Of a stretch of 64,000 nt of DNA, positions 1 to 64,000 are shown one piece after another (the stretch's first letter is position 1; every line of letters starts with the position of its first letter). The position numbers and the translations under genes are program-made. The stretch spans positions 124,001-188,000 of the forward strand of contig JABCZR010000002.1 of NCBI GenBank assembly GCA_013289585.1, in the 5' to 3' direction. The DNA is from Acidobacteriota bacterium (GTDB lineage Bacteria; Acidobacteriota; Terriglobia; Acidiferrales; UBA7541). A model generated the notes under the pieces. The model searched no databases and was not told the origin of the DNA. It was given only the letters and a program-made list of their open reading frames with translations.

Positions 1-529
1 CGTCCAGGTGGATGACGCGCCCGATGATGTTCGGATCGGCGCCAAATTCGGTGCGCCAGAAGCCGTCGGTGAGGATGGTGACATGCGGGCCATCGGACTG
101 CATTTCGTCCTCGAGAAAATCCCGGCCGAGCGCCGGCTTCACACCGAGAGTGGAGAAGAAACTCGGCGTGACCTGCGCGGCGAAAGTATTCTTGGGCTCA
201 CCGTTGGCGGCCAACGTGAACGCGTCGCCGCTGTAGGCGGCCATGGATTGAATGCTCTTGGCCGCGTGCTTCCAATCCAGGTAATCGGGATAAGAAACCT
301 GAGCGCCGTTCAGGCTGTTGTCCGCCTGAGTGCGCGCCTCGCCCAGGTGGAAGAGGTTCGCGGGCTCGCGATAGGGCAGCGGCCGCAAAAGCGCGGAATA
401 AACGACGGAGAAAATGGCGGTGTTCGCGCCGATGCCGAGAGCAAGCGTCAGCACGACAACCAGAGTGAAACCCGGGCTGTTCAAGAGTGCGCGTATGGCA
501 TAGCGCAGGTTTTGCGTGAGTGAGCCCAT
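1..529 (-). CDS. MacB/FtsX-type ABC transporter permease, 3' part cut by window edge
   Basis: The reading frame starts at an ATG at 529 preceded by a good GGAGG ribosome binding site and stays open for 176 codons to the left edge, so the C-terminal part is missing. The N-terminus (MGSLTQNLRYAIRALL, then a hydrophobic stretch containing LALGIGANTAIFSV at about residues 26-40) is the signature start of MacB-like permeases with a periplasmic core domain. Further on, FFSTLGVKPALGRDF and the 'FWRTEFGADPNIIGR' segment are typical of that core domain. It resembles the complete permease at 16.0-18.7 kb but lacks that protein's extra N-terminal helical domain. The role, export of a small molecule or peptide or mechanotransmission, cannot be specified. 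No ATPase gene is visible nearby. Confidence 0.85.
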   Translation of the reverse strand, partial: MGSLTQNLRYAIRALLNSPGFTLVVVLTLALGIGANTAIFSVVYSALLRPLPYREPANLFHLGEARTQADNSLNGAQVSYPDYLDWKHAAKSIQSMAAYSGDAFTLAANGEPKNTFAAQVTPSFFSTLGVKPALGRDFLEDEMQSDGPHVTILTDGFWRTEFGADPNIIGRVIHLD

Positions 530-713
530 CGTCAAACCTCCAAGTGCATTTGAAAAGGAAAGGCAAGTAGCAGCCCATCCGCGGATTTTGCTACGTTGCT
601 GAGCAAAAAAGACTTAAGCGAAGCAGGTTTTGGCAGGAAAAGACGCGTGTGCCCGTTAATGGGACGCTGAGTGCGGATTCGGACAGGAGCTGGACTTGCG
701 ATTTATGCTGCGC

Positions 714-1478
714 TTACTTAGCGTCGTGAAAAATGATCCCCAGAGTGTATCGAGTACCGCGGTGCACGCGGCTGATCCCGTGACGCAGATTGGCGCGATA
801 GTAGCCACGCGTACCCTTCACGGGGCGATAGCGCGTTGCAAAAATGATCGCCTGACCCTGACCCGCGAGCCCCACTTGCGGCTTGGACTGCGCACGCGGC
901 TGTTGCTCCACCAGTATGAATTCTCCGCCTTCCCAGTCGACGCCATGCTGGCCAAGCAGGAAGACCATCTGCAGCGGAAAGCTGACGTCGCCGTAGAGAT
1001 CCTGATGCAGACAGTTATAGCCACCGGCTTCGTAGTGGAGCATCAGCGGCGTGGGCTTTGTTTGCCCGGCTTGGTGACAGGTTTTCAAGAACGCCGCATG
1101 CTCACTCGGAAATCGCGCAGCTTTTTCACCCAGCGCGACGGCCCAGCGATTCGCAATTTCGGCGAGGTGCGGATACGCGCTGCTTCGAAGCTGCGCCACA
1201 ATTTCCGGCAACGGGTTGGCGAAATACTTGTAGTCGCCGATGCCGAAGCGATAGCGCTCCATGATGATGTGGCTGCGAAAACGGTCGGCGTCGCTGTATA
1301 GCGCAGCAAGCGAGCCGCATTCCTCAGGCGAGAGAACAGGAGCTGTTACCGCATAGCCACGCTCCGAGAGCGATTCCGCGGCCACTCCCCAATCCAGCGT
1401 TCGAATCCTTTGCGCGATGGATGGTGCCGGGGAAATTTGTCGAGTTGCCTGGGGCATTGGAGTCCTCGCATTCTGCAT
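714..1478 (-). CDS. 2-oxoglutarate/Fe(II)-dependent oxygenase (prolyl-hydroxylase-like)
   Basis: A 254-residue soluble protein with the double-stranded beta-helix signature of 2OG-Fe(II) dioxygenases. It has an H-x-D pair at His158/Asp160 (NCLHQD), a distal His233 (LRHGISRVH) and Arg243 (GTRYTLG) suited to bind 2-oxoglutarate. The sequence 'DWEGGEFILVEQQPRAQS' is typical of the uncharacterised bacterial branch. The substrate is unknown; family members hydroxylate amino acid side chains or small molecules. The next gene is divergent with 112 bp between them. An alternative start is the second Met (1457). The family call is secure and the substrate is open. Confidence 0.85.
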   Translation of the reverse strand: MQNARTPMPQATRQISPAPSIAQRIRTLDWGVAAESLSERGYAVTAPVLSPEECGSLAALYSDADRFRSHIIMERYRFGIGDYKYFANPLPEIVAQLRSSAYPHLAEIANRWAVALGEKAARFPSEHAAFLKTCHQAGQTKPTPLMLHYEAGGYNCLHQDLYGDVSFPLQMVFLLGQHGVDWEGGEFILVEQQPRAQSKPQVGLAGQGQAIIFATRYRPVKGTRGYYRANLRHGISRVHRGTRYTLGIIFHDAK

Positions 1479-1550
1479 CGGGCCGCTGCGTGAACGGAAT
1501 TATGAATCCGGGCGTGCCGATAAATCTATCCGGTCTGAACGGTCAAATTT

Positions 1551-1559
1551 TGCTATAGT
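1551..1559 (+). promoter_or_regulatory. Extended -10 promoter element
   Basis: TG at 1551-1552, one base, then TATAGT at 1554-1559 form an extended -10 element 32 bp before the aminotransferase start. No good -35 box is seen, which is normal for extended -10 promoters. Predicted by eye. Confidence 0.45.
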
Positions 1560-1590
1560 CAAAGCGTTCGAAAAGTTTGTGGAGGTTGGC

Positions 1591-2790
1591 ATGAGCGACG
1601 GCAACGCGATCCTGAAGGGCACGCGCAGAACGTTTCTCCAATTGTCGGCTGCGGCGACCGCGGCGATGGCTTTCCGGGTCGTTACCGAGGCGGACCTCGC
1701 GGCGGAAGATCGCAACGTATACCATCCCGGAGCGATAGTAATTGACGCGAACGAAAATCCCTTGGGTCCGTGCGACGCCGCGCGCAAGGCCATCGTGGAC
1801 ATGGCGCCGCAGGGAGGCCGCTACTCCTACTGGTTGAAGGAAGAGTTCGTCAAAACATTCACGCAAATGGAAGGCATCAAGCCGGAATACCTCCGCGTAT
1901 TTCCGGGCTCGAGCGAACCGCTGCATTTCACCGTGCTGGCATACACTTCGCCGACGCGCAGCTACGTCACCGCGGATCCCGGCTACGAAGCCGGCATGCG
2001 CGCGGCAAAAATCACCGGAGCGCGCGTCGTCAAAACGCCGCTGACAAAAACTTATTCGCACGATGTAAAAGCCATGGCCGCGGCCGCGCCGGATGCCGGA
2101 ATTTTTTATGTATGTACGCCGAACAATCCCACGGGCACGATGACGCCGCACTCCGACATCGAGCAATTGCTGGCGATCAAGCCGAAGGGCTCGATCGTGC
2201 TGGTCGACGAAGCCTACATCCATTTTTCCGATGGCGTCAGCGCCATTGACCTGGTGAAAGCCGATCAAGACGTCATCGTATTGCGCACCTTCTCGAAGAT
2301 TTACGGCATGGCGGGGATTCGCTGCGGCATGGCGATCGGGCGCCCCGACTTGCTGGCGAAACTCGAAACCTATAGCGGCTGGAGCGCCATGCCCATCACT
2401 GCGGTGGCCGCGGCGACCGCGAGCCTGAAGCACGAACATCTCGTTTCGGATCGCAAGCAGTCGAATGCCGCCACACGGCAGAAGACTTTTGATTGGCTCG
2501 CCAGCCAGGGCTATGCCTACGTGCCATCGCAGTCGAACTGTTTCATGTTGGATGCCAAACGTCCCGCGAAAGAAGTGATCGATGCCATGGCCGCCCGCAA
2601 CGTATATATTGGCCGCCCGTGGCCCATCTGGCCAACGCATGTGCGCATCACTGTCGGACTGCCGCAGGAGATGGAAGCCTTTCAGGTGGCGTTTCAAGCT
2701 GTAATGAAGGGCTCGACCACGACCGGCTTTGTGCCATCGCTCAACCGGCGCCGTTTGTATTCCGACGGACAGTCTTGGCCGAGCGTGTGA
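1591..2790 (+). CDS. Tat-exported HisC-like PLP aminotransferase (class I/II)
   Basis: Start chosen at ATG 1591 because GGAGG lies 6 bp upstream; this gives 399 residues. The N-terminus carries a twin-arginine signal (TRRTFL at residues 11-16 followed by an alanine-rich hydrophobic stretch), so the enzyme is probably exported folded with its cofactor. The rest is a fold-type I aminotransferase resembling histidinol-phosphate aminotransferase. It has NENPLGP at 54-60, NNPTGT at 178-183, Asp206 (VDEAY) for the pyridine nitrogen, and the Schiff-base Lys236 in TFSKIYGMAG. The true substrate is unknown; an exported copy is unlikely to serve histidine synthesis. The C-terminal tail after about residue 380 is unusual and lysine-poor. 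The downstream gene is convergent, 19 bp away. Confidence 0.85.
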   Translation: MSDGNAILKGTRRTFLQLSAAATAAMAFRVVTEADLAAEDRNVYHPGAIVIDANENPLGPCDAARKAIVDMAPQGGRYSYWLKEEFVKTFTQMEGIKPEYLRVFPGSSEPLHFTVLAYTSPTRSYVTADPGYEAGMRAAKITGARVVKTPLTKTYSHDVKAMAAAAPDAGIFYVCTPNNPTGTMTPHSDIEQLLAIKPKGSIVLVDEAYIHFSDGVSAIDLVKADQDVIVLRTFSKIYGMAGIRCGMAIGRPDLLAKLETYSGWSAMPITAVAAATASLKHEHLVSDRKQSNAATRQKTFDWLASQGYAYVPSQSNCFMLDAKRPAKEVIDAMAARNVYIGRPWPIWPTHVRITVGLPQEMEAFQVAFQAVMKGSTTTGFVPSLNRRRLYSDGQSWPSV

Positions 2791-2809
2791 TAGTTGCTTT
2801 TCCCCAGAC

Positions 2810-3778
2810 TCACTGCACAGCCGAACCGAGAGGGATCGCTTCAAAATATTTTGGCACAATGACTATTGTCTTCGGGGACGCCGCTTTAATCTCTTGTACG
2901 AAGGATTGCAAAGCATCAATCGAAGGCTGTTGAGACGCCCCATAAGGCGCCGTGAAATTATCCCAGTGTGTAGGCACCACAAGTGCTGGAAAATGTAGAC
3001 TGCGCATGAGTCGACCCGAGTAGTCGTAGATTTCCTTCCGTGAACCGGCAGCCCCTGCCAGGACAACATCCGGCTGCAATCCTTCGATTTCCCGCTCGAT
3101 ATAATTCATCCCGCCAAACACGAGAATCTGGTGGCCATGAAAACGGATCAGGTAGGCAATCGTGCCTCCCTCCGGGTGCATCTGCCGCAGCGTTAACGGA
3201 GCCTTCATGCCCACCGGAGCTTGTTCTGAGCTGAAATAGTGCTTATGGTCCAGCGGGCTGTGGAGGCTCGGAATCACTTTCACGGAGAATGCACCGAACT
3301 CGTAATCCTCTTCGCCGCGAACGGTAATCAGTTGCTCCTCAGGCACCTGATAAGCCCGCAGCACATTCTCGGTGCTTTCGGTTCCAATGACCGTGGCATG
3401 AGTCTTCAGCGCGATATGAGGAACGTCCAGGACATGGTCGTAATGTGTGTGCGTCACGAGAATGAAATCTGCCCGCTGGATGTGCGAGTCGATCGCGGCG
3501 ACGTCCGGGACCGCCACGTCATCCCACGCATAAAGTGGCCGCGTGTCTCCCGGTGGTCGCGCAAACGGTGTTCTGCCCGGTGGCTGTGGTCCAAAAATTC
3601 GTGAAATGTAGGGATCAATCAGAATGACTGTGGTCCCGTCGCTGATTTCCCACCCCGCCGTGCCCAGCCATCGGAGAACAACCTGGCCGCCCTTTTCACT
3701 GCGCGGCACGTTTTGCGCGGTCATCGCGCAGATGGCGGTCGCAACCAAAGCACATGACGCGAGCGCAGATTTCAGCAT
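2810..3778 (-). CDS. Exported metallo-beta-lactamase-fold hydrolase (UlaG-like)
   Basis: 322 residues with an N-terminal signal peptide (hydrophobic residues 5-20, ending near AMTAQN). The metal-binding motif HTHYDH occupies residues 110-115, preceded by the LIDPY strand typical of the UlaG-like/'beta-lactamase superfamily domain' group. A later THWDNF supplies further histidine. Such proteins hydrolyse phosphodiester, lactone or amide bonds, and the substrate cannot be read from sequence. It lies downstream of and in the same direction as aceBA, but the terminator at 3872-3897 separates them, so it is probably transcribed from its own promoter in 3779-3871. Confidence 0.8.
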   Translation of the reverse strand: MLKSALASCALVATAICAMTAQNVPRSEKGGQVVLRWLGTAGWEISDGTTVILIDPYISRIFGPQPPGRTPFARPPGDTRPLYAWDDVAVPDVAAIDSHIQRADFILVTHTHYDHVLDVPHIALKTHATVIGTESTENVLRAYQVPEEQLITVRGEEDYEFGAFSVKVIPSLHSPLDHKHYFSSEQAPVGMKAPLTLRQMHPEGGTIAYLIRFHGHQILVFGGMNYIEREIEGLQPDVVLAGAAGSRKEIYDYSGRLMRSLHFPALVVPTHWDNFTAPYGASQQPSIDALQSFVQEIKAASPKTIVIVPKYFEAIPLGSAVQ

Positions 3779-3871
3779 CGGAAGGCTCCCGCGGTTTAGG
3801 ACTTGCGCAGAGTTTAGCTGCGCGGATAGGCAGGGTCAACGCCGTTACTCGGCTGCGACAATTCTTCGAAG

Positions 3872-3897
3872 AAAAAGGGTGGGAATTAATCCCACCC
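3872..3897 (-). terminator. Rho-independent terminator of the aceBA operon
   Basis: Read on the minus strand, GGGTGGGA and TCCCACCC form a perfect 8-bp stem around a 5-base loop, immediately followed by five T. It sits 34 bp after the aceA stop codon. Confidence 0.85.
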
Positions 3898-3930
3898 CAT
3901 GACCAGTTATTTTTGATGGTGCCAAAAACC

Positions 3931-5298
3931 TCAGGCGTGCGCTTCTGATACGAGTTTGCTTAGAGGTTCATTCGTCACCGTGCCGTGGAACTGAGCGGTT
4001 TCTGTCGAGCCGGCCAAAGCCGTCGTGGAGGAGTTGCCACTGGAGACGACTTGGGCGATTTCGTCGAAGTAGCCGGTGCCGACGAAGCGCTGGTGGGTGA
4101 CGGCGCGGTAGCCGAGTTCCTGTGCGGCGAACTCTTCCTGCTGGAGTTTCGAGTAGGCGGTCATGCCGGCCTGGGCGTAGCCGCGCGCCAGGTGGAACAT
4201 GGACATGTTCAGCGCGTGGAATCCGGCGAGCGTAACGAACTGGAATTTATAGCCCATCTTTCCGAGTTCCTGTTGGAAATTGGCGATCGTGACGTCGTCG
4301 AGTTTTTTCTTCCAGTTGAACGAAGGCGAACAATTGTAGGCCAGCAGCTTGCCTGGGAATTTCGCGTGAATGGCGTCGGCGAATTTCTTTGCTTCGGCGA
4401 GATCGGGATGGGACGTCTCGCACCAGATCATGTCGGCATACGGCGCGTAAGCCAGTCCGCGCGCGATGGCGGCGTCAATGCCGCCGCGGAATTGATAGAA
4501 GCCTTCGGGCGTGCGCTCGCCATGGATGAATTCGCTATCACGCGGGTCGGCGTCGGAAAGCAGCAGGCCCGCGGAATCGGCGTCCGTGCGCGCAATCAGA
4601 ATCGTGGGCACGCCGCAGACGTCGGCAGCCAGGCGCGCGGCCACCAGTTTCTCGATGAACTCGCGTATCGGCACAACCACTTTGCCGCCAAGATGCCCGC
4701 ATTTCTTTGCGGATGACAACTGGTCTTCGAAATGCACGCCCGCGGCACCTGCTTCGATCATGGCTTTCATCAATTCGTAGGCGTTCAATGAACCGCCAAA
4801 TCCGGCTTCAGCGTCAGCAACGATCGGCGCGAACCAGTGCGTGCCGGATTTTTTGCCTTCCGCGGATTCGATCTGGTCGGCGCGGAGCAGCGCGCGATTG
4901 AGCCGCTTCACCAGGTTCGGGGCGGAATCGCTCGGATACAGGCTCTGATCGGGATAGACATCGCCGGCGGTGTTGCCGTCGGCGGCGACTTGCCAGCCGC
5001 TGCCGTAAATCGCTTTCAGTCCGGCTTGCACCATTTCAATGGCTTGATTGCCGGTGATGGCGCCCAACGCCGGAACGTACGCCTCCGTGTGCATCAGATT
5101 CCACAGCCGCTCCGCGCCCAGGCGCGCAAGCGTGTACTCAATTTGAATCGAGCCGCGCAGCCGCAGCACATCCGAGTAAGAGTACGGGCGGGTAATGCCA
5201 GCCCAGCGGGGATCGTTGGACCAATGCGTGAGCGGCTGATGTTTTTTGCCGCTCCCGTTACCGTTCCCGTTGGCCCCGTTCGTTCCGTTGGATGACAT
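3931..5298 (-). CDS. aceA: Isocitrate lyase
   Basis: 455 residues. Cleaves isocitrate to glyoxylate and succinate, the first step of the glyoxylate shunt, in the cytoplasm. The catalytic motif KKCGH is at residues 198-202, with Cys200 as the general acid, preceded by the Mg-site region ADAEAGFGG (161-169) and HFEDQ (189-193). The C-terminal NCSPSFNW loop is also present. The first 18 residues are a low-complexity Asn/Gly/Ser stretch not expected in the family core. It is the second gene of an operon with aceB (61-bp gap) and ends at a strong terminator. The divergent IclR regulator beyond aceB probably controls both. Confidence 0.97.
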
Positions 5299-5359
5299 AT
5301 GAGGTGCCTTGCCTTTCTGTTCTTTCTTGACGTTCTGGGGAAAAACCGAAAAACTCTTT

Positions 5360-6970
5360 TCAAGCCGGATTGAATTCCGCCCGGCGAATCATCTCTTCGC
5401 TTAGGCTGCGAGCCTCTCGCAGCGTAGCAGCAACTTGCGGGTCGCTGTCCTTTGCAGATTCGCGCAGAAGTCGATCGAGTTCCTCGTCGAACAATTCGTG
5501 AATGAGCTCCGGCGTGTGGCGTATGGGCAGGCCAGAGTCGTCGAGAACTTCCACGCTATTCGAATGCTTCACGCGCTGCGCAATCATCAAGCGATAGATG
5601 CGATCGGTGGCCAGGTCTTCCATGTATCCGTCGAGAAGGCTCGCGCCTTTGCCGTTCAGCACGCCATTGCGATAGCGGATCACCGTTCGAATCGCGGCGC
5701 GCGTTCCCGCCAGCGTGCGTTTGCCGACGCCCGTTGGAAGCGGCCGCAGGTCCGGATGCTTATTGCCGTTCGCGGGCCGCGCGGAAAGCTGATTGGGAAG
5801 AGGGAATTGCGACACGGCGATTTCGTTCTGGTCCGGATGCCCGGTCCACGCGCCGTCCATCAATGAATTGGCTTCGTTCTTCTTGTCTTCCGCGAGGACT
5901 TTCAACGCCCGTGCGTTCAACTCGGCATCTTCGCGGCTGGGATAGAGCGCGGTCATTCCGCCGATGGCCAGCAGGCCGTGCTTGTGGCAAATGTCCGGCA
6001 GCAGATTTCGCAGATTCTGGAAAAAGGCCACGTTGTGCGGAATGGTGTTGCGGTCGGGAAGCACCCACTCCGGATTTTCGAGATTGAAATGGATCAGGCT
6101 GGCCATGTAGTCCCAACGGCCCAGGTTCAGTCCGATGATGTGCTCGCGTAGGTTCCACGCGAACTCTTCCATCTGATACGCGAGCGGATGCGATTCCGCC
6201 AGCGCCATGCATTTGATGGAATTCGCGGGCAGGCCTTTGAGGCGCGCAATCATCTGGAAAAGATCGCGCCACCAGAGCGCTTCGTCGGAGGATTCGGATT
6301 TCGGAATATAAATGCACAACGGATGCTGGAGCGCTGAGAAATCAACTTGATAGGCAACCATGGCCACATCAAAAAGCGGCGCCGGAAGCAATTCGCCCTG
6401 CAATACTCCGGCCTGATGAAGGTGCAGGCCGCGCGGACGTGTAAAGATGACGGTCTTGCTCGGATTTATGCCGACGGTCTTGTTGCGCTTGCGATCGAAA
6501 TAGGTGAGGCGCCCGGCGAGCGCTTCGAGAATGTTTTTAATCCCGCGGGAATTGTGCTCCCAGGAATTGGCCGTGGAGTCTTCGAGATCCAGCATGACGC
6601 CGGGCGCGCCGGAGTTGAGCATCTTCACGACGAGGTCGGCTTCGTCCGCGGGACCAGTCATCTGATTGCGCTGGTCGGAGCACCACACGGGCAGCTCGAT
6701 ACGCCAGGAATTCGTGGTGGCCACGGATGGCGGCAAATAATCCGGCAGCTTCCCGGCGTGGGATTCGGCGAGCGCATAATCGCGGCGAGCAATCAGTGCG
6801 CGCTGGCGCAGCGTAAGCGCCGCGTGAAGCGGAGCAAGAAATTCCAGAAAACCCGCGGGAAGATCGCGCGCGGCATCGAAATCCGCTGGGGCGGAATTGA
6901 CGGGAACGACGCGATTCGAAAAAGGCCGGGGAAGGAGCGCCGGGTCCGGTCTGGAGGTCGCGGTTGCCAT
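5360..6970 (-). CDS. aceB: Malate synthase A
   Basis: 536 residues, the size of the A isoform. Condenses glyoxylate with acetyl-CoA to malate, the second step of the glyoxylate shunt. Family features are VMLDLEDS at 125-132, TRPRGLHLH at 177-185 with the catalytic Arg180, GRWDYMAS, and the conserved '[13 protein letters not shown]' region near residue 445 that holds the catalytic aspartate. It is the promoter-proximal gene of aceB-aceA. The 5' side is a 358-bp region shared with a divergent IclR gene and holding palindromic operators. No obvious ribosome binding site is close to this ATG. Confidence 0.97.
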
Positions 6971-7193
6971 GGTCTTGTCTAGCCCTTTCCGTAACGCAGT
7001 GGAATTCGAACCGGCTGGAGAGTAGAGAAGGCAATTCGAAGGCCACTCAGCGCCATTGCCGCGTTTCTAAGCTCCATGCTCTCAAGCAGATGAACGGTTT
7101 TCCGAAATTGACCCGCGAGGCCGTGGAAAAAGGCGCTCAAAGTGACGAGAAATTTGCACATCCACGCCGGGTTCTTTCCGGTGGACCGGTCCA

Positions 7194-7219
7194 TGTTCAG
7201 CATATTGAACATATGTTCA
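7194..7219. promoter_or_regulatory. Putative IclR operator 1 (overlapping palindromes)
   Basis: TGTTCA, six bases, TGAACA (7194-7211) is a perfect palindrome. It overlaps a second perfect 14-bp palindrome TGAACATATGTTCA (7206-7219). There are thus three half-sites in alternating orientation, arranged to bind two dimers of an IclR-family protein. Located about 224 bp before aceB and 110 bp before iclR. The link to IclR is inferred from position. Confidence 0.65.
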
Positions 7220-7267
7220 GGCCTCCCACTTTCTTTTTAACGAAGCCTTCAGCGGGGTGCAATAGGC

Positions 7268-7285
7268 TGTTCAATATCCTGAACG
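7268..7285. promoter_or_regulatory. Putative IclR operator 2
   Basis: TGTTCA, six bases, TGAACG: the same 18-bp palindrome as operator 1 with one mismatch. It covers the presumed -35 box of the iclR promoter, which would allow autorepression. Confidence 0.6.
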
Positions 7286-7298
7286 AATATTCTATACT
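7270..7298 (+). promoter_or_regulatory. Predicted iclR promoter
   Basis: TTCAAT at 7270-7275, 17 bp, then TATACT at 7293-7298. The -10 box is good and the -35 box is weak and lies inside operator 2. The start codon follows 30 bp downstream. Confidence 0.45.
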
Positions 7299-7328
7299 TG
7301 GGACGACTCGTTTTTGATCGGGGGAGCC

Positions 7329-8117
7329 ATGCCAGCCACGGAATCCAATCCCGCAACCGCAGTGGAACGCGCACTGAATATTCTCGAGGCGGCGGCGCAG
7401 CGCCGCGAGGGCCTGACCAATTCGGAAATCAGCCGCAAACTCGGAATCCCGAAAAGTTCCGCGAGCTACATCCTTCGAACGCTGGAGCGCCGGGGGTATT
7501 TGCGGCGGGATGCGGAGACCGGGCGGTACCGGCTGGGTTTGAAAATTCTGAGTCTGGGCGGTGACGCGCAGGGAAATCTTGATATCGCGGATGTGGCCCT
7601 GCCCTTTATGAGAGCGCTGGTGGAGAAATTCCGGCTGACGGTGCACCTTGCGGTGCTGGATCAGGGCGAAGCGGTGTACATCGAAAAAGTGGAAGCGCCG
7701 GGATTTTTCAAAGTGAACACCTGGGTTGGGAGGCGCATGTTTCTGCATTCCACGAGCGTGGGAAAATGCCTGATGGCCTGGTTGCCGAAGCAGGATGTGG
7801 AGACGGTGGTAAGGCAGCAAGGGTTGAAAAAGAGAACGCCGAAAACAATCACGACCGTAAGCAAACTGCTGTCCGAACTTGAGCACGTGAAGCAAACCGG
7901 ATACGCGGTGGATGACGAAGAGAATAGTTTGGGGGCGCGGTGCCTGGGTGCGCCGATTTTTGATGCGCTGGGAAATGTAATCGCAGCGATCGGAGCGAGC
8001 GGCACGCTCACACAAATGGATGAGGCCAATATGCCGAAAATCATTGAAGCGCTGCGGGACATGGCGCGGCGCATTACGCGGCAACTGCTGCGGAGCGGAG
8101 TGGCCGGGGCCGCGTAG
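7329..8117 (+). CDS. IclR-family transcriptional regulator
   Basis: 262 residues from ATG 7329; a TTG at 7314 would add five residues, and neither has ideal ribosome-binding spacing. The N-terminal winged helix (about residues 10-75) includes AVERALNILE, TNSEISRKLGIPKSS as recognition helix and LERRGYLRRD. The C-terminal effector domain has HLAVLD, FLHSTSVGKCLMAWL, GYAVDDEE and ARCLGAPIFD, all standard in IclR proteins. Divergent from aceB, with palindromes between them. By analogy with E. coli IclR, which represses aceBAK, it probably controls the glyoxylate shunt and itself; this is inference. The effector is unknown. Confidence 0.93.
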   Translation: MPATESNPATAVERALNILEAAAQRREGLTNSEISRKLGIPKSSASYILRTLERRGYLRRDAETGRYRLGLKILSLGGDAQGNLDIADVALPFMRALVEKFRLTVHLAVLDQGEAVYIEKVEAPGFFKVNTWVGRRMFLHSTSVGKCLMAWLPKQDVETVVRQQGLKKRTPKTITTVSKLLSELEHVKQTGYAVDDEENSLGARCLGAPIFDALGNVIAAIGASGTLTQMDEANMPKIIEALRDMARRITRQLLRSGVAGAA

Positions 8118-8329
8118 CCCGCTGCGGCGACGTGGCGGAGAAATCCGCTGACGGTTCGGGCAGTTAGATTCAGGATGCACTGGCGACGGGTCCACCATTC
8201 CAGGTAACAGGCTGGTGTTAGCATATTCTGTACGAAAGCTGCTGGGATTGCAGAATTGCGCCGACGCGAAAAACTTCGCGCGAGCAGGTGCGTTTGGAAA
8301 ATTAGGAATGCACTAGAAGGAGCAGAGCA

Positions 8330-9061
8330 GTGCTGGTGATTGCACATCGCGGGGCATCAGGGCACGCGCCGGAGAACACGCTGGCGGCGTTCAAGAAGGC
8401 GATAGCCCTGGGCGCGACGTTTATCGAGACGGATTTGCATCTCTCACGTGACGCGCGTTTCGTGGCCATTCATGATGCGACGCTGAATCGCACCACGAAC
8501 GGGCAGGGAAGCGTGCATGACCTGACGCTTGCGGAATTGCGGAAACTGGACGCCGGTTCGTGGTTCGGCAGCGAGTATGCCGGCGAACGGATCCCCACGC
8601 TGGAAGAGATTCTGGTCTTCTCCAAGAAAAATGATGTGGTGTTTTATCTTGAGCTGAAACCCGGCGGATCGTGGGGCGGGGAACACGCGCTGATCGGGGC
8701 GCTGCGCGAATCGGGAGAGATACCGAGGGCGGTGGTGATTTCGTTCGACGCATCGATCGCTCTGAACCTGCGCAAAATCGAGCCGACACTGATGACCGGT
8801 TTGCTGTACGACGGGCAGATTGAAAATCCAGTGGAAAAAGCGGTGGAAGTGGGCGCGCGGCAACTGCTGGTGCGGGGCGACCTGGTGACGCCGTCGCTGC
8901 TGATCGAAGCGCGAAAGAGGGATTTGCAAGTGGTGTGCTGGACGGTGAATCATCCGGCGCACATGCGCCTGCTGATCGCCGCGGGCGCCGATGGGATCAT
9001 GAGCGATTATCCGGACCGGCTGGTAGCGACGCTGAAAAAAGAGATCGAAACGGTTTCCTGA
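8330..9061 (+). CDS. Glycerophosphodiester phosphodiesterase
   Basis: 243 residues from a GTG start with AAGGAG about 7 bp upstream. A TIM-barrel enzyme hydrolysing glycerophosphodiesters to glycerol-3-phosphate and an alcohol. The catalytic and metal residues are readable: HRG at 6-8, PENT with Glu15, ETD with Glu33/Asp35, and His48 (AIHDATLNRTTNG). YLELKPG and the final 'GADGIMSDYPD' are also typical. There is no signal peptide, so a cytoplasmic form that recycles phospholipid headgroups is likely. Transcribed alone; the downstream gene is convergent. Confidence 0.95.
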   Translation: MLVIAHRGASGHAPENTLAAFKKAIALGATFIETDLHLSRDARFVAIHDATLNRTTNGQGSVHDLTLAELRKLDAGSWFGSEYAGERIPTLEEILVFSKKNDVVFYLELKPGGSWGGEHALIGALRESGEIPRAVVISFDASIALNLRKIEPTLMTGLLYDGQIENPVEKAVEVGARQLLVRGDLVTPSLLIEARKRDLQVVCWTVNHPAHMRLLIAAGADGIMSDYPDRLVATLKKEIETVS

Positions 9062-9099
9062 CGCGCAGGCTCGCCAAATAGAGCGATGGTCTCGGAGTT

Positions 9100-9930
9100 T
9101 CACGAACGCGAAACCTTTCCGGCGGGCAGGCTGGCTTGAAGGGCGGCGAGTTGGGAGACGGAGAGCTGCTCGGCGCGGGCATCGGGGCGGAGAGCTAGCG
9201 CGGCGAGGGCTCGGCGAATCGCGTCGGGTTTGGCGATCGACCGCAGGTTGTTCACCAGAGTTTTGCGCTTCTGCGAGAAACACAATTTCACAAAATCAAG
9301 GAACGGAGATACCTCGGCGAGGCGGAGCTTTGCGCGCTCGCCGGGAAGGCGGAGAGTAACGAGGGCGGAAGTGACTTCGGGTGGCGGGTTGAAGGCGTCG
9401 CGGGGGATTTCGAAGACGAATTCGGGGCGGGCGTAGAGCTGGGTGAGGACGGAAAAATAGCCGTAGGATTTTGTGCCGGGTTGCGCGGCGAGACGGAGGG
9501 CAACTTCGGTTTGGATGACGATGTGAATTTCGTCGATGAGATACGCGAAGGTGAAGAGGTGATGGAGGATTGGCGAAGTGATGTAGTAGGGAAGATTGCC
9601 GTAGATGCGGATGCGGCGGCCGGCGGCGATGGCGGCGAGGTCGGTTTTGAGAATGTCGCCGGGGACGACGGTGAGATTGGAGAATTTTTTCGCGTGGTGG
9701 CGAAGGCCGGCGATGAATTTCGGGTCGAGTTCGATGGCATGGACGGGAGCGCCGGTGACGAGGAGGTGCTCGGTCATTTCGCCGTGACCGGAGCCGATTT
9801 CGATCCAGCAGTGCTGGTCATCGCGGGGGAGCGGAACGGTGGAATGAGGGGAGACGCGGATGGCGCGGGCGATCTGTTGGCGCCAGTCGAGATCTTCGAG
9901 GAAATGCTGGCCGAGGCGTTGGCGTGCCAT
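9100..9930 (-). CDS. rsmA: 16S rRNA (adenine1518-N6/adenine1519-N6)-dimethyltransferase
   Basis: 276 residues. Dimethylates two adjacent adenines in the 3' terminal hairpin of 16S rRNA during 30S maturation. Motifs: GQHFLED at 7-13, the SAM-binding EIGSGHGEMTEHL at 44-56, HAIELD at 64-69, and the catalytic NLPYYITSPI at 112-121. The C-terminal helical domain has FSQKRKTLVNNLR. Length matches the family. The upstream 140 bp contains a short direct repeat (GGTTAGCAG at 9983-9991 and 9999-10007) of no known role. Confidence 0.97.
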   Translation of the reverse strand: MARQRLGQHFLEDLDWRQQIARAIRVSPHSTVPLPRDDQHCWIEIGSGHGEMTEHLLVTGAPVHAIELDPKFIAGLRHHAKKFSNLTVVPGDILKTDLAAIAAGRRIRIYGNLPYYITSPILHHLFTFAYLIDEIHIVIQTEVALRLAAQPGTKSYGYFSVLTQLYARPEFVFEIPRDAFNPPPEVTSALVTLRLPGERAKLRLAEVSPFLDFVKLCFSQKRKTLVNNLRSIAKPDAIRRALAALALRPDARAEQLSVSQLAALQASLPAGKVSRS

Positions 9931-10070
9931 GGGTGGAACAGTGTAGCAGGGGAGGAGATTGACCAGTTGTCTGAGGTTGGAGGGTTAGCAGGTTGAAAGG
10001 TTAGCAGCGTGTCTAGTTGAATTGGGATGGAAAAAAGCCAAAAACCCCAGGTCCGGATTCTTCTCTTCTC

Positions 10071-11135
10071 TTACCCAGCCGCGCGCATGGCATCGGTTCC
10101 CGAACTGAGAGGGACACGAGCTTGGATGGTAGTACCACGGTTGGCGCGTGAGTCGATAGACATGATCCCGCCGACCAACTTCAGCCGCTCCTTCATACTC
10201 GTCAGTCCAAGTCCGCTTCCCTGCATCATCACGTCGGGGTCAAAGCCAACTCCCGAATCGCGCACGGTGAGCTGAACCGCGTCCGGTGCTCCGCGCAGTT
10301 CTACCGTGAATTGTCGCACCCCGCTATGCTTCAGGGCATTGTGCAGAGCTTCCTGTAAAACCCGAAAGAGACAAAGCGAAACCTCCCCCGGCACGGTAGT
10401 GAGGCCTTCATCGCTGAACTCAATTTTCAGGTTCTGGCGCTCCGCGAACTCTTTGCAAAAGCTGTTCATAGCCGCAGCAACTCCCAGATAGTCGAGTTTC
10501 GGAGGATGCAAGTCGTGCGCCAGGACTTGGACATCTTCCGACATTTCGAGTGTTTGCTTTCGTAGTTGGTCCAGGCGCCTCAGAACTCCGGCGGACGCAT
10601 TTGGCAGGTCTTCCCGAAGTTGCTCGATCCCAATCGCTAACATGGCTAGGCGTTGATTGAAATCATCGTGAAGATCTCTCGCGATCCTGGCTCGCTCCTG
10701 CTCCTGCGTTTCGAGCAACCGACGCGTCATCCGAGACAGTTCCTCCTCGGTCTGCTTGCGCTTGGTGATCTCCTCCACCATAGCAAAGACCAGCGACGGC
10801 CCTCCACTACTCCTCAAGATCGAGACGTTGAGGCGTCCCCAAATTTTTGTGCCATCCCTTTTCACATAGCGTTTTTCAAGCGAGTAGCGATCAATAGCGC
10901 CCGTCCGGAGTTTCTGAAAGAGTGCCCAATCGTCCTGGGAATCCTCCGGGTGCCCGAATTGGGCACAATGCATGTGAGATAGCTCCTCTTTGGAATACCC
11001 CAGCATCGAGGAGAAAGCGCGATTGGTCAGCAGCAGCTTCCCTTCGGTATCCTCCACTGCGATACCTAAGGATGCTTCTTCGAAAAGATAGCGCCATAGT
11101 TTCTCTGGTTCCTCTTGTGTCGCTTCCAAGGACAT
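10071..11135 (-). CDS. PAS-domain sensor histidine kinase, NarX type (HisKA_3/HATPase_c)
   Basis: 354 residues with no membrane segment, so probably a cytoplasmic sensor. PAS domain at about 12-128 (GIAVEDTEGKLLLTNRAFSSMLGYS). HisKA_3 dimerisation domain around ERARIARDLHDDFNQR, with the phospho-accepting His156. C-terminal ATPase with N box (LQEALHNALKHSG), G1 (DSGVGFDP) and G2 (GLGLTSMKERL). The kinase core closely parallels that of the kinase at 12.9-15.2 kb, suggesting duplication. No LuxR-type response regulator is adjacent, so its partner lies elsewhere. Confidence 0.92.
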   Translation of the reverse strand: MSLEATQEEPEKLWRYLFEEASLGIAVEDTEGKLLLTNRAFSSMLGYSKEELSHMHCAQFGHPEDSQDDWALFQKLRTGAIDRYSLEKRYVKRDGTKIWGRLNVSILRSSGGPSLVFAMVEEITKRKQTEEELSRMTRRLLETQEQERARIARDLHDDFNQRLAMLAIGIEQLREDLPNASAGVLRRLDQLRKQTLEMSEDVQVLAHDLHPPKLDYLGVAAAMNSFCKEFAERQNLKIEFSDEGLTTVPGEVSLCLFRVLQEALHNALKHSGVRQFTVELRGAPDAVQLTVRDSGVGFDPDVMMQGSGLGLTSMKERLKLVGGIMSIDSRANRGTTIQARVPLSSGTDAMRAAG

Positions 11136-11337
11136 AACGACTCCGCGAGTTAATGTACCTCGGCGTTCTGGGTTTATCGCACGGTTGAATTATCACCATC
11201 TGATTCGCTAAGTCAAACCGTATATACGATTTCGATGAATCTACTAGTCGGATGCAGAGGCAAAAACTTAGAGGCGTCTGTTTTGGTTTTTGCAACTCCT
11301 GGTTGGTTGGATTACCGGAGCTACTGCTAGTGGGGTT

Positions 11338-11377
11338 GAAACAAAGGGAGGAGCGGGCCGCGAGGCCCGCCCCTCCC
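11338..11377 (-). terminator. Rho-independent terminator after the Cys-rich peptide gene
   Basis: A 14-bp GC-rich stem with one mismatch around a GCGA loop (11346-11377), followed on the minus strand by TTTGTTT. It begins 25 bp after the stop codon of the 44-aa gene. The T-tract is interrupted. Confidence 0.6.
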
Positions 11378-11401
11378 GTCTTTCCATTGCTCAGGCTACT
11401 G

Positions 11402-11536
11402 CTAGCACCCGGTACAGGAGGCGCAACAGTCGGCGGAGTCGCAGCATGCTGCGTGGGCTGCATTCGCCGCCTTTGCCGCTCCTGCGATACCGAGAGCGAC
11501 CACTGCTACCAACAGAATTGCTCTGATGATCTTCAT
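11402..11536 (-). CDS. 44-aa exported cysteine-rich peptide
   Basis: A very short gene with a strong ribosome binding site (AAGGAGAAATTC then ATG at 11536) and its own terminator, which makes it credible despite its size. Residues 1-27 form a signal peptide: Lys/Arg N-terminus, hydrophobic ILLVAVVALGIAGAA, and Ala-rich cleavage sites. The mature end is only about 15-18 residues and holds six cysteines (positions 31, 32, 37, 38, 41, 44) in a CC-x4-CC-x2-C-x2-C pattern. That spacing suggests thiol-based binding of soft metals (Cu, Zn, Hg) or disulfide formation in the periplasm; this is inference. It lies 87 bp downstream of, and in the same direction as, another exported Cys/His protein. I recognise no named family. 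Confidence 0.75.
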   Translation of the reverse strand: MKIIRAILLVAVVALGIAGAAKAANAAHAACCDSADCCASCTGC

Positions 11537-11623
11537 GAATTTCTCCTTTTTAGGTGAGGGTTCTTGTCAGCCGATGGCGTCGCCAGCGGTGCGGGGGTGA
11601 TGCAACACTTCTAATGGTTCTTT

Positions 11624-12076
11624 CTAGATGCGAAGGAGGTGCGTTTCGAGGAGGGTGTCTCTGCCGCTGTGCGGGACGGGTTGGGGAAGTCGCGCAAGGC
11701 CGGAAAGGCGAGTGAACTTGAAATGGAGGTCTGAGGGCAGAGCGATATCTTGCGGAGAGGCGGCTCCTGGCGTGGGTGCGCTCCACTTCTGGGTGACAGT
11801 TATCTCCAGAGGGCAGCAGGAGACGGCGGTGTTGGGTTTCTTGTCGTTGGGTGGCGCGGGAGAATTGCCACCAGAGTGGTGGCAGCTGTCCATGTCTGCC
11901 ATCAGGTCCGGCCGGCTGTGGTCGGATGAATTCCGCTGGGTTGCGGATGCGCCCACAATTTGCTGAGAACTGGCGAGGACTGGCTGGGTGCAGCCCATGA
12001 CGCAGGCCAGGGCGGCCATCCACAGAGAAACTGCTGTGGCCAATCCCGCCTTGAAAGTTTGGAACGTGAGGCGCAT
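11624..12076 (-). CDS. Exported Cys/His-containing protein of unknown function
   Basis: 150 residues from ATG 12076, preceded by GGGGAG. A longer frame upstream exists, but this start has the ribosome binding site and directly yields a signal sequence (residues 10-35). VMGC at 26-29 could be a lipobox, so it may be a lipoprotein. The mature part is polar and probably disordered, with potential metal ligands: SDHS at 51-54, SCHHSGG at 64-70 and SCCPLEI at 86-92. It precedes the 44-aa Cys-rich peptide gene and is probably co-transcribed with it. A periplasmic metal-handling role is suggested only by composition and the neighbour. No named family recognised. Confidence 0.65.
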   Translation of the reverse strand: MRLTFQTFKAGLATAVSLWMAALACVMGCTQPVLASSQQIVGASATQRNSSDHSRPDLMADMDSCHHSGGNSPAPPNDKKPNTAVSCCPLEITVTQKWSAPTPGAASPQDIALPSDLHFKFTRLSGLARLPQPVPHSGRDTLLETHLLRI

Positions 12077-12202
12077 TTCTCCCCTAGTATACGCTTTGAG
12101 TGCCAAAACAGTCGCTCTTGTTTCGGGCGTCAAACAGATTTGCTCTTGGGAGTGTGCCAAATTGAACAGTTGCCCTGGTGTCCGTTGTGGGATAGTGCCA
12201 AC

Positions 12203-12400
12203 ATGAAAATGAGAGACATGTCGCCCGAGCTGTTTAACTCCGTGCGTTGTCCGACCTGCCGGGTCGGTCCTGGCAAGGGTTGTGTGCTGCATTCTGGGGG
12301 TCTGCGGGTCGAGCCGCATGTTGACCGAAAGTTGGCGGCGATGGAGGCTGCGGAACTGAATCGCATTCACCTTGTCGAAGGAGGTTCGCATGGCGCTTAA
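12203..12400 (+). CDS. Small zinc-finger protein (phage-type CxxC finger)
   Basis: 65 residues. The motif CPTC-x7-C-x2-H at Cys16, Cys19, Cys27 and His30, followed by EPHVDRKLAA with His39, matches the short zinc-finger module seen in many phage and bacterial DNA-associated proteins ('CPTCG..PG..C...G....H..R'). The family resemblance is from memory and not searched. The 3' end overlaps the start of the STAS gene by 11 bp, so the two are probably translationally coupled. The start is uncertain: Met3 or Met6 are alternatives and none has a strong ribosome binding site. Divergent from the 150-aa exported protein, with 126 bp between them. Confidence 0.6.
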   Translation: MKMRDMSPELFNSVRCPTCRVGPGKGCVLHSGGLRVEPHVDRKLAAMEAAELNRIHLVEGGSHGA

Positions 12401-12752
12401 AACCACTCACACCAGTAAAGACGGGGTTATCGTCGTCCGTCTGAGCGGCGCTATTTATTTCGGCGAAGAGTCCACCGCTCTACGAGTGCTGGTGAAGGAG
12501 TTGTTGGACATATCCCGGCAAATCGTGCTGGACCTCGAGGATGTCACGCACATCGATAGCGGGGGCTTGGGGACTCTCGTATCTCTGCATGCGTCGGCAC
12601 GGAAGGTCGGCGGTGAAATCAAGCTGGCTCAAATTGGCGATCATGCGAGAGAGTTGTTGCAGATCACCAGGCTTATGACGTTGTTTGAGATATTTGACAC
12701 GGTGGAAGATGCGATCGCGTCTTTCAAAAAGGCGGCTGCGGCAAGTTCATAA
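12390..12752 (+). CDS. STAS-domain protein (anti-sigma factor antagonist-like)
   Basis: 120 residues from ATG 12390, chosen because AAGGAGG lies 6 bp upstream. The single domain matches SpoIIAA/RsbV-type STAS proteins: VIVVRLSGAIYF strand, VLDLEDVTHIDSGGLGTL with the D-S-x-G motif at 56-59, and KLAQIGDHARELLQITRL. Such proteins bind anti-sigma factor kinases and are switched by serine phosphorylation; here Ser57 is present and the next position is Gly. No anti-sigma factor or sigma factor is encoded nearby. It overlaps the zinc-finger gene. Confidence 0.88.
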   Translation: MALKTTHTSKDGVIVVRLSGAIYFGEESTALRVLVKELLDISRQIVLDLEDVTHIDSGGLGTLVSLHASARKVGGEIKLAQIGDHARELLQITRLMTLFEIFDTVEDAIASFKKAAAASS

Positions 12753-12802
12753 TTGACGGTCTTGCGATGGAGAAAGAAGTAGACTGAGGGTCGTTTTTAT
12801 TT

Positions 12803-12824
12803 GCGGGCTGCAAGCATAGCCCGC
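12803..12824. repeat. Inverted repeat without T-tract
   Basis: GCGGGCT, eight bases, AGCCCGC: a 7-bp GC-rich stem between the STAS gene and the convergent kinase gene. Neither strand has a following T-run, so a Rho-independent terminator is not supported, though it may still protect transcript ends. Confidence 0.4.
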
Positions 12825-12903
12825 ACCCGGCATGCGGCACCCGAACCTTGCCTAGCGACTATAGGTTAGCTACTTGCCCCACGGACCACATTCCACTTGA
12901 TCT

Positions 12904-15213
12904 TCATACACTTGCTTCATGTTGTTTCTGCTCGCTTGTGACATGCGCGCTTGTGCTGGACAGCGGAATTCGAACACGAATTCGTGTCCCGTGCGATGGC
13001 TTCGATTCCACCGAAAGGTGTCCCCCGACCAGCCGCAACCGCTCCCGCATGCTGATCAACCCCAATCCGGCTTCTCCCTTTACTGCTTCGGGGTCGAACC
13101 CCCGGCCCGGATCGGAAACGCAAAGATCAATTTCATCAGCTTTGCTTGAAAGCTCAAGCTTAGCCTCCATAGCCCCGCTGTGCTTCACAACGTTCCTCAA
13201 AGCCTCCTGCACGATCCGAAAGAGGCAGAGAGTCACATCCTTAGGGATCTGGCTCGGAACATCATCATGAACAAACTTGATTTGCAATTCGTGCTGCTTG
13301 GAGAGTTCCTTGCATAAGCCCCACACGGCAGGCACCAAACCCAGAGTGTCTAGCTTCGATGGGTGAAGCTGGTGGGACAAGTTGTGGATGTCGGACGACA
13401 ATTCCCTCGTTACTTCTGCTATGTTGTGCAGTTGCTGTCGGGCCTTGGACGAAAGACCGGGCATACCCTGCTCGAACTGCTCGAGGCCAATCGAGAGGAG
13501 CGCTATCCGTTGACTCAAATCGTCGTGTAACTCTCGGGCAATACGGGCGCGTTCTTCTTCTTGGGCATGGATCAGGCGCCCACTCAACTCTTGGAGCGAC
13601 GCTTCTGACAACCTCCGATCCGTAATATCGACGCACGAGCCAATATAGCCACAGAACGTGCCATCGGCTCCAAACCTAGTCACGCCATAGTCAACAATCC
13701 ACCGATATTCTCCGTCAAAGCGGCGCAAGCGGTACTCCATCTCAAAATCCACTCGCGCGTCAAATGCTGCCGAGTAAATGCCCAGACACTGCTCCAGGTC
13801 ATCCGGATGCACCCCGGTGGTCCATCCCTCGCCCAACTCCTGCTCCATTGATCGGCCGGTGAAGTTCAGCCAACCCTTGTTGAAAAAAGTGCACAATTTG
13901 TCCCCGCCCGACATCCAGATCAGCGCAGGAGCGGTATCTGCCACCAACCGGAACCGTTCTTCACTCTCACGCAGCGCCTCTTCGGCTCGCTTGCGCCTCG
14001 CCCCCTGAATTAATAGAGCGAGAATCAAGATTGCTTCGCAGGTGCAGATCGCGAAAACCCCTAGGATGTACCAACGGTAGCGCTCAAAGAGCGACGTCTC
14101 CTTGAATAAGACAATTGTCCCCGGCGGAACGCGGCTCTCACTGATATTCCAATGCTGCAACTCCCTCCAGTCCACTGTTGTATTGCTCTTGGTCTCGACC
14201 GTAACTTGGGGATCGGCCGCTTGTTCACCGCGCAAGGCTCGCGATGCAACTTCAGCCGTGATCACGGCCACGTCCTCGTAATCCAGCATCTGGCCGCCAA
14301 CCAATCCATGTCCAATGTAAGAACGAAAACTGCCATACACCGGCGCATCCGCTGCCCCGCTGATTAGATCCAATGCTTCCTCCGGTGTGAAAAACCTCCC
14401 CGTGCCATCCAGAAAAAAATATGGATAAAAGATAATCGTGTGTGGAGGCAGGACTGCCACCTTCTTCAAAATTTCGTCCATAGGCAAATCGCTTAGATAG
14501 GTAAACTTGATTCCCGGCCGAATCTGGGCAAGCTCCTTCTCCAGCTCGGCCACCCAGTATTTTTCCAAAGGTGTGGCACCGGCCACAGCGACCACTCCTT
14601 GCGTATCCGGCTGCAGCTGGAAGGCCAGCTTGAGCGAATCACCTTGCTGGTTGCGCAGCAGGACCCCGCCGACACTGTGTCTCCCCGCGCGTGCAATGGA
14701 GTTTTTCAGCTCATTGGCAAAGCTGTCTCCAACGCATGAAAAAACAATCGGTGTCTCCGGAAACAAATCTTTCCCGGTCTCCAGCATAAAGTTGAGGGCG
14801 GGATATGACACCGGGATGATCAGGTCTGGTTTCTGCTCGGAAAGCTTCAGGTTTAGCAGCTTATCCAGCAATTCTTCATGGCGCTTACTTGGGAACCGCA
14901 CCAGGTCCAGGAATTCCGTATAGAATTCGATCCTGTCCGGTGACTCGGACTGCAATTTGGAGCGCAAAGTCCGATCGAACTGGTAAAAGAAGTCTTCATC
15001 CTTATCGAACGAATACAGGATCAAAACTCTCTTCGTCTCCCTGCCACTGGCCCCGTAGGACGGCATCCCCGAACTGAATCCCAAGGCAAACAGTACGATT
15101 CCGATGATGACTTGAAATCGCGAGAACCGAAATTTCGGGCCGGAAAGGGGTGCCTCTCGTGGTTTTCGGAGAACGAATTTTGCGCCAACCAGATTGTCGC
15201 TAAGATCCGTCAT
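12904..15213 (-). CDS. Membrane sensor histidine kinase with periplasmic substrate-binding-like sensor, PAS and NarX-type kinase
   Basis: 769 residues. Layout: signal-anchor helix at about 34-54; extracytoplasmic domain at 60-375 resembling ABC-transporter substrate-binding folds (KRVLILYSFDKD, PDLIIPVSYPALNF, TPIVFSCVGD); transmembrane helix at 381-403; PAS at about 415-535 (FFNKGWLNFTGRS); HisKA_3 with phospho-accepting His563 (ERARIARELHDDLSQR); and an ATPase with N, G1 (DPGRGFDP) and G2 boxes. It probably senses an extracellular small ligand and signals to a LuxR-type regulator not present in this window. The kinase half is very similar to that at 10.1-11.1 kb. Confidence 0.9.
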   Translation of the reverse strand: MTDLSDNLVGAKFVLRKPREAPLSGPKFRFSRFQVIIGIVLFALGFSSGMPSYGASGRETKRVLILYSFDKDEDFFYQFDRTLRSKLQSESPDRIEFYTEFLDLVRFPSKRHEELLDKLLNLKLSEQKPDLIIPVSYPALNFMLETGKDLFPETPIVFSCVGDSFANELKNSIARAGRHSVGGVLLRNQQGDSLKLAFQLQPDTQGVVAVAGATPLEKYWVAELEKELAQIRPGIKFTYLSDLPMDEILKKVAVLPPHTIIFYPYFFLDGTGRFFTPEEALDLISGAADAPVYGSFRSYIGHGLVGGQMLDYEDVAVITAEVASRALRGEQAADPQVTVETKSNTTVDWRELQHWNISESRVPPGTIVLFKETSLFERYRWYILGVFAICTCEAILILALLIQGARRKRAEEALRESEERFRLVADTAPALIWMSGGDKLCTFFNKGWLNFTGRSMEQELGEGWTTGVHPDDLEQCLGIYSAAFDARVDFEMEYRLRRFDGEYRWIVDYGVTRFGADGTFCGYIGSCVDITDRRLSEASLQELSGRLIHAQEEERARIARELHDDLSQRIALLSIGLEQFEQGMPGLSSKARQQLHNIAEVTRELSSDIHNLSHQLHPSKLDTLGLVPAVWGLCKELSKQHELQIKFVHDDVPSQIPKDVTLCLFRIVQEALRNVVKHSGAMEAKLELSSKADEIDLCVSDPGRGFDPEAVKGEAGLGLISMRERLRLVGGHLSVESKPSHGTRIRVRIPLSSTSAHVTSEQKQHEASV

Positions 15214-15548
15214 CTCTAAGAACTGTCCCCATCCTGAGATTTCACTGGTGGTCTTGACTAGCCCAACTTTCTATCCCATTTTCATTGAGAGAGTCTACAT
15301 CACAACTACGGGCTGGGCTAAGGTGTGATGCATCTACGGCGCTTAGGAGAACTCGCCAACCATCCCCCGAAATCGCCTTAGGATTTGTGGTCTGCGCCAG
15401 CGGGTCGGAGGGCGCAGCGGTGCTGCGACCGTACAAAGGGTTGAGTGTGCGCCAGCGGCAAGGCTAAGAGTCCTGAGCAGTTCATGGGGGATTGCTAGGA
15501 GGAGACTCTTTGAGGAATCGGAGAAAGAGGTGGAAACGAAAGGTCCCC

Positions 15549-15576
15549 TTGAACGTTTAGGGGAATGTGGTACATT
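15549..15576 (+). promoter_or_regulatory. Predicted padR promoter
   Basis: TTGAAC at 15549-15554, 16 bp, then TACATT at 15571-15576. The spacer and -10 box are covered by the palindromic operator. Confidence 0.5.
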
Positions 15577-15583
15577 CCCCTAA
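15557..15583. promoter_or_regulatory. PadR-type operator palindrome
   Basis: TTAGGGGAATGT, three bases, ACATTCCCCTAA: a perfect 12-bp inverted repeat. PadR family proteins typically bind ATGT...ACAT palindromes, and that core is present here. It overlaps the promoter 20 bp upstream of padR, indicating autorepression of padR and the permease gene. Direct binding is inferred. Confidence 0.75.
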
Positions 15584-15602
15584 GGAAGTTATGGGGGAGC
15601 GA

Positions 15603-15932
15603 ATGGAGAAACAGGGCGATTTGGTGCAAGGCACGCTGGACATGCTGGTGCTGAAGGCGCTGGCGCGTGGGGCGAAACACGGGTACGCGGTGGCCGAATG
15701 GATTCATGAGAGTTCAAATGATGTGCTGCAGGTGGAAGAGGGGGCGCTGTATCCGGCATTGCACCGGCTGGAGCTGCGGGGGCTGCTTTCTGCGGAATGG
15801 GGCAGCTCGGAGAATAACCGGCGGGCGAAGTTTTATGCGTTGACGGCAGCGGGGCGGAAGGAACTGGCGCAGGAGGCGGAGTATTGGCGGCGGATGTCGG
15901 GGGCGATTGCGAGGGTGATGCAGACAGCGTGA
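15603..15932 (+). CDS. PadR-family transcriptional regulator
   Basis: 109 residues from ATG 15603, which follows a GGGGGAG ribosome binding site. Winged-helix protein with the family pattern: LVQGTLDMLVLKAL, HGYAVAEWIH, VEEGALYPALHRLELRGLL, and RRAKFYALTAAGRKEL in the wing. Followed by a MacB-like permease gene 90 bp downstream. This pairing, a PadR repressor with a large permease, is recurrent in Acidobacteria. It probably represses both genes through the 27-bp palindrome just upstream, and the inducer is unknown. Confidence 0.95.
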   Translation: MEKQGDLVQGTLDMLVLKALARGAKHGYAVAEWIHESSNDVLQVEEGALYPALHRLELRGLLSAEWGSSENNRRAKFYALTAAGRKELAQEAEYWRRMSGAIARVMQTA

Positions 15933-16022
15933 TGGGAAGAGATCAGAGAGCAGGAATCGGAGAACAAAATCAGAGGTTTGGGTGGTGGTTTTTGGCAATT
16001 GAAGCTTGGGGAGTTTGGAGAG

Positions 16023-18701
16023 ATGGCTATGAAAATGTGGGCTAGGGTGAAGGCGCTGTTCAGGCGGAAGCAGCTGGAGAGGGATCTGGACGAGGAGGTG
16101 GCGTTTCACCTGGCGATGCGTGAGGAGAAGAAGCGCGCGAGGGGTGTGGCGACAGAAGAGGCGAGGTATGCGACGCGGCGGGAGTTTGGGAATGCGACGC
16201 GAGTGAAGGAGATTTGCAGGGAGACGTGGAGTTTCGTGGGGCTGGAAACATTATGGCGGGATCTGCGGTATGGGGCGCGTACGCTGGGGAAAAATCCGGG
16301 GTTCACAGCGGCGGCGGTACTGGCGATTGCACTGGGAATTGGAGTGAACACGGGGATTTTTTCGGTGTTGAATGCGGCGGCGCTGCGACTGCTGCCCATT
16401 CCAGCCGCGAGCCAGGTGGTTAGCGTGGACCAGATGTTTCACGGGAAGATTCATCGCAACGTGCATGGGGAGGGGAGCTTGTTTTCCTACCCGGAATATC
16501 AGGAGTATCGGGACCACAACCACGTTTTTACCGGATTGTTGGCTTATGAGCCGTTTGTGCAAGTGACGATGGGCGGAGCGAGCCCGCAGCAATTGTTTGG
16601 CGCAGTGACGTCCTGCAACTATTTTGGAGTGCTCGGAGTGCAGCCCGTGCTGGGTCGCGGGTTTGTGGATGGCGACTGCAGCGCGGCGGGAGCAAATGCC
16701 GTGGTGGTGCTGAGTCAGGACCTTTGGCGCACAACGTTTAACGCGGATCCGGCGCTAATTGGCAAAAGCGTTCTGCTGAACCGTTCCGAATTTACGGTGG
16801 TCGGGATTGCGCCCGCGGGATTTGGAGGGACAGAGCCAGTGCCGAGCGCGTTTTGGGCCCCGCTGACGATGCAGCACGCGTTGGACGGGTTGGAGCCGGG
16901 GCGAGACTTTCTGGGCGATGGGGACACGAGCTGGCTAGCGCTGCTGGGGCGCGTGCAGAACGGCGTGTCGCTTGGGGAAGTGCGGGCGGACCTGGGGGTG
17001 ATCGCCGGGCGAATCGATCACGAGCATCCGGGGCGTTCAACCACACTCGCGATTCATACGGCGACGTTTCTGGGGCGACCGGCCGAACGAACGTTCGTGT
17101 TCACCATCGGAGGAGTGATTCTGGTGGCTGTGGGGTTGGTGCTGCTGATTGCATGCGCGAACGTGGCGAATCTGTTGCTGGCGCGTGCGTCGGCGAGGCA
17201 GAAGGAGATTGCGATTCGGTTGTCCATCGGTGCGAGCCGGTGGCAGATCGTCCGGCAATTGTTGACAGAGAGCCTGTTGATTGCGCTGCTAGGAGGTGTG
17301 GCGGGATCGCTGCTAGCGTTCTGGTCGTTTGAGGCCATCACGCAATTTGTCCTAGCGCATTTGCCGCACGGATTCCCGCAACTGGCGTTGAACATGAGCC
17401 CGGATTACCGGGTGCTGGGGTATTCGCTGGGATTGACGGTGATGACAGGGATTGTTTTTGGGTTGGCGCCGGCGCTGCATGCCACACGGCCGGATCGGAG
17501 CACGGCGATTAAAGAGGACAGCGGGGGACTGACGGGGAAAACGGGGGGCGGCGGATTCTTGCGGAACACGCTGGTGGGTTTGCAGGTGGCGGTGTGCATG
17601 ATTCTATTGATCGCGGCGGGATTGCTGATGCGCGGGCTGTACTCGGCGCGGACCATCGATCCGGGATTCGAGATGGCGAACGTGACGCAGGCATCGTTCG
17701 ACCTGGGTTCGCAAGGGTACAGCGAAGAGCGGGCGAGCGCGTTCCAGCGAAGCATGATGGAGGGTGTGGCGGCCTTGCCGGGGGTGGACGCGGTGGCGGA
17801 AGGCAGCGCGACTCCTCTCAGCGACAACCATAGCGAAACTTCTTTCCAGCTTCCCGGCGAGACCGAGGGGCGGCAGATGGAGTATAACGAGGTTACGCCG
17901 GGCTATTTCAATTTGCTGGGAATACCGATCGTGCGTGGGCGGGACTTCACGGCGGCGGAAGCGCGAGCGAGTGCGGCGGAGATTATTGTTACGGAATTTA
18001 CGGCTCGAACACTGTGGCCGGGGCAGGAAGCGGTCGGGAAGGTATTGCGCAAGATCGGTGATGCGGACCGGATCGTCGTGGGCGTCGTGAAGGATGCGCA
18101 GGTTTCGCATTTGGGGGAGACCGAGAAAGTCTATGTTTACCTGCCCTCGGGGCCGAAAGAGCAAGCGCACATGGTGTTGCTAGTGCATAGCGTGGGCGGA
18201 TATGAGGGAGTCGCGAGCGGAATCCGGGAGGCGACGAGGGCGCTGGATCCTCAAGTCGTGGTGGATGTGACGAGGCTGGAGGACAACCTGGAGACCTGGA
18301 GGACGCCTTCGCGGATTGTGGCTGCACTTTCGGGGGCGTTGGGCACGCTGGCGCTGCTGCTTGCATCGATCGGGGTGTATGGCGTGGTTTCCTTTGGCGT
18401 GAGCCGGCGGATTCACGAGATCGGGATCCGAATGACGCTGGGGGCGGATGGAAAAGATGTCATGAAGCTGTTGCTGCGGCAGGCGATGCAGCCAGTGATG
18501 ATTGGCGCGGCCGTAGGAGTGGCGGGGTGCGCGGCGGTTTCGCAGATTCTTTCGAAAGTTCTTTATGGAATCGGGTCGCACGATCCCATTGCGTTCGTTG
18601 GCGTGCCGGTGTTTCTGCTGGGGATTGCATTGCTGGCGAGCTACATTCCGGCGCGGCGGGCGACGCGGGTGGATCCAGTCGTGGCGCTGCGGTACGAGTA
18701 A
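16023..18701 (+). CDS. ADOP-type MacB-like ABC permease with duplicated FtsX domains
   Basis: 892 residues from ATG 16023 (GGAGAG just upstream; Met3 is an alternative). The N-terminal 70 residues are a charged helical region (MWARVKALFRRKQLERDLDEEVAFHL) characteristic of acidobacterial duplicated orphan permeases. First membrane helix around LAIALGIGVNTGIFSV, then a periplasmic core domain, three helices with IACANVANLLLARASARQKEIAIRLSIGAS split over the FtsX domain, a second core domain and a second FtsX domain (LLLASIGVYGVVSFGVSRR). No ATPase is adjacent, hence 'orphan'. Regulated with padR. Probably exports or mechanically couples an unknown substrate; peptides and antibiotics are typical for MacB. 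Confidence 0.92.
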   Translation: MAMKMWARVKALFRRKQLERDLDEEVAFHLAMREEKKRARGVATEEARYATRREFGNATRVKEICRETWSFVGLETLWRDLRYGARTLGKNPGFTAAAVLAIALGIGVNTGIFSVLNAAALRLLPIPAASQVVSVDQMFHGKIHRNVHGEGSLFSYPEYQEYRDHNHVFTGLLAYEPFVQVTMGGASPQQLFGAVTSCNYFGVLGVQPVLGRGFVDGDCSAAGANAVVVLSQDLWRTTFNADPALIGKSVLLNRSEFTVVGIAPAGFGGTEPVPSAFWAPLTMQHALDGLEPGRDFLGDGDTSWLALLGRVQNGVSLGEVRADLGVIAGRIDHEHPGRSTTLAIHTATFLGRPAERTFVFTIGGVILVAVGLVLLIACANVANLLLARASARQKEIAIRLSIGASRWQIVRQLLTESLLIALLGGVAGSLLAFWSFEAITQFVLAHLPHGFPQLALNMSPDYRVLGYSLGLTVMTGIVFGLAPALHATRPDRSTAIKEDSGGLTGKTGGGGFLRNTLVGLQVAVCMILLIAAGLLMRGLYSARTIDPGFEMANVTQASFDLGSQGYSEERASAFQRSMMEGVAALPGVDAVAEGSATPLSDNHSETSFQLPGETEGRQMEYNEVTPGYFNLLGIPIVRGRDFTAAEARASAAEIIVTEFTARTLWPGQEAVGKVLRKIGDADRIVVGVVKDAQVSHLGETEKVYVYLPSGPKEQAHMVLLVHSVGGYEGVASGIREATRALDPQVVVDVTRLEDNLETWRTPSRIVAALSGALGTLALLLASIGVYGVVSFGVSRRIHEIGIRMTLGADGKDVMKLLLRQAMQPVMIGAAVGVAGCAAVSQILSKVLYGIGSHDPIAFVGVPVFLLGIALLASYIPARRATRVDPVVALRYE

Positions 18702-18855
18702 ATTCCCTCAAATCTTTTCAGGTGCCCCGGAAACTTCTTTCCGATTATTGATGGAGTGATTCGAATACGGACGAGATCTCCAAGTGTCGGCAGCTTGACG
18801 CGCACTGTTGCGTTCGATAGCGTAAAATGATTGTGAAGCGCGCGGTGAACGAACT

Positions 18856-20418
18856 GTGAGAATACTGTTTGTGGCATCGGAGGGGCTGCCGTTTTCGAAG
18901 ACGGGCGGCCTGGCGGATGTGGTGGAGGCGCTGCCGAAGGCGCTGGTGGCGCAGGGCTATGAAGTGGCGGTCGTGTTGCCGCGCTACCGAGGGACCAAGG
19001 CGACGGCGGTGGTGATGCCGAGCCTGACGATTCCGATGGGCGGGACGCGGCTGCGTTTTGCGGCGATTGCGGATGGCACGGTGCTGAATGGCGTGCGGTA
19101 TTACTTCGTAGATGATCCGGCATATTTCGACCGCGATGGAGTGTATAGCGGGAGCAGCGGCGATTATCCGGACAATGCGGAGCGGTACGCGGAATTCTGC
19201 CGGGCGGCGATTGAGATTGCGAAACACGTCTGGCCGACGGACGTGTTTCATTGCCACGATTGGCAGACGGGGCTTTTGCCGGTGCTGCTGCGGACATCGT
19301 ATGGCGATGATCCGCTGGTGAAAGATATTCCGGTAGTGTTCACGATTCACAATATGGGGTACCACGGGCAGTTCCCGAAAGAGGTGATGGAGCGGGCGGG
19401 AATTCCTCAGGGAGTGTTTTTTCCGGGAGGGATTGAATTTTTCGGATACGTGAATCTGCTGAAGGGCGGGCTGATTTATTCGGATTATTTGACGACGGTG
19501 AGCCGGAAATATGCGCAGGAGATTCAGACGCCGGAATTCGGCTATGGATTGGATGGAGTGGCGCGAGACCGCGGCGACCGGCTGGTGGGGATTTTGAATG
19601 GGGTGGATTACTCGGCCTGGGATCCGGAGAAGGATAAGCTGATTGCCGCGAGGTACTCGGCGAAGAATCTGGATGGGAAGCAAGTGTGCAAGCAGGCGCT
19701 GCTGGAATTATTTGGGTTTTCGGCGGAGAACCTGGGCCGGCCGATTATTGGAATCGTTTCACGGTTCGCGGACCAGAAGGGATTCGACCTGATCGCAGAG
19801 AAGGCGCACGAACTGATGCGCGAAGATTTGTTGCTGGCAGTGTTGGGGACCGGCGAAAAAAGATATGAAGATTTGTTCCGGGCGCTGGCGGCGGCGTATC
19901 CCGGACGGGTGGGCGTGAAGATTGCATATGACAATGCGATGGCGCACCAGATTGAGGCCGGCGCGGACATGTTTCTGATGCCGTCACGCTACGAGCCATC
20001 GGGGTTGAATCAGATGTACAGCTTGAAGTATGGTACGGTGCCGATTGTGAGAGCGACGGGCGGGTTGGACGATAGCGTGGAGACGTTTGACCTGGAGCAT
20101 GGGACCGGGACGGGATTCAAGTTTAAGGAATATTCTGGTGAAGCGCTGCTGTACGCGGTGCGGCAGGCGATGCATCATTATATGGATGAGCGGATCTGGA
20201 AGCGTATCCAGTTGAATGGAATGAGCAAGGATTTTTCGTGGAAGGGGCCGGCGGCGGAATATACGAAGCTGTACGAGGCTGCGCGGGCGGTTCGAGGGGG
20301 AGAAACGGCGGCTCGAGGAGCAGCAGGGGCGGCGCGAAGTTCGGGGCCGGCGAGCCGGGGAGCTGGGAAGGCGGCAGGAAACCAAAAGCCTGTTGCAACA
20401 TCTAATAAAGCTGACTAG
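18856..20418 (+). CDS. glgA: Glycogen synthase (ADP-glucose type)
   Basis: 520 residues from a GTG start. A GT5 glycosyltransferase that transfers glucose from ADP-glucose to the growing alpha-1,4-glucan. Lys15 in SKTGGLADV binds ADP-glucose phosphate. CHDWQTGLLPVLL, TIHNMGYHGQF and the C-terminal SRYEPSGLNQMYSLKYGT catalytic loop are all present. The last ~45 residues (from about 475) form an Ala/Gly/Arg-rich low-complexity tail beyond the usual end at roughly 480 residues. No other glycogen genes are nearby. trxA follows after 46 bp and may be co-transcribed. Confidence 0.96.
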   Translation: MRILFVASEGLPFSKTGGLADVVEALPKALVAQGYEVAVVLPRYRGTKATAVVMPSLTIPMGGTRLRFAAIADGTVLNGVRYYFVDDPAYFDRDGVYSGSSGDYPDNAERYAEFCRAAIEIAKHVWPTDVFHCHDWQTGLLPVLLRTSYGDDPLVKDIPVVFTIHNMGYHGQFPKEVMERAGIPQGVFFPGGIEFFGYVNLLKGGLIYSDYLTTVSRKYAQEIQTPEFGYGLDGVARDRGDRLVGILNGVDYSAWDPEKDKLIAARYSAKNLDGKQVCKQALLELFGFSAENLGRPIIGIVSRFADQKGFDLIAEKAHELMREDLLLAVLGTGEKRYEDLFRALAAAYPGRVGVKIAYDNAMAHQIEAGADMFLMPSRYEPSGLNQMYSLKYGTVPIVRATGGLDDSVETFDLEHGTGTGFKFKEYSGEALLYAVRQAMHHYMDERIWKRIQLNGMSKDFSWKGPAAEYTKLYEAARAVRGGETAARGAAGAARSSGPASRGAGKAAGNQKPVATSNKAD

Positions 20419-20464
20419 GAGAGATTGGCGGCGGCCTGCGGGCAAGCTGCTGAAAAAAAGGAAT

Positions 20465-20803
20465 ATGGCTGACAATTCGATACAAGCAGTAACCGATGGA
20501 AATTTTGAAGCTGAAGTGCTAACGGCGAGTAATGCGCAGCCGGTGATGGTGGACTTCTGGGCGGAGTGGTGCCGGCCATGCCACATGCTGGCGCCGACGG
20601 TGGCGGAGATTGCGCACGATTATGCAGGCAAGCTCAAGGTGATGAAGCTGAACGTCGATGAAGCGATGAACTCTGCGGGACGCTTTAACATTCGCGGCAT
20701 TCCGACGCTGCTGGTGTTCAAGAACGGGCAGGTGGTGGAGCAGATTGTCGGGGCGGTGCCGAAGGACCAGATTACCAAGGCGCTGGACCGGCACCTGGCG
20801 TAA
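20465..20803 (+). CDS. trxA: Thioredoxin with WCRPC active site
   Basis: 112 residues from ATG 20465. A cytoplasmic thiol-disulfide reductase. The fold signature is complete: VMVDFWAEWC at 27-36, redox pair Cys36/Cys39, VAEIAHDYAGKLKVMKLNVDE, and the cis-proline loop RGIPTLLVFKNGQ. The dipeptide between the cysteines is Arg-Pro rather than the usual Gly-Pro, which may shift redox potential or substrate choice. It follows glgA by 46 bp and ends at a strong terminator, so the two may form one transcript. Confidence 0.95.
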   Translation: MADNSIQAVTDGNFEAEVLTASNAQPVMVDFWAEWCRPCHMLAPTVAEIAHDYAGKLKVMKLNVDEAMNSAGRFNIRGIPTLLVFKNGQVVEQIVGAVPKDQITKALDRHLA

Positions 20804-20830
20804 AGCCGGACGCAGACTAGACTTTTGGAT

Positions 20831-20868
20831 AAAGGCGCGTTGCGAGTAAGATCGCGGCGCGCCTTTTT
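20831..20868 (+). terminator. Rho-independent terminator after trxA
   Basis: AAAGGCGCG pairs with CGCGCCTTT across an 18-base internal segment that can itself pair (CGA/TCG), followed by five T at 20864-20868. Located 28 bp after the trxA stop. Confidence 0.8.
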
Positions 20869-20927
20869 CATTGTAAAGTCAAGACTTCAAGAATGAGGCG
20901 AGCTGTGAAGCGACCCTCCGTCGGACT

Positions 20928-22637
20928 ATGAACAGCGAAACTTCGAGCCGGCCGCCACGAGTTTTTTTCTGGTGTGTGGCGATCGTTGTGGGGATCGTTC
21001 AGGTTTGGGCGCATCGCAATGACGTATCACCCGACAGCATCTCGTATGTCGAAATTGGGGGGGCGACGGCGCGCGACGGTTTACACCAGATTGTCAACGC
21101 TTACTGGAGTCCACTTTATCCGTTTCTCTTGAGTATCCTTTTTCGATTCCTGCATCCCTCGGCGGAGTGGGAATTTGCCGCTGTGCATTTCCTGAATTTT
21201 GTAGTGTATCTGGGGAGCCTAGCCTGCTTTGAGCTGTTCCTGAAGGAGTTGATTCTGGCGCGGCTAACCGCTGGTGAATTACCGGAGAGTTCTTTACCAG
21301 TTTCCGATCGGACCATCTGGATCTGGGGATACGTTTTCTTTCTTTGGGCGAGTTGTTTTTGGTTGGGGCCGGCGGCGGTGACGCCGGACCTTTGTGTTGC
21401 TGTGGTTGTGTACCTTGCCTCGGCGCTGCTGTTTCGGATCGGGCGCGGACGGCGTAGCTGGATTGTGTTTGCTGGGTTGGGCGCCTTGCTGGGCATCGGG
21501 TATCTGACGAAGGCGGCGATGTTTCCTGTGTCATTCGTTTTTCTGTTCAGCGCCTTCTGCCTGAGCCGCGGAGACGGAGTTTCTTTTCGCGGCGCGGCGC
21601 TCCGCACGCTGCTGGCAACGGGAACCTTTGCCATATTCGCGCTGCCGCTCATCGTTTCGCTCTCGGCAATTAAGGGACGAGCGACATTCGGCGATGCCGG
21701 GCGCATCAACTACACAGAATATGTCAATCGCGCGACAAGATGGGTTCATTGGCAGGGAGAGCCGGCGGGAACAGGTAGTCCGGCTCACCCAACACGGAAA
21801 ATATTCTCCGAGCCGGCCGTGTTTGAGTTTGCCAGTCCGGTTCAAGGTTCGTATCCGCCCTGGTATGACCCTTCTTATTGGTATGAAGGGGTGCGCCCGC
21901 AATTCGTGCTGAAGGATCAACTGTGGGCCCTGTTCCGGGGGGCCAACATGTATCTGAAGATATTTTCGAAGAGTGGGGCGCTTTGGATGGTGTTGTTGGC
22001 TTTGTGGATTGCGAGCAAGAGGGTAATCGCCGGGGGGCGTCTTACTGCGGCGACCTGGCTGGTGATACTGCCTTCGCTGGCGGCCCTTGCGCTGTATGCG
22101 CTGGTTCATGTTGAGTTTCGATTCATCGGTCCACTCGGGCTGATTTTGGTACTCGTCGCATTGGCACGGGTGAGAATCATGATGGGGACCGAGCGAAGAT
22201 GGGTGGGACGCTTCCATCTGGTGATGATTCTCGCTCCAGCGCTCGCTGTGGCGTGGGCCGTGTCGCGAGACCTGTTCGATGTCATCGCGAACAAGCCGTA
22301 CGAGCCGTGGGTCGTTGCGCAACAGCTTCACACTATGGGGATTCCGCCGGGAACCGAAGTGGGAGTCATCGGAAGCGCGGGGGACACCTATTGGGCGCAT
22401 CTCGGCGGCATGCGGATTATTGCAGAGATTCCGGAAAAAGAGGATCTACGGTTCGTGGCGGCGGACGACGCGCGAAGACAGCAAGTTCTCGCGCTGTTTT
22501 CCTCCGTTGGTGCAAAGATTGTGGTTACGGGGAATGCCGCGGTGGCCAATCCGGCGGAAGGTTGGCGCGAGATTCCCGGGACACGCCATTTTGTGCTGGA
22601 GCTGCCCGGTTCTGGGGCGTCACCGGGGAAGAAGTGA
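20928..22637 (+). CDS. Polytopic membrane protein, GT39/ArnT-like glycosyltransferase candidate
   Basis: 569 residues with about ten predicted membrane helices through residue 440 and a soluble C-terminal domain. The arrangement has a first helix, then a short loop with acidic residues (NDVSPDSISYVEIGG) and the 'YWSPLYPFLLSILFRFL' segment. It resembles GT-C enzymes that transfer sugars from polyprenyl-phosphate donors, where an aspartate in the first loop is catalytic. The central loop (WVHWQGEP...SYPPWYDPSYW) is also seen in such hypothetical proteins. The donor and acceptor are unknown. A polyprenyl-phosphate-mannose synthase is encoded 34 kb away at 57.0 kb. Call is family-level only. Confidence 0.55.
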   Translation: MNSETSSRPPRVFFWCVAIVVGIVQVWAHRNDVSPDSISYVEIGGATARDGLHQIVNAYWSPLYPFLLSILFRFLHPSAEWEFAAVHFLNFVVYLGSLACFELFLKELILARLTAGELPESSLPVSDRTIWIWGYVFFLWASCFWLGPAAVTPDLCVAVVVYLASALLFRIGRGRRSWIVFAGLGALLGIGYLTKAAMFPVSFVFLFSAFCLSRGDGVSFRGAALRTLLATGTFAIFALPLIVSLSAIKGRATFGDAGRINYTEYVNRATRWVHWQGEPAGTGSPAHPTRKIFSEPAVFEFASPVQGSYPPWYDPSYWYEGVRPQFVLKDQLWALFRGANMYLKIFSKSGALWMVLLALWIASKRVIAGGRLTAATWLVILPSLAALALYALVHVEFRFIGPLGLILVLVALARVRIMMGTERRWVGRFHLVMILAPALAVAWAVSRDLFDVIANKPYEPWVVAQQLHTMGIPPGTEVGVIGSAGDTYWAHLGGMRIIAEIPEKEDLRFVAADDARRQQVLALFSSVGAKIVVTGNAAVANPAEGWREIPGTRHFVLELPGSGASPGKK

Positions 22638-22669
22638 TTTTCGACGGATGGTAAGGTCAAAGGACAACG

Positions 22670-23251
22670 ATGAGAAGCCGACAGAGCGACAGAGCGCGGT
22701 GTTCGTGGGCGAGCAATGAGGTGAACGTCGCGTATCACGACGAGGAGTGGGGCGTGCCGGTGCACAACGAGCACACGTGGTTTGAGTTTTTGATTCTGGA
22801 GGGGGCGCAGGCGGGCTTGAGCTGGGACACGATTTTGCGGAAGCGGGCGCGGTATCGCGAAGTGTTTGACTGGTTCGATCCGGAGAAAATAGCGCGGTAC
22901 GACAAGAAAAAAGTGCGGGAGTTGCTCGTGGATGCTGGGATTATCCGGAACCGGTTGAAGATTGCGGCGGCGATTGGAAATGCGCAGGCGTTTTTGAAAG
23001 TGCAGGAAGAGTTCGGGACGTTTGATGCGTACATCTGGAGATTTGTGGGCGGGAGGCCGAAGCAAAACGCTCGGAAGGCGCATAAGCAGATTCCGGCGAA
23101 GACGGCAGAATCGGATGCGTTAAGCAAGGACTTGCAGAAGCGGGGGTTCAAGTTTGTGGGGTCGACGATTTGCTATGCGCTGATGCAGGCGACGGGGATG
23201 GTGAACGATCATCTGGTGAGCTGTTTCCGATATGCAGATTTATCCCGCTAG
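22670..23251 (+). CDS. tag: DNA-3-methyladenine glycosylase I
   Basis: 193 residues. Removes 3-methyladenine from alkylated DNA as the first step of base excision repair. The structural zinc site is complete: Cys11 (RCSW), His23 (YHDEEWG), His181 and Cys185 (NDHLVSC). FEFLILEGAQAGLSWDTILRKR and the IIRNRLKI helix are also standard. Start ATG 22670 has AAGGAC about 5 bp upstream. It lies 32 bp after the membrane protein gene in the same direction. Confidence 0.96.
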   Translation: MRSRQSDRARCSWASNEVNVAYHDEEWGVPVHNEHTWFEFLILEGAQAGLSWDTILRKRARYREVFDWFDPEKIARYDKKKVRELLVDAGIIRNRLKIAAAIGNAQAFLKVQEEFGTFDAYIWRFVGGRPKQNARKAHKQIPAKTAESDALSKDLQKRGFKFVGSTICYALMQATGMVNDHLVSCFRYADLSR

Positions 23252-23263
23252 CGTCAGCCTGAG
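23246..23263. repeat. Dispersed 18-bp repeat, copy 1
   Basis: CGCTAGCGTCAGCCTGAG, overlapping the tag stop codon. A second copy with one difference lies at 60934-60951 just before the LytS-type kinase gene. Probably a fragment of a genome-wide intergenic repeat. Confidence 0.5.
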
Positions 23264-23387
23264 GCTTGCTTGCGTTGAGGCCGGGGCGAGCTTACGATTA
23301 GAACCTGCCGTTCTGGGTGCATTCCAAAGAAGTTTATTTATAGGATGTGAACGAGAAGGCGTTGGGGTGTGGTTGTTGCGTGGAAGG

Positions 23388-23409
23388 GGACAGGCAAGAA
23401 TGCCTGTCC
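23388..23409. repeat. Palindromic intergenic repeat
   Basis: GGACAGGC, six bases, GCCTGTCC: a perfect 8-bp inverted repeat 21 bp before purA. Palindromes of this 'ACAGGCA..TGCCTGT' form recur in acidobacterial genomes as REP-like elements, as far as I recall. It could also fold in the purA leader RNA. Confidence 0.5.
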
Positions 23410-23430
23410 TACGTTGAGGAGAGGGACCGA

Positions 23431-24729
23431 ATGAAATCGGTGGTGGTGGTGGGCGCGCAGTGGGGCGACGAAGGTAAGGGCAAGGTTGTGGACTATCTTG
23501 CGGGATCGTTTGATTACATTGCGCGCGTTGCGGGCGGGCATAACGCGGGGCATACGGTCATCATTGGGAAAGATCGCTACGTGTTGCAGCTGATTCCTTG
23601 CGGGATTCTGCGGCCGAAACAGCAGGCGGTGATCGGGACGGGCGTTGTGGTGGATCCAGCGGCGCTGGTGGCGGAAATTGAGACGCTGGCAAAGGCTGGT
23701 ATCGAGGTTCAGGGACGGCTCCATATCAGCAACCGCGCGCATTTGATTTTTCCGTATCACCGGGAGCTGGACAAAGCTGCGGAAGGCGCGCGGGGCGCGG
23801 ACAAGATTGGGACGACATCGCGGGGAATCGGGCCGGCGTACGAAGACAAAATGGCGCGGCGCGGGCTGCGAATGTGCGATCTGTTGGAGCCGGAGTTGTT
23901 TCGAAAGAAAGCGGCGCACGTGGTGGCGGAAAAAAATCGCCTGGCGAAAGGCGCGTACGGCGCGAACATTGATTTTTCGCAGGAAGTGGATGAAACGCTG
24001 AAGCTGGGAGAAAAAATTCGCGGATATATTTGCGACACGGCAGAGCTGGTGAACCGGGCGCTGGACGAAGGGAAGTCCGTGCTGTTCGAAGGCGCGCAGG
24101 GAACGATGCTGGACATCGATCATGGAACGTATCCGTTCGTGACGTCGTCGAGCGCGACCTCGGGAGGGGCCGCAACAGGAGTGGGTGTGCCGCCGACAAA
24201 GCTTAAGAACGTACTGGGAATTTCCAAGGCATACACGACCCGCGTGGGCAGCGGACCGTTCCCGACGGAGATGCCGGACCTGGATGCACAAGAAGTGCGT
24301 AAGAGAGGGAAAGAGTTTGGGGCGGTGACGGGACGGCCGCGGCGCTGCGGCTGGCTGGATCTGCAGGTGCTGCGCTACGCGAAGATGATCAACGGGATCG
24401 ATTCGCTGGTGATTACCAAGCTGGATGTTTTTGATACGCAGCGAGAGATTCAGGTTTGCGTGGGGTACAAGTACAAAGGCACGCCAATGAAGGAGATGCC
24501 GGCGCTGGCGGAAGTGTACGAGCGCGTGACGCCGGAGTATAAGACTCTGCCAGGATGGAATGAGACGACCTACGGAATGAAGGATGGCGCAAAACTGCCG
24601 AAAGCCGCGGGGGAATATTTGCGATTTATTTCGGATTTTTTGCAGGTGGAGATTGGGATGATTTCGACTGGGCCGGAGCGGGATGCGACGATTGTGCCGG
24701 CGGGGACGCTGCTGGCGCGGTGGTTGTGA
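23431..24729 (+). CDS. purA: Adenylosuccinate synthetase
   Basis: 432 residues from ATG 23431, preceded by GAGGAGAGGGA. Converts IMP, aspartate and GTP to adenylosuccinate in AMP synthesis. GTP P-loop-like motif GDEGKGK at 12-18 with catalytic Asp13, catalytic His41 in GGHNAGHT, TTSRGIGPAYEDK, FEGAQGTMLDIDHGTYPFVTSS split across the IMP/GTP sites, and GRPRRCGWLD. Length matches E. coli PurA. A longer frame upstream would run through the palindromic repeat and has no ribosome binding site. Confidence 0.98.
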   Translation: MKSVVVVGAQWGDEGKGKVVDYLAGSFDYIARVAGGHNAGHTVIIGKDRYVLQLIPCGILRPKQQAVIGTGVVVDPAALVAEIETLAKAGIEVQGRLHISNRAHLIFPYHRELDKAAEGARGADKIGTTSRGIGPAYEDKMARRGLRMCDLLEPELFRKKAAHVVAEKNRLAKGAYGANIDFSQEVDETLKLGEKIRGYICDTAELVNRALDEGKSVLFEGAQGTMLDIDHGTYPFVTSSSATSGGAATGVGVPPTKLKNVLGISKAYTTRVGSGPFPTEMPDLDAQEVRKRGKEFGAVTGRPRRCGWLDLQVLRYAKMINGIDSLVITKLDVFDTQREIQVCVGYKYKGTPMKEMPALAEVYERVTPEYKTLPGWNETTYGMKDGAKLPKAAGEYLRFISDFLQVEIGMISTGPERDATIVPAGTLLARWL

Positions 24730-24821
24730 GGGGAAGAAGTAACGAGGCAATGAGATAAGGAAGTAAAGAAGGCTGTGAACGGCAGGGAGCGCTTACCGGT
24801 ACTTCTGCGGAGTCCCACCTA

Positions 24822-26033
24822 ATGTTGAGCTACGAAGAAGCCCGCCAGGTTGTTATCGAACAAGTCGGGAAGAAAAGAGCATCGCGCGCGGCGGTGGGAG
24901 TGAGCGTGTGGGATGCTCTGGGATGGGTGTTGGCGCAGGAGGTCATAACGGATCGCGAGTATCCGCCGTTCGACAGGTCGACGCGGGATGGATATGCGGT
25001 GCGAGCGAAGGAAATTGCGCCGGGGGCAGGCCTGAAGTGCGTGGGAGAGATCAAGGCGGGGGATACGGTCAGCGAACCGCTTGTGGCTGGGACTTGCGTG
25101 CAGATTATGACGGGCGCGGCGATACCGGCTGGCGCGGACGCGGTGGTGATGATCGAGCACACGAAACGCGAGCGCGATGTGGTGCGATTCGAACGCGCGG
25201 CGCACAGCGGGCAGAATTTTGTGCCCAGGGGAAGCGAAGCAGCGGCGGGACAGATTATTTTGAGTCCCGGGATGCGGCTTGGATATGCGGAACTGGCTCT
25301 GGCGGCGCAGGTTGGGGCGGTGGAGCTGCAGTGCGCGACGAGACCGCGCGTGGCGATTTTGTCGACGGGGGATGAGGTGGTGCTGGTTGACGAGACGCCG
25401 GGCCCATTTCAGATTCGAAACAGCAACAGCGTGTCGCTGGCGGCGCAGATTCGAATTGCGGGTGCAGAGCCCGTGATTCTGGGAAACGCGGCGGATCGGG
25501 TTGACGACTTGGGGAAGAAGATCGAACGCGGGCTGAAAGAGGATGCGATGGTGCTTTCGGGCGGCGTTTCGATGGGCGAGTATGACTTGGTGGAGAAGGT
25601 CTTGAAGGCGATGGGGGCGGAGTTTTTCTTTGATGCCGTGGCGATCCGTCCGGGGAAACCGGCGGTGTTTGGATTTTGCCAAGGGAAGCCGGTATTCGGG
25701 TTGCCGGGGAATCCGGTTTCGACCATGGTGACATTCGAATTGTTTGTGGCGCCGGCGATTGATTTGTTGGGCGGAGCGGAAGCTCGGCCAATGCCTGTAA
25801 TGGAGGCGCGGCTCGGGGAAGCGCTCAACGAAAAGCCGGGGCTGGCACATTTCTTGCCGGCGCGGGTGGAATGGCGCGGGTTGGCGCCGGAAGTAAAGGC
25901 CTTGAAATGGCAAGGGTCAGGTGACATCGCGGCGCTGGCGAAGGCGAATTGCTTTTTGGTGGTGCCCGCTAATCGGGAAAAGATCGAAGTGGGTGAGAGT
26001 GTATCAGTGTGGTTGAGGAAGGATGTAGTCTAA
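24822..26033 (+). CDS. moeA: Molybdopterin molybdenumtransferase
   Basis: 403 residues. Inserts molybdate into adenylylated molybdopterin to complete the molybdenum cofactor. Typical segments: PPFDRSTRDGYAVRA, IMTGAAIPAGADAVV, RVAILSTGDEVV, RNSNSVSLAAQI, LSGGVSMGEYD and GLPGNPVSTMV; the C-terminal domain IV is complete. First gene of a four-gene run with moaC (10-bp gap), a response regulator and mogA. Confidence 0.96.
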   Translation: MLSYEEARQVVIEQVGKKRASRAAVGVSVWDALGWVLAQEVITDREYPPFDRSTRDGYAVRAKEIAPGAGLKCVGEIKAGDTVSEPLVAGTCVQIMTGAAIPAGADAVVMIEHTKRERDVVRFERAAHSGQNFVPRGSEAAAGQIILSPGMRLGYAELALAAQVGAVELQCATRPRVAILSTGDEVVLVDETPGPFQIRNSNSVSLAAQIRIAGAEPVILGNAADRVDDLGKKIERGLKEDAMVLSGGVSMGEYDLVEKVLKAMGAEFFFDAVAIRPGKPAVFGFCQGKPVFGLPGNPVSTMVTFELFVAPAIDLLGGAEARPMPVMEARLGEALNEKPGLAHFLPARVEWRGLAPEVKALKWQGSGDIAALAKANCFLVVPANREKIEVGESVSVWLRKDVV

Positions 26034-26043
26034 GCGCGCGGAG

Positions 26044-26538
26044 ATGGCGAAGCTATCGCACTACGGGAGGAAGGGCGAAGTCAGGATGGTAGACGTGTCG
26101 GCGAAGGCAGTGACGACGCGGACGGCAAAGGCGCAGGGATTTGTGAAGATGAAGCCGCGGGTGGTGCAGGCCGTGCGGCGGCTAAAGAATCCCAAGGGGA
26201 ATCCGCTGGAAGTGGCGCGCATTGCGGGAATTGCGGCAGCGAAGAGGACTTCGGAGTGGATACCTCTTTGTCATCCGCTGCCGCTGACGCACATTGATGT
26301 GACCGCGCGGCTGTGCCAGAATGGCGTGGAAGTGCGATCCACTGTAACGACGACCGCGCAGACGGGTGTGGAGATGGAAGCTCTGGTCGCCGTTAGCGCC
26401 GCAGCCCTCACGGTCTACGACATGTGCAAAGCCCTCGATAAAGGGATGGAGATCACGGACATTGTTCTCGCCGAGAAGACCGGCGGGAAGAGCGGGGATT
26501 TCCGCCGCAAGGGCGCCTTGTTGAAGGGCAGAAAATGA
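26044..26538 (+). CDS. moaC: Cyclic pyranopterin monophosphate synthase
   Basis: 164 residues. Acts after MoaA to form cyclic pyranopterin monophosphate, the first stable molybdenum cofactor precursor. Key motifs: MVDVSAKAVTTRTA, LCHPLPLTHIDV and GVEMEALVAVSAAALTVYDMCKA, the latter two carrying active-site residues, then DIVLAEKTGGKSGDF. Its stop overlaps the start of the response regulator gene by 4 bp (ATGA), implying translational coupling. moaA is not in the window. Confidence 0.97.
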   Translation: MAKLSHYGRKGEVRMVDVSAKAVTTRTAKAQGFVKMKPRVVQAVRRLKNPKGNPLEVARIAGIAAAKRTSEWIPLCHPLPLTHIDVTARLCQNGVEVRSTVTTTAQTGVEMEALVAVSAAALTVYDMCKALDKGMEITDIVLAEKTGGKSGDFRRKGALLKGRK

Positions 26539-27293
26539 GTGCGGCGGGCGGAAAATCCGTAAAGTTGCTGCTGGCAGAGGATAATCCGCTGGTTCGCGAC
26601 CTGATCGTGAAAGGGCTGGAGGCCTTCTGCGAGGTGGAAACGGCTACGGACGGCGCCGACGCGCTGCTGAAAGTGATTGACGATCCGCCGGATGTGATTC
26701 TCTGCGATTACAAAATGCCGGGGCTGGATGGGCGGCAACTCTTTGAAAAACTGCGCGGGCGCGAGGCGACCAAGCACATCCCATTTTTGTTTATGGCCAG
26801 CCGGCCGGACATCGAGGAGCGGCTACGGCCACTGGTGGACGGTGTTGAGGATTTCATTCACAAGCCATTTTTAATTAAGGACCTGGTGCGCGTAGCAAAA
26901 AAAGTGGTCGACCGGTTGCATCTTGAAAAGCTGCAGAAGAAAGCGTCGCGGCCGGGCGTTATTCAAGGGCGGCTCGAAGAGATGAGCATGATCGACCTGA
27001 TGCAGTCGCTGGAGATGGGGCAGAAGTCGTGCCGGTTGATCGTGCGGCAGGGCGGCACCCAGGGCGAACTTTATTTTGCGAGCGGGCAGTGCAGGGATGC
27101 CAAGGTTGGCAAGGTGGAAGGCGACGACGCGGTTTACAAGGTGGTGTTATGGACCGCGGGAGAGTTTGAGATTGATTTCAATGCCGCGAATGCCTCGACG
27201 CGGACCACCACGACTCGAAACACGACGGGCCTTTTGATGGAAGCGATGCGGCTGATGGATGAGGCCAATCGCGATGCGGTAGAGACGCAGTGA
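26535..27293 (+). CDS. Response regulator with C-terminal PATAN/DUF4388 domain
   Basis: 252 residues. Receiver domain at 8-125 with acidic pocket (AEDN), phospho-acceptor Asp58 (ILCDYKMPGLDG), Ser89 and Lys110 (FIHKPF). After a linker, residues about 140-250 (IQGRLEEMSMIDLMQSLEMGQKS, GELYFASGQCRDAKVG, GEFEIDFN) match the PATAN/DUF4388 domain found in PatA-like regulators. It has no DNA-binding domain, so output is probably by protein-protein interaction. It sits inside the molybdenum cofactor operon, coupled to moaC by 4 bp. Its kinase is not obvious. Confidence 0.9.
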   Translation: MSAAGGKSVKLLLAEDNPLVRDLIVKGLEAFCEVETATDGADALLKVIDDPPDVILCDYKMPGLDGRQLFEKLRGREATKHIPFLFMASRPDIEERLRPLVDGVEDFIHKPFLIKDLVRVAKKVVDRLHLEKLQKKASRPGVIQGRLEEMSMIDLMQSLEMGQKSCRLIVRQGGTQGELYFASGQCRDAKVGKVEGDDAVYKVVLWTAGEFEIDFNAANASTRTTTTRNTTGLLMEAMRLMDEANRDAVETQ

Positions 27294-27315
27294 ACTTCTT
27301 CTTTCGACCCTTCCC

Positions 27316-27792
27316 ATGCGTGTAGCGGTACTTACCATCAGCGATAGCGTGGCAAAAGGGGAGCGTGAGGATTTGTCGGGGCCCGCACTTGTGGCATTCT
27401 GCCGCGGGTTGGGATGGGAGATTGCGTCAGCGCTTCGCGTGTCCGACGATCCCGCGGATATTCGGGAACAATTGCGGGCTTTGTCCGATGCGGGCCGCGT
27501 AGATGTACTGCTGACCACGGGTGGTACCGGACTCGGGCCGAGGGACAACACACCGGAAGCGACGCAGGCGGTCGCGGATCGTATTGTGCCGGGAATATCC
27601 GAAGAAATGCGGCGGAAGGGGCTGGAGCATACTCCGACGGCAGTTCTTTCGCGTGGCACGGCGGGCGTGCGCCACCTGACGCTGATTGTCAATTTGCCCG
27701 GAAGTCCCCAGGGCGCGGTCGAATCTCTGGAGGCTGTGGCTGCTTTGTTGCCTCATGCGGTGAAAGTGCTCCACGGCGCACGGCACGATTGA
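27316..27792 (+). CDS. mogA: Molybdopterin adenylyltransferase
   Basis: 158 residues. Adenylylates molybdopterin before metal insertion by MoeA. The MoaB/Mog fold is clear: VAVLTISDSVAKGEREDLSGP split near 3-23, LLTTGGTGLGPRDNTPEAT with the conserved TGGTG, and NLPGSPQGAVESL at the C-terminus. Start ATG 27316 is 22 bp after the response regulator gene. The downstream gene is convergent with an 8-bp gap and no terminator stem seen. Confidence 0.93.
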   Translation: MRVAVLTISDSVAKGEREDLSGPALVAFCRGLGWEIASALRVSDDPADIREQLRALSDAGRVDVLLTTGGTGLGPRDNTPEATQAVADRIVPGISEEMRRKGLEHTPTAVLSRGTAGVRHLTLIVNLPGSPQGAVESLEAVAALLPHAVKVLHGARHD

Positions 27793-27799
27793 TCCTTCC

Positions 27800-29608
27800 C
27801 TAGCGCGGAATAACAGGAAGAACAATTCGGGATGGGTGTTGTTTACTGTGGAGGATCTTCACCATGCATGGGAACGTGCGCGAACTGGTGACTTCGGAAT
27901 TTCCTGTTTGCAGGTTGCGGGAAAAGTGAGGGAAGAAGGCGCCGGAGATTTGCACGCGAATGCGATGCCCGGTGAGAAAAGTGTTGCTGGTGAGCATGCG
28001 AGCCAAATCCAGGCGAATAATGCTTTCGACGCTGAGATAATCGGGTTGCAACGATTCCTTGCGATAGCTGGCGCGAAGAACGTCGAGGCCGGGGCTCATG
28101 AGATTGAAGACGGTGCCGTCGGGCGCAACATCCAGAATACGCACCCACAGATCAACATCGCGGCAACCAGCAGAGAGATAAGTCTCCGCGCGGATGGGGC
28201 CGGTGACTTCCACGTTCGCTGGGAGCGCGTCAGAGTCAAAGACAAGCACGTCCTCGCGCCCGGCCAATGCGCGGTAATCATGTGCGCCATAAGCCGTATA
28301 CGGATCGGTGAGAGGATGGGCTGGATCGGACTTGAAAGAGGAATTGGCGAAATTCTTTTCTTTTAGAGAATGTTCCAGAGTCCCGATCTTATCGTCTGCG
28401 GATTTGGAAGATAGGTAGAAGGATTCGGAACGGGCGCGTTTGAGAGGCCAAGTGTCTTCGTCGCGCCAGGCGTTTTCTCCCATGACAAAAAGGCGGACGC
28501 GTTTTTCACGGTCGACACCGTTGTCGATGTCGCGGAGGTAGTGGTCCATCCAGCGGAGAATGAGTTCGTCGTAATCGATGGCGGCTGTGGGGCCGAACTC
28601 GCGTTCGCCAGAGCGGGATTCTTCCTGGCCGCCGTGCGTCCAAGGGCCGATGACGGTTCGCGTGCGGGGATCTTTTTCGCCACGTCGGGCGCCAAGGAGT
28701 CCGTTGAAATTGGTGGTGGCGCCATCGGGGCCGTAGGCCTCGTCATACCAGCCGGAGAAATTTAGAACCGCGGCATGAACGAGATCATATTTGTTGCGGA
28801 GCTCGGCCCAGTCCCACCATGGGTCAGCGGGCGGATGCGCGAGCCATTCGTAGTAGAAGGGGGCAACGTCTTTCAGGTCGGGGAGGTCGCGCAGAGGAAG
28901 AAATTCCTGCCTGCGCTGGTGTTCCATCTTCCAGGATTCTGCGGCTTCCTTGTGAGTTTTGGGCCCGGGGAGACCCTTGCGCGTACGGATGTCCGGGGCG
29001 ATATTGAGCCAGATCCAATCGAGCCAGGATCCGTCAAAGACTCCGCCTGAATAGAAAAAATTACGCGGAGTGGAGAAGGTCATGGCGGGGACCATGGCTT
29101 TCAGGTGCGGAGGATTCTCGACGGCAGCGAGCCATTGAATGGCGCCGGGATAAGAGAAACCGAAGGTGCCAACGTTGCCGTCGGACCAAGGCTGTTGCGC
29201 GGCCCATTCAATAGTGTCGTAGCCGTCGCGGCCTTCGGTTTGGTATGGCGTGAACCCTCCGTCGGAAGCGTAACGTCCGCGGACATCCTGGACCACGACA
29301 GCGTAGCCGCGGGCTGCCGCTTTCTCAAAACTCCTGTAGCCGCGCAGGGCAGATTCTTTGTTGTACGGAGTGCGATAGACGAGTGTGGGGAAGCGGCCGG
29401 CGCCGCTGGGGAGCAGAACATCGGCTCGCAGGACAACGCCATCGCGCATTGGTACGGCTACGTCTTTTGAAATATTGAAGGAGGGAATGGCGGGCGTCTG
29501 TTGCGGAGTCTGGGACAGAAAAGGCAGCGCACTTCCTAACACTATTACACAAAGCGAGTGAATGGAATACCGAATGGCAGGACGGCGGTTTGCGTGGGCG
29601 GCTATCAT
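27800..29608 (-). CDS. Exported CocE/NonD-family acyl hydrolase (X-Pro dipeptidyl-peptidase-like)
   Basis: 602 residues from ATG 29608, chosen over an upstream start at 29707 that would overlap the divergent proC gene. Signal peptide at about 12-32. Alpha/beta-hydrolase with MRDGVVLRADVLLP, nucleophile Ser152 in GFSYPG, a later acidic residue in the DEAYGPDG loop, and His in GPWTHGG. The C-terminal jelly-roll domain (about 390-600, with DLWVRILDVAPDGTVFNL and RIRVQISG) completes the family architecture. Such enzymes hydrolyse esters or acyl-amide bonds such as glutaryl-7-ACA, cocaine or X-Pro peptides. The substrate here is unknown. Confidence 0.92.
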   Translation of the reverse strand: MIAAHANRRPAIRYSIHSLCVIVLGSALPFLSQTPQQTPAIPSFNISKDVAVPMRDGVVLRADVLLPSGAGRFPTLVYRTPYNKESALRGYRSFEKAAARGYAVVVQDVRGRYASDGGFTPYQTEGRDGYDTIEWAAQQPWSDGNVGTFGFSYPGAIQWLAAVENPPHLKAMVPAMTFSTPRNFFYSGGVFDGSWLDWIWLNIAPDIRTRKGLPGPKTHKEAAESWKMEHQRRQEFLPLRDLPDLKDVAPFYYEWLAHPPADPWWDWAELRNKYDLVHAAVLNFSGWYDEAYGPDGATTNFNGLLGARRGEKDPRTRTVIGPWTHGGQEESRSGEREFGPTAAIDYDELILRWMDHYLRDIDNGVDREKRVRLFVMGENAWRDEDTWPLKRARSESFYLSSKSADDKIGTLEHSLKEKNFANSSFKSDPAHPLTDPYTAYGAHDYRALAGREDVLVFDSDALPANVEVTGPIRAETYLSAGCRDVDLWVRILDVAPDGTVFNLMSPGLDVLRASYRKESLQPDYLSVESIIRLDLARMLTSNTFLTGHRIRVQISGAFFPHFSRNLQTGNSEVTSSRTFPCMVKILHSKQHPSRIVLPVIPR

Positions 29609-29686
29609 CACGCGCGGGATTGTGCCTGAAGACAGGGTGAAACGGCGGTTGACGCGGGGGCGCAGGTCGTCAAGAATGCTTGGATC

Positions 29687-30526
29687 ATGGCTAGCAATAC
29701 GGCGCAAAAACTATCAGAAATGAAATTGGCGGTCTTGGGGACAGGGAAGCTTGGCGGGATCTTGCTTCGGGCGTATTTGAAGCAAGGACTGTTCGAGGCG
29801 AAGCGCGTAACCGCGACGGTGAAGCACGCGGAGAAGGCTGCGGCGCTGGCGAGGGAGCTGGGCGTTGCGGTGACGACAGAGAACCGCAAGGCCGTGCAGG
29901 GCGCAGACATCGTGTTGCTCGGCGTGAAGCCGCAAGTGGTTGGAGACGTGCTGAAAGAGATCGGCCCGAAGATAGGTGCGAAAACGCTGGTCATTTCGGT
30001 GGCGGCGTCGGTGCCGACGAGCTATATCGAACAGCGGCTCGGAGGAAAAATAGCGGTGGTGCGTGCCATGCCAAATACGCCGTCGACCGTTGGATGCGGC
30101 ATGACGGGGATTTGCCGCGGCGCGCACGCGGGGGCGGAGCACCTGGAAATCGCGCGGGCCATGTTCAATGCGGTGGGGCGAACGGTGGTCGTTGATGAAA
30201 AAAATATGGACGCGGTGACGGGGCTTTCGGCGAGCGGGCCTGCGTTTGCCTACATCATTTTGGAATCTCTTGCGGAGGCGGGCGTAAAAGTGGGCCTGCC
30301 GCGCGATGTGGCGACGTTGCTGGCGGCGCAGACAATGAAAGGCGCAGCGAGCGTGGTGCTGGAGACGGGCGATCACCCGGCGCTGCTGAAGGACGCGGTG
30401 ACGACGCCGGCAGGGTGCACAATCGACGGCATCATGGAGCTGGAAGAGGGCAAGCTGCGAGTGACACTGATCAAGGCGGTGGTAAAGGCAACCAGCCGGG
30501 CGGGAGAGCTGCTGTTCGATAAATAG
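29687..30526 (+). CDS. proC: Pyrroline-5-carboxylate reductase
   Basis: 279 residues (a start at Met12, 29720, is also possible). Reduces pyrroline-5-carboxylate to proline using NAD(P)H. Rossmann motif LAVLGTGKLGG at 14-24, LGVKPQVV, VRAMPNTP, then the C-terminal DAVTGLSASGPAFAYIILESLAEAG and TTPAGCTIDG signature. Followed by nuoA of cluster 1 after 83 bp, which contains a likely separate promoter. Confidence 0.96.
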   Translation: MASNTAQKLSEMKLAVLGTGKLGGILLRAYLKQGLFEAKRVTATVKHAEKAAALARELGVAVTTENRKAVQGADIVLLGVKPQVVGDVLKEIGPKIGAKTLVISVAASVPTSYIEQRLGGKIAVVRAMPNTPSTVGCGMTGICRGAHAGAEHLEIARAMFNAVGRTVVVDEKNMDAVTGLSASGPAFAYIILESLAEAGVKVGLPRDVATLLAAQTMKGAASVVLETGDHPALLKDAVTTPAGCTIDGIMELEEGKLRVTLIKAVVKATSRAGELLFDK

Positions 30527-30563
30527 CGAGCTGTGGAGCAATCAATCCATTCGAATGACGGGG

Positions 30564-30591
30564 TTGCTTGCGCGGGGATTGATGATAGGAT
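30564..30591 (+). promoter_or_regulatory. Predicted promoter of nuo cluster 1
   Basis: TTGCTT at 30564-30569, 16 bp, TAGGAT at 30586-30591, 18 bp before the nuoA start. Moderate match to the sigma-70 consensus. Confidence 0.4.
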
Positions 30592-30609
30592 GCTGCGCGT
30601 GAGGGTGTA

Positions 30610-30984
30610 ATGCCGAGCGAATACCTTCCAGTTTTGCTCTACGCGGCTCTGGTAATTGCGTTTCCTGCGGTGACGCTGATCGCGGCGAAGTTCATTCGCC
30701 CGAATTCCACGAGTATCGGCGCGAAATTGAAACCTTATGAGTGCGGGATCCCGCCGGAAGGGGATGCGCGGCGGCGGTACTCCGTGCGGTTTTATATCAT
30801 CGCTATGATGTTTGTGATCTTTGACGTGGAGACGATGTTCCTGATTCCCTGGGCGATTTTGTACCGGGGATGGGTGGCCACACACATGGGGATTTTCGCG
30901 CTATCTTCAATGCTGGTTTTTATCGGGATTTTGCTCGTCGGATATCTCTGGCTTTACAAAAAGGGCGCGCTGGAATGGGCTTGA
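30610..30984 (+). CDS. nuoA: NADH-quinone oxidoreductase subunit A (cluster 1)
   Basis: 124 residues, three membrane helices. Conserved family features KPYECGIPPEG after helix 1 and DVETMFLIPWAILY in helix 2 are present. Part of the complex I membrane arm near the quinone site. Start ATG 30610 has GAGGG upstream. nuoB, which normally follows nuoA, is missing; the next 168 bp hold no trace of it. Opens a nine-gene nuo run that continues into ATP synthase genes. Confidence 0.95.
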   Translation: MPSEYLPVLLYAALVIAFPAVTLIAAKFIRPNSTSIGAKLKPYECGIPPEGDARRRYSVRFYIIAMMFVIFDVETMFLIPWAILYRGWVATHMGIFALSSMLVFIGILLVGYLWLYKKGALEWA

Positions 30985-31152
30985 TTCGAATGGAGATGCA
31001 AGTCTCCCGCTGGGGCATTCGAAGCGCGAGTTGTTCTGATTGACGAGGTGCGCGGCGTGTGTTAGAAACGCGGCGTTCGGTTTTCAGGCTGCTCCGCCGT
31101 TGTAGGTTGTGAACGCGGGGCCGTCCACTGCAACCTTCTGTACCCAGGGTCA

Positions 31153-31824
31153 ATGGCTGACGAGCCGAAGCAACCACAACCACCGGCAGTGCCCACGGGC
31201 GAAAAGCCTGCGAGCACGCCATCCCCCGTCTCAACTCCCACAGCAAAAACTTCGGCTCCGGGCGCACCTGCGCCACCTGCAAAGCCGTCGGCACCTGCTC
31301 CTCCCAAGCCTCCCGTGGTACTGCAGACTCCGCTCGACAACGAAATGGTTTCGAGGTTTCGCGCCAAATTCGGCGGGGCCATTCTGGAAGCGATGGAGGA
31401 CCGGAAACAGGCGATTCTCATCGTTGACCGAGCGCGGCTGGCGGAGATCGCGCTCTACACCCGGGACGAAGAAAAGTTCGAGATGCTGTCGGACTTGACG
31501 GCAGTGGATTGGCCGAAGCGCGAGAAGCGCTTTGACGTGGTCCTCAACCTTTACTCCTTTGCAAGAAACGAGCGGCTGCGCTTGAAGGCACATGCCGCGG
31601 ATGGAGAAGAAGTACCGAGCGTTGTGGGAGTGTGGCTGGCCGCGGACTGGCTGGAGAGGGAAGTGTTTGACATGTTCGGGATTGTTTTCACCGGGCATCC
31701 GAATCTGAAGCGCATTCTGCTGCCGGACGAGTGGCAAGGGTATCCGCTGCGGAAAGATTACGACATTTTGCAGCAGGACACGGCGTGGGTGCGGGAAAAC
31801 CTGGGAATCGAGAGCGGGCAGTAA
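31153..31824 (+). CDS. nuoC: NADH-quinone oxidoreductase subunit C (cluster 1) with Pro/Ala-rich N-terminus
   Basis: 223 residues. The C-terminal ~160 residues are a standard 30-kDa subunit: SDLTAVDWP, and the signature [21 protein letters not shown] (shown in part) ending with GYPLRKDYD. The first ~60 residues are an extra Pro/Ala/Lys-rich low-complexity segment ([16 protein letters not shown]) with no counterpart in the cluster 2 NuoC, probably a flexible tether. Separated from nuoA by 168 bp. Peripheral arm subunit contacting NuoD. Confidence 0.93.
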
Positions 31825-31854
31825 GACGCGATTGGAATTGATGGGGAGACGACG

Positions 31855-32985
31855 CTGAGTATTGAAGTAAAAAACGACGGCAAGACGCTGCTGGGAGCGG
31901 AAGAGCTGGTCATAAATATGGGACCGCAGCATCCGTCGACGCACGGCGTGTTGCGCGTGGTACTGAAGCTTGACGGAGAGCGGGTCACTGGCTCGGAGTG
32001 CGTGATCGGCTATCTGCACCGCGGCGTCGAGAAAATCGCGGAGAACCGCACATATCAGCAGTTCGCGCCGTACGTGGATCGCATGGATTACGTGGCGGCG
32101 GTGAGCAACGGGCTTGGGTATTGCGAGGCAATCGAAAAGCTCTTGTTGGTAGAAGCTCCGCCACGTGCGCGGGTGATTCGAACGATTCTTACAGAGCTGC
32201 AGCGTATCGCCAGCCACCTTTTGTGGCTGGGTACCCATGCGCTGGACATCGGCGCGCTGACGCCGCTTTTCTACTGCTTCCGCGAACGGGAAGAGATCCT
32301 GAAAATCCTGGAAAAATATTGCGGGGCGAGGCTCACCACGCATGCATTTCGAATCGGCGGGCTGCAGTACGAGGCGTATGACACGTTCGAAAAGGATGTG
32401 GAGCGGTTCTGCAAGGATTTCGAATCGCGCGTCGTCGAGTACGAAACGCTGTTGACGAACAACCGCATCTGGATCGGGCGCACCAAGGGCATTGGAATTC
32501 TGAGCGCGGAAGACGCGATTGCTTTTGGGGTGACCGGGCCGGTGCTGCGGGCCAGCGGCGTGAAATGGGACATTCGCAAAGCCGCGCCGTATGCGGCTTA
32601 TGACCAATACCAGTTTGAAATTCCAGTCGGGACAACGGGAGATACCTACGACCGCTATCTGGTGCGTATGGAAGAGATGCGGCAGTCTCGGCTGATTTGC
32701 TTGCAGGCGATTGAGAATATTCCTCCCGGGCCGATCCTGGCGAAAGTAGGAAAAGTGCTGAAGCCGCCGCCGGGCGAGGTGTATCACGCGATCGAAGGGC
32801 CAAAAGGCGAGCTGGGTTATTACGTGGTTAGCGATGGAACGGTGCAGCCTTATCGCGTGAGGATACGGCCACCGTCGTTTATTAATTTGCAGGCGTTTGA
32901 CCGCATGGTGCGAGGACACCTGGTGGCCGATGTTGTGGCAATTATCGGGACGATTGACATCGTGTTGGGAGAAGTCGACAGGTAA
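31855..32985 (+). CDS. nuoD: NADH-quinone oxidoreductase subunit D (cluster 1), probable CTG start
   Basis: 49-kDa quinone-site subunit, 376 residues if started at CTG 31855, which has GGGGAG about 8 bp upstream. The first in-frame ATG (31918) would begin at [10 protein letters not shown] and delete the preceding 'ELVIN' strand, which NuoD proteins normally have. [26 protein letters not shown] and the C-terminal [14 protein letters not shown] are all standard. The four [NiFe]-hydrogenase cysteines are absent, so it is a true NuoD. Its stop overlaps nuoH by one base (TAATG). Confidence 0.9.
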
Positions 32986-34358
32986 TGCAGGCAGCGACTC
33001 AAGCGACGATTGATTTTCTGAAGCTCTATTGGGCGCCGCTGCTCTGTGGAGTGGTGATCGTTGCGGTATTGCCACTGATCGCCGGGTACATTGTGCTGGT
33101 TGAACGGAAATTGATGGCGGACATGCAGGCGCGGCTGGGACCCATGCGCGTGGGGCCGCACGGATTACTGCAGCCCATCGCCGACGCGGTGAAGCTGCTC
33201 ATCAAGGAAGATATTATCCCGGATGACGCGGACAAAGTGGTGTTCTGGCTGGCGCCGGTGTTTTCGGTGGGAGCGGCGCTGCTGGCGATTGGTGGGCTCG
33301 CGTTTGGGCCGGCGTTTCAGATCGGAGTCAATCTCAACATCGGGATTTTATTTGTGGTGGGCATCAGCGCGCTGGGAATTTTTGGAATTGTGCTGGGCGG
33401 GTGGGCTTCGAACAGCCACTATTCGCTGATGGGTGCGCTGCGAAGCTCGGCACAATTGGTGAGTTATGAGACCGCCGGCGGGATGGCGCTGGTCGCTGGC
33501 TTACTCTTTGCCGGGACGCTGAATATCAAATCGATCGTGGAAGCACAATCGACGCAGGGCGTGTGGTTTGGATTTCTCGCGCCGGTGGCGTTTTTTACCT
33601 ATCTGGTGGCTTCGATTGCGGAAACGAATCGCGCGCCGTTCGATTTGCCGGAGGCGGAATCGGAGTTGGTGGCCGGATATATGACGGAGTTTAGCGGGTT
33701 CCGCTGGTCGCTCTATTTTCTGGCGGAATATACGAACATGATCGTGGTGGCGTCGGTGGCGACAACTTTGTTCCTGGGCGGATGGCTCAGACCCTTCGCT
33801 GGCATTCGATGGCTGAATTTTCTGGATTTTGTCCCACCGCTGCTGATGATTGGGATCGGCGCCTACTGCGTGCTTCGGATGCCGAAGCAGCCTTCGAAAG
33901 TGCAGCAGATTTTCATGCTGGCGGTGGCAGGGCTGTGTTTTGTGGCGGCGTTGGTGCTGGCGGGACCGGTACTCCTGCCGTTTGTGAAACCATCGTTGGC
34001 GGCAGCGGTGAAGCCCTTTTACGCCGGGATTCATGGCGGCTTCTGGTTTATTTTTAAAGTGAGTGCGTATCTTTACTTTTTCATGTGGCTGCGGTTCACA
34101 ATACCGCGCTACCGCTTCGATCAGTTGATGCGGCTGGGATGGCACTTCTTGATCCCGCTATCGATTATCAACGTGCTGGTGGTTGGGCTGGCTTTAATTG
34201 TCGGCAGCTACTTTAATTTGCAGGGATGGGCGCTGCTGCTGGCTACGACGCCGGCGGCGCTCCTCGCGCTGGTGGCGGCCCTTGTCATTCTGGGCATGGA
34301 GCAGAAGAGCCAGGCGCGGCAGGAAACTTCTTCGGTGACGGATTTTTATGCTGGATAA
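32985..34358 (+). CDS. nuoH: NADH-quinone oxidoreductase subunit H (cluster 1)
   Basis: 457 residues, longer than the usual 320-400. ERKLMADMQARLGPMRVGPHG is the classic N-terminal signature (shown up to the first part), followed by SSAQLVSYE and AETNRAPFDLPEAESELVAGY quinone-channel segments. The C-terminal part continues for extra hydrophobic segments (from about residue 280) before FTIPRYRFDQLMRLGW. Starts one base inside the nuoD stop codon. nuoI, normally next, is absent; nuoJ overlaps its end by 11 bp. Confidence 0.95.
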   Translation: MQAATQATIDFLKLYWAPLLCGVVIVAVLPLIAGYIVLVERKLMADMQARLGPMRVGPHGLLQPIADAVKLLIKEDIIPDDADKVVFWLAPVFSVGAALLAIGGLAFGPAFQIGVNLNIGILFVVGISALGIFGIVLGGWASNSHYSLMGALRSSAQLVSYETAGGMALVAGLLFAGTLNIKSIVEAQSTQGVWFGFLAPVAFFTYLVASIAETNRAPFDLPEAESELVAGYMTEFSGFRWSLYFLAEYTNMIVVASVATTLFLGGWLRPFAGIRWLNFLDFVPPLLMIGIGAYCVLRMPKQPSKVQQIFMLAVAGLCFVAALVLAGPVLLPFVKPSLAAAVKPFYAGIHGGFWFIFKVSAYLYFFMWLRFTIPRYRFDQLMRLGWHFLIPLSIINVLVVGLALIVGSYFNLQGWALLLATTPAALLALVAALVILGMEQKSQARQETSSVTDFYAG

Positions 34359-34869
34359 GGTGATTTTTTATTTTTTCGCGGCGATAGCGGTGAGCAGCGC
34401 GGCGCTGATGGTGACGCGGCGGAATGCGGTGCACAGCGCCATCTTTCTGATCACTACGCTACTGGCAACGGCGGGAATCTTTTTACAGCTGCGCGCGGAG
34501 TTTATCTTCATCGTGCAAATTATTTTGTATGTCGGCGGGATCATGGTGCTGTTCATCTTCGTGATCATGCTGGTCAATCTGGATGTGGCGTTGCACCAGC
34601 TCAAATTCGCGCGGCAGAAGTGGGTGGCGCTCGTTGTGGTTCTGGCATTGGCTGCACAGGTTGGGGTGATGTTCTGGACCACGGGGAAAATGCAGGGGCA
34701 GGTATGGCCGGGGCTTAATGCTGCGCCGGTCGGAAAATTGCCGCCGGGAAATGCGGAAGCGGTGGCGCAAAGCTTGTTTGGTACATACCTCTTGCCCTTT
34801 GAGATTGCTTCCGTTTTGTTACTTGTCGCGATGATTGGGGCGGTGGTGATGGCGAAGAAGAGGGCCTAG
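34348..34869 (+). CDS. nuoJ: NADH-quinone oxidoreductase subunit J (cluster 1)
   Basis: 173 residues, five predicted helices. The conserved third helix motif QIILYVGGIMVLFIFVIML (pi-bulge region of complex I) and NAVHSAIFL near the N-terminus identify it. Overlaps nuoH by 11 bp and is followed by nuoK after 7 bp, so translation is probably coupled. Confidence 0.94.
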   Translation: MLDKVIFYFFAAIAVSSAALMVTRRNAVHSAIFLITTLLATAGIFLQLRAEFIFIVQIILYVGGIMVLFIFVIMLVNLDVALHQLKFARQKWVALVVVLALAAQVGVMFWTTGKMQGQVWPGLNAAPVGKLPPGNAEAVAQSLFGTYLLPFEIASVLLLVAMIGAVVMAKKRA

Positions 34870-34876
34870 AGAGCCG

Positions 34877-35179
34877 ATGCTGCCAATTGGGAATTATTTA
34901 TTTCTAAGCATGGCGCTGTTCATCCTCGGCGTGATCGGGGTGATTACGCGGCGCAACGTGATCGTCGTGCTCATGTCCATCGAGCTGATCTTGAACGCCG
35001 TGAATATCAATCTGGTGGCATTTTCGCGGTTGTATGGCGACGTGGCGGGGCAGGTCTTCGCACTTTTTATTATTGCGGATGCCGCGGCGGAGGCCGCGGT
35101 GGGATTGGGAATCATCATCGCGTTTTTCCGAAACCACGAAACGGTCTTGGCGGACGAAATGGATTTGCTGAAGTGGTAG
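34877..35179 (+). CDS. nuoK: NADH-quinone oxidoreductase subunit K (cluster 1)
   Basis: 100 residues, three helices, related to MrpC antiporter subunits. VLMSIELILNAVNINLV carries the conserved membrane glutamate, and AAAEAAVGLGIIIAFFR the second one. Typical length. Confidence 0.96.
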   Translation: MLPIGNYLFLSMALFILGVIGVITRRNVIVVLMSIELILNAVNINLVAFSRLYGDVAGQVFALFIIADAAAEAAVGLGIIIAFFRNHETVLADEMDLLKW

Positions 35180-35218
35180 CAAGGCGCGCGAAAGAATGAA
35201 CGAAGAAACGGAATTCGA

Positions 35219-37342
35219 ATGACGCCCTCGGGTTATTTTCTCGATCATCTCTGGATGATCCCGCTCTTTCCGCTGGTTTCGGCGGCGCTGATGCTTTTTT
35301 TCGGCAAGCAGCTTCCGAAAGCTGGCGTCAACGTGTTCTGCGTCGGGAGCGTTGGACTGTCGTTCATTTACGCGCTGGGTGCGGTGTTGCAGTTGCTGGC
35401 CGCCGATCCCGAGCATCGCGTCGCGCAGCAAATCATGTTTGAGTGGCTAACGCCGGGCCCGATGCAAATGACGGGCGGGCATCTGGTGCGGTTTGTGGCG
35501 GACTGGGGATTGCTCCTGGATCCGCTCTCCTGCGTGATGGTGCTGGTAGTGACCGGTGTGGGCTTCCTGATTCACGTTTACTCGGCCGGGTACATGGCGC
35601 ATGAGGGCGGCTACTACCGCTTCTTCGGGTACATGAATCTTTTCATGTTCGCGATGCTCACGCTGGTGCTGGCGAACAATCTGTTGCTGATGTTTGTGGG
35701 CTGGGAAGGCGTCGGTCTGTGCAGCTATTTGCTGATCGGATTTTATTTTCTGAAGAAGTCGGCGTCCGATGCGGGAAAGAAGGCCTTCATCGTAAACAGG
35801 ATTGGTGATGCGGGATTCCTACTGGGACTTCTGCTGACGGCAGTGACGCTGGGCACCATTCGATTCACTTCACTGGGATTGCCGGAGGCTGGCGGGTATT
35901 CGGGGATATTGCAGTCGCTCGAGGCCGCGGTGCACGCGGGGACGCTTGGCTATGGCGCGCATGTGCTGACGGCGATCGGGTTGCTGTTGTTCGTGGGCGC
36001 GGCGGGCAAGTCGGCGCAGATTCCACTGTACGTGTGGCTGCCGGACGCGATGGAAGGGCCGACGCCCGTCAGTGCGCTGATCCATGCCGCTACGATGGTG
36101 ACCGCGGGCGTGTACATGGTGGTGCGGATGAATGCGGTGTATCAGCTTGCGCCATTCGCGCTTGACGTGATCGCGGTAGTAGGAGCTGTCACGGCCATTT
36201 TTGCAGCGTCGATGGCGCTGGTGCAGAACGACATCAAAAAAGTTTTGGCGTATTCGACCATCAGCCAGCTCGGCTATATGTTCATGGCGCTGGGTGTGGG
36301 CGCGTTTGCGGCGGGCATTTTTCATTTGATGACCCACGCGTTTTTCAAAGCGCTTCTGTTCCTTGGCGCGGGGAGCGTGATTCACGCAATGTCCGGGGAG
36401 CAAGACCTACGCAAGATGGGCGGACTGTGGAGCAAGATCCCGAAAACAGCTACGACCTTCTTGATTGCAACGCTCGCGATCTGTGGAGCCCCTCCCTTTG
36501 CAGGATTTTTCAGCAAGGATGAAATCCTCGGAAACTCTTTCGATCGCTATCGTTCTTTGTGGTTCGTTGGCTTCATCACCGCTGGAATGACGGCGTTTTA
36601 TATGTTTCGGTTGTTCTTCCTGGCATTTTCCGGATACTCGCGCGCGGATGAGCATGTGGAAAAGCACATCCACGAATCGCCGCCGTCGATGACCGTTCCG
36701 CTTATGGTTCTCGCAGGACTCTCGATCGTTGGGGGCTGGATCGGCTGGCCGGGTTCGCTGGGAGGAGAGAATCGTTTCGAACGGTTTCTTGAGCCTGTCC
36801 TGGCTGGCGCGGTATCGGAAACGGGCGCAGTGAAAATCGCTCATCACGCGAAGGCGACGGAGTATCTGTTAATGCTGTTGTCGATCTCGATTGCCGGGGC
36901 CGGAATCTGGCTGGCGTACGAGTTTTATCGGTCGAAGCGCATCGCTCCGGAATTGCTGGCCGAGAAGTGGCCGAGAGCCTATCAATTGCTTTTGCACAAA
37001 TACTACGTAGACGAAATCTACGACGCGCTGATCGTGAATCGCGTGAAAGATCTCAGCACGCTGTTCGGCCTTTTCGACGCCAAGGTGATTGACGGCGTGG
37101 GCGTGAATGGAGCGGGATGGCTGGCGCGCTTCGGGTCACGAGTGTCCATGTGGTGGGACAAGTGGGTGATCGATGGGCTGCTGAATTTCGGTGCGAAGTT
37201 TCTGCAGCTCCTCAGCTTTCCGGTCCGGCTGCTGCAAAGCGGAATGTTTTCGAGTTACGCGATGGTGATCCTCATTGGATTGGTAGTGCTACTGGCGTAT
37301 TACGGGCATCACATGCAGACGCTGCTGCGCGGCGTGCACTGA
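35219..37342 (+). CDS. nuoL: NADH-quinone oxidoreductase subunit L (cluster 1)
   Basis: 707 residues, antiporter-like distal proton-pumping subunit with the long lateral C-terminal helix region. GWEGVGLCSYLLIGFYF, PLYVWLPDAMEGPTPVSALIHAATMVTAG (in part) and DIKKVLAYSTISQLGYM contain the conserved Glu, His and Lys residues of the proton path. It is 41 residues longer than the cluster 2 copy, mostly in the C-terminal third. Confidence 0.96.
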   Translation: MTPSGYFLDHLWMIPLFPLVSAALMLFFGKQLPKAGVNVFCVGSVGLSFIYALGAVLQLLAADPEHRVAQQIMFEWLTPGPMQMTGGHLVRFVADWGLLLDPLSCVMVLVVTGVGFLIHVYSAGYMAHEGGYYRFFGYMNLFMFAMLTLVLANNLLLMFVGWEGVGLCSYLLIGFYFLKKSASDAGKKAFIVNRIGDAGFLLGLLLTAVTLGTIRFTSLGLPEAGGYSGILQSLEAAVHAGTLGYGAHVLTAIGLLLFVGAAGKSAQIPLYVWLPDAMEGPTPVSALIHAATMVTAGVYMVVRMNAVYQLAPFALDVIAVVGAVTAIFAASMALVQNDIKKVLAYSTISQLGYMFMALGVGAFAAGIFHLMTHAFFKALLFLGAGSVIHAMSGEQDLRKMGGLWSKIPKTATTFLIATLAICGAPPFAGFFSKDEILGNSFDRYRSLWFVGFITAGMTAFYMFRLFFLAFSGYSRADEHVEKHIHESPPSMTVPLMVLAGLSIVGGWIGWPGSLGGENRFERFLEPVLAGAVSETGAVKIAHHAKATEYLLMLLSISIAGAGIWLAYEFYRSKRIAPELLAEKWPRAYQLLLHKYYVDEIYDALIVNRVKDLSTLFGLFDAKVIDGVGVNGAGWLARFGSRVSMWWDKWVIDGLLNFGAKFLQLLSFPVRLLQSGMFSSYAMVILIGLVVLLAYYGHHMQTLLRGVH

Positions 37343-37352
37343 GAGGCGGAGA

Positions 37353-38930
37353 ATGGACTTTCTTGCACATCATATACTGAGCGTGGTTCTGTTCACGCCG
37401 CTCGTGGGCGCGCTGCTTCTGCTTTTCGTGCCTCGCGAGAGGGACGCCGTTCACCGAATCGTCGGAAACCTGTTTGGCGCTTTGGGCTTTCTGGTTTCGC
37501 TGCCACTTTTGCGATGGTTCAAGCCAGGCTGGGGCGGGTTCCAGTTCGAAGAGACTGCGGACTGGATTCCCTCGATCGGGGCGAAATATCATCTGGGCAT
37601 CGACGGCATCAGCCTTTTGCTGGTGATGCTCACGACGTTCCTCGGCATGATCGCGATCCTCTCCTCCTGGAGCGCCATCAAGCTGCGCCAGAAGGAATAC
37701 TACATCCTGCTCTTGCTGCTGCAGGTCGGGATGATTGGCGTTTTCGTGTCGCTGGATTTCTTCCTTTTTTACGTTTTCTGGGAAGTGATGCTGGTGCCCA
37801 TGTATTTCCTGATCGGCGTTTGGGGCAGCGACCGGCGGTTGTACGCGGCGATCAAGTTTTTCCTGTACACGCTTGCCGGATCAGTGGTGATGCTGCTGGC
37901 AATCCTGGCGCTTTATTTCTATGCGCCTGTGGAGCCGGGCGCTACGCGGACGTTTGACATTCCAACGCTGTTGGCCGCCGCGCAGACTTTTACCGATCCG
38001 CTCAAAGTGTGGCTCTTCTGGGGCTTCTTCTTTGCATTTGCAATCAAGGTGCCGATGTTCCCGTTTCACACCTGGCTGCCGGACGCGCACACGGAAGCGC
38101 CGACGGCGGGTTCCGTTATTCTGGCCGGTGTGCTCTTGAAGATGGGAACGTACGGCTTCATCCGGTTTTCGCTGCCGCTGCTGCCGGCGGATACGGCGAT
38201 GCGCGCCAAGATTATTCACATTGTGATCTTCCTTTCGCTGGTAGGCATCATTTATGGCGCCATCGTTTGCCTGATGCAGAAAGACATGAAGCGCCTGATT
38301 GCGTACAGCTCGGTGAGCCATCTGGGCTTCTGCACGCTGGGAATTTTTGCGCTGAATCCCAATGGTCTTGCGGGCAGTGTGCTGCAACAGATCAACCACG
38401 GAATTTCCACCGGCGCGCTCTTCTTGATTGTGGGCGTGCTCTATGAGCGGCGGCACACGCGACTGATTTCGGAGTTTGGCGGGCTGGCTACTCCGATGCC
38501 GAATTTTGCGGCGATCTATTTAATTGTGAGCCTCAGTTCGCTCGGCATGCCGTTGCTGAACGGATTCATCGGAGAGTTCACGATTTTGCAGGGCGCGTTT
38601 CAGGTGAGCAAGGCGTGGGCGGCTTGGGGCTCGCTCGGCGTCGTGCTCGGGGCGGCGTACCTGCTGTGGCTTTATCAACGCGTTATGTTCGGGCCGGTGA
38701 CGCAGTTTGCGAATGAAGAACTGCCGGATCTGAACTTGCGCGAATATGCCACGCTCGTGCCGCTGGTGATCCTCGCGTTCTGGATCGGCATCTACCCCAA
38801 ACCGTTCTTTGCGTTGATCGATAAACCGGTGCAAGAAATCGTTCATCGCGTGAACCCGGACTTCTACAAGGCCGAGCACGCGAATTTAGCGGCGCCGGAA
38901 CTCCAGGCTTCCCGGGTCCAGGTGAAATAA
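37353..38930 (+). CDS. nuoM: NADH-quinone oxidoreductase subunit M (cluster 1)
   Basis: 525 residues, antiporter-like subunit. Conserved FYVFWEVMLVPMYFLIG (membrane Glu), PFHTWLPDAHTEAPTAGSV and DMKRLIAYSSVSHLGF. Follows nuoL by 10 bp and precedes nuoN by 9 bp. The last 40 residues are a soluble tail. Confidence 0.96.
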   Translation: MDFLAHHILSVVLFTPLVGALLLLFVPRERDAVHRIVGNLFGALGFLVSLPLLRWFKPGWGGFQFEETADWIPSIGAKYHLGIDGISLLLVMLTTFLGMIAILSSWSAIKLRQKEYYILLLLLQVGMIGVFVSLDFFLFYVFWEVMLVPMYFLIGVWGSDRRLYAAIKFFLYTLAGSVVMLLAILALYFYAPVEPGATRTFDIPTLLAAAQTFTDPLKVWLFWGFFFAFAIKVPMFPFHTWLPDAHTEAPTAGSVILAGVLLKMGTYGFIRFSLPLLPADTAMRAKIIHIVIFLSLVGIIYGAIVCLMQKDMKRLIAYSSVSHLGFCTLGIFALNPNGLAGSVLQQINHGISTGALFLIVGVLYERRHTRLISEFGGLATPMPNFAAIYLIVSLSSLGMPLLNGFIGEFTILQGAFQVSKAWAAWGSLGVVLGAAYLLWLYQRVMFGPVTQFANEELPDLNLREYATLVPLVILAFWIGIYPKPFFALIDKPVQEIVHRVNPDFYKAEHANLAAPELQASRVQVK

Positions 38931-38939
38931 CCTGCCCGC

Positions 38940-40529
38940 ATGAGCATCCCATTCATGGACGCGATTCGCAGCTATCTTCAGGGAGACGGCGCCGTCATCC
39001 TCCCGGAAATGGAACTAGTCTTATTTGGACTAGGCATTCTGCTGATCGATTTTTGGATTGAAGAGAGAGATAAGTACTTGAACGCCGTCCTCGCGCTGGC
39101 AGGAACGCTGTTCAGTGGTGGGACACTTTGGATGCTGCGCGGAAGAGTTGCGGCGAGCGGAGGCGTCCTCGTCGGATTTCACGAGTCGGCAGTTGTAGAT
39201 GGATTTGTCCTGTTCTTCGGCGCACTTTTTCTGGCCTCGACTGCGCTGGTCATTCTTCTTTCAGTAAAGTTTATGCAGATCGAGAAAGAACAAGAAGGCG
39301 AATACTACGCGCTGCTGCTTTTTGCTTGCGTGGGAATGATGCTGATGGCCTCCGGCGTCGACCTGATCGTGATGTTCCTCGGGCTGGAAACCATGGCACT
39401 AAGCTTCTACGTGCTGACCGGATTCCTGCGGCGCGAGAAGCGTTCGAATGAGGCGGCGCTGAAATATGTTCTGCTGGGAGCGTTCAGCTCCGGGATTCTT
39501 GCGTATGGATTTTCGCTTCTGTACGGATTGAGCGCGTCGACGAACATCGGTGCGATCGGAGCCGCACTGGGACAGCGCAATCAACTGGTGCAAGCCATCT
39601 TGCGCAGCCAGCAACCCGGCGAGGCGGGAGAGCAGATGCGGCAACTTCTGGCCGCGCGGCTGCCCGTGGCGCTGAACTTTGACCCATTTACGCTGCAAAT
39701 CTTGCCGATGCTCGCTTTCGTGCTGGTTCTTGTGGGCCTGCTCTTCAAGGTAGCGGCCGTGCCGTTTCATCAATGGGCGCCGGACGTTTATGAAGGCGCG
39801 CCTACGCCGGTCAGCGCGTACATCAGCATTGCTTCGAAAACGGCGAGCTTTGCGCTGCTTTTGCGGCTGCTCCTGCTGGTCTTTGCGAGTTCGCAGCCGA
39901 CGTGGATCTATCTCATCGCGGGCATTGCGATTGCGTCGCTTACGTGGGGCAACCTTGCCGCGCTGACGCAGACCAACATCAAGCGGCTGCTCGCGTATTC
40001 CTCAATTTCGCATGTGGGCTACATCCTTCTGGGTCTTGTGGGAGGGAATGAAACCGGGCTCATCGGCATCGCATACTATTTGTTCGCCTACGTGTTCATG
40101 ACCGCGGGAGCATTCGCCGTGGTCATCGTGCTGCGTCAAAAAGGGCTGATTGGCGAAGAGCTAGAAGACTTGAACGGCTTGTATCAACGAAGCCCCGCTT
40201 CCGCCGTGCTGCTGCTGATCTTCATGCTGTCGCTCGCGGGGATCCCGCCGACGGCCGGATTCATGGGGAAGTATTTTATTTTCCTGTCGCTGATCGAATC
40301 GCACCATCCGCTGCTGGCGCTGTTTGCGGTGCTCTACATCGTGCCTGCGCTGTACTATTACTTCCGCATCGTTGCGCACGCGTGGCTGAAGCAGCCGGGC
40401 GAAGCTCCGCAGCCGCTGATGACCAGCGCGCAAGCCATTGCGCTCGGCGTCGCCGTGTTTGTGTCGCTCGCCGCGGGGTTGTATCCTGAGCCGTTCTACA
40501 AGCTCGCGAAATATGCCTTTGGACAATAA
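38940..40529 (+). CDS. nuoN: NADH-quinone oxidoreductase subunit N (cluster 1)
   Basis: 529 residues, antiporter-like subunit. MFLGLETMALSFYVLTGF, PFHQWAPDVYEGAPTPVSAYIS and TNIKRLLAYSSISHVGY identify it. A loop insert near residues 215-235 (QPGEAGEQMRQLL) is not in the cluster 2 copy. Its 3' end overlaps atpZ by 17 bp, tying the nuo and atp genes into one transcript. Confidence 0.95.
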   Translation: MSIPFMDAIRSYLQGDGAVILPEMELVLFGLGILLIDFWIEERDKYLNAVLALAGTLFSGGTLWMLRGRVAASGGVLVGFHESAVVDGFVLFFGALFLASTALVILLSVKFMQIEKEQEGEYYALLLFACVGMMLMASGVDLIVMFLGLETMALSFYVLTGFLRREKRSNEAALKYVLLGAFSSGILAYGFSLLYGLSASTNIGAIGAALGQRNQLVQAILRSQQPGEAGEQMRQLLAARLPVALNFDPFTLQILPMLAFVLVLVGLLFKVAAVPFHQWAPDVYEGAPTPVSAYISIASKTASFALLLRLLLLVFASSQPTWIYLIAGIAIASLTWGNLAALTQTNIKRLLAYSSISHVGYILLGLVGGNETGLIGIAYYLFAYVFMTAGAFAVVIVLRQKGLIGEELEDLNGLYQRSPASAVLLLIFMLSLAGIPPTAGFMGKYFIFLSLIESHHPLLALFAVLYIVPALYYYFRIVAHAWLKQPGEAPQPLMTSAQAIALGVAVFVSLAAGLYPEPFYKLAKYAFGQ

Positions 40530-40767
40530 ACCGGAAAGTTCCGAGTCACCAAAGCCTTCACTCAAAGAAGTGCAGAGCAATTCGACTCAACTAGCGATGG
40601 CAATGGAGTTGCCCTTCACTCTGGTCGGCGCCGTAGTGGTTGGAGGACTTGTCGGGTTTTTTCTCGACAAGTGGTTGCATACCGTGCCATGGCTGTTGGT
40701 GCTATGTGGCGGCCTGGGTTTTGCTGGAGGGGTTCGGGAGGTGGTGCGACGTGTGCGGCTAAAGTGA
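40513..40767 (+). CDS. atpZ: AtpZ/AtpI-family small membrane protein
   Basis: 84 residues from ATG 40513. Charged N-terminus, then two helices (about 33-52 and 55-73) joined by FFLDKWLHTVPW, ending GFAGGVREVVRRVR. This matches the small 'F0F1-ATPase subunit' AtpZ family, proposed to assist c-ring assembly or Mg/Ca transport together with AtpI. It starts inside the nuoN gene (17-bp overlap) and precedes atpI by 10 bp. Confidence 0.8.
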   Translation: MPLDNKPESSESPKPSLKEVQSNSTQLAMAMELPFTLVGAVVVGGLVGFFLDKWLHTVPWLLVLCGGLGFAGGVREVVRRVRLK

Positions 40768-40777
40768 AGCGGGCACT

Positions 40778-41209
40778 ATGACGGAACGAACTCCAGTTGG
40801 TTCCTCATTGGATCGCGTTCCCGGAGCGGACTCCGTGCGCAGGATTGCTTGGTTGACTCCGGCGATTGGTCTGGCTGCAGGGATTGCGGCAGTGCTGGCC
40901 CGACGTTGGGACTGGGCCGAAGGATTGGTATTCGGATCCGTACTAGCCTGGCTCAACTTTCGATGGCTGCGACGCGGCGTGGAGGCCCTGGCGGCTGCCT
41001 CAGTGGCCCAGGAGGGATTTCAGAAACCGCAGGTTCCAGTTTGGACTTACCTTGCGGCGGCATTTCGCTACGGCTTGATAGCCTTGGCCCTGTATGTTAT
41101 TTTTACTTATCTGCACGTTCCATTGTTGAGTTTGGTAGTAGGGTTGTGCGCGCTCGGAGCCGCGACTATTTTCGCGAGCCTCTGGGAAGTCATTCACCCT
41201 GCGAATTAG
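40778..41209 (+). CDS. atpI: ATP synthase protein I-like membrane protein
   Basis: 143 residues with four predicted helices (about 22-41, 47-63, 85-106, 112-137). Position between atpZ and atpB, size and the pattern FGSVLAWLNFRWLRRGVEAL agree with AtpI, a c-ring assembly helper not essential for catalysis. Sequence conservation in this family is low, so the call leans on context. Confidence 0.75.
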   Translation: MTERTPVGSSLDRVPGADSVRRIAWLTPAIGLAAGIAAVLARRWDWAEGLVFGSVLAWLNFRWLRRGVEALAAASVAQEGFQKPQVPVWTYLAAAFRYGLIALALYVIFTYLHVPLLSLVVGLCALGAATIFASLWEVIHPAN

Positions 41210-41251
41210 GCCGTTGATCCAAGTCGAGCCGAAGCTGCGCAGAAAGGCCAA

Positions 41252-42067
41252 ATGGAAGAGCACATAAGCCCAATCACGCTGTTTGTAAACCACTACTTAG
41301 GCGGCTTTGCCCTGGCGCTGCTCCATGCACTGCACATTTCACCTGAAGATCCCAAGTTGCCTATTCCGCAGCATGTCGTCATGGGAGTCTTGGTTCTCCT
41401 CTTCGCCACAATTTTAGCTCTGGTCCTCAGGTCCCGGCTTTCGGTCGAAAAACCCGGCGCTATGCAACAGGTCGCAGAATTGCTGCTCACAAACCCGTTG
41501 GGCTTCGGCGTAAGAGACATTCTTGACGAAAACGTTCCCCACGGAGGGCGCGAATTCATTCCAATGATTGGGTCGATGGGCATTTTTGTTTTACTAGCGA
41601 ATCTCTTCGGCCTCTTTCCTCTTTTTTCCTCCCCCACGGGGCACGTCTCGGTGCCGCTGGCTTGTGCCACCATCACGTTTTTGTTCTTCAATTGGCAAGG
41701 GATTCGACATCACGGTCCTGGCGGATACGTTAAACGATTTGCGGGCCCGGTTTGGTGGATGTCTCCCCTCATTTTTCCTGTCGAGATCATCAGCACCGCG
41801 GCACGAGTTCTATCTCTTACGGTTCGGCTTTACGCCAACATTCTGTCGAGCGACTTGATCTACGTACTCTTTCTCGGTCTCTTGACGCAGGTATTTACAT
41901 GGGGATGGGATAAGTCTCCCGTGCTGGGAGTCGCGATGGGAATCTTTCCGGCTACCGTTCCATTGCTTTTCGTTCTGTTGCACGTTTTTGTGGCCTTTGT
42001 TCAAGCGTTTATTTTCACAATTCTTCCATCCGTCTATCTCGGGATGGCCACAGCGCACGAGCATTAA
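41252..42067 (+). CDS. atpB: ATP synthase Fo subunit a
   Basis: 271 residues. Forms the stator half-channels against the c-ring. The essential arginine is Arg192 in LSLTVRLYANILSSDLI, matching the 'LRLFGN' region of other a subunits. REFIPMIGSMGIFVLLANLFGL (helix 3) and the C-terminal FVQAFIFTILPSVYLG are also present. Followed by 107 bp with a hairpin before atpE. Confidence 0.96.
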   Translation: MEEHISPITLFVNHYLGGFALALLHALHISPEDPKLPIPQHVVMGVLVLLFATILALVLRSRLSVEKPGAMQQVAELLLTNPLGFGVRDILDENVPHGGREFIPMIGSMGIFVLLANLFGLFPLFSSPTGHVSVPLACATITFLFFNWQGIRHHGPGGYVKRFAGPVWWMSPLIFPVEIISTAARVLSLTVRLYANILSSDLIYVLFLGLLTQVFTWGWDKSPVLGVAMGIFPATVPLLFVLLHVFVAFVQAFIFTILPSVYLGMATAHEH

Positions 42068-42074
42068 TCCAATT

Positions 42075-42098
42075 TTGCCGGTCAAGGATTTCCGGCAA
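42075..42098 (+). promoter_or_regulatory. Hairpin in the atpB-atpE spacer
   Basis: TTGCCGG, ten bases, CCGGCAA: a perfect 7-bp stem starting 8 bp after the atpB stop. It could stabilise the 3' end of upstream mRNA or adjust atpE expression, whose product is needed in about tenfold excess. No T-run sufficient for termination follows. Confidence 0.45.
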
Positions 42099-42174
42099 TT
42101 TGCTGAACCAGTGTGAGCCCGGCTGCACGGTGTCCGGGAACCACCCCCTGGCGGCAGTTCACAAGGAGGCAGTA

Positions 42175-42492
42175 ATGAAAAAGTGGAGCATGTTGTTGAT
42201 CGCACTAATCGGCGCGATGGTGTTTGCGCCAGCGTCGTTTGCACAGGGAAGCGAGCCCGCGACAAGCGGAGGAGGCGGGTTGCTAGCTATTGCAGCGGCC
42301 TTCGGAATGGGAATCGCGGCGTTCGGTTGCGGTCTCGCGCAAGGCAAGATCGGCTCGTCGGCGTGCGAAGGCATCGCGCGCAATCCCGGCGCGGCCAAGG
42401 GCATCTTCACACCCATGATTCTCAGCCTCGTGTTCGTCGAGACACTCGTGCTGTTTACGTTCTTGATGATCCTAATCAAAGTTAAAGTCTAA
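42175..42492 (+). CDS. atpE: ATP synthase Fo subunit c with N-terminal signal sequence
   Basis: 105 residues from ATG 42175, with AAGGAGG 7 bp upstream. Residues 1-23 look like a cleavable signal peptide (MKKWSM, hydrophobic core, APASFAQG). The mature hairpin has FGMGIAAFGCGLAQGKIG, the polar loop EGIARNPGA, and helix 2 with the ion-binding Glu89 in SLVFVETLVLF. Aligned to sodium-type c subunits, Gln56, Glu89 and Thr90 fall on the Na+ ligands (Gln32, Glu65, Ser66 of Ilyobacter), which hints at Na+ coupling. Last gene of the nuo1-atp transcript. Confidence 0.95.
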   Translation: MKKWSMLLIALIGAMVFAPASFAQGSEPATSGGGGLLAIAAAFGMGIAAFGCGLAQGKIGSSACEGIARNPGAAKGIFTPMILSLVFVETLVLFTFLMILIKVKV

Positions 42493-42507
42493 GAACAGAT
42501 TCGAACT

Positions 42508-42549
42508 ACAATGGCCCGGAGGCACAAGCCCCCGGGCCATTGTCTTTTT
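42508..42549 (+). terminator. Rho-independent terminator after atpE
   Basis: ACAATGGCCCGG pairs perfectly with CCGGGCCATTGT (12 bp), followed by CTTTTT. Lies 15 bp after the atpE stop, between the two convergent respiratory clusters. No T-run on the other strand, so it works for the plus strand only. Confidence 0.9.
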
Positions 42550-42574
42550 GCAATGTGAGGCCTCGTTAAGAAAC

Positions 42575-44053
42575 TCAACGGCCGAAGAGCGTTGGCTGAA
42601 GGATGAAGTTGATGACCGGGTTGGGCAGCACGCCGAACAGAATGGTGCCGATCGCGGTGATGGCGAGCACGACGTTCACCGGCAGCGGGAAGCTTACGGG
42701 AGCGGCTACAGCGGCTTCCGCGCTGGGTTCGCGCATGTACATGACCACGATGACCCGCAGATAGTAGTAGGCGCCGATGACGCTGTTGATCGCCATCAAG
42801 ACCGCCAGCCAGATCAGATTCGAATTCACCGCCGCTTTAAAAATGTAGAATTTTCCGAAGAAGCCGGCGGTGACGGGCAGCCCGAGGAGCGAAAGCAAAT
42901 AGATGCTCAACATCGCGGCCACGACCGGCTGGCGCTGGGAAAGCCCGGCGTAATCGTCCAGAGAGAGATTCTTTTCGCCCGTCCCTCCAAGCTGCGAAAC
43001 GATGGTGAACGCGCCAAGCTTCACGAGAGCGTAGCTGAGCAGGTAGAAGAGCACTGCAGCATAGGCGGGCGCCGCGTTGGCGGATCCACCCTCGCCCTGT
43101 GCCATGGCGGTCACGGCCGCAAATGCCACTAGGATGTATCCCGCGTGCGCAATCGAACTGTAGGCCAGCAGCCGCTTGATGTTTGTTTGTACCAGCGCGC
43201 CGAGGTTGCCCGCAAACATCGTGAGCACGGCGAGAACCCAAAGCGCCCAAAACCAGAAGTGCGTGGCGGCGGGCACGGTAGCAAAGATTCGGAGCAATAG
43301 GGCAAATGTCGCGGCCTTCGGTCCCGCGGAAAAGAGCGCGGTGACCGGCGTTGGTGCGCCTTCGTAGACATCCGGCGTCCATATCTGGAAAGGCGCCGCG
43401 GCCACCTTGAAGCCGAGGCCGATCAGGATCATTGCTAGCCCCAGTTTCAACAGCGTGCTCGCCGGGTCGGCGTTGCCCATTTTGTCCAGCATGGTCGTGC
43501 CCGTCGAACCATAGACGAGGGCAATGCCGTAAAGGAAAAACGCTGTGGCGAACGAGCCCAGTAGGAAATATTTCATCGCCGATTCGCTGGACTTCAGCGA
43601 ATCGCGGCGGTAGCCCGCCAGGATGTAGCTGGAGATCGAGCTCATCTCCAGGCCGATGAATGAGGTAAGCAATTCCTGAGCGGAAGCAAGAACCCCCATG
43701 CCAGCCGTGGCGAAAAGCAGCAGCGCATAGAATTCCGCCGCGGGCAGCCGCTCGCGATCGAGATACGGTCCGGCAGCGAGAATTACCAGAACGGACACCG
43801 TCCCAACGAGCAGATGAAAGAAAAAGCTGAAGGCGTCGGATTGCACCAGCCCGAAAAAGCCGAGGCCCGGGTTTCGAAAGGCGACGAACGATGCGCCGGT
43901 ACCGGCGAGCGCGCCGAGAAATGCGAGACCCGTGAAGAAACTGCGGCTGCGTACGAACGGCTGCAGGAGCATCGCGAATACGCCGGAAGCGCACCAGATC
44001 AGTTCCGGGAGCACGCGGTAGAAATCAGCAAGGCTGGGGATCGCGGAATTCAT
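42575..44053 (-). CDS. nuoN: NADH-quinone oxidoreductase subunit N (cluster 2)
   Basis: 492 residues, antiporter-like. SFIGLEMSSISSYILAGY, PFQIWTPDVYEGAPTPVTALF and TNIKRLLAYSSIAHAGYI carry the proton-path residues. Clearly diverged from the cluster 1 copy, so not a recent duplication. Its ATG directly abuts the nuoM stop codon. Last gene of cluster 2. Confidence 0.96.
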   Translation of the reverse strand: MNSAIPSLADFYRVLPELIWCASGVFAMLLQPFVRSRSFFTGLAFLGALAGTGASFVAFRNPGLGFFGLVQSDAFSFFFHLLVGTVSVLVILAAGPYLDRERLPAAEFYALLLFATAGMGVLASAQELLTSFIGLEMSSISSYILAGYRRDSLKSSESAMKYFLLGSFATAFFLYGIALVYGSTGTTMLDKMGNADPASTLLKLGLAMILIGLGFKVAAAPFQIWTPDVYEGAPTPVTALFSAGPKAATFALLLRIFATVPAATHFWFWALWVLAVLTMFAGNLGALVQTNIKRLLAYSSIAHAGYILVAFAAVTAMAQGEGGSANAAPAYAAVLFYLLSYALVKLGAFTIVSQLGGTGEKNLSLDDYAGLSQRQPVVAAMLSIYLLSLLGLPVTAGFFGKFYIFKAAVNSNLIWLAVLMAINSVIGAYYYLRVIVVMYMREPSAEAAVAAPVSFPLPVNVVLAITAIGTILFGVLPNPVINFILQPTLFGR

Positions 44054-45670
44054 TTAGCGGGCTCCGAGCCCTTCCGTTACCAATGGCATGGCAGTGTTGC
44101 TGCTAGTCGATGGGGCTCGCGGTGCAGTCTTGCGCGGCGCTTCGCCGGGTATCTTGCGGGGCACCTCGGCTTCATATGGCCGCTGCGGTTCGACCTGATC
44201 GATTACGGTTTGAGAGGCGGTTGCGGTGCGCCGGGTGATAAATACGGAGCCGATGCCCATCCACAGCGTTACGATCGCCATCGTCACTAGGATCCATTTT
44301 TCGCGCGCCGATGTATCCGGAAGCGCTCGATTCTTGTCTTTGGTGATTTCGCCGAAAAACACTCGCTGATAGGACCACAGTAAGTAGCACGCGGAAAGAA
44401 TCACGCCAAGCGCAGCCCACGATGCCCATTGCCAGTGCCGTTGGTACGTACCGAGCAGGATCAAGTATTCTCCGACGAACCCATTGAGCATCGGCAAGCC
44501 CAGCGAAGAGAGTGCGGCGAAAAGGAAAAATGCCGCAAGCTTTGGCATCGGCGTTGCCAATCCGCCGTATTCGCTGATTTCGAATGTGTGGCGGCGGTCA
44601 TAGAGCATGCCGACGAGCAGGAACAGCGCGCCGGTGGAGACACCATGCGCAAGCATCTGATAAACCGCGCCCTGCATGGAGATATTGTGGAATGCGAAGA
44701 TTCCGAGCACCACGAAGCCAAGGTGGCTGACGGACGAATACGCGACGAGCTTCTTCAAATTCGGTTGAACCATGGCAACCAGCGCACCGTAGATGATGCC
44801 GATGATGGCGAGTACCGCGATCCATGGCGCCGCGCGGTGCGAAGCCTCCGGGAAAAGCGGCAGGCAGAAACGGATCATGCCGTAGGTACCCATCTTCAGC
44901 AGCACGCCGGCCAGCATCACGGAGCCGGCGGTAGGCGCCTCGACGTGCGCGTCCGGCAGCCAGGTGTGCAGCGGGAAGAGCGGAACCTTAATCGCAAACG
45001 CCACGAAAAAGGCCAGAAACAGAAGCATTTCTGTTTGCGGCGTGAGCACCAGCACACCATTCGCGAGCATCTGTTGAACCGCCAGCAGGTCAAACGTCCC
45101 GGTGGCGTTGTAAAGCCAGATAATGCCCACCAGCATGAAAATTGAGCCCGCCATGGTGTAGAGCATGAATTTGACAGCAGCGTAGACGCGGCGCTCGTGG
45201 CCCCAGATGCCGATCAGCAGGGCCATGGGGATGAGCATCACTTCCCAGAAAACAAAGAAGAGAAAAAGATCGAGAGCCAGGAAAACGCCGATGACGCCGA
45301 CTTCGAGCATCAGCAGCAGGACGAAGAATTCTTTCACGCGATGCTCGATACTCTTCCACGAAGCCAGAATGGAAATCGGCGTCAGGAAGGTCGTCAGAAT
45401 CACAAGGAACATGCTGATGCCATCTACGCCCAGGTGATAATTGATGGGAGGCTGGTTGATCCATTTCGAAAACTCTTCCACTGGATAGCCGGCAACCCCG
45501 ATCGACACCTTGGTGAGAAGCAAGAGCGAAAGAAGGAATTCGGCCACGCCGACGGCAAGAGAAAGGTAGCGAATGTATTTGTGGTCGTCGCCACGGAGCA
45601 ACAAAAGCGCGAGCGCGCCCAGGGCAGGGAAGAAGATTAGAACCGAGAGCAAGTGTCCGCCGGGCAGCAT
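44054..45670 (-). CDS. nuoM: NADH-quinone oxidoreductase subunit M (cluster 2)
   Basis: 538 residues from ATG 45670, which overlaps the nuoL stop by one base (TGATG). FFVFWEVMLIPMALLIG, PLHTWLPDAHVEAPTAGSV and NLKKLVAYSSVSHLGF identify it. The last ~55 residues are a Pro/Arg-rich cytoplasmic tail (RKIPGEAPRKTAPRAP) not usual in NuoM and absent from the cluster 1 copy. Confidence 0.96.
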   Translation of the reverse strand: MLPGGHLLSVLIFFPALGALALLLLRGDDHKYIRYLSLAVGVAEFLLSLLLLTKVSIGVAGYPVEEFSKWINQPPINYHLGVDGISMFLVILTTFLTPISILASWKSIEHRVKEFFVLLLMLEVGVIGVFLALDLFLFFVFWEVMLIPMALLIGIWGHERRVYAAVKFMLYTMAGSIFMLVGIIWLYNATGTFDLLAVQQMLANGVLVLTPQTEMLLFLAFFVAFAIKVPLFPLHTWLPDAHVEAPTAGSVMLAGVLLKMGTYGMIRFCLPLFPEASHRAAPWIAVLAIIGIIYGALVAMVQPNLKKLVAYSSVSHLGFVVLGIFAFHNISMQGAVYQMLAHGVSTGALFLLVGMLYDRRHTFEISEYGGLATPMPKLAAFFLFAALSSLGLPMLNGFVGEYLILLGTYQRHWQWASWAALGVILSACYLLWSYQRVFFGEITKDKNRALPDTSAREKWILVTMAIVTLWMGIGSVFITRRTATASQTVIDQVEPQRPYEAEVPRKIPGEAPRKTAPRAPSTSSNTAMPLVTEGLGAR

Positions 45671-47670
45671 CAGCGCACCATCCCGACGATTGGTTTGCCG
45701 ACGCCTGGCCAGAAGAAGATGATAGCGATGACCACGATCGCCCCAATGACCATCCACATTGCGTAACTGCGCGTATTGCCCGACTGCGTGTGACGCGTGC
45801 CGTCGCCAACGGCGGTAATGCCCTCCGCGATCCCATTGACCGCGCCGTCGATGCCAGCAACGTCGGCTGCTTTCCAGAAAACATTCGTGGAGATCCAGAG
45901 CAGCGGCTTAACTACCGCCGCAGCATATAGCTCATCCACGTAATACTTATTGAATAGGGTCGTGTAGACGCCCTTCAACGACTGCGCGAGTTCCGCAGGC
46001 TTAGTTGGTCTCTTCAAGTACATCCAGAATGCGATCGCGAGCCCGATCAGCGACGTTGTGACCGCGACAACTACCAGCCAGAGCTCGAGGTTATAAGCGC
46101 CCGCTTCTTCCGCAGCTAGAGCTGCTCCCTGACCAAAGAGCGGTGAGAGGAAGTTCGTAAAATAATCAGGGCCGTGCCACAACGCAGGAGCCGCCACCCA
46201 GCCGCCGACGATGGAGAGGACCGCAAGAATCATCAGCGGTACCAGCATGCTGTTCGGCGATTCATGCACGTGCACTTTGTGCTCGTCGTAACGTGGTTCG
46301 CCATGGAATGTGAGAAAGATCAGTCGAAACATGTAAAACGAAGTGAGGAGTGCCGTGAGAAGACCGACACCATAGAGCGCGTAGCCAGCGCCGCGTCCAC
46401 CGTTCTCGCTCACAAAGGCGTTCAACAAAATGGCGTCTTTACTGAAGAAGCCTGCGAACGGCGGGAAGCCCGCAATGGCCAGTGTGGCCGTGAGCATGGT
46501 GAGGTACGTCCAGCGGATTTTTTTGCTGAGGCCGCCCATCTTGGTCATGTCCTGCTCGCCGCCCATGGCGTGAATCACGCTCCCCGCCGCGAGAAACAGC
46601 AGTGCCTTGAAAAACGCGTGGGTCATCAGGTGGAAAATGCCCGCGGAGAAAGCGCCGACGCCGCACGCAAGGAACATGTAGCCAAGCTGGCTGACGGTGG
46701 AGTATGCGAGAACTTTCTTGATGTCGGTCTGCACCAGGCCGATGGTGGCGGCAAAGAATGCCGTGGCGCAGCCAACGGTCGCTACAACAAGCATGGCCGT
46801 CGGAGCGTGCGTAAACAAAACATGCGACCGTGCGACAACGTAAACACCGGCGGTCACCATCGTCGCGGCGTGAATCAAAGCGCTGACCGGTGTCGGGCCT
46901 TCCATAGCGTCGGGCAGCCAGACGTAGAGCGGCAATTGCGCGGATTTTCCGCACGCGCCCATGAAAATGAGCAAAGATGCAAACGTCAAAGTGCCAAGAT
47001 GCCCACTCAATTCAACGGGCCAGCCCTGCAGCGTAGAACTAGTGAAGATGGCTTGGAAATCCAATGTATGGAAGGCGCGGAAAAGCAAAAACATTCCCAA
47101 CATGAACCCGAAATCGCCGATGCGGTTGACGATGAACGCTTTCTTGCCGGCATCCGAAGCCGATTTCTTCAGGAAATAAAACCCGATCAGCAAATAGCTG
47201 GCCAGCCCAACGCCTTCCCAGCCGACGAACAGCAGCACGTAATTCGCAGCCAGCACCAGGATAAGCATGAAAAACATGAAAAGATTGAGGTAGGAAAAGA
47301 ATCGGTAGTAGCCGCCTTCATGCGCCATGTACCCGGTCGAATAAATGTGGATGAGCCAGCCCACACCGGTGACCACAAGGAGCATAACCACGGTGAGCTG
47401 GTCGACTTGCAGGTCGAAGCCCGCGCGAAAATTGCCCGCCGCAATCCACGTGAAATATTGCCTTACCCACGGAATTTGTTCCGGCGAGAGCTGAAAGAAT
47501 TCGCGTACCGCTTCGAGTGCGCAGAGAAACGACAGTCCCGTCGAGCTGATGGCCACGGTGTTGACGATCTTGTTCGGCCATTTCGCGCCAAAAAGCCCAT
47601 TCATCGCCGAGCCCAACAGCGGGAGCAGCGGGATAATCCACAGGAAATCGAGTATCGGATGGGCGGTCAT
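45670..47670 (-). CDS. nuoL: NADH-quinone oxidoreductase subunit L (cluster 2)
   Basis: 666 residues, distal antiporter-like subunit with C-terminal lateral helix. GWEGVGLASYLLIGFYFLKK, PLYVWLPDAMEGPTPVSALIH and DIKKVLAYSTVSQLGYMF are conserved. Overlaps nuoK upstream and nuoM downstream by one base each, indicating tight translational coupling. Confidence 0.97.
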   Translation of the reverse strand: MTAHPILDFLWIIPLLPLLGSAMNGLFGAKWPNKIVNTVAISSTGLSFLCALEAVREFFQLSPEQIPWVRQYFTWIAAGNFRAGFDLQVDQLTVVMLLVVTGVGWLIHIYSTGYMAHEGGYYRFFSYLNLFMFFMLILVLAANYVLLFVGWEGVGLASYLLIGFYFLKKSASDAGKKAFIVNRIGDFGFMLGMFLLFRAFHTLDFQAIFTSSTLQGWPVELSGHLGTLTFASLLIFMGACGKSAQLPLYVWLPDAMEGPTPVSALIHAATMVTAGVYVVARSHVLFTHAPTAMLVVATVGCATAFFAATIGLVQTDIKKVLAYSTVSQLGYMFLACGVGAFSAGIFHLMTHAFFKALLFLAAGSVIHAMGGEQDMTKMGGLSKKIRWTYLTMLTATLAIAGFPPFAGFFSKDAILLNAFVSENGGRGAGYALYGVGLLTALLTSFYMFRLIFLTFHGEPRYDEHKVHVHESPNSMLVPLMILAVLSIVGGWVAAPALWHGPDYFTNFLSPLFGQGAALAAEEAGAYNLELWLVVVAVTTSLIGLAIAFWMYLKRPTKPAELAQSLKGVYTTLFNKYYVDELYAAAVVKPLLWISTNVFWKAADVAGIDGAVNGIAEGITAVGDGTRHTQSGNTRSYAMWMVIGAIVVIAIIFFWPGVGKPIVGMVR

Positions 47671-47972
47671 TAAAGTTTGAGCAGATCAACGCGCTCGACA
47701 TTCAGCGATTGCCGGTTGCGCGCGATAAGGATGATGATTCCGAGGCCTACCGCCGCTTCCGCGGCCGCCACCACAATCACGAACAATACAAATACCTGCC
47801 CGTCGAGCTTGCCCAGCGCCTGGCTGAACGCCACGAACGCCAGGTTCACCGCGTTGAGCATCAGCTCGATGGACATGAAAATGGTGATGATGTTGCGCTT
47901 GAATACGAACGCAAATACGCCCAGCCCGAACAGTATCGCGCTGAGAATGACATAGTAATTCGTCGGGACCAT
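47670..47972 (-). CDS. nuoK: NADH-quinone oxidoreductase subunit K (cluster 2)
   Basis: 100 residues, three helices. IFMSIELMLNAVNLAFV and AAAEAAVGLGIIILIAR hold the two conserved membrane glutamates. One-base overlap with nuoL, one-base gap to nuoJ. Confidence 0.97.
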   Translation of the reverse strand: MVPTNYYVILSAILFGLGVFAFVFKRNIITIFMSIELMLNAVNLAFVAFSQALGKLDGQVFVLFVIVVAAAEAAVGLGIIILIARNRQSLNVERVDLLKL

Positions 47973-47973
47973 T

Positions 47974-48477
47974 TCAGCTTTTCTCCCGCTGGGCCAGCAC
48001 CAGGGCGCCCATGATCGCCACCAGAATAAGGAACGACGTCAATTCGAACGGGTACACGAAATCCCGGAACACCATGTTGGAGATGCCCTTTGTGGAAGAG
48101 ATTGCGCCGGTCTGCATTGCGGCCTGAACGGTTTCGCTCGAGCGCGCAATCGTCGCGGCGATGAACCCCGCCAGCGCGATCACCAGCAGCAATCCAGGAA
48201 CGCCGGCAAGCTTCGAGATGCTGGTGTGCTCTTCAATGCCCGCGTTCAACAGCATGATGACCAGAACGAACAACACCATGATCGCGCCGCTATACACGAT
48301 GATTTGCACCGCGGCTACGAATTCCGCGCCCATCAACAAGTACAAGCCCGCGAGGGCGACCATCACGACGATGAGCGAAAGCGCGCTGTGGATCGGGTGC
48401 TTCTGCCAGATCAGGCTGAGCGCGCCCAGGATGGCCAGTGCCGCAAGCACGAAAAAGACCACGAGCGGCGCCGTCAT
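47974..48477 (-). CDS. nuoJ: NADH-quinone oxidoreductase subunit J (cluster 2)
   Basis: 167 residues from ATG 48477, which overlaps the nuoH stop as ATGA. HPIHSALSLIVVMVALAGLY and QIIVYSGAIMVLFVLVIML are family signatures. nuoI, normally between nuoH and nuoJ, is absent, and the overlap leaves no room for a remnant. Confidence 0.95.
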   Translation of the reverse strand: MTAPLVVFFVLAALAILGALSLIWQKHPIHSALSLIVVMVALAGLYLLMGAEFVAAVQIIVYSGAIMVLFVLVIMLLNAGIEEHTSISKLAGVPGLLLVIALAGFIAATIARSSETVQAAMQTGAISSTKGISNMVFRDFVYPFELTSFLILVAIMGALVLAQREKS

Positions 48478-49700
48478 TTCGGCCCCCACTGCATCTTGGC
48501 CAGAATCACGAAACTGGTGATGATCACATTCACGATCGAAGCCGGCAGCAGCAGCTTCCAGCCGAAGGCCATCAGCTGGTCATAGCGGAATCGCGGCAGC
48601 GTGCCGCGCATCCACACGTAAATGAAAAGGAAAATAAAAATCTTGGAAAGCAGCCAGAACGGTCCCTGGATGAAGGTATTCACATCGGGAAACAAAATGA
48701 AAACCGCTCCCAGCGCAGTGATCGCAGTGCCCACAGCGGGCAGAATGATGCGCCCGAAAATCGTTTCGTAGCGGATCCCGTCCCAAATGACCCAGAGTCC
48801 GAAGGGAAGCAGGATCGCCGACGGCAAATAATGCGTGAAGGTCCACGAAGCAGGGAAGGGAGACAGCCATCCGCCGAAAAACATGATCGTGCACAGGCAC
48901 GAAACGGTGATCATGCTGGTGTATTCGGCGATGAAAAACATCGCGAATTTGAAGCTGGCATATTCCGTGTGAAAACCCGCGACGAGTTCGGATTCCGCTT
49001 CCGGCAAATCAAATGGAACACGGTTGGTCTCCGCGATTGCCGCGATGAAAAAACAAATGAAGCCGAGCAGTTGAGGAAAAATGTTCCAACCGAAAATCCC
49101 CCACTTGGTACTAGTCTGATTGGCAATAATGTCCTTGAGGTTAAAACTGCCAGCGATTAGCAACACACCCACAACGGACATCGTCAACGAGAGCTCGTAA
49201 CTGATCATCTGCGCCGAGCTGCGCAGGCCGCCGAGCAGCGGATACTTGCTGTTGGATGACCAACCTGCGAGCGCAATTCCGTAAACCCCAAGCGCGGTGA
49301 TTGCAAAGAGCGCAAGGATCCCGATGTTCAAATCCGGAGGGGCGATGCCCAGATAAATATCGTGTCCAAACAAATGGATGGGATCCGGACCGAACGGAAT
49401 AATGGCGATGGACGTGAGCGCGAGCGCCAGCGCCAGAAGCGGTGCGAGATAGTAGACGAACTTGTCCGCGCCTGCGGGCGTGGGATCTTCCTTGAAAAGA
49501 AATTTCACGCCGTCCGCCAGCGGCTGCAGCAGGCCGTGCGGGCCGACGCGGTGCGGACCCCAGCGCGACTGCATGTGCGCCACGACTTTTCGTTCGAACC
49601 AAGTGAGATACGCGTTCACGGTAAGCACAATGAAAAGCAGCAGCGCAATCTTGACCAGCGAGATGATCAGCTCGGCGTTGCTGGATAAAAAGGTGCTCAC
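48474..49700 (-). CDS. nuoH: NADH-quinone oxidoreductase subunit H (cluster 2)
   Basis: 408 residues from a GTG start overlapping the nuoG stop by 4 bp. ERKVVAHMQSRWGPHRVGPHG at the N-terminus (20-residue core), LRSSAQMISYE and AETNRVPFDLPEAESELVAGF line the quinone channel. About 50 residues shorter than the cluster 1 NuoH. Ends with FRYDQLMAFGWKLLLP. Confidence 0.97.
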   Translation of the reverse strand: MSTFLSSNAELIISLVKIALLLFIVLTVNAYLTWFERKVVAHMQSRWGPHRVGPHGLLQPLADGVKFLFKEDPTPAGADKFVYYLAPLLALALALTSIAIIPFGPDPIHLFGHDIYLGIAPPDLNIGILALFAITALGVYGIALAGWSSNSKYPLLGGLRSSAQMISYELSLTMSVVGVLLIAGSFNLKDIIANQTSTKWGIFGWNIFPQLLGFICFFIAAIAETNRVPFDLPEAESELVAGFHTEYASFKFAMFFIAEYTSMITVSCLCTIMFFGGWLSPFPASWTFTHYLPSAILLPFGLWVIWDGIRYETIFGRIILPAVGTAITALGAVFILFPDVNTFIQGPFWLLSKIFIFLFIYVWMRGTLPRFRYDQLMAFGWKLLLPASIVNVIITSFVILAKMQWGPK

Positions 49701-51937
49701 GGCTTAGCTTTGGCCTCCGGCACAGATTCCATCATCGTGCAGAAGCGGCCCAGAGTGCCGCTGGTGAAAAGCGTGTCTTCCGCGGAGCGAATCAATCCCA
49801 CCGGAACGTCATAAGGAGCGTGCCCGTTGCGCGCGAACTGCACGCGCGTTGCTTCAGCTCCGCCCGTCAGCAACCCCGCAGCCAGAACGTTGTACCCCGG
49901 CACAGCCTTGCGAATCTCTTCGAACACGCTGGCAGGGGTCTTGTAATGAAACGCTTTTCCCAGTCCCAGTTTTTCGAGTTGGTGCGAAAGGATCCGCAAG
50001 AGATCGAAATCGCTTCGTGGCCCCATCACTTCGGCAGCTTTGTGTAGTAACTGAATTTCGCCGGAAGTGTTCGTAACCGTGCCGTCTTTCTCATACGCCG
50101 AAGCCGCTGGGAAAACGATGTCCGCCACTTTCGCGGTTTCCGTCAAAAACATTTCGTGCACGATCAGCAGGTCCAGCTTGCCGCGTCCGTAACCGAGCGT
50201 GCCGAAATGCGCGAAGGGGTTGGCGCCAACGACGTACAGCGCCTTCAACTTGCCGTTCTGTGCGGCTTCCACCATCTGCGGCACAGTCAAGCCCGGTTTC
50301 GACGGGATCACGCCGCCCCACAGCCTTTCAAAAGCTTCACGCGTTCTCGCATCATCCACGTAGGCATAGCCGGGCAAACGGTCGGCCAGAATGCCCATAT
50401 CCGCAGCGCCGCGCGAGTTCGCGTAATCCCCCAGCGCCATGTAACGAGTCTTGCCGGGGAGCTTCGAGCCGAAAGCCACGACCTGGGCGATCGTTGCGCC
50501 CGTAACTTCCGCGCCAAAAACGATAGCCACATCGGACTCCGCCTCAAGCGCGGCCTTCAATTGAACCAGTTGCTCGACAAGCTCGGTCGCAAGCTCCCCT
50601 TCTTCATGCGCCAGCCATTTGAACGCGGCAAGTCCCTGTCCAGCCGCGATTTTTACGAACTGCGCCGCCTTGCGCTTCAGCTTTATCTCTTTGGCATTGA
50701 TGATGAATAGCTTCGTGCCAAAATGCCGGATGCCGCTGCGAATCTGCCAGCCCACCAGCGGATTCTGATTCGTCGGATCGTTTCCGATCAGCAACACTGC
50801 CTTCGATTGGTACAATTGCTCCATCGTCAAGAGGGAATCAGCCGCGCGATCGCCCAGCGCTGTCACCAATCCCGTGTAATCGACGGTGCGGTGATGATCA
50901 ATGTTATTCGTCCCAAACGTCGTGCGGGCAAGCCGCTGCAACAGGTAGTTCTCTTCGTTGGAAGTGTGATTCGAACCGATAAAGCCGATGGAATCCTTGC
51001 CGTTGGCGTCGTAAATGGCCTTCAGCTTTGTGGCCGCCATTTGCGCGGCCTCTTCCCATGAAACGGGATACAGCTTTTCGCCCTTGCGCACCAGCGGCTG
51101 CCGGATGCGCTCCGCGTGCTTGGTGAAATCAAAACCAAAGCGCCCCTTTACGCACAGAAAATCTTTGTTGATGCCGCTCAAGTCGCGGTTATTCGAACGC
51201 AGAATCTCGTGGTTGCGCACGCTCAGCGTGGTCTTGCAGCCGTTCGAACAGTGCGTGCACACCGTCGAGACATATTGCATCTCCCACGGCCGCGTCTTGT
51301 ATCGGTACGTGCCGCTGGTCAGTGCGCCCACGGGACAAATATCGATGCACATCCCGCATTCTTCGCATTCTAGATGATCTTCGCGGTTCGGGATGATCAC
51401 GCTATTGGCCCCGCGCATTCCCACGCCCAGCGCCTTCACGTCCATGCCTTCATCGCACACGCGCACGCAGCGGAAACACAAAATGCATCGCGGCGCATCG
51501 TAATAAACCAGCTCCGACCACTTTTCTTCCGGCCGGTGAATCTTTTCTTCCACGAACCGGCTGGTATCCGCGCCGTAGCGAAAAACCATATCCTGTAATT
51601 CGCACTCGCCGCCCTTGTCGCAAACCGGGCAATCCAACGGGTGATTCGTCAGCAGAAACTCTAGCATGTACTTGCGCGCGTTGCGCACCTGCTCCGTGTC
51701 CGTTCGAACGATCATGCCTTCGGTGGCGATAACCGTACACGCGGTCTGCAGCTTCGGCGCTTTTTCGATTTCCACCAGGCACATCCGGCACGCCGCCTGC
51801 AGCGACAGCCCGGGGTAATAGCAGAACGACGGCACTTCCGTCCCGAAGCGCCGCGTTGCTTCAATCAGCAGCGTCCCCTGCGGCACTTGCACGTCGCGGT
51901 CGTTAATTTTCAGGTGGATCAGTTTCTGCTCAGCCAT
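49697..51937 (-). CDS. nuoG: NADH-quinone oxidoreductase subunit G with an extra [4Fe-4S] site
   Basis: 746 residues. N1b ligands Cys39, 50, 53, 67; N5 ligands His99, Cys103, 106, 112. Then two complete ferredoxin motifs: Cys151-154-157-161 and Cys191-194-197-201. Canonical E. coli and Thermus NuoG keep only one cluster here (N4), so this protein probably binds an additional [4Fe-4S] cluster, as in [FeFe]-hydrogenase and formate dehydrogenase relatives. N7 ligands Cys227, 230, 234, 262 are present. The C-terminal molybdopterin-oxidoreductase-like domain is complete. Sits between nuoEF and nuoH. Confidence 0.95.
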   Translation of the reverse strand: MAEQKLIHLKINDRDVQVPQGTLLIEATRRFGTEVPSFCYYPGLSLQAACRMCLVEIEKAPKLQTACTVIATEGMIVRTDTEQVRNARKYMLEFLLTNHPLDCPVCDKGGECELQDMVFRYGADTSRFVEEKIHRPEEKWSELVYYDAPRCILCFRCVRVCDEGMDVKALGVGMRGANSVIIPNREDHLECEECGMCIDICPVGALTSGTYRYKTRPWEMQYVSTVCTHCSNGCKTTLSVRNHEILRSNNRDLSGINKDFLCVKGRFGFDFTKHAERIRQPLVRKGEKLYPVSWEEAAQMAATKLKAIYDANGKDSIGFIGSNHTSNEENYLLQRLARTTFGTNNIDHHRTVDYTGLVTALGDRAADSLLTMEQLYQSKAVLLIGNDPTNQNPLVGWQIRSGIRHFGTKLFIINAKEIKLKRKAAQFVKIAAGQGLAAFKWLAHEEGELATELVEQLVQLKAALEAESDVAIVFGAEVTGATIAQVVAFGSKLPGKTRYMALGDYANSRGAADMGILADRLPGYAYVDDARTREAFERLWGGVIPSKPGLTVPQMVEAAQNGKLKALYVVGANPFAHFGTLGYGRGKLDLLIVHEMFLTETAKVADIVFPAASAYEKDGTVTNTSGEIQLLHKAAEVMGPRSDFDLLRILSHQLEKLGLGKAFHYKTPASVFEEIRKAVPGYNVLAAGLLTGGAEATRVQFARNGHAPYDVPVGLIRSAEDTLFTSGTLGRFCTMMESVPEAKAKP

Positions 51938-51943
51938 GGATTC

Positions 51944-53758
51944 CTATCGAGAGCCGACTTGCGATTCCGCGGACTTGTACGCGCAGCGCCCCTTCAAATG
52001 TTCTTCAAATTCCCCGCGCCACTTTTTCATGATGCTGATCGTCGGCATTGCCGCGGCATCGCCGAGCGGGCAGAACGTGCGCCCCAGCATATTTTTCGCA
52101 AGGTCCGCGATGATGTCGATGTCTTCGGGACGCCCAAGGCCGGCGTGGAAGCGTTCCAGAATCTTCCGCAGCCAGGTAGTTCCCTCGCGGCACGGAATGC
52201 ACCAGCCGCAAGATTCGTGTGCGTAAAAATGCATGATGCGCCGCGCCATATCCACCATGCAGGTGTCCTCGTCCATCACCACCATGCCGCCGGAGCCGAG
52301 CATCGAGCCGGCTTTGGCGACTGCATCGTAGTCCATAGCGATGTCAATTTCTTCGCCCGTCAGCAACGGGCAGGAGCTTCCGCCGGGAATTACCGCTTTG
52401 ATTTTCTTGTTGCCCGGGATCCCGCCCGCCACTTCGTAGATGAACTTTTTCATATTCATCCCGAGCGGTACTTCGTAAATGCCTGGCTTATTGATGTGTC
52501 CAGCGATGCACAACATGCGCGTGCCGCCGTTTTTCGGCGTGCCTCGATTCGCGTAAGCTTCGCCGCCCTCAAGAATGATCGACGGCACGGCGCTCAAGGT
52601 TTCCACGTTATTAATGATCGTGGGGCACCCATACAGTCCCACAACGGCAGGGAAGGGCGGCTTGATGCGCGGATAGCCGCGCTTGCCTTCGAGTGATTCC
52701 ATCAGCGCGGATTCTTCGCCGCATTCATATGCCCCCGCTCCCGTATGAATCAGCAGGTCGAAATCGAATCCGGTGCCAAGAATGTTCTTGCCGAGATAGC
52801 CGTGCGAATATGCTTCTGCGATCGCCGCATCCACGATATCCAGGACGTAGCGATATTCTCCGCGAATATAAATAAAGCCCTGGTGCGAGCCGATGGCGCG
52901 CCCGGCAATCACCATACCTTCGATCAGTTGATGCGGATCCATCTCCATCAGCGGCCGGTCTTTGCACGTCCCCGGCTCCGATTCATCCGCGTTGCAAATC
53001 ACGTATTTCGGCTTTGGCGAATCTTTCGGCACGAAGAACCACTTCATGCCCGTGGGAAAACCTGCGCCACCGCGCCCGCGGAGGTTAGACTTCTTCACTT
53101 CATCGATGATTCCGTCGGGCGTCATTTCCTTCAGCGCTTTTTCCAGGCCCCGATAACCTTCGTGCTGCAGGAATACGTCAATCTTGCGCGAATCCTTGAT
53201 GCCCCAGCGCCTGCTGATCAGTGGTGTTTCCGCGGGATGCCGCTCGTGAAGCGCGCCGGAAATGACTTTCTCGGGCTCAGGGCGACGGCCTGCATCCAGG
53301 TCTTCGATGATGCGGTCGAAGCGGACAGACGTCAGGTTCTCATAGAAATCGTAATTCACCTGCATCGCCGGCGCGCCGGTGCAAGCGCCGATGCATTCCA
53401 CTTCTTCAAGGGAAAACACTCCGTCGTTGGTAACTTCTTTGTGCCCGATCTCCAGCCGCTTCTTTGCACGCTCCAGCAGCTCGTTCCCGCCCTTCAGCAC
53501 GCACGCGACGTTGGTACAGATCTGCACGTGATGCTTGCCCAGCGGCTTGCGGTGCAACATCGAGTAGTACGCCAGCGTCTCTTCAATCTGCACGTTGTTG
53601 AGGTCCAGGCGCTGTCCGATTTCCGCGATCATTTCGTCGCTTACGCAGCCGTATTCATCCTGCGCATACATCATCATGGGGATCAGCGCGCTGCGCTTCA
53701 CCGGATAGCGGTTCTGCAGCAATTCGAATTTCGCCGAGAGTTGGGCCGTGAGTTCCAT
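51944..53758 (-). CDS. nuoEF: NuoE-NuoF fusion, NADH-input module of complex I
   Basis: 604 residues in one uninterrupted frame. Residues 1-160 are NuoE, a thioredoxin-like [2Fe-2S] domain with N1a ligands Cys81, 86, 122, 126. A short linker (about 160-185) leads to NuoF. RGRGGAGFPTGMKW at 227-240 binds FMN and NADH, YVICNADESEPGTCKDR follows, and N3 ligands are Cys517, 520, 523 and Cys563. The catalytic set of both parts is intact, so the fusion should be functional, giving fixed 1:1 stoichiometry. Usually these are two genes. Next to nuoG (6-bp gap) and nuoD (2-bp gap). Confidence 0.95.
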   Translation of the reverse strand: MELTAQLSAKFELLQNRYPVKRSALIPMMMYAQDEYGCVSDEMIAEIGQRLDLNNVQIEETLAYYSMLHRKPLGKHHVQICTNVACVLKGGNELLERAKKRLEIGHKEVTNDGVFSLEEVECIGACTGAPAMQVNYDFYENLTSVRFDRIIEDLDAGRRPEPEKVISGALHERHPAETPLISRRWGIKDSRKIDVFLQHEGYRGLEKALKEMTPDGIIDEVKKSNLRGRGGAGFPTGMKWFFVPKDSPKPKYVICNADESEPGTCKDRPLMEMDPHQLIEGMVIAGRAIGSHQGFIYIRGEYRYVLDIVDAAIAEAYSHGYLGKNILGTGFDFDLLIHTGAGAYECGEESALMESLEGKRGYPRIKPPFPAVVGLYGCPTIINNVETLSAVPSIILEGGEAYANRGTPKNGGTRMLCIAGHINKPGIYEVPLGMNMKKFIYEVAGGIPGNKKIKAVIPGGSSCPLLTGEEIDIAMDYDAVAKAGSMLGSGGMVVMDEDTCMVDMARRIMHFYAHESCGWCIPCREGTTWLRKILERFHAGLGRPEDIDIIADLAKNMLGRTFCPLGDAAAMPTISIMKKWRGEFEEHLKGRCAYKSAESQVGSR

Positions 53759-53760
53759 GA

Positions 53761-54953
<1,193 letters not shown>

Positions 54954-54957
<4 letters not shown>

Positions 54958-55478
54958 GTGGTGGTGCTCTTCCGGAAAAGTTCTCCGGTGTTCGGCACGT
55001 CGCGATAGCCCTGCACGGGATAATCTCTGCGCAAGGGGTGTCCTTCCCAATCGTCAGGAAGCAGGATGCGCCGCAAATCGGGATGCCCGTTGAAGCGAAT
55101 CCCAAAGAGGTCGAAAATTTCGCGCTCCAGCCAATTAGCGCCCGGCCACACGGGTACTAGCGAATCCACCACAGGATCGCTGCCCGAAAGCCGCACTTTC
55201 AGCCGGACTTTTTCGCGCCGCGGTATGGAAACCAGGTGATAGTTCAATTCGAATCGCGGCTCGTGCGGGTAGCGGTCAACGCAAGTGGCGTCGGTCAGAA
55301 GATTGTACTGCAGCGCCCCTTCTTCGCGGCAACGCACGGCAGTAGCGCGGAGCAATTCCCGCGGCACCACGATGGTCGTCTCGCCCCGAAATTCAATAAC
55401 TTCCACGACGGCTTTGGCGTTCCACGAACGCAGCTGTTCAGCTACAACATTAGCGTTTTGATTGGAAGACTCCGTCAC
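54954..55478 (-). CDS. nuoC: NADH-quinone oxidoreductase subunit C (cluster 2)
   Basis: 174 residues from a GTG start. YNLLTDATCVDRYP and the signature ANWLEREIFDLFGIRFNGHP (20 residues shown), then LLPDDWEGHPLRRDYP. Lacks the Pro/Ala-rich N-terminal extension of the cluster 1 NuoC. nuoB, expected between nuoA and nuoC, is absent; the gap is only 24 bp. Confidence 0.95.
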
Positions 55479-55502
55479 GATTTCGAATCCCGTCAGCGCC
55501 GA

Positions 55503-55874
55503 CTATTTATGCCAATCCAGCGCGCCTTTTTTTAAGAGATAGAAGTAACCGACCAACACGATGGCGATGTAAATCATCATTTCCGCAAAGCCGTACCATG
55601 CCAGACTGCGAAAGATGTAAGCCCAGGGAAAAAGGAAGATGGCTTCCACATCGAACAAAATAAAAACGATGGCTACGAGATAAAATTTTACGGAGAAAGG
55701 CTCCCAGGCGCTGCCGGTCGGCTCCATCCCGCATTCATACGGCTGCTGCTTGGCTCGGCTCGGACGCCGCCAGCCCACCAGCACCGAAATAGCCGTCAGC
55801 GCACCGGCAAGCGCCGTGGCGATCAGCAGGTGTAAGAGAAGCGGAGCGTAAGTATGTAAGCCAGAATCACTCAT
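55503..55874 (-). CDS. nuoA: NADH-quinone oxidoreductase subunit A (cluster 2)
   Basis: 123 residues from ATG 55874; a longer version to 55916 would start inside the predicted -35 box and is unlikely. Three helices, QPYECGMEP after the first and [14 protein letters not shown] in the second. No ribosome binding site precedes the ATG, and the predicted transcription start lies only about six bases upstream. First gene of an eleven-gene operon. Confidence 0.95.
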
Positions 55875-55886
55875 GGGCGACTTGCT

Positions 55887-55916
55887 ATAATAACGACTCA
55901 ACTGCCGGTCGGTCAA
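55887..55916 (-). promoter_or_regulatory. Predicted promoter of nuo cluster 2
   Basis: On the minus strand, TTGACC at 55916-55911, 17-18 bp spacer, then TTATTA/TATTAT at 55893-55887. A good sigma-70-like match, leaving a leader of only about six bases before the nuoA ATG. Confidence 0.6.
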
Positions 55917-55980
55917 ATGCGGCGGGGAAAGTCCTGCGCGACGGTCTCGAACAGCGGCGCAGCCAAGGGCGAACAGCCAG

Positions 55981-56607
55981 ATGCTATTTGGTCATAACAC
56001 AAACGTAAAAGTGGGCGAGACCACCTTCCATGTCCAAACGGAAGACCGCGGCGCCGCCAACGCGCTCATCGATACCACCGTCTATTTCCAGGGGCGCGTC
56101 CTGCACCGCCGCACCAACAACTATCTTGATCTTCTCCCTCTGAACTCCGATAGCGAACAGGTGCTAAAGCTCCGTCTGGATGAACAACACCGCGCTATCG
56201 TCGAAGAGCTTCGAACAGGCGCGTTGCATGTTGCCTTGCCTCCGCAGACCAAGCCGCCGGCGGCGGTCGTATCGAATGCCCCGTCTGTGCCTAAAGTGCT
56301 CACACTCGTGCTGATCAATGCGAAAACCTGGCTCGCCGGGAAACGTGCAACTCTGGATGTTTCCGTCCAGAATCGGGAGAGCGGCGAAGCCGTGAACCAC
56401 GCGCGCGTTGTGGCCCGCGTCGACGGCGCCGATTCGAACGAATTTGCGGCCGAAACGGGCATCGACGGCCGCGCCCAAATGGAATTTGATATGCCGCGGC
56501 TGACTGGCGCCGACCCCGCCCTGGTCATCGAAGCATTCCATGGTGATGCCAAAGGGCAATTGCGATTTCAGCTGCGGGCAAAGCCACGCGTTCCAGCTGC
56601 GACTTAG
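55981..56607 (+). CDS. Conserved-looking protein of unknown function
   Basis: 208 residues, no signal peptide or membrane helix. The first ~80 residues ([24 protein letters not shown] is the opening, here cited to position 24 in two parts: [11 protein letters not shown] and [13 protein letters not shown]) form a beta-rich domain ending [18 protein letters not shown]. After a Pro/Val-rich linker, residues 105-200 look like an immunoglobulin-like beta-sandwich ([29 protein letters not shown]). I recall similar proteins in Acidobacteria but no assigned function. It is divergent from nuo cluster 2 (106 bp) and followed by thiS after 2 bp. Confidence 0.7.
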
Positions 56608-56609
56608 TT

Positions 56610-56822
56610 ATGGAAACGACCATCAGCATTATCGTCAATGGAGAAAATCACGGGGCCAAACCCGGCGCAACGGTCGCCGATTTGTTGCAGGAATTGGGGC
56701 TCAACTCCGGGCGAGTCGCCATCGAGAGAAATCTGGAAATCCTCCCGCGGCCGAAATGGCTGGAAACGCGCATCGAGCCTGGCGACCGTTATGAAATCGT
56801 GCAATTCGTGGGTGGCGGCTGA
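56610..56822 (+). CDS. thiS: Sulfur carrier protein ThiS
   Basis: 70 residues, ubiquitin-like fold. ISIIVNGENHGAKPGATVADLL at the N-terminus (first strand-turn-helix) and the C-terminal VQFVGGG, whose terminal Gly-Gly is thiocarboxylated to donate sulfur for the thiazole ring of thiamine. No other thiamine genes are in the window. It starts 2 bp after the unknown gene, so they share a transcript. Confidence 0.9.
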   Translation: METTISIIVNGENHGAKPGATVADLLQELGLNSGRVAIERNLEILPRPKWLETRIEPGDRYEIVQFVGGG

Positions 56823-57029
56823 GCCATCGCAGCTTCTGCGGTTGCCTCTCTTGCATCCGGCGCTCTACTCACTCACGTTCCCAATTCTCGCAACGCGCCT
56901 GCTCGTTCTTTCTTGAGCAGCATCCCGGCACATTTTTGTGACCTTCCCGCAATCCGTACCTATACTCGATGGTGCGATGATTTTCTTATCTTCATGGATC
57001 CCGCGAGCTCCCGCTCGGGAGACAACTGA

Positions 57030-57731
57030 GTGAACGCGATTGTCGTTATTCCGACTTATAATGAGCGGCAGAATATCTCCGCGCTTGTTCCCGCAATTCA
57101 CTGCGTTGTTCCAGACCTACATATCCTCGTCGTCGACGACAATTCGCCCGACGGCACCGGGCAGGCGGTGCTCGAACTGGCCGCTGATCAGAGTGGAAAG
57201 ATCTCTCTGCTCTCGCGCCCGGCGAAAGACGGACTCGCCCAGGCCTATTCCGCAGGCTTCAAGGAAGCCCTTCGTCGCGGCTATGACTTCATTTTGCAGA
57301 TGGACGCCGATCTCTCGCACGATCCCTCTTACCTTCCTGCATTCCTCCAGCAAATCACTTCGTTCGACCTGGTGCTCGGCTCACGCTACATGCGTGGCGT
57401 CAACGTAGTGAATTGGGACTTTAAGCGGCTCATTCTTAGTAAAATGGCTTCTGTCTACGTTCGTTGGGTCACCAGAATGCCGTTTAGCGATTTAACCGGT
57501 GGTTTCAAGTGCTGGAAGCGGGAAACCCTCGAGCAGATCGACCTGGATCGTATTTTCAGCAATGGCTATCTCTTCCAGATTGAGATGACCTGGAAGGCCT
57601 ATCGCAAAGGCTCCCGCATCGGAGAGATCCCCATCATTTTTTACGAACGCGAAATCGGCCGCTCGAAGATCAATTCGAAAATTATTATCGAGGCAATCTG
57701 GGGAGTATTGACCCTGCCGTTCCGCTCTTAA
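57030..57731 (+). CDS. Polyprenyl-phosphate mannosyltransferase (DPM1-like GT2)
   Basis: 233 residues from a GTG start with GGGAG about 8 bp upstream. GT2 family: VVIPTYNERQNISAL at 5-19, LVVDDNSPDGTG, KDGLAQAYSAGFKEAL, the metal-binding QMDADLSHDP, LGSRYMRG, and LTGGFKCWKRETLE. These are hallmarks of dolichol/polyprenol-phosphate mannose or glucose synthases. No C-terminal membrane helices, so it acts at the membrane surface. Its product would feed GT-C enzymes such as the candidate at 20.9-22.6 kb. The next gene is 79 bp downstream. Confidence 0.9.
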   Translation: MNAIVVIPTYNERQNISALVPAIHCVVPDLHILVVDDNSPDGTGQAVLELAADQSGKISLLSRPAKDGLAQAYSAGFKEALRRGYDFILQMDADLSHDPSYLPAFLQQITSFDLVLGSRYMRGVNVVNWDFKRLILSKMASVYVRWVTRMPFSDLTGGFKCWKRETLEQIDLDRIFSNGYLFQIEMTWKAYRKGSRIGEIPIIFYEREIGRSKINSKIIIEAIWGVLTLPFRS

Positions 57732-57810
57732 CGCGACTCGGTAACCTTCACGCAACGGCTCTCTTCTTGCGCGTTGTCTTGTCCAGCGCTCTTTAACAGA
57801 ATTGCACTTC

Positions 57811-60162
57811 ATGGAAATGCAGCCTCTTTCCCGCGCGGGCTGGTTGCGGCCCGCGCTGATCGCCATAGCTCTGGTGTATGCCCTCCTCGCGGGGCTCCAC
57901 ACCGTCAGCGAAACCGACCTCGGCTGGCAGATGTCCACTGGCCGGTACATCGTCCAGCATCACCAGATTCCGTCCACCACACTTTTTACCTACACGGTTC
58001 CTAACTCCACGTGGATCTACCCGCCCTTTTCCGGTGTCATCTTTTATCTCCTTTATCTGATGGGCGGCTATTCAGCGCTTTCCTGGTTCAGCGCGTTTGC
58101 TTGCGCAACTACGGTTGCGCTGGCAGTGTGGCGCGGCGGGCGCGTGACCGCCGCACTCGCAATTTTAGCGGTCCCTGCGATCGCCTTTCGAATCGTGCCG
58201 CGCGCCGACCTTTTCACCACGGTGTTATTTGCCGCTGTCCTGGTTTTGCTCGCGCGCTACTACGAGGGTCACCGGGTCCGGCTTTGGCCATTGCCTCTGC
58301 TAATGCTGCTTTGGGTAAATCTCCATCATGGATTCGTCGCGGGACTGGCTTTGATGGGCGCGTACGTTTTCTCGGAAGTGTGCGATATGGCGTTCGCCGA
58401 TCGAAGAGCCGCTTCGTTCGAACGGCTGCGAAACGCCGCGCCCTGGCTCTTTGCAGCGGCCGCGGCAACGCTCGTCAATCCTTGGGGCTTCGGCATCTAT
58501 CGCGCGCTCGCGCGGCAAAACAAAGTCACGCAACCGCTCAGTGATTTCATTGGCGAATGGTCCAGCGTCCACTTCAACGCGCTGGCTGTTCGTCAAGCGC
58601 TCAGCCCTCGCGATCCCGCCAGCGCGGACTGGTGGCTGATCGCGCTAGCCGTCATCGCAATTCTTGTCTGCGTGTGGAAAATGCGGCCGGGACCGGCGAT
58701 TCTGCTTGCTGGCTTGCTCTACGAGTCGATTCAACACATACGATTTCAGGCGGTTTTCGCCGTGCTCGTGGTGGTACTCGGCGGCTCGCTGCTTCCTCGT
58801 CTCGCAGAGCTTATCCCCAAACCCAGCGCTGCCACGCCGGACAACCAGCAACTGCAATCCTTGCCTCGCACAATTTTTTCCTCGCCCATGCTGGGCGCGG
58901 CCGTCCTCGTCTTGTTCGCGACTCTGGTGGGGGTCCGTTCTTACGATCTGGTTTCGAATCGCTATTATCTCGAAATGGGTGAACTCTATTTTTTCGGCCC
59001 TGGCGAATCGTGGTGGTTTCCCGAACGCGCCGTGAATTTCCTGCAAACCGAGCGTCTTCCCGCAAATCTTTTTCACGATTACAATGCGGGAGGTTTTCTC
59101 ACCTGGCGGGTCGGCACGGAATATCCCGACTTCGCCGATGGCCGCTTCATTCCGTTTGCGGGCGCGGTGTTCTCGGAACAAAAAGTTCTCCTTTCGACGT
59201 CGCCCGAATCCCCAGCGTGGCAGGAATCCGCCAATCGCTGGAAGATCAATACCATTCTCTTTTCGCTGTCTCGCTATGCTGGACTCGGGTCCTTTCCCCT
59301 GGATGACTACTGCCGCGGCACATTGTGGAAACCGGTTTATCTCGACGATGTCTCCATTCTCTTCGTGCGCAATCGCCCGGAAAACGCTGAACTGCTTTCC
59401 CGTCTGGCCGTCCGCTGCGACACGGCGCAGTTCACCCCTCCGCCCGCGGCTCTTGGAAACTCCTGGCGCGCGCGCGCCGAGCGTTTTAATTTTTTGATGA
59501 ATTCCGCTTCGATCTATTATCTTTTGGCGCGCGACGCGGACGCCTACTCGGCGCTACAGCAGGCCGCGCAACTCTTTCCCGACAATTCCAATCTTCACCT
59601 GGTGACTGCGCAACTGTTGCAGTCGAACAATCGGCTCGGGGAAGCTGAGCAGGAATACCTCCGTGCCATTCGAACGCAGCCAGGCGACGCCGCCTGGTTC
59701 GCTCTCGCCCGCCATTACAATACGCAGCATCGTTACCCGGAAGCCTTGCACTGCATCAACGAAGCTGTCGCGTATTCGCAGGTCCCCTACGATCGCTTTC
59801 GAAGCATGGGGCACGTCTACTTGTCCATGAATCAGCCGCAAGATGCGCTTGCCGCTTACGACCGCGCGGAACGCGCCAGCCCCTTTCGAAACGACAGCAC
59901 CGACCTTGGTAAAAACTTTAACGCTCGTCTGGCGGAAGACAGAGCGGGCGCTTACAGTGCTTTGAAGGATTTGCCTCACGCGACCGAGCAGCAGGAGCTT
60001 GCCGTCCGTCTCACTCCGGAAGATGCCGCTGCCTGGCTGGCGATGGCCCAGTTGTACGAACTCCAGGGCAATTCGACACAAGCTGCAGCTGCGCGCAAGC
60101 ACGCTGCCGAATTGCAGCCAGCTGCACCCGGCGCCGCGATTACGAATGCGCCTCCGCGTTAG
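57811..60162 (+). CDS. Large membrane protein with C-terminal TPR repeats
   Basis: 783 residues from ATG 57811 (Met3 is an alternative). About ten membrane helices through residue ~400, with an early loop containing SETDLGWQMSTGRYIVQHH; the acidic Asp after helix 1 and the following topology resemble GT-C glycosyltransferases or O-antigen ligase-like proteins. Residues ~400-545 are soluble (HDYNAGGFLTWRVG, FADGRFIPF). The C-terminal ~220 residues contain TPR repeats (DAYSALQQAAQLFPDNSNLH, EALHCINEAVAYS, DALAAYDRAERASP). Downstream of a polyprenyl-phosphate mannose synthase gene, supporting a role in glycan transfer, but function is not established. Confidence 0.65.
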   Translation: MEMQPLSRAGWLRPALIAIALVYALLAGLHTVSETDLGWQMSTGRYIVQHHQIPSTTLFTYTVPNSTWIYPPFSGVIFYLLYLMGGYSALSWFSAFACATTVALAVWRGGRVTAALAILAVPAIAFRIVPRADLFTTVLFAAVLVLLARYYEGHRVRLWPLPLLMLLWVNLHHGFVAGLALMGAYVFSEVCDMAFADRRAASFERLRNAAPWLFAAAAATLVNPWGFGIYRALARQNKVTQPLSDFIGEWSSVHFNALAVRQALSPRDPASADWWLIALAVIAILVCVWKMRPGPAILLAGLLYESIQHIRFQAVFAVLVVVLGGSLLPRLAELIPKPSAATPDNQQLQSLPRTIFSSPMLGAAVLVLFATLVGVRSYDLVSNRYYLEMGELYFFGPGESWWFPERAVNFLQTERLPANLFHDYNAGGFLTWRVGTEYPDFADGRFIPFAGAVFSEQKVLLSTSPESPAWQESANRWKINTILFSLSRYAGLGSFPLDDYCRGTLWKPVYLDDVSILFVRNRPENAELLSRLAVRCDTAQFTPPPAALGNSWRARAERFNFLMNSASIYYLLARDADAYSALQQAAQLFPDNSNLHLVTAQLLQSNNRLGEAEQEYLRAIRTQPGDAAWFALARHYNTQHRYPEALHCINEAVAYSQVPYDRFRSMGHVYLSMNQPQDALAAYDRAERASPFRNDSTDLGKNFNARLAEDRAGAYSALKDLPHATEQQELAVRLTPEDAAAWLAMAQLYELQGNSTQAAAARKHAAELQPAAPGAAITNAPPR

Positions 60163-60172
60163 TTTGCAGATA

Positions 60173-60811
60173 TCAGAGCCCTTTCAGCAGATGCCCCATT
60201 TTGTTTTTTTTGGTCTTCAGATATCCGCGCGAGGTTTTTGAAACTCGCGGCTGGCAGGGAACTCGTTCCACCACTCGGATTCCGTTACTTTCGAGTTGCC
60301 GGACTTTTTCCGGATTATTAGAGAGCAGGCGGATTTTCTTTGCGCCAAGTTTATTCAAGATTAGCGCGGAGAAATCGTAATCACGCGCGTCGGCGGCGAA
60401 CCCCAATTTCTCATTGGCTTCCACCGTATCCATTCCGCCGTCCTGAAGTTCGTAAGCACGAAGCTTGTTCATCAAGCCGATGCCGCGGCCTTCCTGTGGG
60501 AGATAAAGAAGTATGCCGGACAGGGCTTGCCCAATTTTCTTGAGCGCCAATTCGAGCTGTGCGCGGCAATCGCAACGCATAGACGTGAGCACATCGCCAG
60601 TCAGGCACTGCGAATGCACACGAACGAGCGTCGCGGTTTTCCCTCGCAGATCTCCTCGCACCAGCGCAACCGCTTCTTCCTGCGGGCCACGGCCCTTGAA
60701 GCCATAAATCGTGAAGTGGCCGTACCGCGTCGGCAAGTCCGCCTTCGCGATCATTTTCACACTCGTAGATTTCTGCTTCGATCGCTTCTTCAATTGTGAT
60801 TTTCTTCTCAT
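60173..60811 (-). CDS. ribA: GTP cyclohydrolase II
   Basis: 212 residues. Opens the GTP ring as the first step of riboflavin synthesis. Zinc ligands Cys69, Cys80 and Cys82 (HSQCLTGDVLTSMRCDC, in the family spacing), the PQEGRGIGLMNKLRAY active-site segment and LLSNNPEKVRQLES. It is a stand-alone enzyme, without the DHBP synthase domain of the common RibBA fusion. The first ~19 residues are Lys/Arg/Ser-rich; a start at Met20 (60754) may be the true one. Convergent with the membrane-TPR gene (10-bp gap). Confidence 0.93.
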   Translation of the reverse strand: MRRKSQLKKRSKQKSTSVKMIAKADLPTRYGHFTIYGFKGRGPQEEAVALVRGDLRGKTATLVRVHSQCLTGDVLTSMRCDCRAQLELALKKIGQALSGILLYLPQEGRGIGLMNKLRAYELQDGGMDTVEANEKLGFAADARDYDFSALILNKLGAKKIRLLSNNPEKVRQLESNGIRVVERVPCQPRVSKTSRGYLKTKKNKMGHLLKGL

Positions 60812-60933
60812 TGGGGAACGAGAAGTATAACAGGCCCGCGCAACCCACCCGAAATCTGGAATAGGTATCGCGACTGTGAAGCTGCATAGCGAGAACCGCG
60901 CACTTCACACCCCTTTACAGGCAGGCGCGGAAA

Positions 60934-60951
60934 CGCTAGCGTTAGCCTGAG
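60934..60951. repeat. Dispersed 18-bp repeat, copy 2
   Basis: CGCTAGCGTTAGCCTGAG, differing in one base from the copy at 23246-23263. Lies 14 bp before the LytS-type kinase start codon. Confidence 0.5.
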
Positions 60952-60965
60952 ACGCGCAGCCGAAA

Positions 60966-62288
60966 ATGGATACCGCGACATCAGCTCGAGACCTCCTGTT
61001 CACCCTGCTCCTCAAGGTGGGCGTCGCGGCATCCTTTGCAGCGCTGCTGGCGCGCTGGAATACGCTTCGACGCGTCTTGTTTACTGAAGAGCGCGACGTC
61101 GACCAAAAATTGAAACTGATGCTTTTCATGGTGCCGCCGCTGATCCTTGGCGTGATGCTGCGCCTGGTTGGCCCAGCGTACAAGTTCGCGGATTTGTCGC
61201 TCGAAGGCGCGTTCCTGATGGGCCTGCTCGGCGGCCGCGTGGTCGGTCCGATCGGCGGGGCCATCATCGCCATTCCGGCGCTGATCTCGCACGAATGGCT
61301 GGCGATGCCCGTTGCCTCCGCGGCCGGATTGCTCGGGGGACTGATCCGGCAGGCCATTCCCAATAAAGAAGACCTCTGGAATTTCGGGCCCTTCACGTTT
61401 TTGAATATTCCTAAGGCCACGGTGAAACTCCTCCGCAGAGCGGAGTTGTCGTGGGAAATGGCGCCGCTGACGGCGTGCATCTGCCTCGAGCTGGGACGAG
61501 TCGCGCTGGTGCATGCGACCAAGCCCAAATGGCTGTTTGCCATCGATCCGCACTGGAATTGGTGGCTGGGACTGACGGTGATCGCAACGCTGATGTCCGT
61601 CGCCGCGCCGCTGAAAATCTGGAACAACACGCGCATCGAGATGAATCTCGAGCGGCACCAGCAGCTTCTGCTGAAAGCGAGGATGGACGCGCTTTCCAGC
61701 CAGATTAATCCACATTTCTTATTTAATACGCTCAATACCGTTTCGGCCCTGATCCGATTTGATCCAGATTCCGCGCGCGGTGTGGTGCTAAAGCTCAGCA
61801 ACATTTTGCGGCGGCTGCTACGCAAACATGAGACGTTTGTGCCGCTGCATGAGGAATTGCAATTCATCGACGACTATCTGGACATCGAGGTGGCGCGTTT
61901 CGGCCGCGACAACCTCGAGATTGTGAAGCAGCTAGGGGACGAAACCCTCGAAGCGTTTGTCCCCAGCATGCTTCTCCAGCCGATCGTGGAAAATTGCCTG
62001 AAGCACGGACTGGCACCCAAGATGGGCGGCGGAAGAATCCAACTGCGGACGACCACGCGAGAGGACCGTCTACATATTGAAATCGAGGACAACGGCGTCG
62101 GCATCTCCGAAGAAAAAATGCCGCACGTTTATGTGGAAGGGATTGGTTTGAGCAACGTGCGAGAGCGCTTGCGGGTGCTTTACGGAACGGACTTCAATCT
62201 GGACATCCAGAGCCGGCCCGGAGAAGGCACGGTGATCCGCATAGACGTTCCCGCCCTGATGCCCGCGCTACAGACAGTGGGAACATGA
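60966..62288 (+). CDS. LytS-type membrane sensor histidine kinase
   Basis: 440 residues. The N-terminal ~215 residues form five to six membrane helices of the 5TM-Lyt type (SLEGAFLMGLLGGRVVGPIGG motif region, in part). The kinase domain begins with SSQINPHFLFNTLN, phospho-accepting His250, followed by ATPase motifs NCLKHGLAP, EDNGVGI and GIGLSNVRERL. Such kinases sense envelope or small-metabolite cues and pair with LytTR-domain regulators. None is adjacent here, so it is orphan within the window. Confidence 0.92.
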   Translation: MDTATSARDLLFTLLLKVGVAASFAALLARWNTLRRVLFTEERDVDQKLKLMLFMVPPLILGVMLRLVGPAYKFADLSLEGAFLMGLLGGRVVGPIGGAIIAIPALISHEWLAMPVASAAGLLGGLIRQAIPNKEDLWNFGPFTFLNIPKATVKLLRRAELSWEMAPLTACICLELGRVALVHATKPKWLFAIDPHWNWWLGLTVIATLMSVAAPLKIWNNTRIEMNLERHQQLLLKARMDALSSQINPHFLFNTLNTVSALIRFDPDSARGVVLKLSNILRRLLRKHETFVPLHEELQFIDDYLDIEVARFGRDNLEIVKQLGDETLEAFVPSMLLQPIVENCLKHGLAPKMGGGRIQLRTTTREDRLHIEIEDNGVGISEEKMPHVYVEGIGLSNVRERLRVLYGTDFNLDIQSRPGEGTVIRIDVPALMPALQTVGT

Positions 62289-62459
62289 ACCTCCTGGCAA
62301 CAGCTAGTGCAAAATTGGAAATTCCGGAAGTTTAAGGATGCCAAGACACAATCTTCATTCCTGGCGGAACGCCACCATGGGCTGAACCTGCATGGCCACT
62401 CAGGAGCTCGACGGGGGGAGCGGATCGGCGAGGATAGTGGCTGAGGGTCGATGTAGCTG

Positions 62460-62912
62460 TTACCAGATAGCTGCAGGTAGCGTCCAAGTGGATTTTGCAA
62501 CTATTGAGGTGGAAAAGGCAAGATTCGAGCCGGAATATTCCCACGCCTGCACAAACCTCAAAGACCGGGGTCCTGCTTGTGAACAATCAGCAAACGAGTG
62601 CCCTCTGGATATCGAATGCGGGCTTATGCAAGCGGCCAAGCCAGTGGGTGTTTGGTTCGCGGCAGAATCGCCAGTGACCCGGCATCGGCTATGCATCCAG
62701 GAATCAAGCTCGTCTTTGAACGCATAGATTGTGCCAGCATTCTTGTGGAACAGTCGATGAATGATCAAACCCTCGCGCTTTTCCCAGCGTTGGACAGTGC
62801 GCACGGTCCGACGCAAATAGCATGCAATTTCTTTCCAGGATTCAAGCCGGCCAGCGTCCATTTCCACCAGTACGCGTGACGACAAACTCTGCTCATTGTC
62901 TAGAGTAGCCAT
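62460..62912 (-). CDS. Small helix-turn-helix protein, possibly truncated
   Basis: 150 residues from ATG 62912. Residues 20-72 (LESWKEIACYLRRTVRTVQRW, 20-residue core cited in part as SWKEIACYLRR and VRTVQRWEKREGL, then HKNAGTIYAFKDELDSW) match the MerR/excisionase-like HTH domain that in Acidobacteria often fronts longer TPR or transmembrane proteins. After residue ~75 the sequence is polar, low in hydrophobic pattern and unlike any domain I know, so the gene may be a frameshifted remnant of a longer one. Downstream of the ARPP-1-like gene, same strand, 97-bp gap. Confidence 0.65.
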   Translation of the reverse strand: MATLDNEQSLSSRVLVEMDAGRLESWKEIACYLRRTVRTVQRWEKREGLIIHRLFHKNAGTIYAFKDELDSWMHSRCRVTGDSAANQTPTGLAACISPHSISRGHSFADCSQAGPRSLRFVQAWEYSGSNLAFSTSIVAKSTWTLPAAIW

Positions 62913-63009
62913 GAAGCGAAGTGCTCCCGATATTGATTTCTCGTGTCGGAGACTACCCTTCCCTTTCGCCGGACCTTTACAAAATTGTGAGCTTTTTTGG
63001 GCATGACAA

Positions 63010-64000
63010 TCAGAAAATACGGCGTCGACTTGGCCGGCTGATACGTGTCCAGAAGCTGGAACGTTCCGGCTTCTCTCCCGCTCCCGCAAAAGCACAGATG
63101 TGGATGTAGCGATCTTGCGCCCAGAGGGCCGCACCCGAGATTTTGGGTCCATTGAAGCGGACATCCTTTCCCAGGCCCAAAGCATTGTTAGAGAAGCTCT
63201 GAGCCGTGGCCATTTGATTCAGAAAGCCAGTCACGAACTCAGGGCTCAGCGTTTCTCCCGGCTCCGGCGGCGAATCGAGGGCATCGAGCGCGTAGCTGCG
63301 AATAAGTTTCTGAAAAAACCTCCTCATGACTTCTGGGTGGTCAAACATGTCCAACCCGAGGAGGCGGCCTGAAATGGCGAAGGCAACACCGCATTGCCCT
63401 TCGGACCAGGAGAATGCACGCGTAAATTCTTCAATCGAATTTGCATGCGATTCGTACATGGCGAACATCGCGCCGGTCGGCGATTTTGCATGCAGGCGCG
63501 TTGCCTTATCCGCAATGTCCTCCCAGACTTCCGCCTGATTCGACAAGGGTGAGCCACGGAGGCGCATGGATTGGGTAACCTGGAGAACACTCTTGGCACG
63601 TAGACCGGAATACATGACATGATCTGCGGTCCGCAGATCCGAAACTGCTCTGCTCCAGCGCCCCGCTTCGACACAGGACACTGGAATCACCGTCGTGTGT
63701 TTCGGAGGCACGAGGATTGTCAGGTTGAGGACGCGATTCTGTTTTGCACCCAGAAGCTCTTCGCCATCCACCAGAAGCACTGGGAGGTCCCCAGTGTTTT
63801 CCAGGCGAAGTTCGGGCACTGATCCGCCCGCAGTTAACTCGGTCACACGGACTTTTCCCTGCGCGATGCCATCCTCCAACAGCAGATAATCCAGTTGCCG
63901 GGCGGGAATGATTTTACGGGCCAAAGGAAACAGAGTGAGGTTTCTATGCTTGGCCGATTTTCCAATCTCGACGCGGGAAATCTCTTCCTCAAGAGTCCAC
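63010..64000 (-). CDS. ARPP-1-like protein, 5' end cut by window edge
   Basis: 330 codons are open to the right edge; no start codon was identified, so the N-terminus lies outside. The N-terminal part reads KHRNLTLFPLARK, then LPVLLVDGEELLGAKQNRVLN, cited here as LPVLLVDGEELLGAK and NRVLN, then TTVIPVSCVEAGRW. These are diagnostic of the ARPP-1 domain ('ARG and Rhodanese-Phosphatase-superfamily-associated Protein'), which Aravind and colleagues linked to ADP-ribosylation and NAD-related systems. Biochemical function is unknown. The only neighbour visible is the short HTH gene; the partner genes that would define the system are beyond the edge. Confidence 0.8.
   Translation of the reverse strand, partial: WTLEEEISRVEIGKSAKHRNLTLFPLARKIIPARQLDYLLLEDGIAQGKVRVTELTAGGSVPELRLENTGDLPVLLVDGEELLGAKQNRVLNLTILVPPKHTTVIPVSCVEAGRWSRAVSDLRTADHVMYSGLRAKSVLQVTQSMRLRGSPLSNQAEVWEDIADKATRLHAKSPTGAMFAMYESHANSIEEFTRAFSWSEGQCGVAFAISGRLLGLDMFDHPEVMRRFFQKLIRSYALDALDSPPEPGETLSPEFVTGFLNQMATAQSFSNNALGLGKDVRFNGPKISGAALWAQDRYIHICAFAGAGEKPERSSFWTRISRPSRRRIF

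Follow-up and report, generated by a model that had tools for sequence, protein, structure and literature searches.

The window, by which we mean the whole 64,000-nt stretch analysed, carries a two-gene unit on its minus strand. The first gene (P0002; 11624–12076, −) encodes a 150-residue protein with cysteine and histidine motifs and an export-signal-like N-terminus, and is followed, after an intercistronic region of 87 nt (11537–11623, −; 84–98 nt in the intact relatives), by the gene for a 44-residue exported cysteine-rich peptide (P0001; 11402–11536, −). The ribosome-binding site ahead of the peptide gene reads AAAAAGGAGAAATTC-ATG, with the Shine–Dalgarno AAGGAG at 11543–11548 (−), and the unit ends in a strong terminator-like hairpin with a U-rich tail (11346–11377, −), whose G+C-rich stem spans 14 bp and precedes TTTGTTT (11377–11346). 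In each of the four intact relatives a terminator-like hairpin can likewise be made out by eye at this position. The strong ribosome-binding site and own terminator that the original prediction ascribed to the tiny gene are thus both present. A putative −10 element of the unit, TATACT (12086–12091, −), was read by eye only, as it was not picked up by the consensus scan; TATAAT and TACAAT are found at similar places in the congeneric genomes G033 and G002, respectively. Three direct TTGGCAC repeats upstream of the unit (12077–12300, −) may represent an operator; TTGGCA is present in two copies upstream of the unit in G003 and in none of the other relatives.

P0001 has the sequence MKIIRAILLVAVVALGIAGAAKAANAAHA|ACCDSADCCASCTGC, in which the signal peptide precedes the mature part. 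The predicted mature part, ACCDSADCCASCTGC, has ∼15 residues, six of which are cysteine. The tail codons, CCDSADCCASCTGC (11405–11446, −), specify an exact CC-x4-CC-x2-C-x2-C motif with all six cysteines inside the final 14 residues. The coordinates of both ORFs and the motif of the tiny gene were confirmed as first described. Loss of the short gene from related genomes had been named as one outcome that would speak against it; homologues were found in four congeneric genomes (E = 1.4e-11 to 5.6e-9), and the six cysteines are retained in all five intact copies, the G002 peptide having one extra residue before the last cysteine. Pairwise NG86 estimates gave dN of 0.13–0.42 versus dS of 0.7–1.8 for the pairs with a computable dS; the codons of P0001 evolve under constraint, with synonymous exceeding amino-acid changes. 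No Pfam or NCBIfam family scored above threshold, and this includes the metallothionein profiles of Pfam. Outside the genus no credible relative was detected in 399 genomes of the class or 357 of the phylum, and the nine matches to a looser pattern that were examined in 89 genomes of the family were all due to chance. Among the matches listed in a pattern scan of GTDB contigs most were likewise due to chance, and the two genuine ones both came from genomes already known to carry the peptide.

A signal peptide together with conserved cysteines is also seen in the precursors of bufferins, the MNIO-modified copper-chelating RiPPs, some of which stand alone (PMC12452194), and both features are present in P0001. 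P0001 might on this account be such a modified peptide, matured by an MNIO enzyme encoded elsewhere in the genome, and MNIO genes do occur in G002, G003 and G033, with a partial match in G025. The reading nevertheless seems very improbable to us, as no MNIO (PF05114) match is found in the genome of the window, which is 97% complete, or in G001, none occurs among the scanned neighbours of the unit, and the MNIO genes of G002, G003 and G033 are adjoined by a CKG-type cysteine-rich precursor of their own. The likeness extends to the six cysteines of Buf2 and to export of a cysteine-rich peptide, whereas P0001 and its homologues are shorter (42–46 residues) and have no MNIO beside them or, for the window, anywhere in the genome (PMC12452194). 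Separately, the loci L242, L243 and L244 of the genus combine MNIO genes with an exported precursor of the CKGxxxCKGKGGC type and a probable DUF2063-type partner, and so resemble bufferin clusters; a DoxX-like gene is also present in L242 and L243.

The intact two-gene unit occurs in five of the 36 genomes of the genus (that of the window, G001, G002, G003 and G033), and a search of 61 related genomes returned both genes in the same four congeners besides the genome of the window. In all five the genes are adjacent and in the same order, separated by 84–98 nt; the proposed check for co-occurrence therefore finds them always paired. Searches of the family, class and phylum gave no further peptide and no further close partner of P0002. 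In G025 the unit has decayed, only the final few codons (…HLTHLLRI) being left of the first gene and the second lacking its ATG and most of its cysteines, which brings the unit or its remains to six genomes, with a distant homologue in one more. P0002 homologues were not found on plasmids or viral contigs. The surroundings differ between the intact copies: the neighbours are MFP–MFS–TolC efflux genes in G003, whereas G033 has a TonB receptor and G002 an unrelated membrane protein, and in G001 they are tRNA-Thr, an aquaporin-family gene and an ArsC-like gene of the low-molecular-weight phosphatase fold (an ars-like pair) as well as hydrogenase-maturation genes. Within the genus the unit has no known copper gene as a consistent neighbour. 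Because the surroundings differ in this way, we take the unit to be the gene pair alone, without a kinase, and the sensor-kinase context of the original prediction does not hold in the relatives. In the window itself the unit lies between two PAS/HisKA_3 sensor kinases (10071–11135 and 12904–15213, −), the latter with an ABC-substrate-binding-like sensor domain, and no obvious response regulator lies beside them. STAS-domain genes lie near three of the five units (window 12372, L028 13507 and L024 2665; G001 and G002 are included), and STAS proteins are common. A short ORF of the form CPTC…C..HSG, zinc-ribbon-like in appearance (12204–12401, +), stands before the STAS-domain gene of the window and is divergent from the unit.

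The gene order also bears on two further explanations of the peptide. A short ORF rich in cysteine codons that ends ∼25 nt ahead of an intrinsic terminator could be the leader of a cysteine-starvation attenuator that controls a gene downstream. No co-directional gene is conserved beyond the terminator, however, the contexts of the intact copies being all different, and in G001 the gene after the unit is convergent, which contradicts an attenuator; the signal peptide of P0001 is moreover conserved at the protein level, and we regard this explanation as scarcely credible. Alternatively, the patchy occurrence, the variable genomic position and a tiny secreted product capable of forming disulfides would suit a peptide with another role (a signal, an antimicrobial or a disulfide-bonded structural peptide), P0002 being its accessory or immunity factor. 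Such a role appears improbable, in that no gene of a processing, transport or immunity type travels with the pair, P0002 has cysteine and histidine ligands and features like those of LpqS and DUF2946, and the distant homologue described below is encoded beside Cys/His/Met-rich proteins.

P0002 homologues were identified in the four congeners with E = 4.8e-30 to 7.5e-19. Two weaker hits were set aside: a match in G007 (E = 0.004) was absent on profile search, and one in G193 (E = 0.0026) falls within a large gene region that is unrelated. The N-terminus of P0002 is hydrophobic and resembles a Sec-type export signal by eye, and coincides with a helix (residues 3–29) in the AlphaFold2 model; this helix is the only structure in the model (mean pLDDT 48), and the chain beyond it is predicted to be disordered, on the weak evidence of a shallow alignment. 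No relative of solved structure was found. C65, H67, C87 and C88 are invariant in the genus and do not form a CXXC or CxxxC motif. They belong to the C-H-H codons of residues 65–67 (11876–11884, −; CNH in G033) and the SCCPL codons of residues 86–90 (11807–11821, −), of which SCCP is invariant in the genus. The original prediction had singled out HH, CC and SDHS motifs in this protein: CC holds as the invariant SCCP and HH very nearly so (NH in one genome), whereas SDHS is not conserved. The third conserved element is the extreme C-terminus, HxGRDxLLxTxxLRI (last 15 codons, 11627–11671, −), where 10 of the 15 positions do not vary within the genus. P0002 is thus conserved only in its signal peptide, its Cys/His motif and its extreme C-terminus, and the latter two are held at a near-fixed spacing across an unconserved linker of 47–53 residues. 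From the SCCP cysteine to the C-terminal motif there are 48, 53, 47, 49 and 49 residues in the genus and 49 in the distant homologue (G575), whereas the N-terminal side of the cysteine ranges from 42 to 78 residues (standard deviations of 2.1 and 12.8, respectively, for six members). A constant length in a chain with no predicted fold is what the geometry of the ribosomal tunnel plus the Sec channel would demand of a nascent sensor.

No Pfam or NCBIfam family matched P0002 above threshold, as with P0001; the original prediction had recognised neither family. The G002 member gave a near full-length match to LpqS (NF052429; residues 5–136, E = 0.002), and another member gave a match to DUF2946 (PF11162; E = 0.028). 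The best scores among the five members fall below the respective cut-offs, at 18.4 versus 35 bits for the NCBIfam LpqS model and 15.6 versus 23.7 bits for the Pfam gathering threshold of DUF2946.

Further conserved features are found in the nucleotide sequence. The arginine of HxGRD (Arg139; 11660–11662, −), at −12 from the stop, is encoded by the rare AGA in five of five genomes. AGA accounts for only 3% of arginine codons in nine genes of the window and for 0–6% in the neighbouring genes of the relatives, and no other arginine in the five P0002 genes uses it. Shared ancestry would weaken this signal but appears not to remove it, since most of the neighbouring codons vary synonymously. Pairing between the AGAGA stretch and the intercistronic sequence is not conserved. 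The intercistronic region itself contains a hairpin, CCGCTGGC-GAC-GCCATCGG (11571–11589, −), the stem of which is kept in all copies with a changed sequence, and immediately 3′ of it, ahead of the peptide gene, a conserved TGACAAnARC (11560–11569, −), in place of which G002 has CAAACAATAAC. Local hairpins in this region exceed those of shuffled sequences (combined p = 3e-4), an excess that stems mainly from G003 and G002, and folding of the whole region is ordinary in the window copy (z = +0.2). No known RNA family matched. A dispersed repeat was ruled out as the origin of the hairpin, as the hairpin–TGACAA combination occurs a single time in the genome of the window, at the unit. Pairing of the peptide Shine–Dalgarno is not above that of shuffles (combined p = 0.80), and the hairpin that is present does not include it; because the intercistronic hairpins do not mask the Shine–Dalgarno, there is no support for masking in the manner of CutF. 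Control at the intercistronic region may act on transcription elongation, in the style of CruR, or on mRNA processing.

Among 357 genomes of the phylum searched, a profile detected one homologue of P0002 outside the class, in G575 (E = 1.9e-6, the value for this genome). This protein of 166 residues has the same N-terminal and cysteine features and ends in NRGHTYLRCCSFLI. After a gap of ∼130 nt, for which strong folding is predicted (z = −5.7), the next gene encodes an exported protein whose 142 residues include 17 cysteines, 6 histidines and 12 methionines, and the gene after that encodes a protein with a Met-rich region of MPGM repeats. Exported proteins rich in Met, His and Cys are typical of copper handling.

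Taken together, these observations lead us to propose, with about even confidence, that the two genes form one regulated unit in which P0002 is an exported nascent-chain metal sensor and P0001 a periplasmic metal-binding thiol peptide. P0002 would act as a leader while still being translated and exported: with the SCCP/CHH cluster just out of the Sec channel and the invariant C-terminus still in the ribosome, binding of a periplasmic metal, most likely Cu(I), to CHH/SCCP would change how the ribosome advances over the final codons. As a consequence, transcription or translation would be altered over the ∼90 nt, hairpin included, that separate the two genes, and this would set the output of P0001. 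Once cut after its A-x-A site, P0001 would make its six thiols available in the periplasm to Cu(I) or a different soft metal. Arrest, the sensing of metal and its binding by the peptide are all inferred, as is the identity of the metal; copper is named on the strength of the Met/His/Cys-rich neighbours in G575 and the likeness to CutF and CruR. The unit would then probably serve to place a minimal metal-binding peptide, produced under the control of copper, beyond the inner membrane. By analogy with CutF, whose target protects against copper, metal would more likely raise than lower the output of P0001. In favour of the proposal are the strict linkage, with five intact pairs in five gene contexts, and the joint decay of the two genes in a sixth genome. 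Against it stand the narrow distribution in 5 of 36 congeners, the missing proline motif, the sub-threshold family scores, the unmasked Shine–Dalgarno, the ordinary folding of the whole region in the window copy and the inconsistent presence of copper genes nearby.

The original prediction had suggested a periplasmic metal buffer or chaperone pair. In this reading both proteins would accumulate beyond the inner membrane, and P0002 would bind metal through CHH/SCC and exchange it with the cysteine peptide. Both products are exported-looking, share soft-metal ligands and are always encoded next to each other, and the arrangement recurs in G575, where the second protein is larger and carries Cys, His and Met. 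The conserved exported Cys/His pair stands and its link to metal is likely. A buffer would, however, need neither the near-fixed spacing from cysteine to C-terminus nor an invariant end that is not rich in ligands; the rare AGA is fixed, no fold is predicted, and an intercistronic region of 90 nt with conserved elements is unusual in a simple operon. Given the conservation pattern of P0002 and its near-fixed spacing, the chaperone idea is weaker than that of a regulator and its target, and we consider it unlikely.

The sensor–target reading is best judged against CutF and CruR, DUF2946 proteins that are exported, sense copper during their own synthesis and act in cis on the gene that follows (PMC9426467, PMC9973294), and that are marked by an export signal, a cysteine motif and a C-terminal arrest motif ∼45 residues on (PMC9973294, PMC9426467). 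Leaders of the CutF/CruR type are present in the genus, as a DUF2946 scan yielded 11 bona fide CruR genes (L212–L215, L217, L218, L224, L225, L234, L239 and L241), in which CXXC is always separated from RAPP by 44 residues, the intercistronic regions contain hairpins and the next gene encodes a TonB-receptor-like protein that has a carboxypeptidase-regulatory-type start. The arginine of RAPP is encoded by CGC, CGT or CGA in these genes, not AGA, and the corresponding codon in G575 is CGC. As in CruR of Bordetella pertussis (PF11162; PMC9426467) and in the CruR–TonB operons of the genus, P0002 is a leader-like ORF with a fixed spacing from cysteine to C-terminus, followed by a long intercistronic region with hairpins, after which an ACAA stretch is seen by eye in 7 of the 11 local cases. 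It differs in lacking CXXC and RAPP, in scoring below the Pfam cut-off and in a target that is not a TonB receptor; by sequence the unit keeps the geometry of the local CruR genes with both motifs replaced. With CutF of Rhodobacter capsulatus cutFOG (PMC9973294) it has in common an exported first gene with a cysteine motif, a C-terminal motif ∼45 residues after the cysteines, a short intercistronic region with a stem–loop and a downstream product that is periplasmic (here by prediction). CutF, however, has CxxxC and a proline-rich end in place of CHH plus SCC and HxGRDxLLxTxxLRI, a Shine–Dalgarno downstream for which the unit has no equivalent predicted masking, and a multicopper oxidase rather than a 44-residue peptide as its target; the CutF product itself is reported to be undetectable in cells. 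In G033 a possible further CutF-like leader, in this case His-based, follows closely downstream of the pair. It is an exported protein of 105 residues (L029:10356–10673) that contains HWDHT, ends in GPPPLELRI and is encoded immediately upstream of a TonB-dependent receptor.

LpqS (NF052429), a putative mycobacterial copper-homeostasis (lipo)protein, is weakly matched over nearly its full length, whereas P0002 has no clear lipobox. Small metallothioneins have a very high density of cysteine in a very short peptide, as does P0001, which differs in its predicted export and in a CC-x4-CC-x2-C-x2-C pattern unmatched by Pfam. P0002 is most likely, judging from its sequence, a sensor of the CutF/CruR kind in altered form with a minimal exported thiol peptide as its target. 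It carries no Pro-Pro or RAPP arrest motif at its C-terminus and has HxGRDxLLxTxxLRI in its place. The list of CutF-like proteins was built by requiring a C-terminal proline pair, and proline-free families would have been missed by it (PMC9973294). It is therefore possible, although on balance somewhat doubtful, that P0002 belongs to a new class of exported arrest peptides that respond to metal, with a proline-free motif (HxGRDxLLxTxxLRI, or NRGHTYLRCCSFLI in the distant class) and a selected rare AGA, that its target is among the smallest exported thiol peptides known, and that the two genes form a portable sense-and-chelate cassette. Metal sensing by an exported chain would then be broader than catalogued and reach the Acidobacteriota with a different C-terminal motif, and the controlled thiol peptide of ∼15 residues would be simple enough for direct synthesis.
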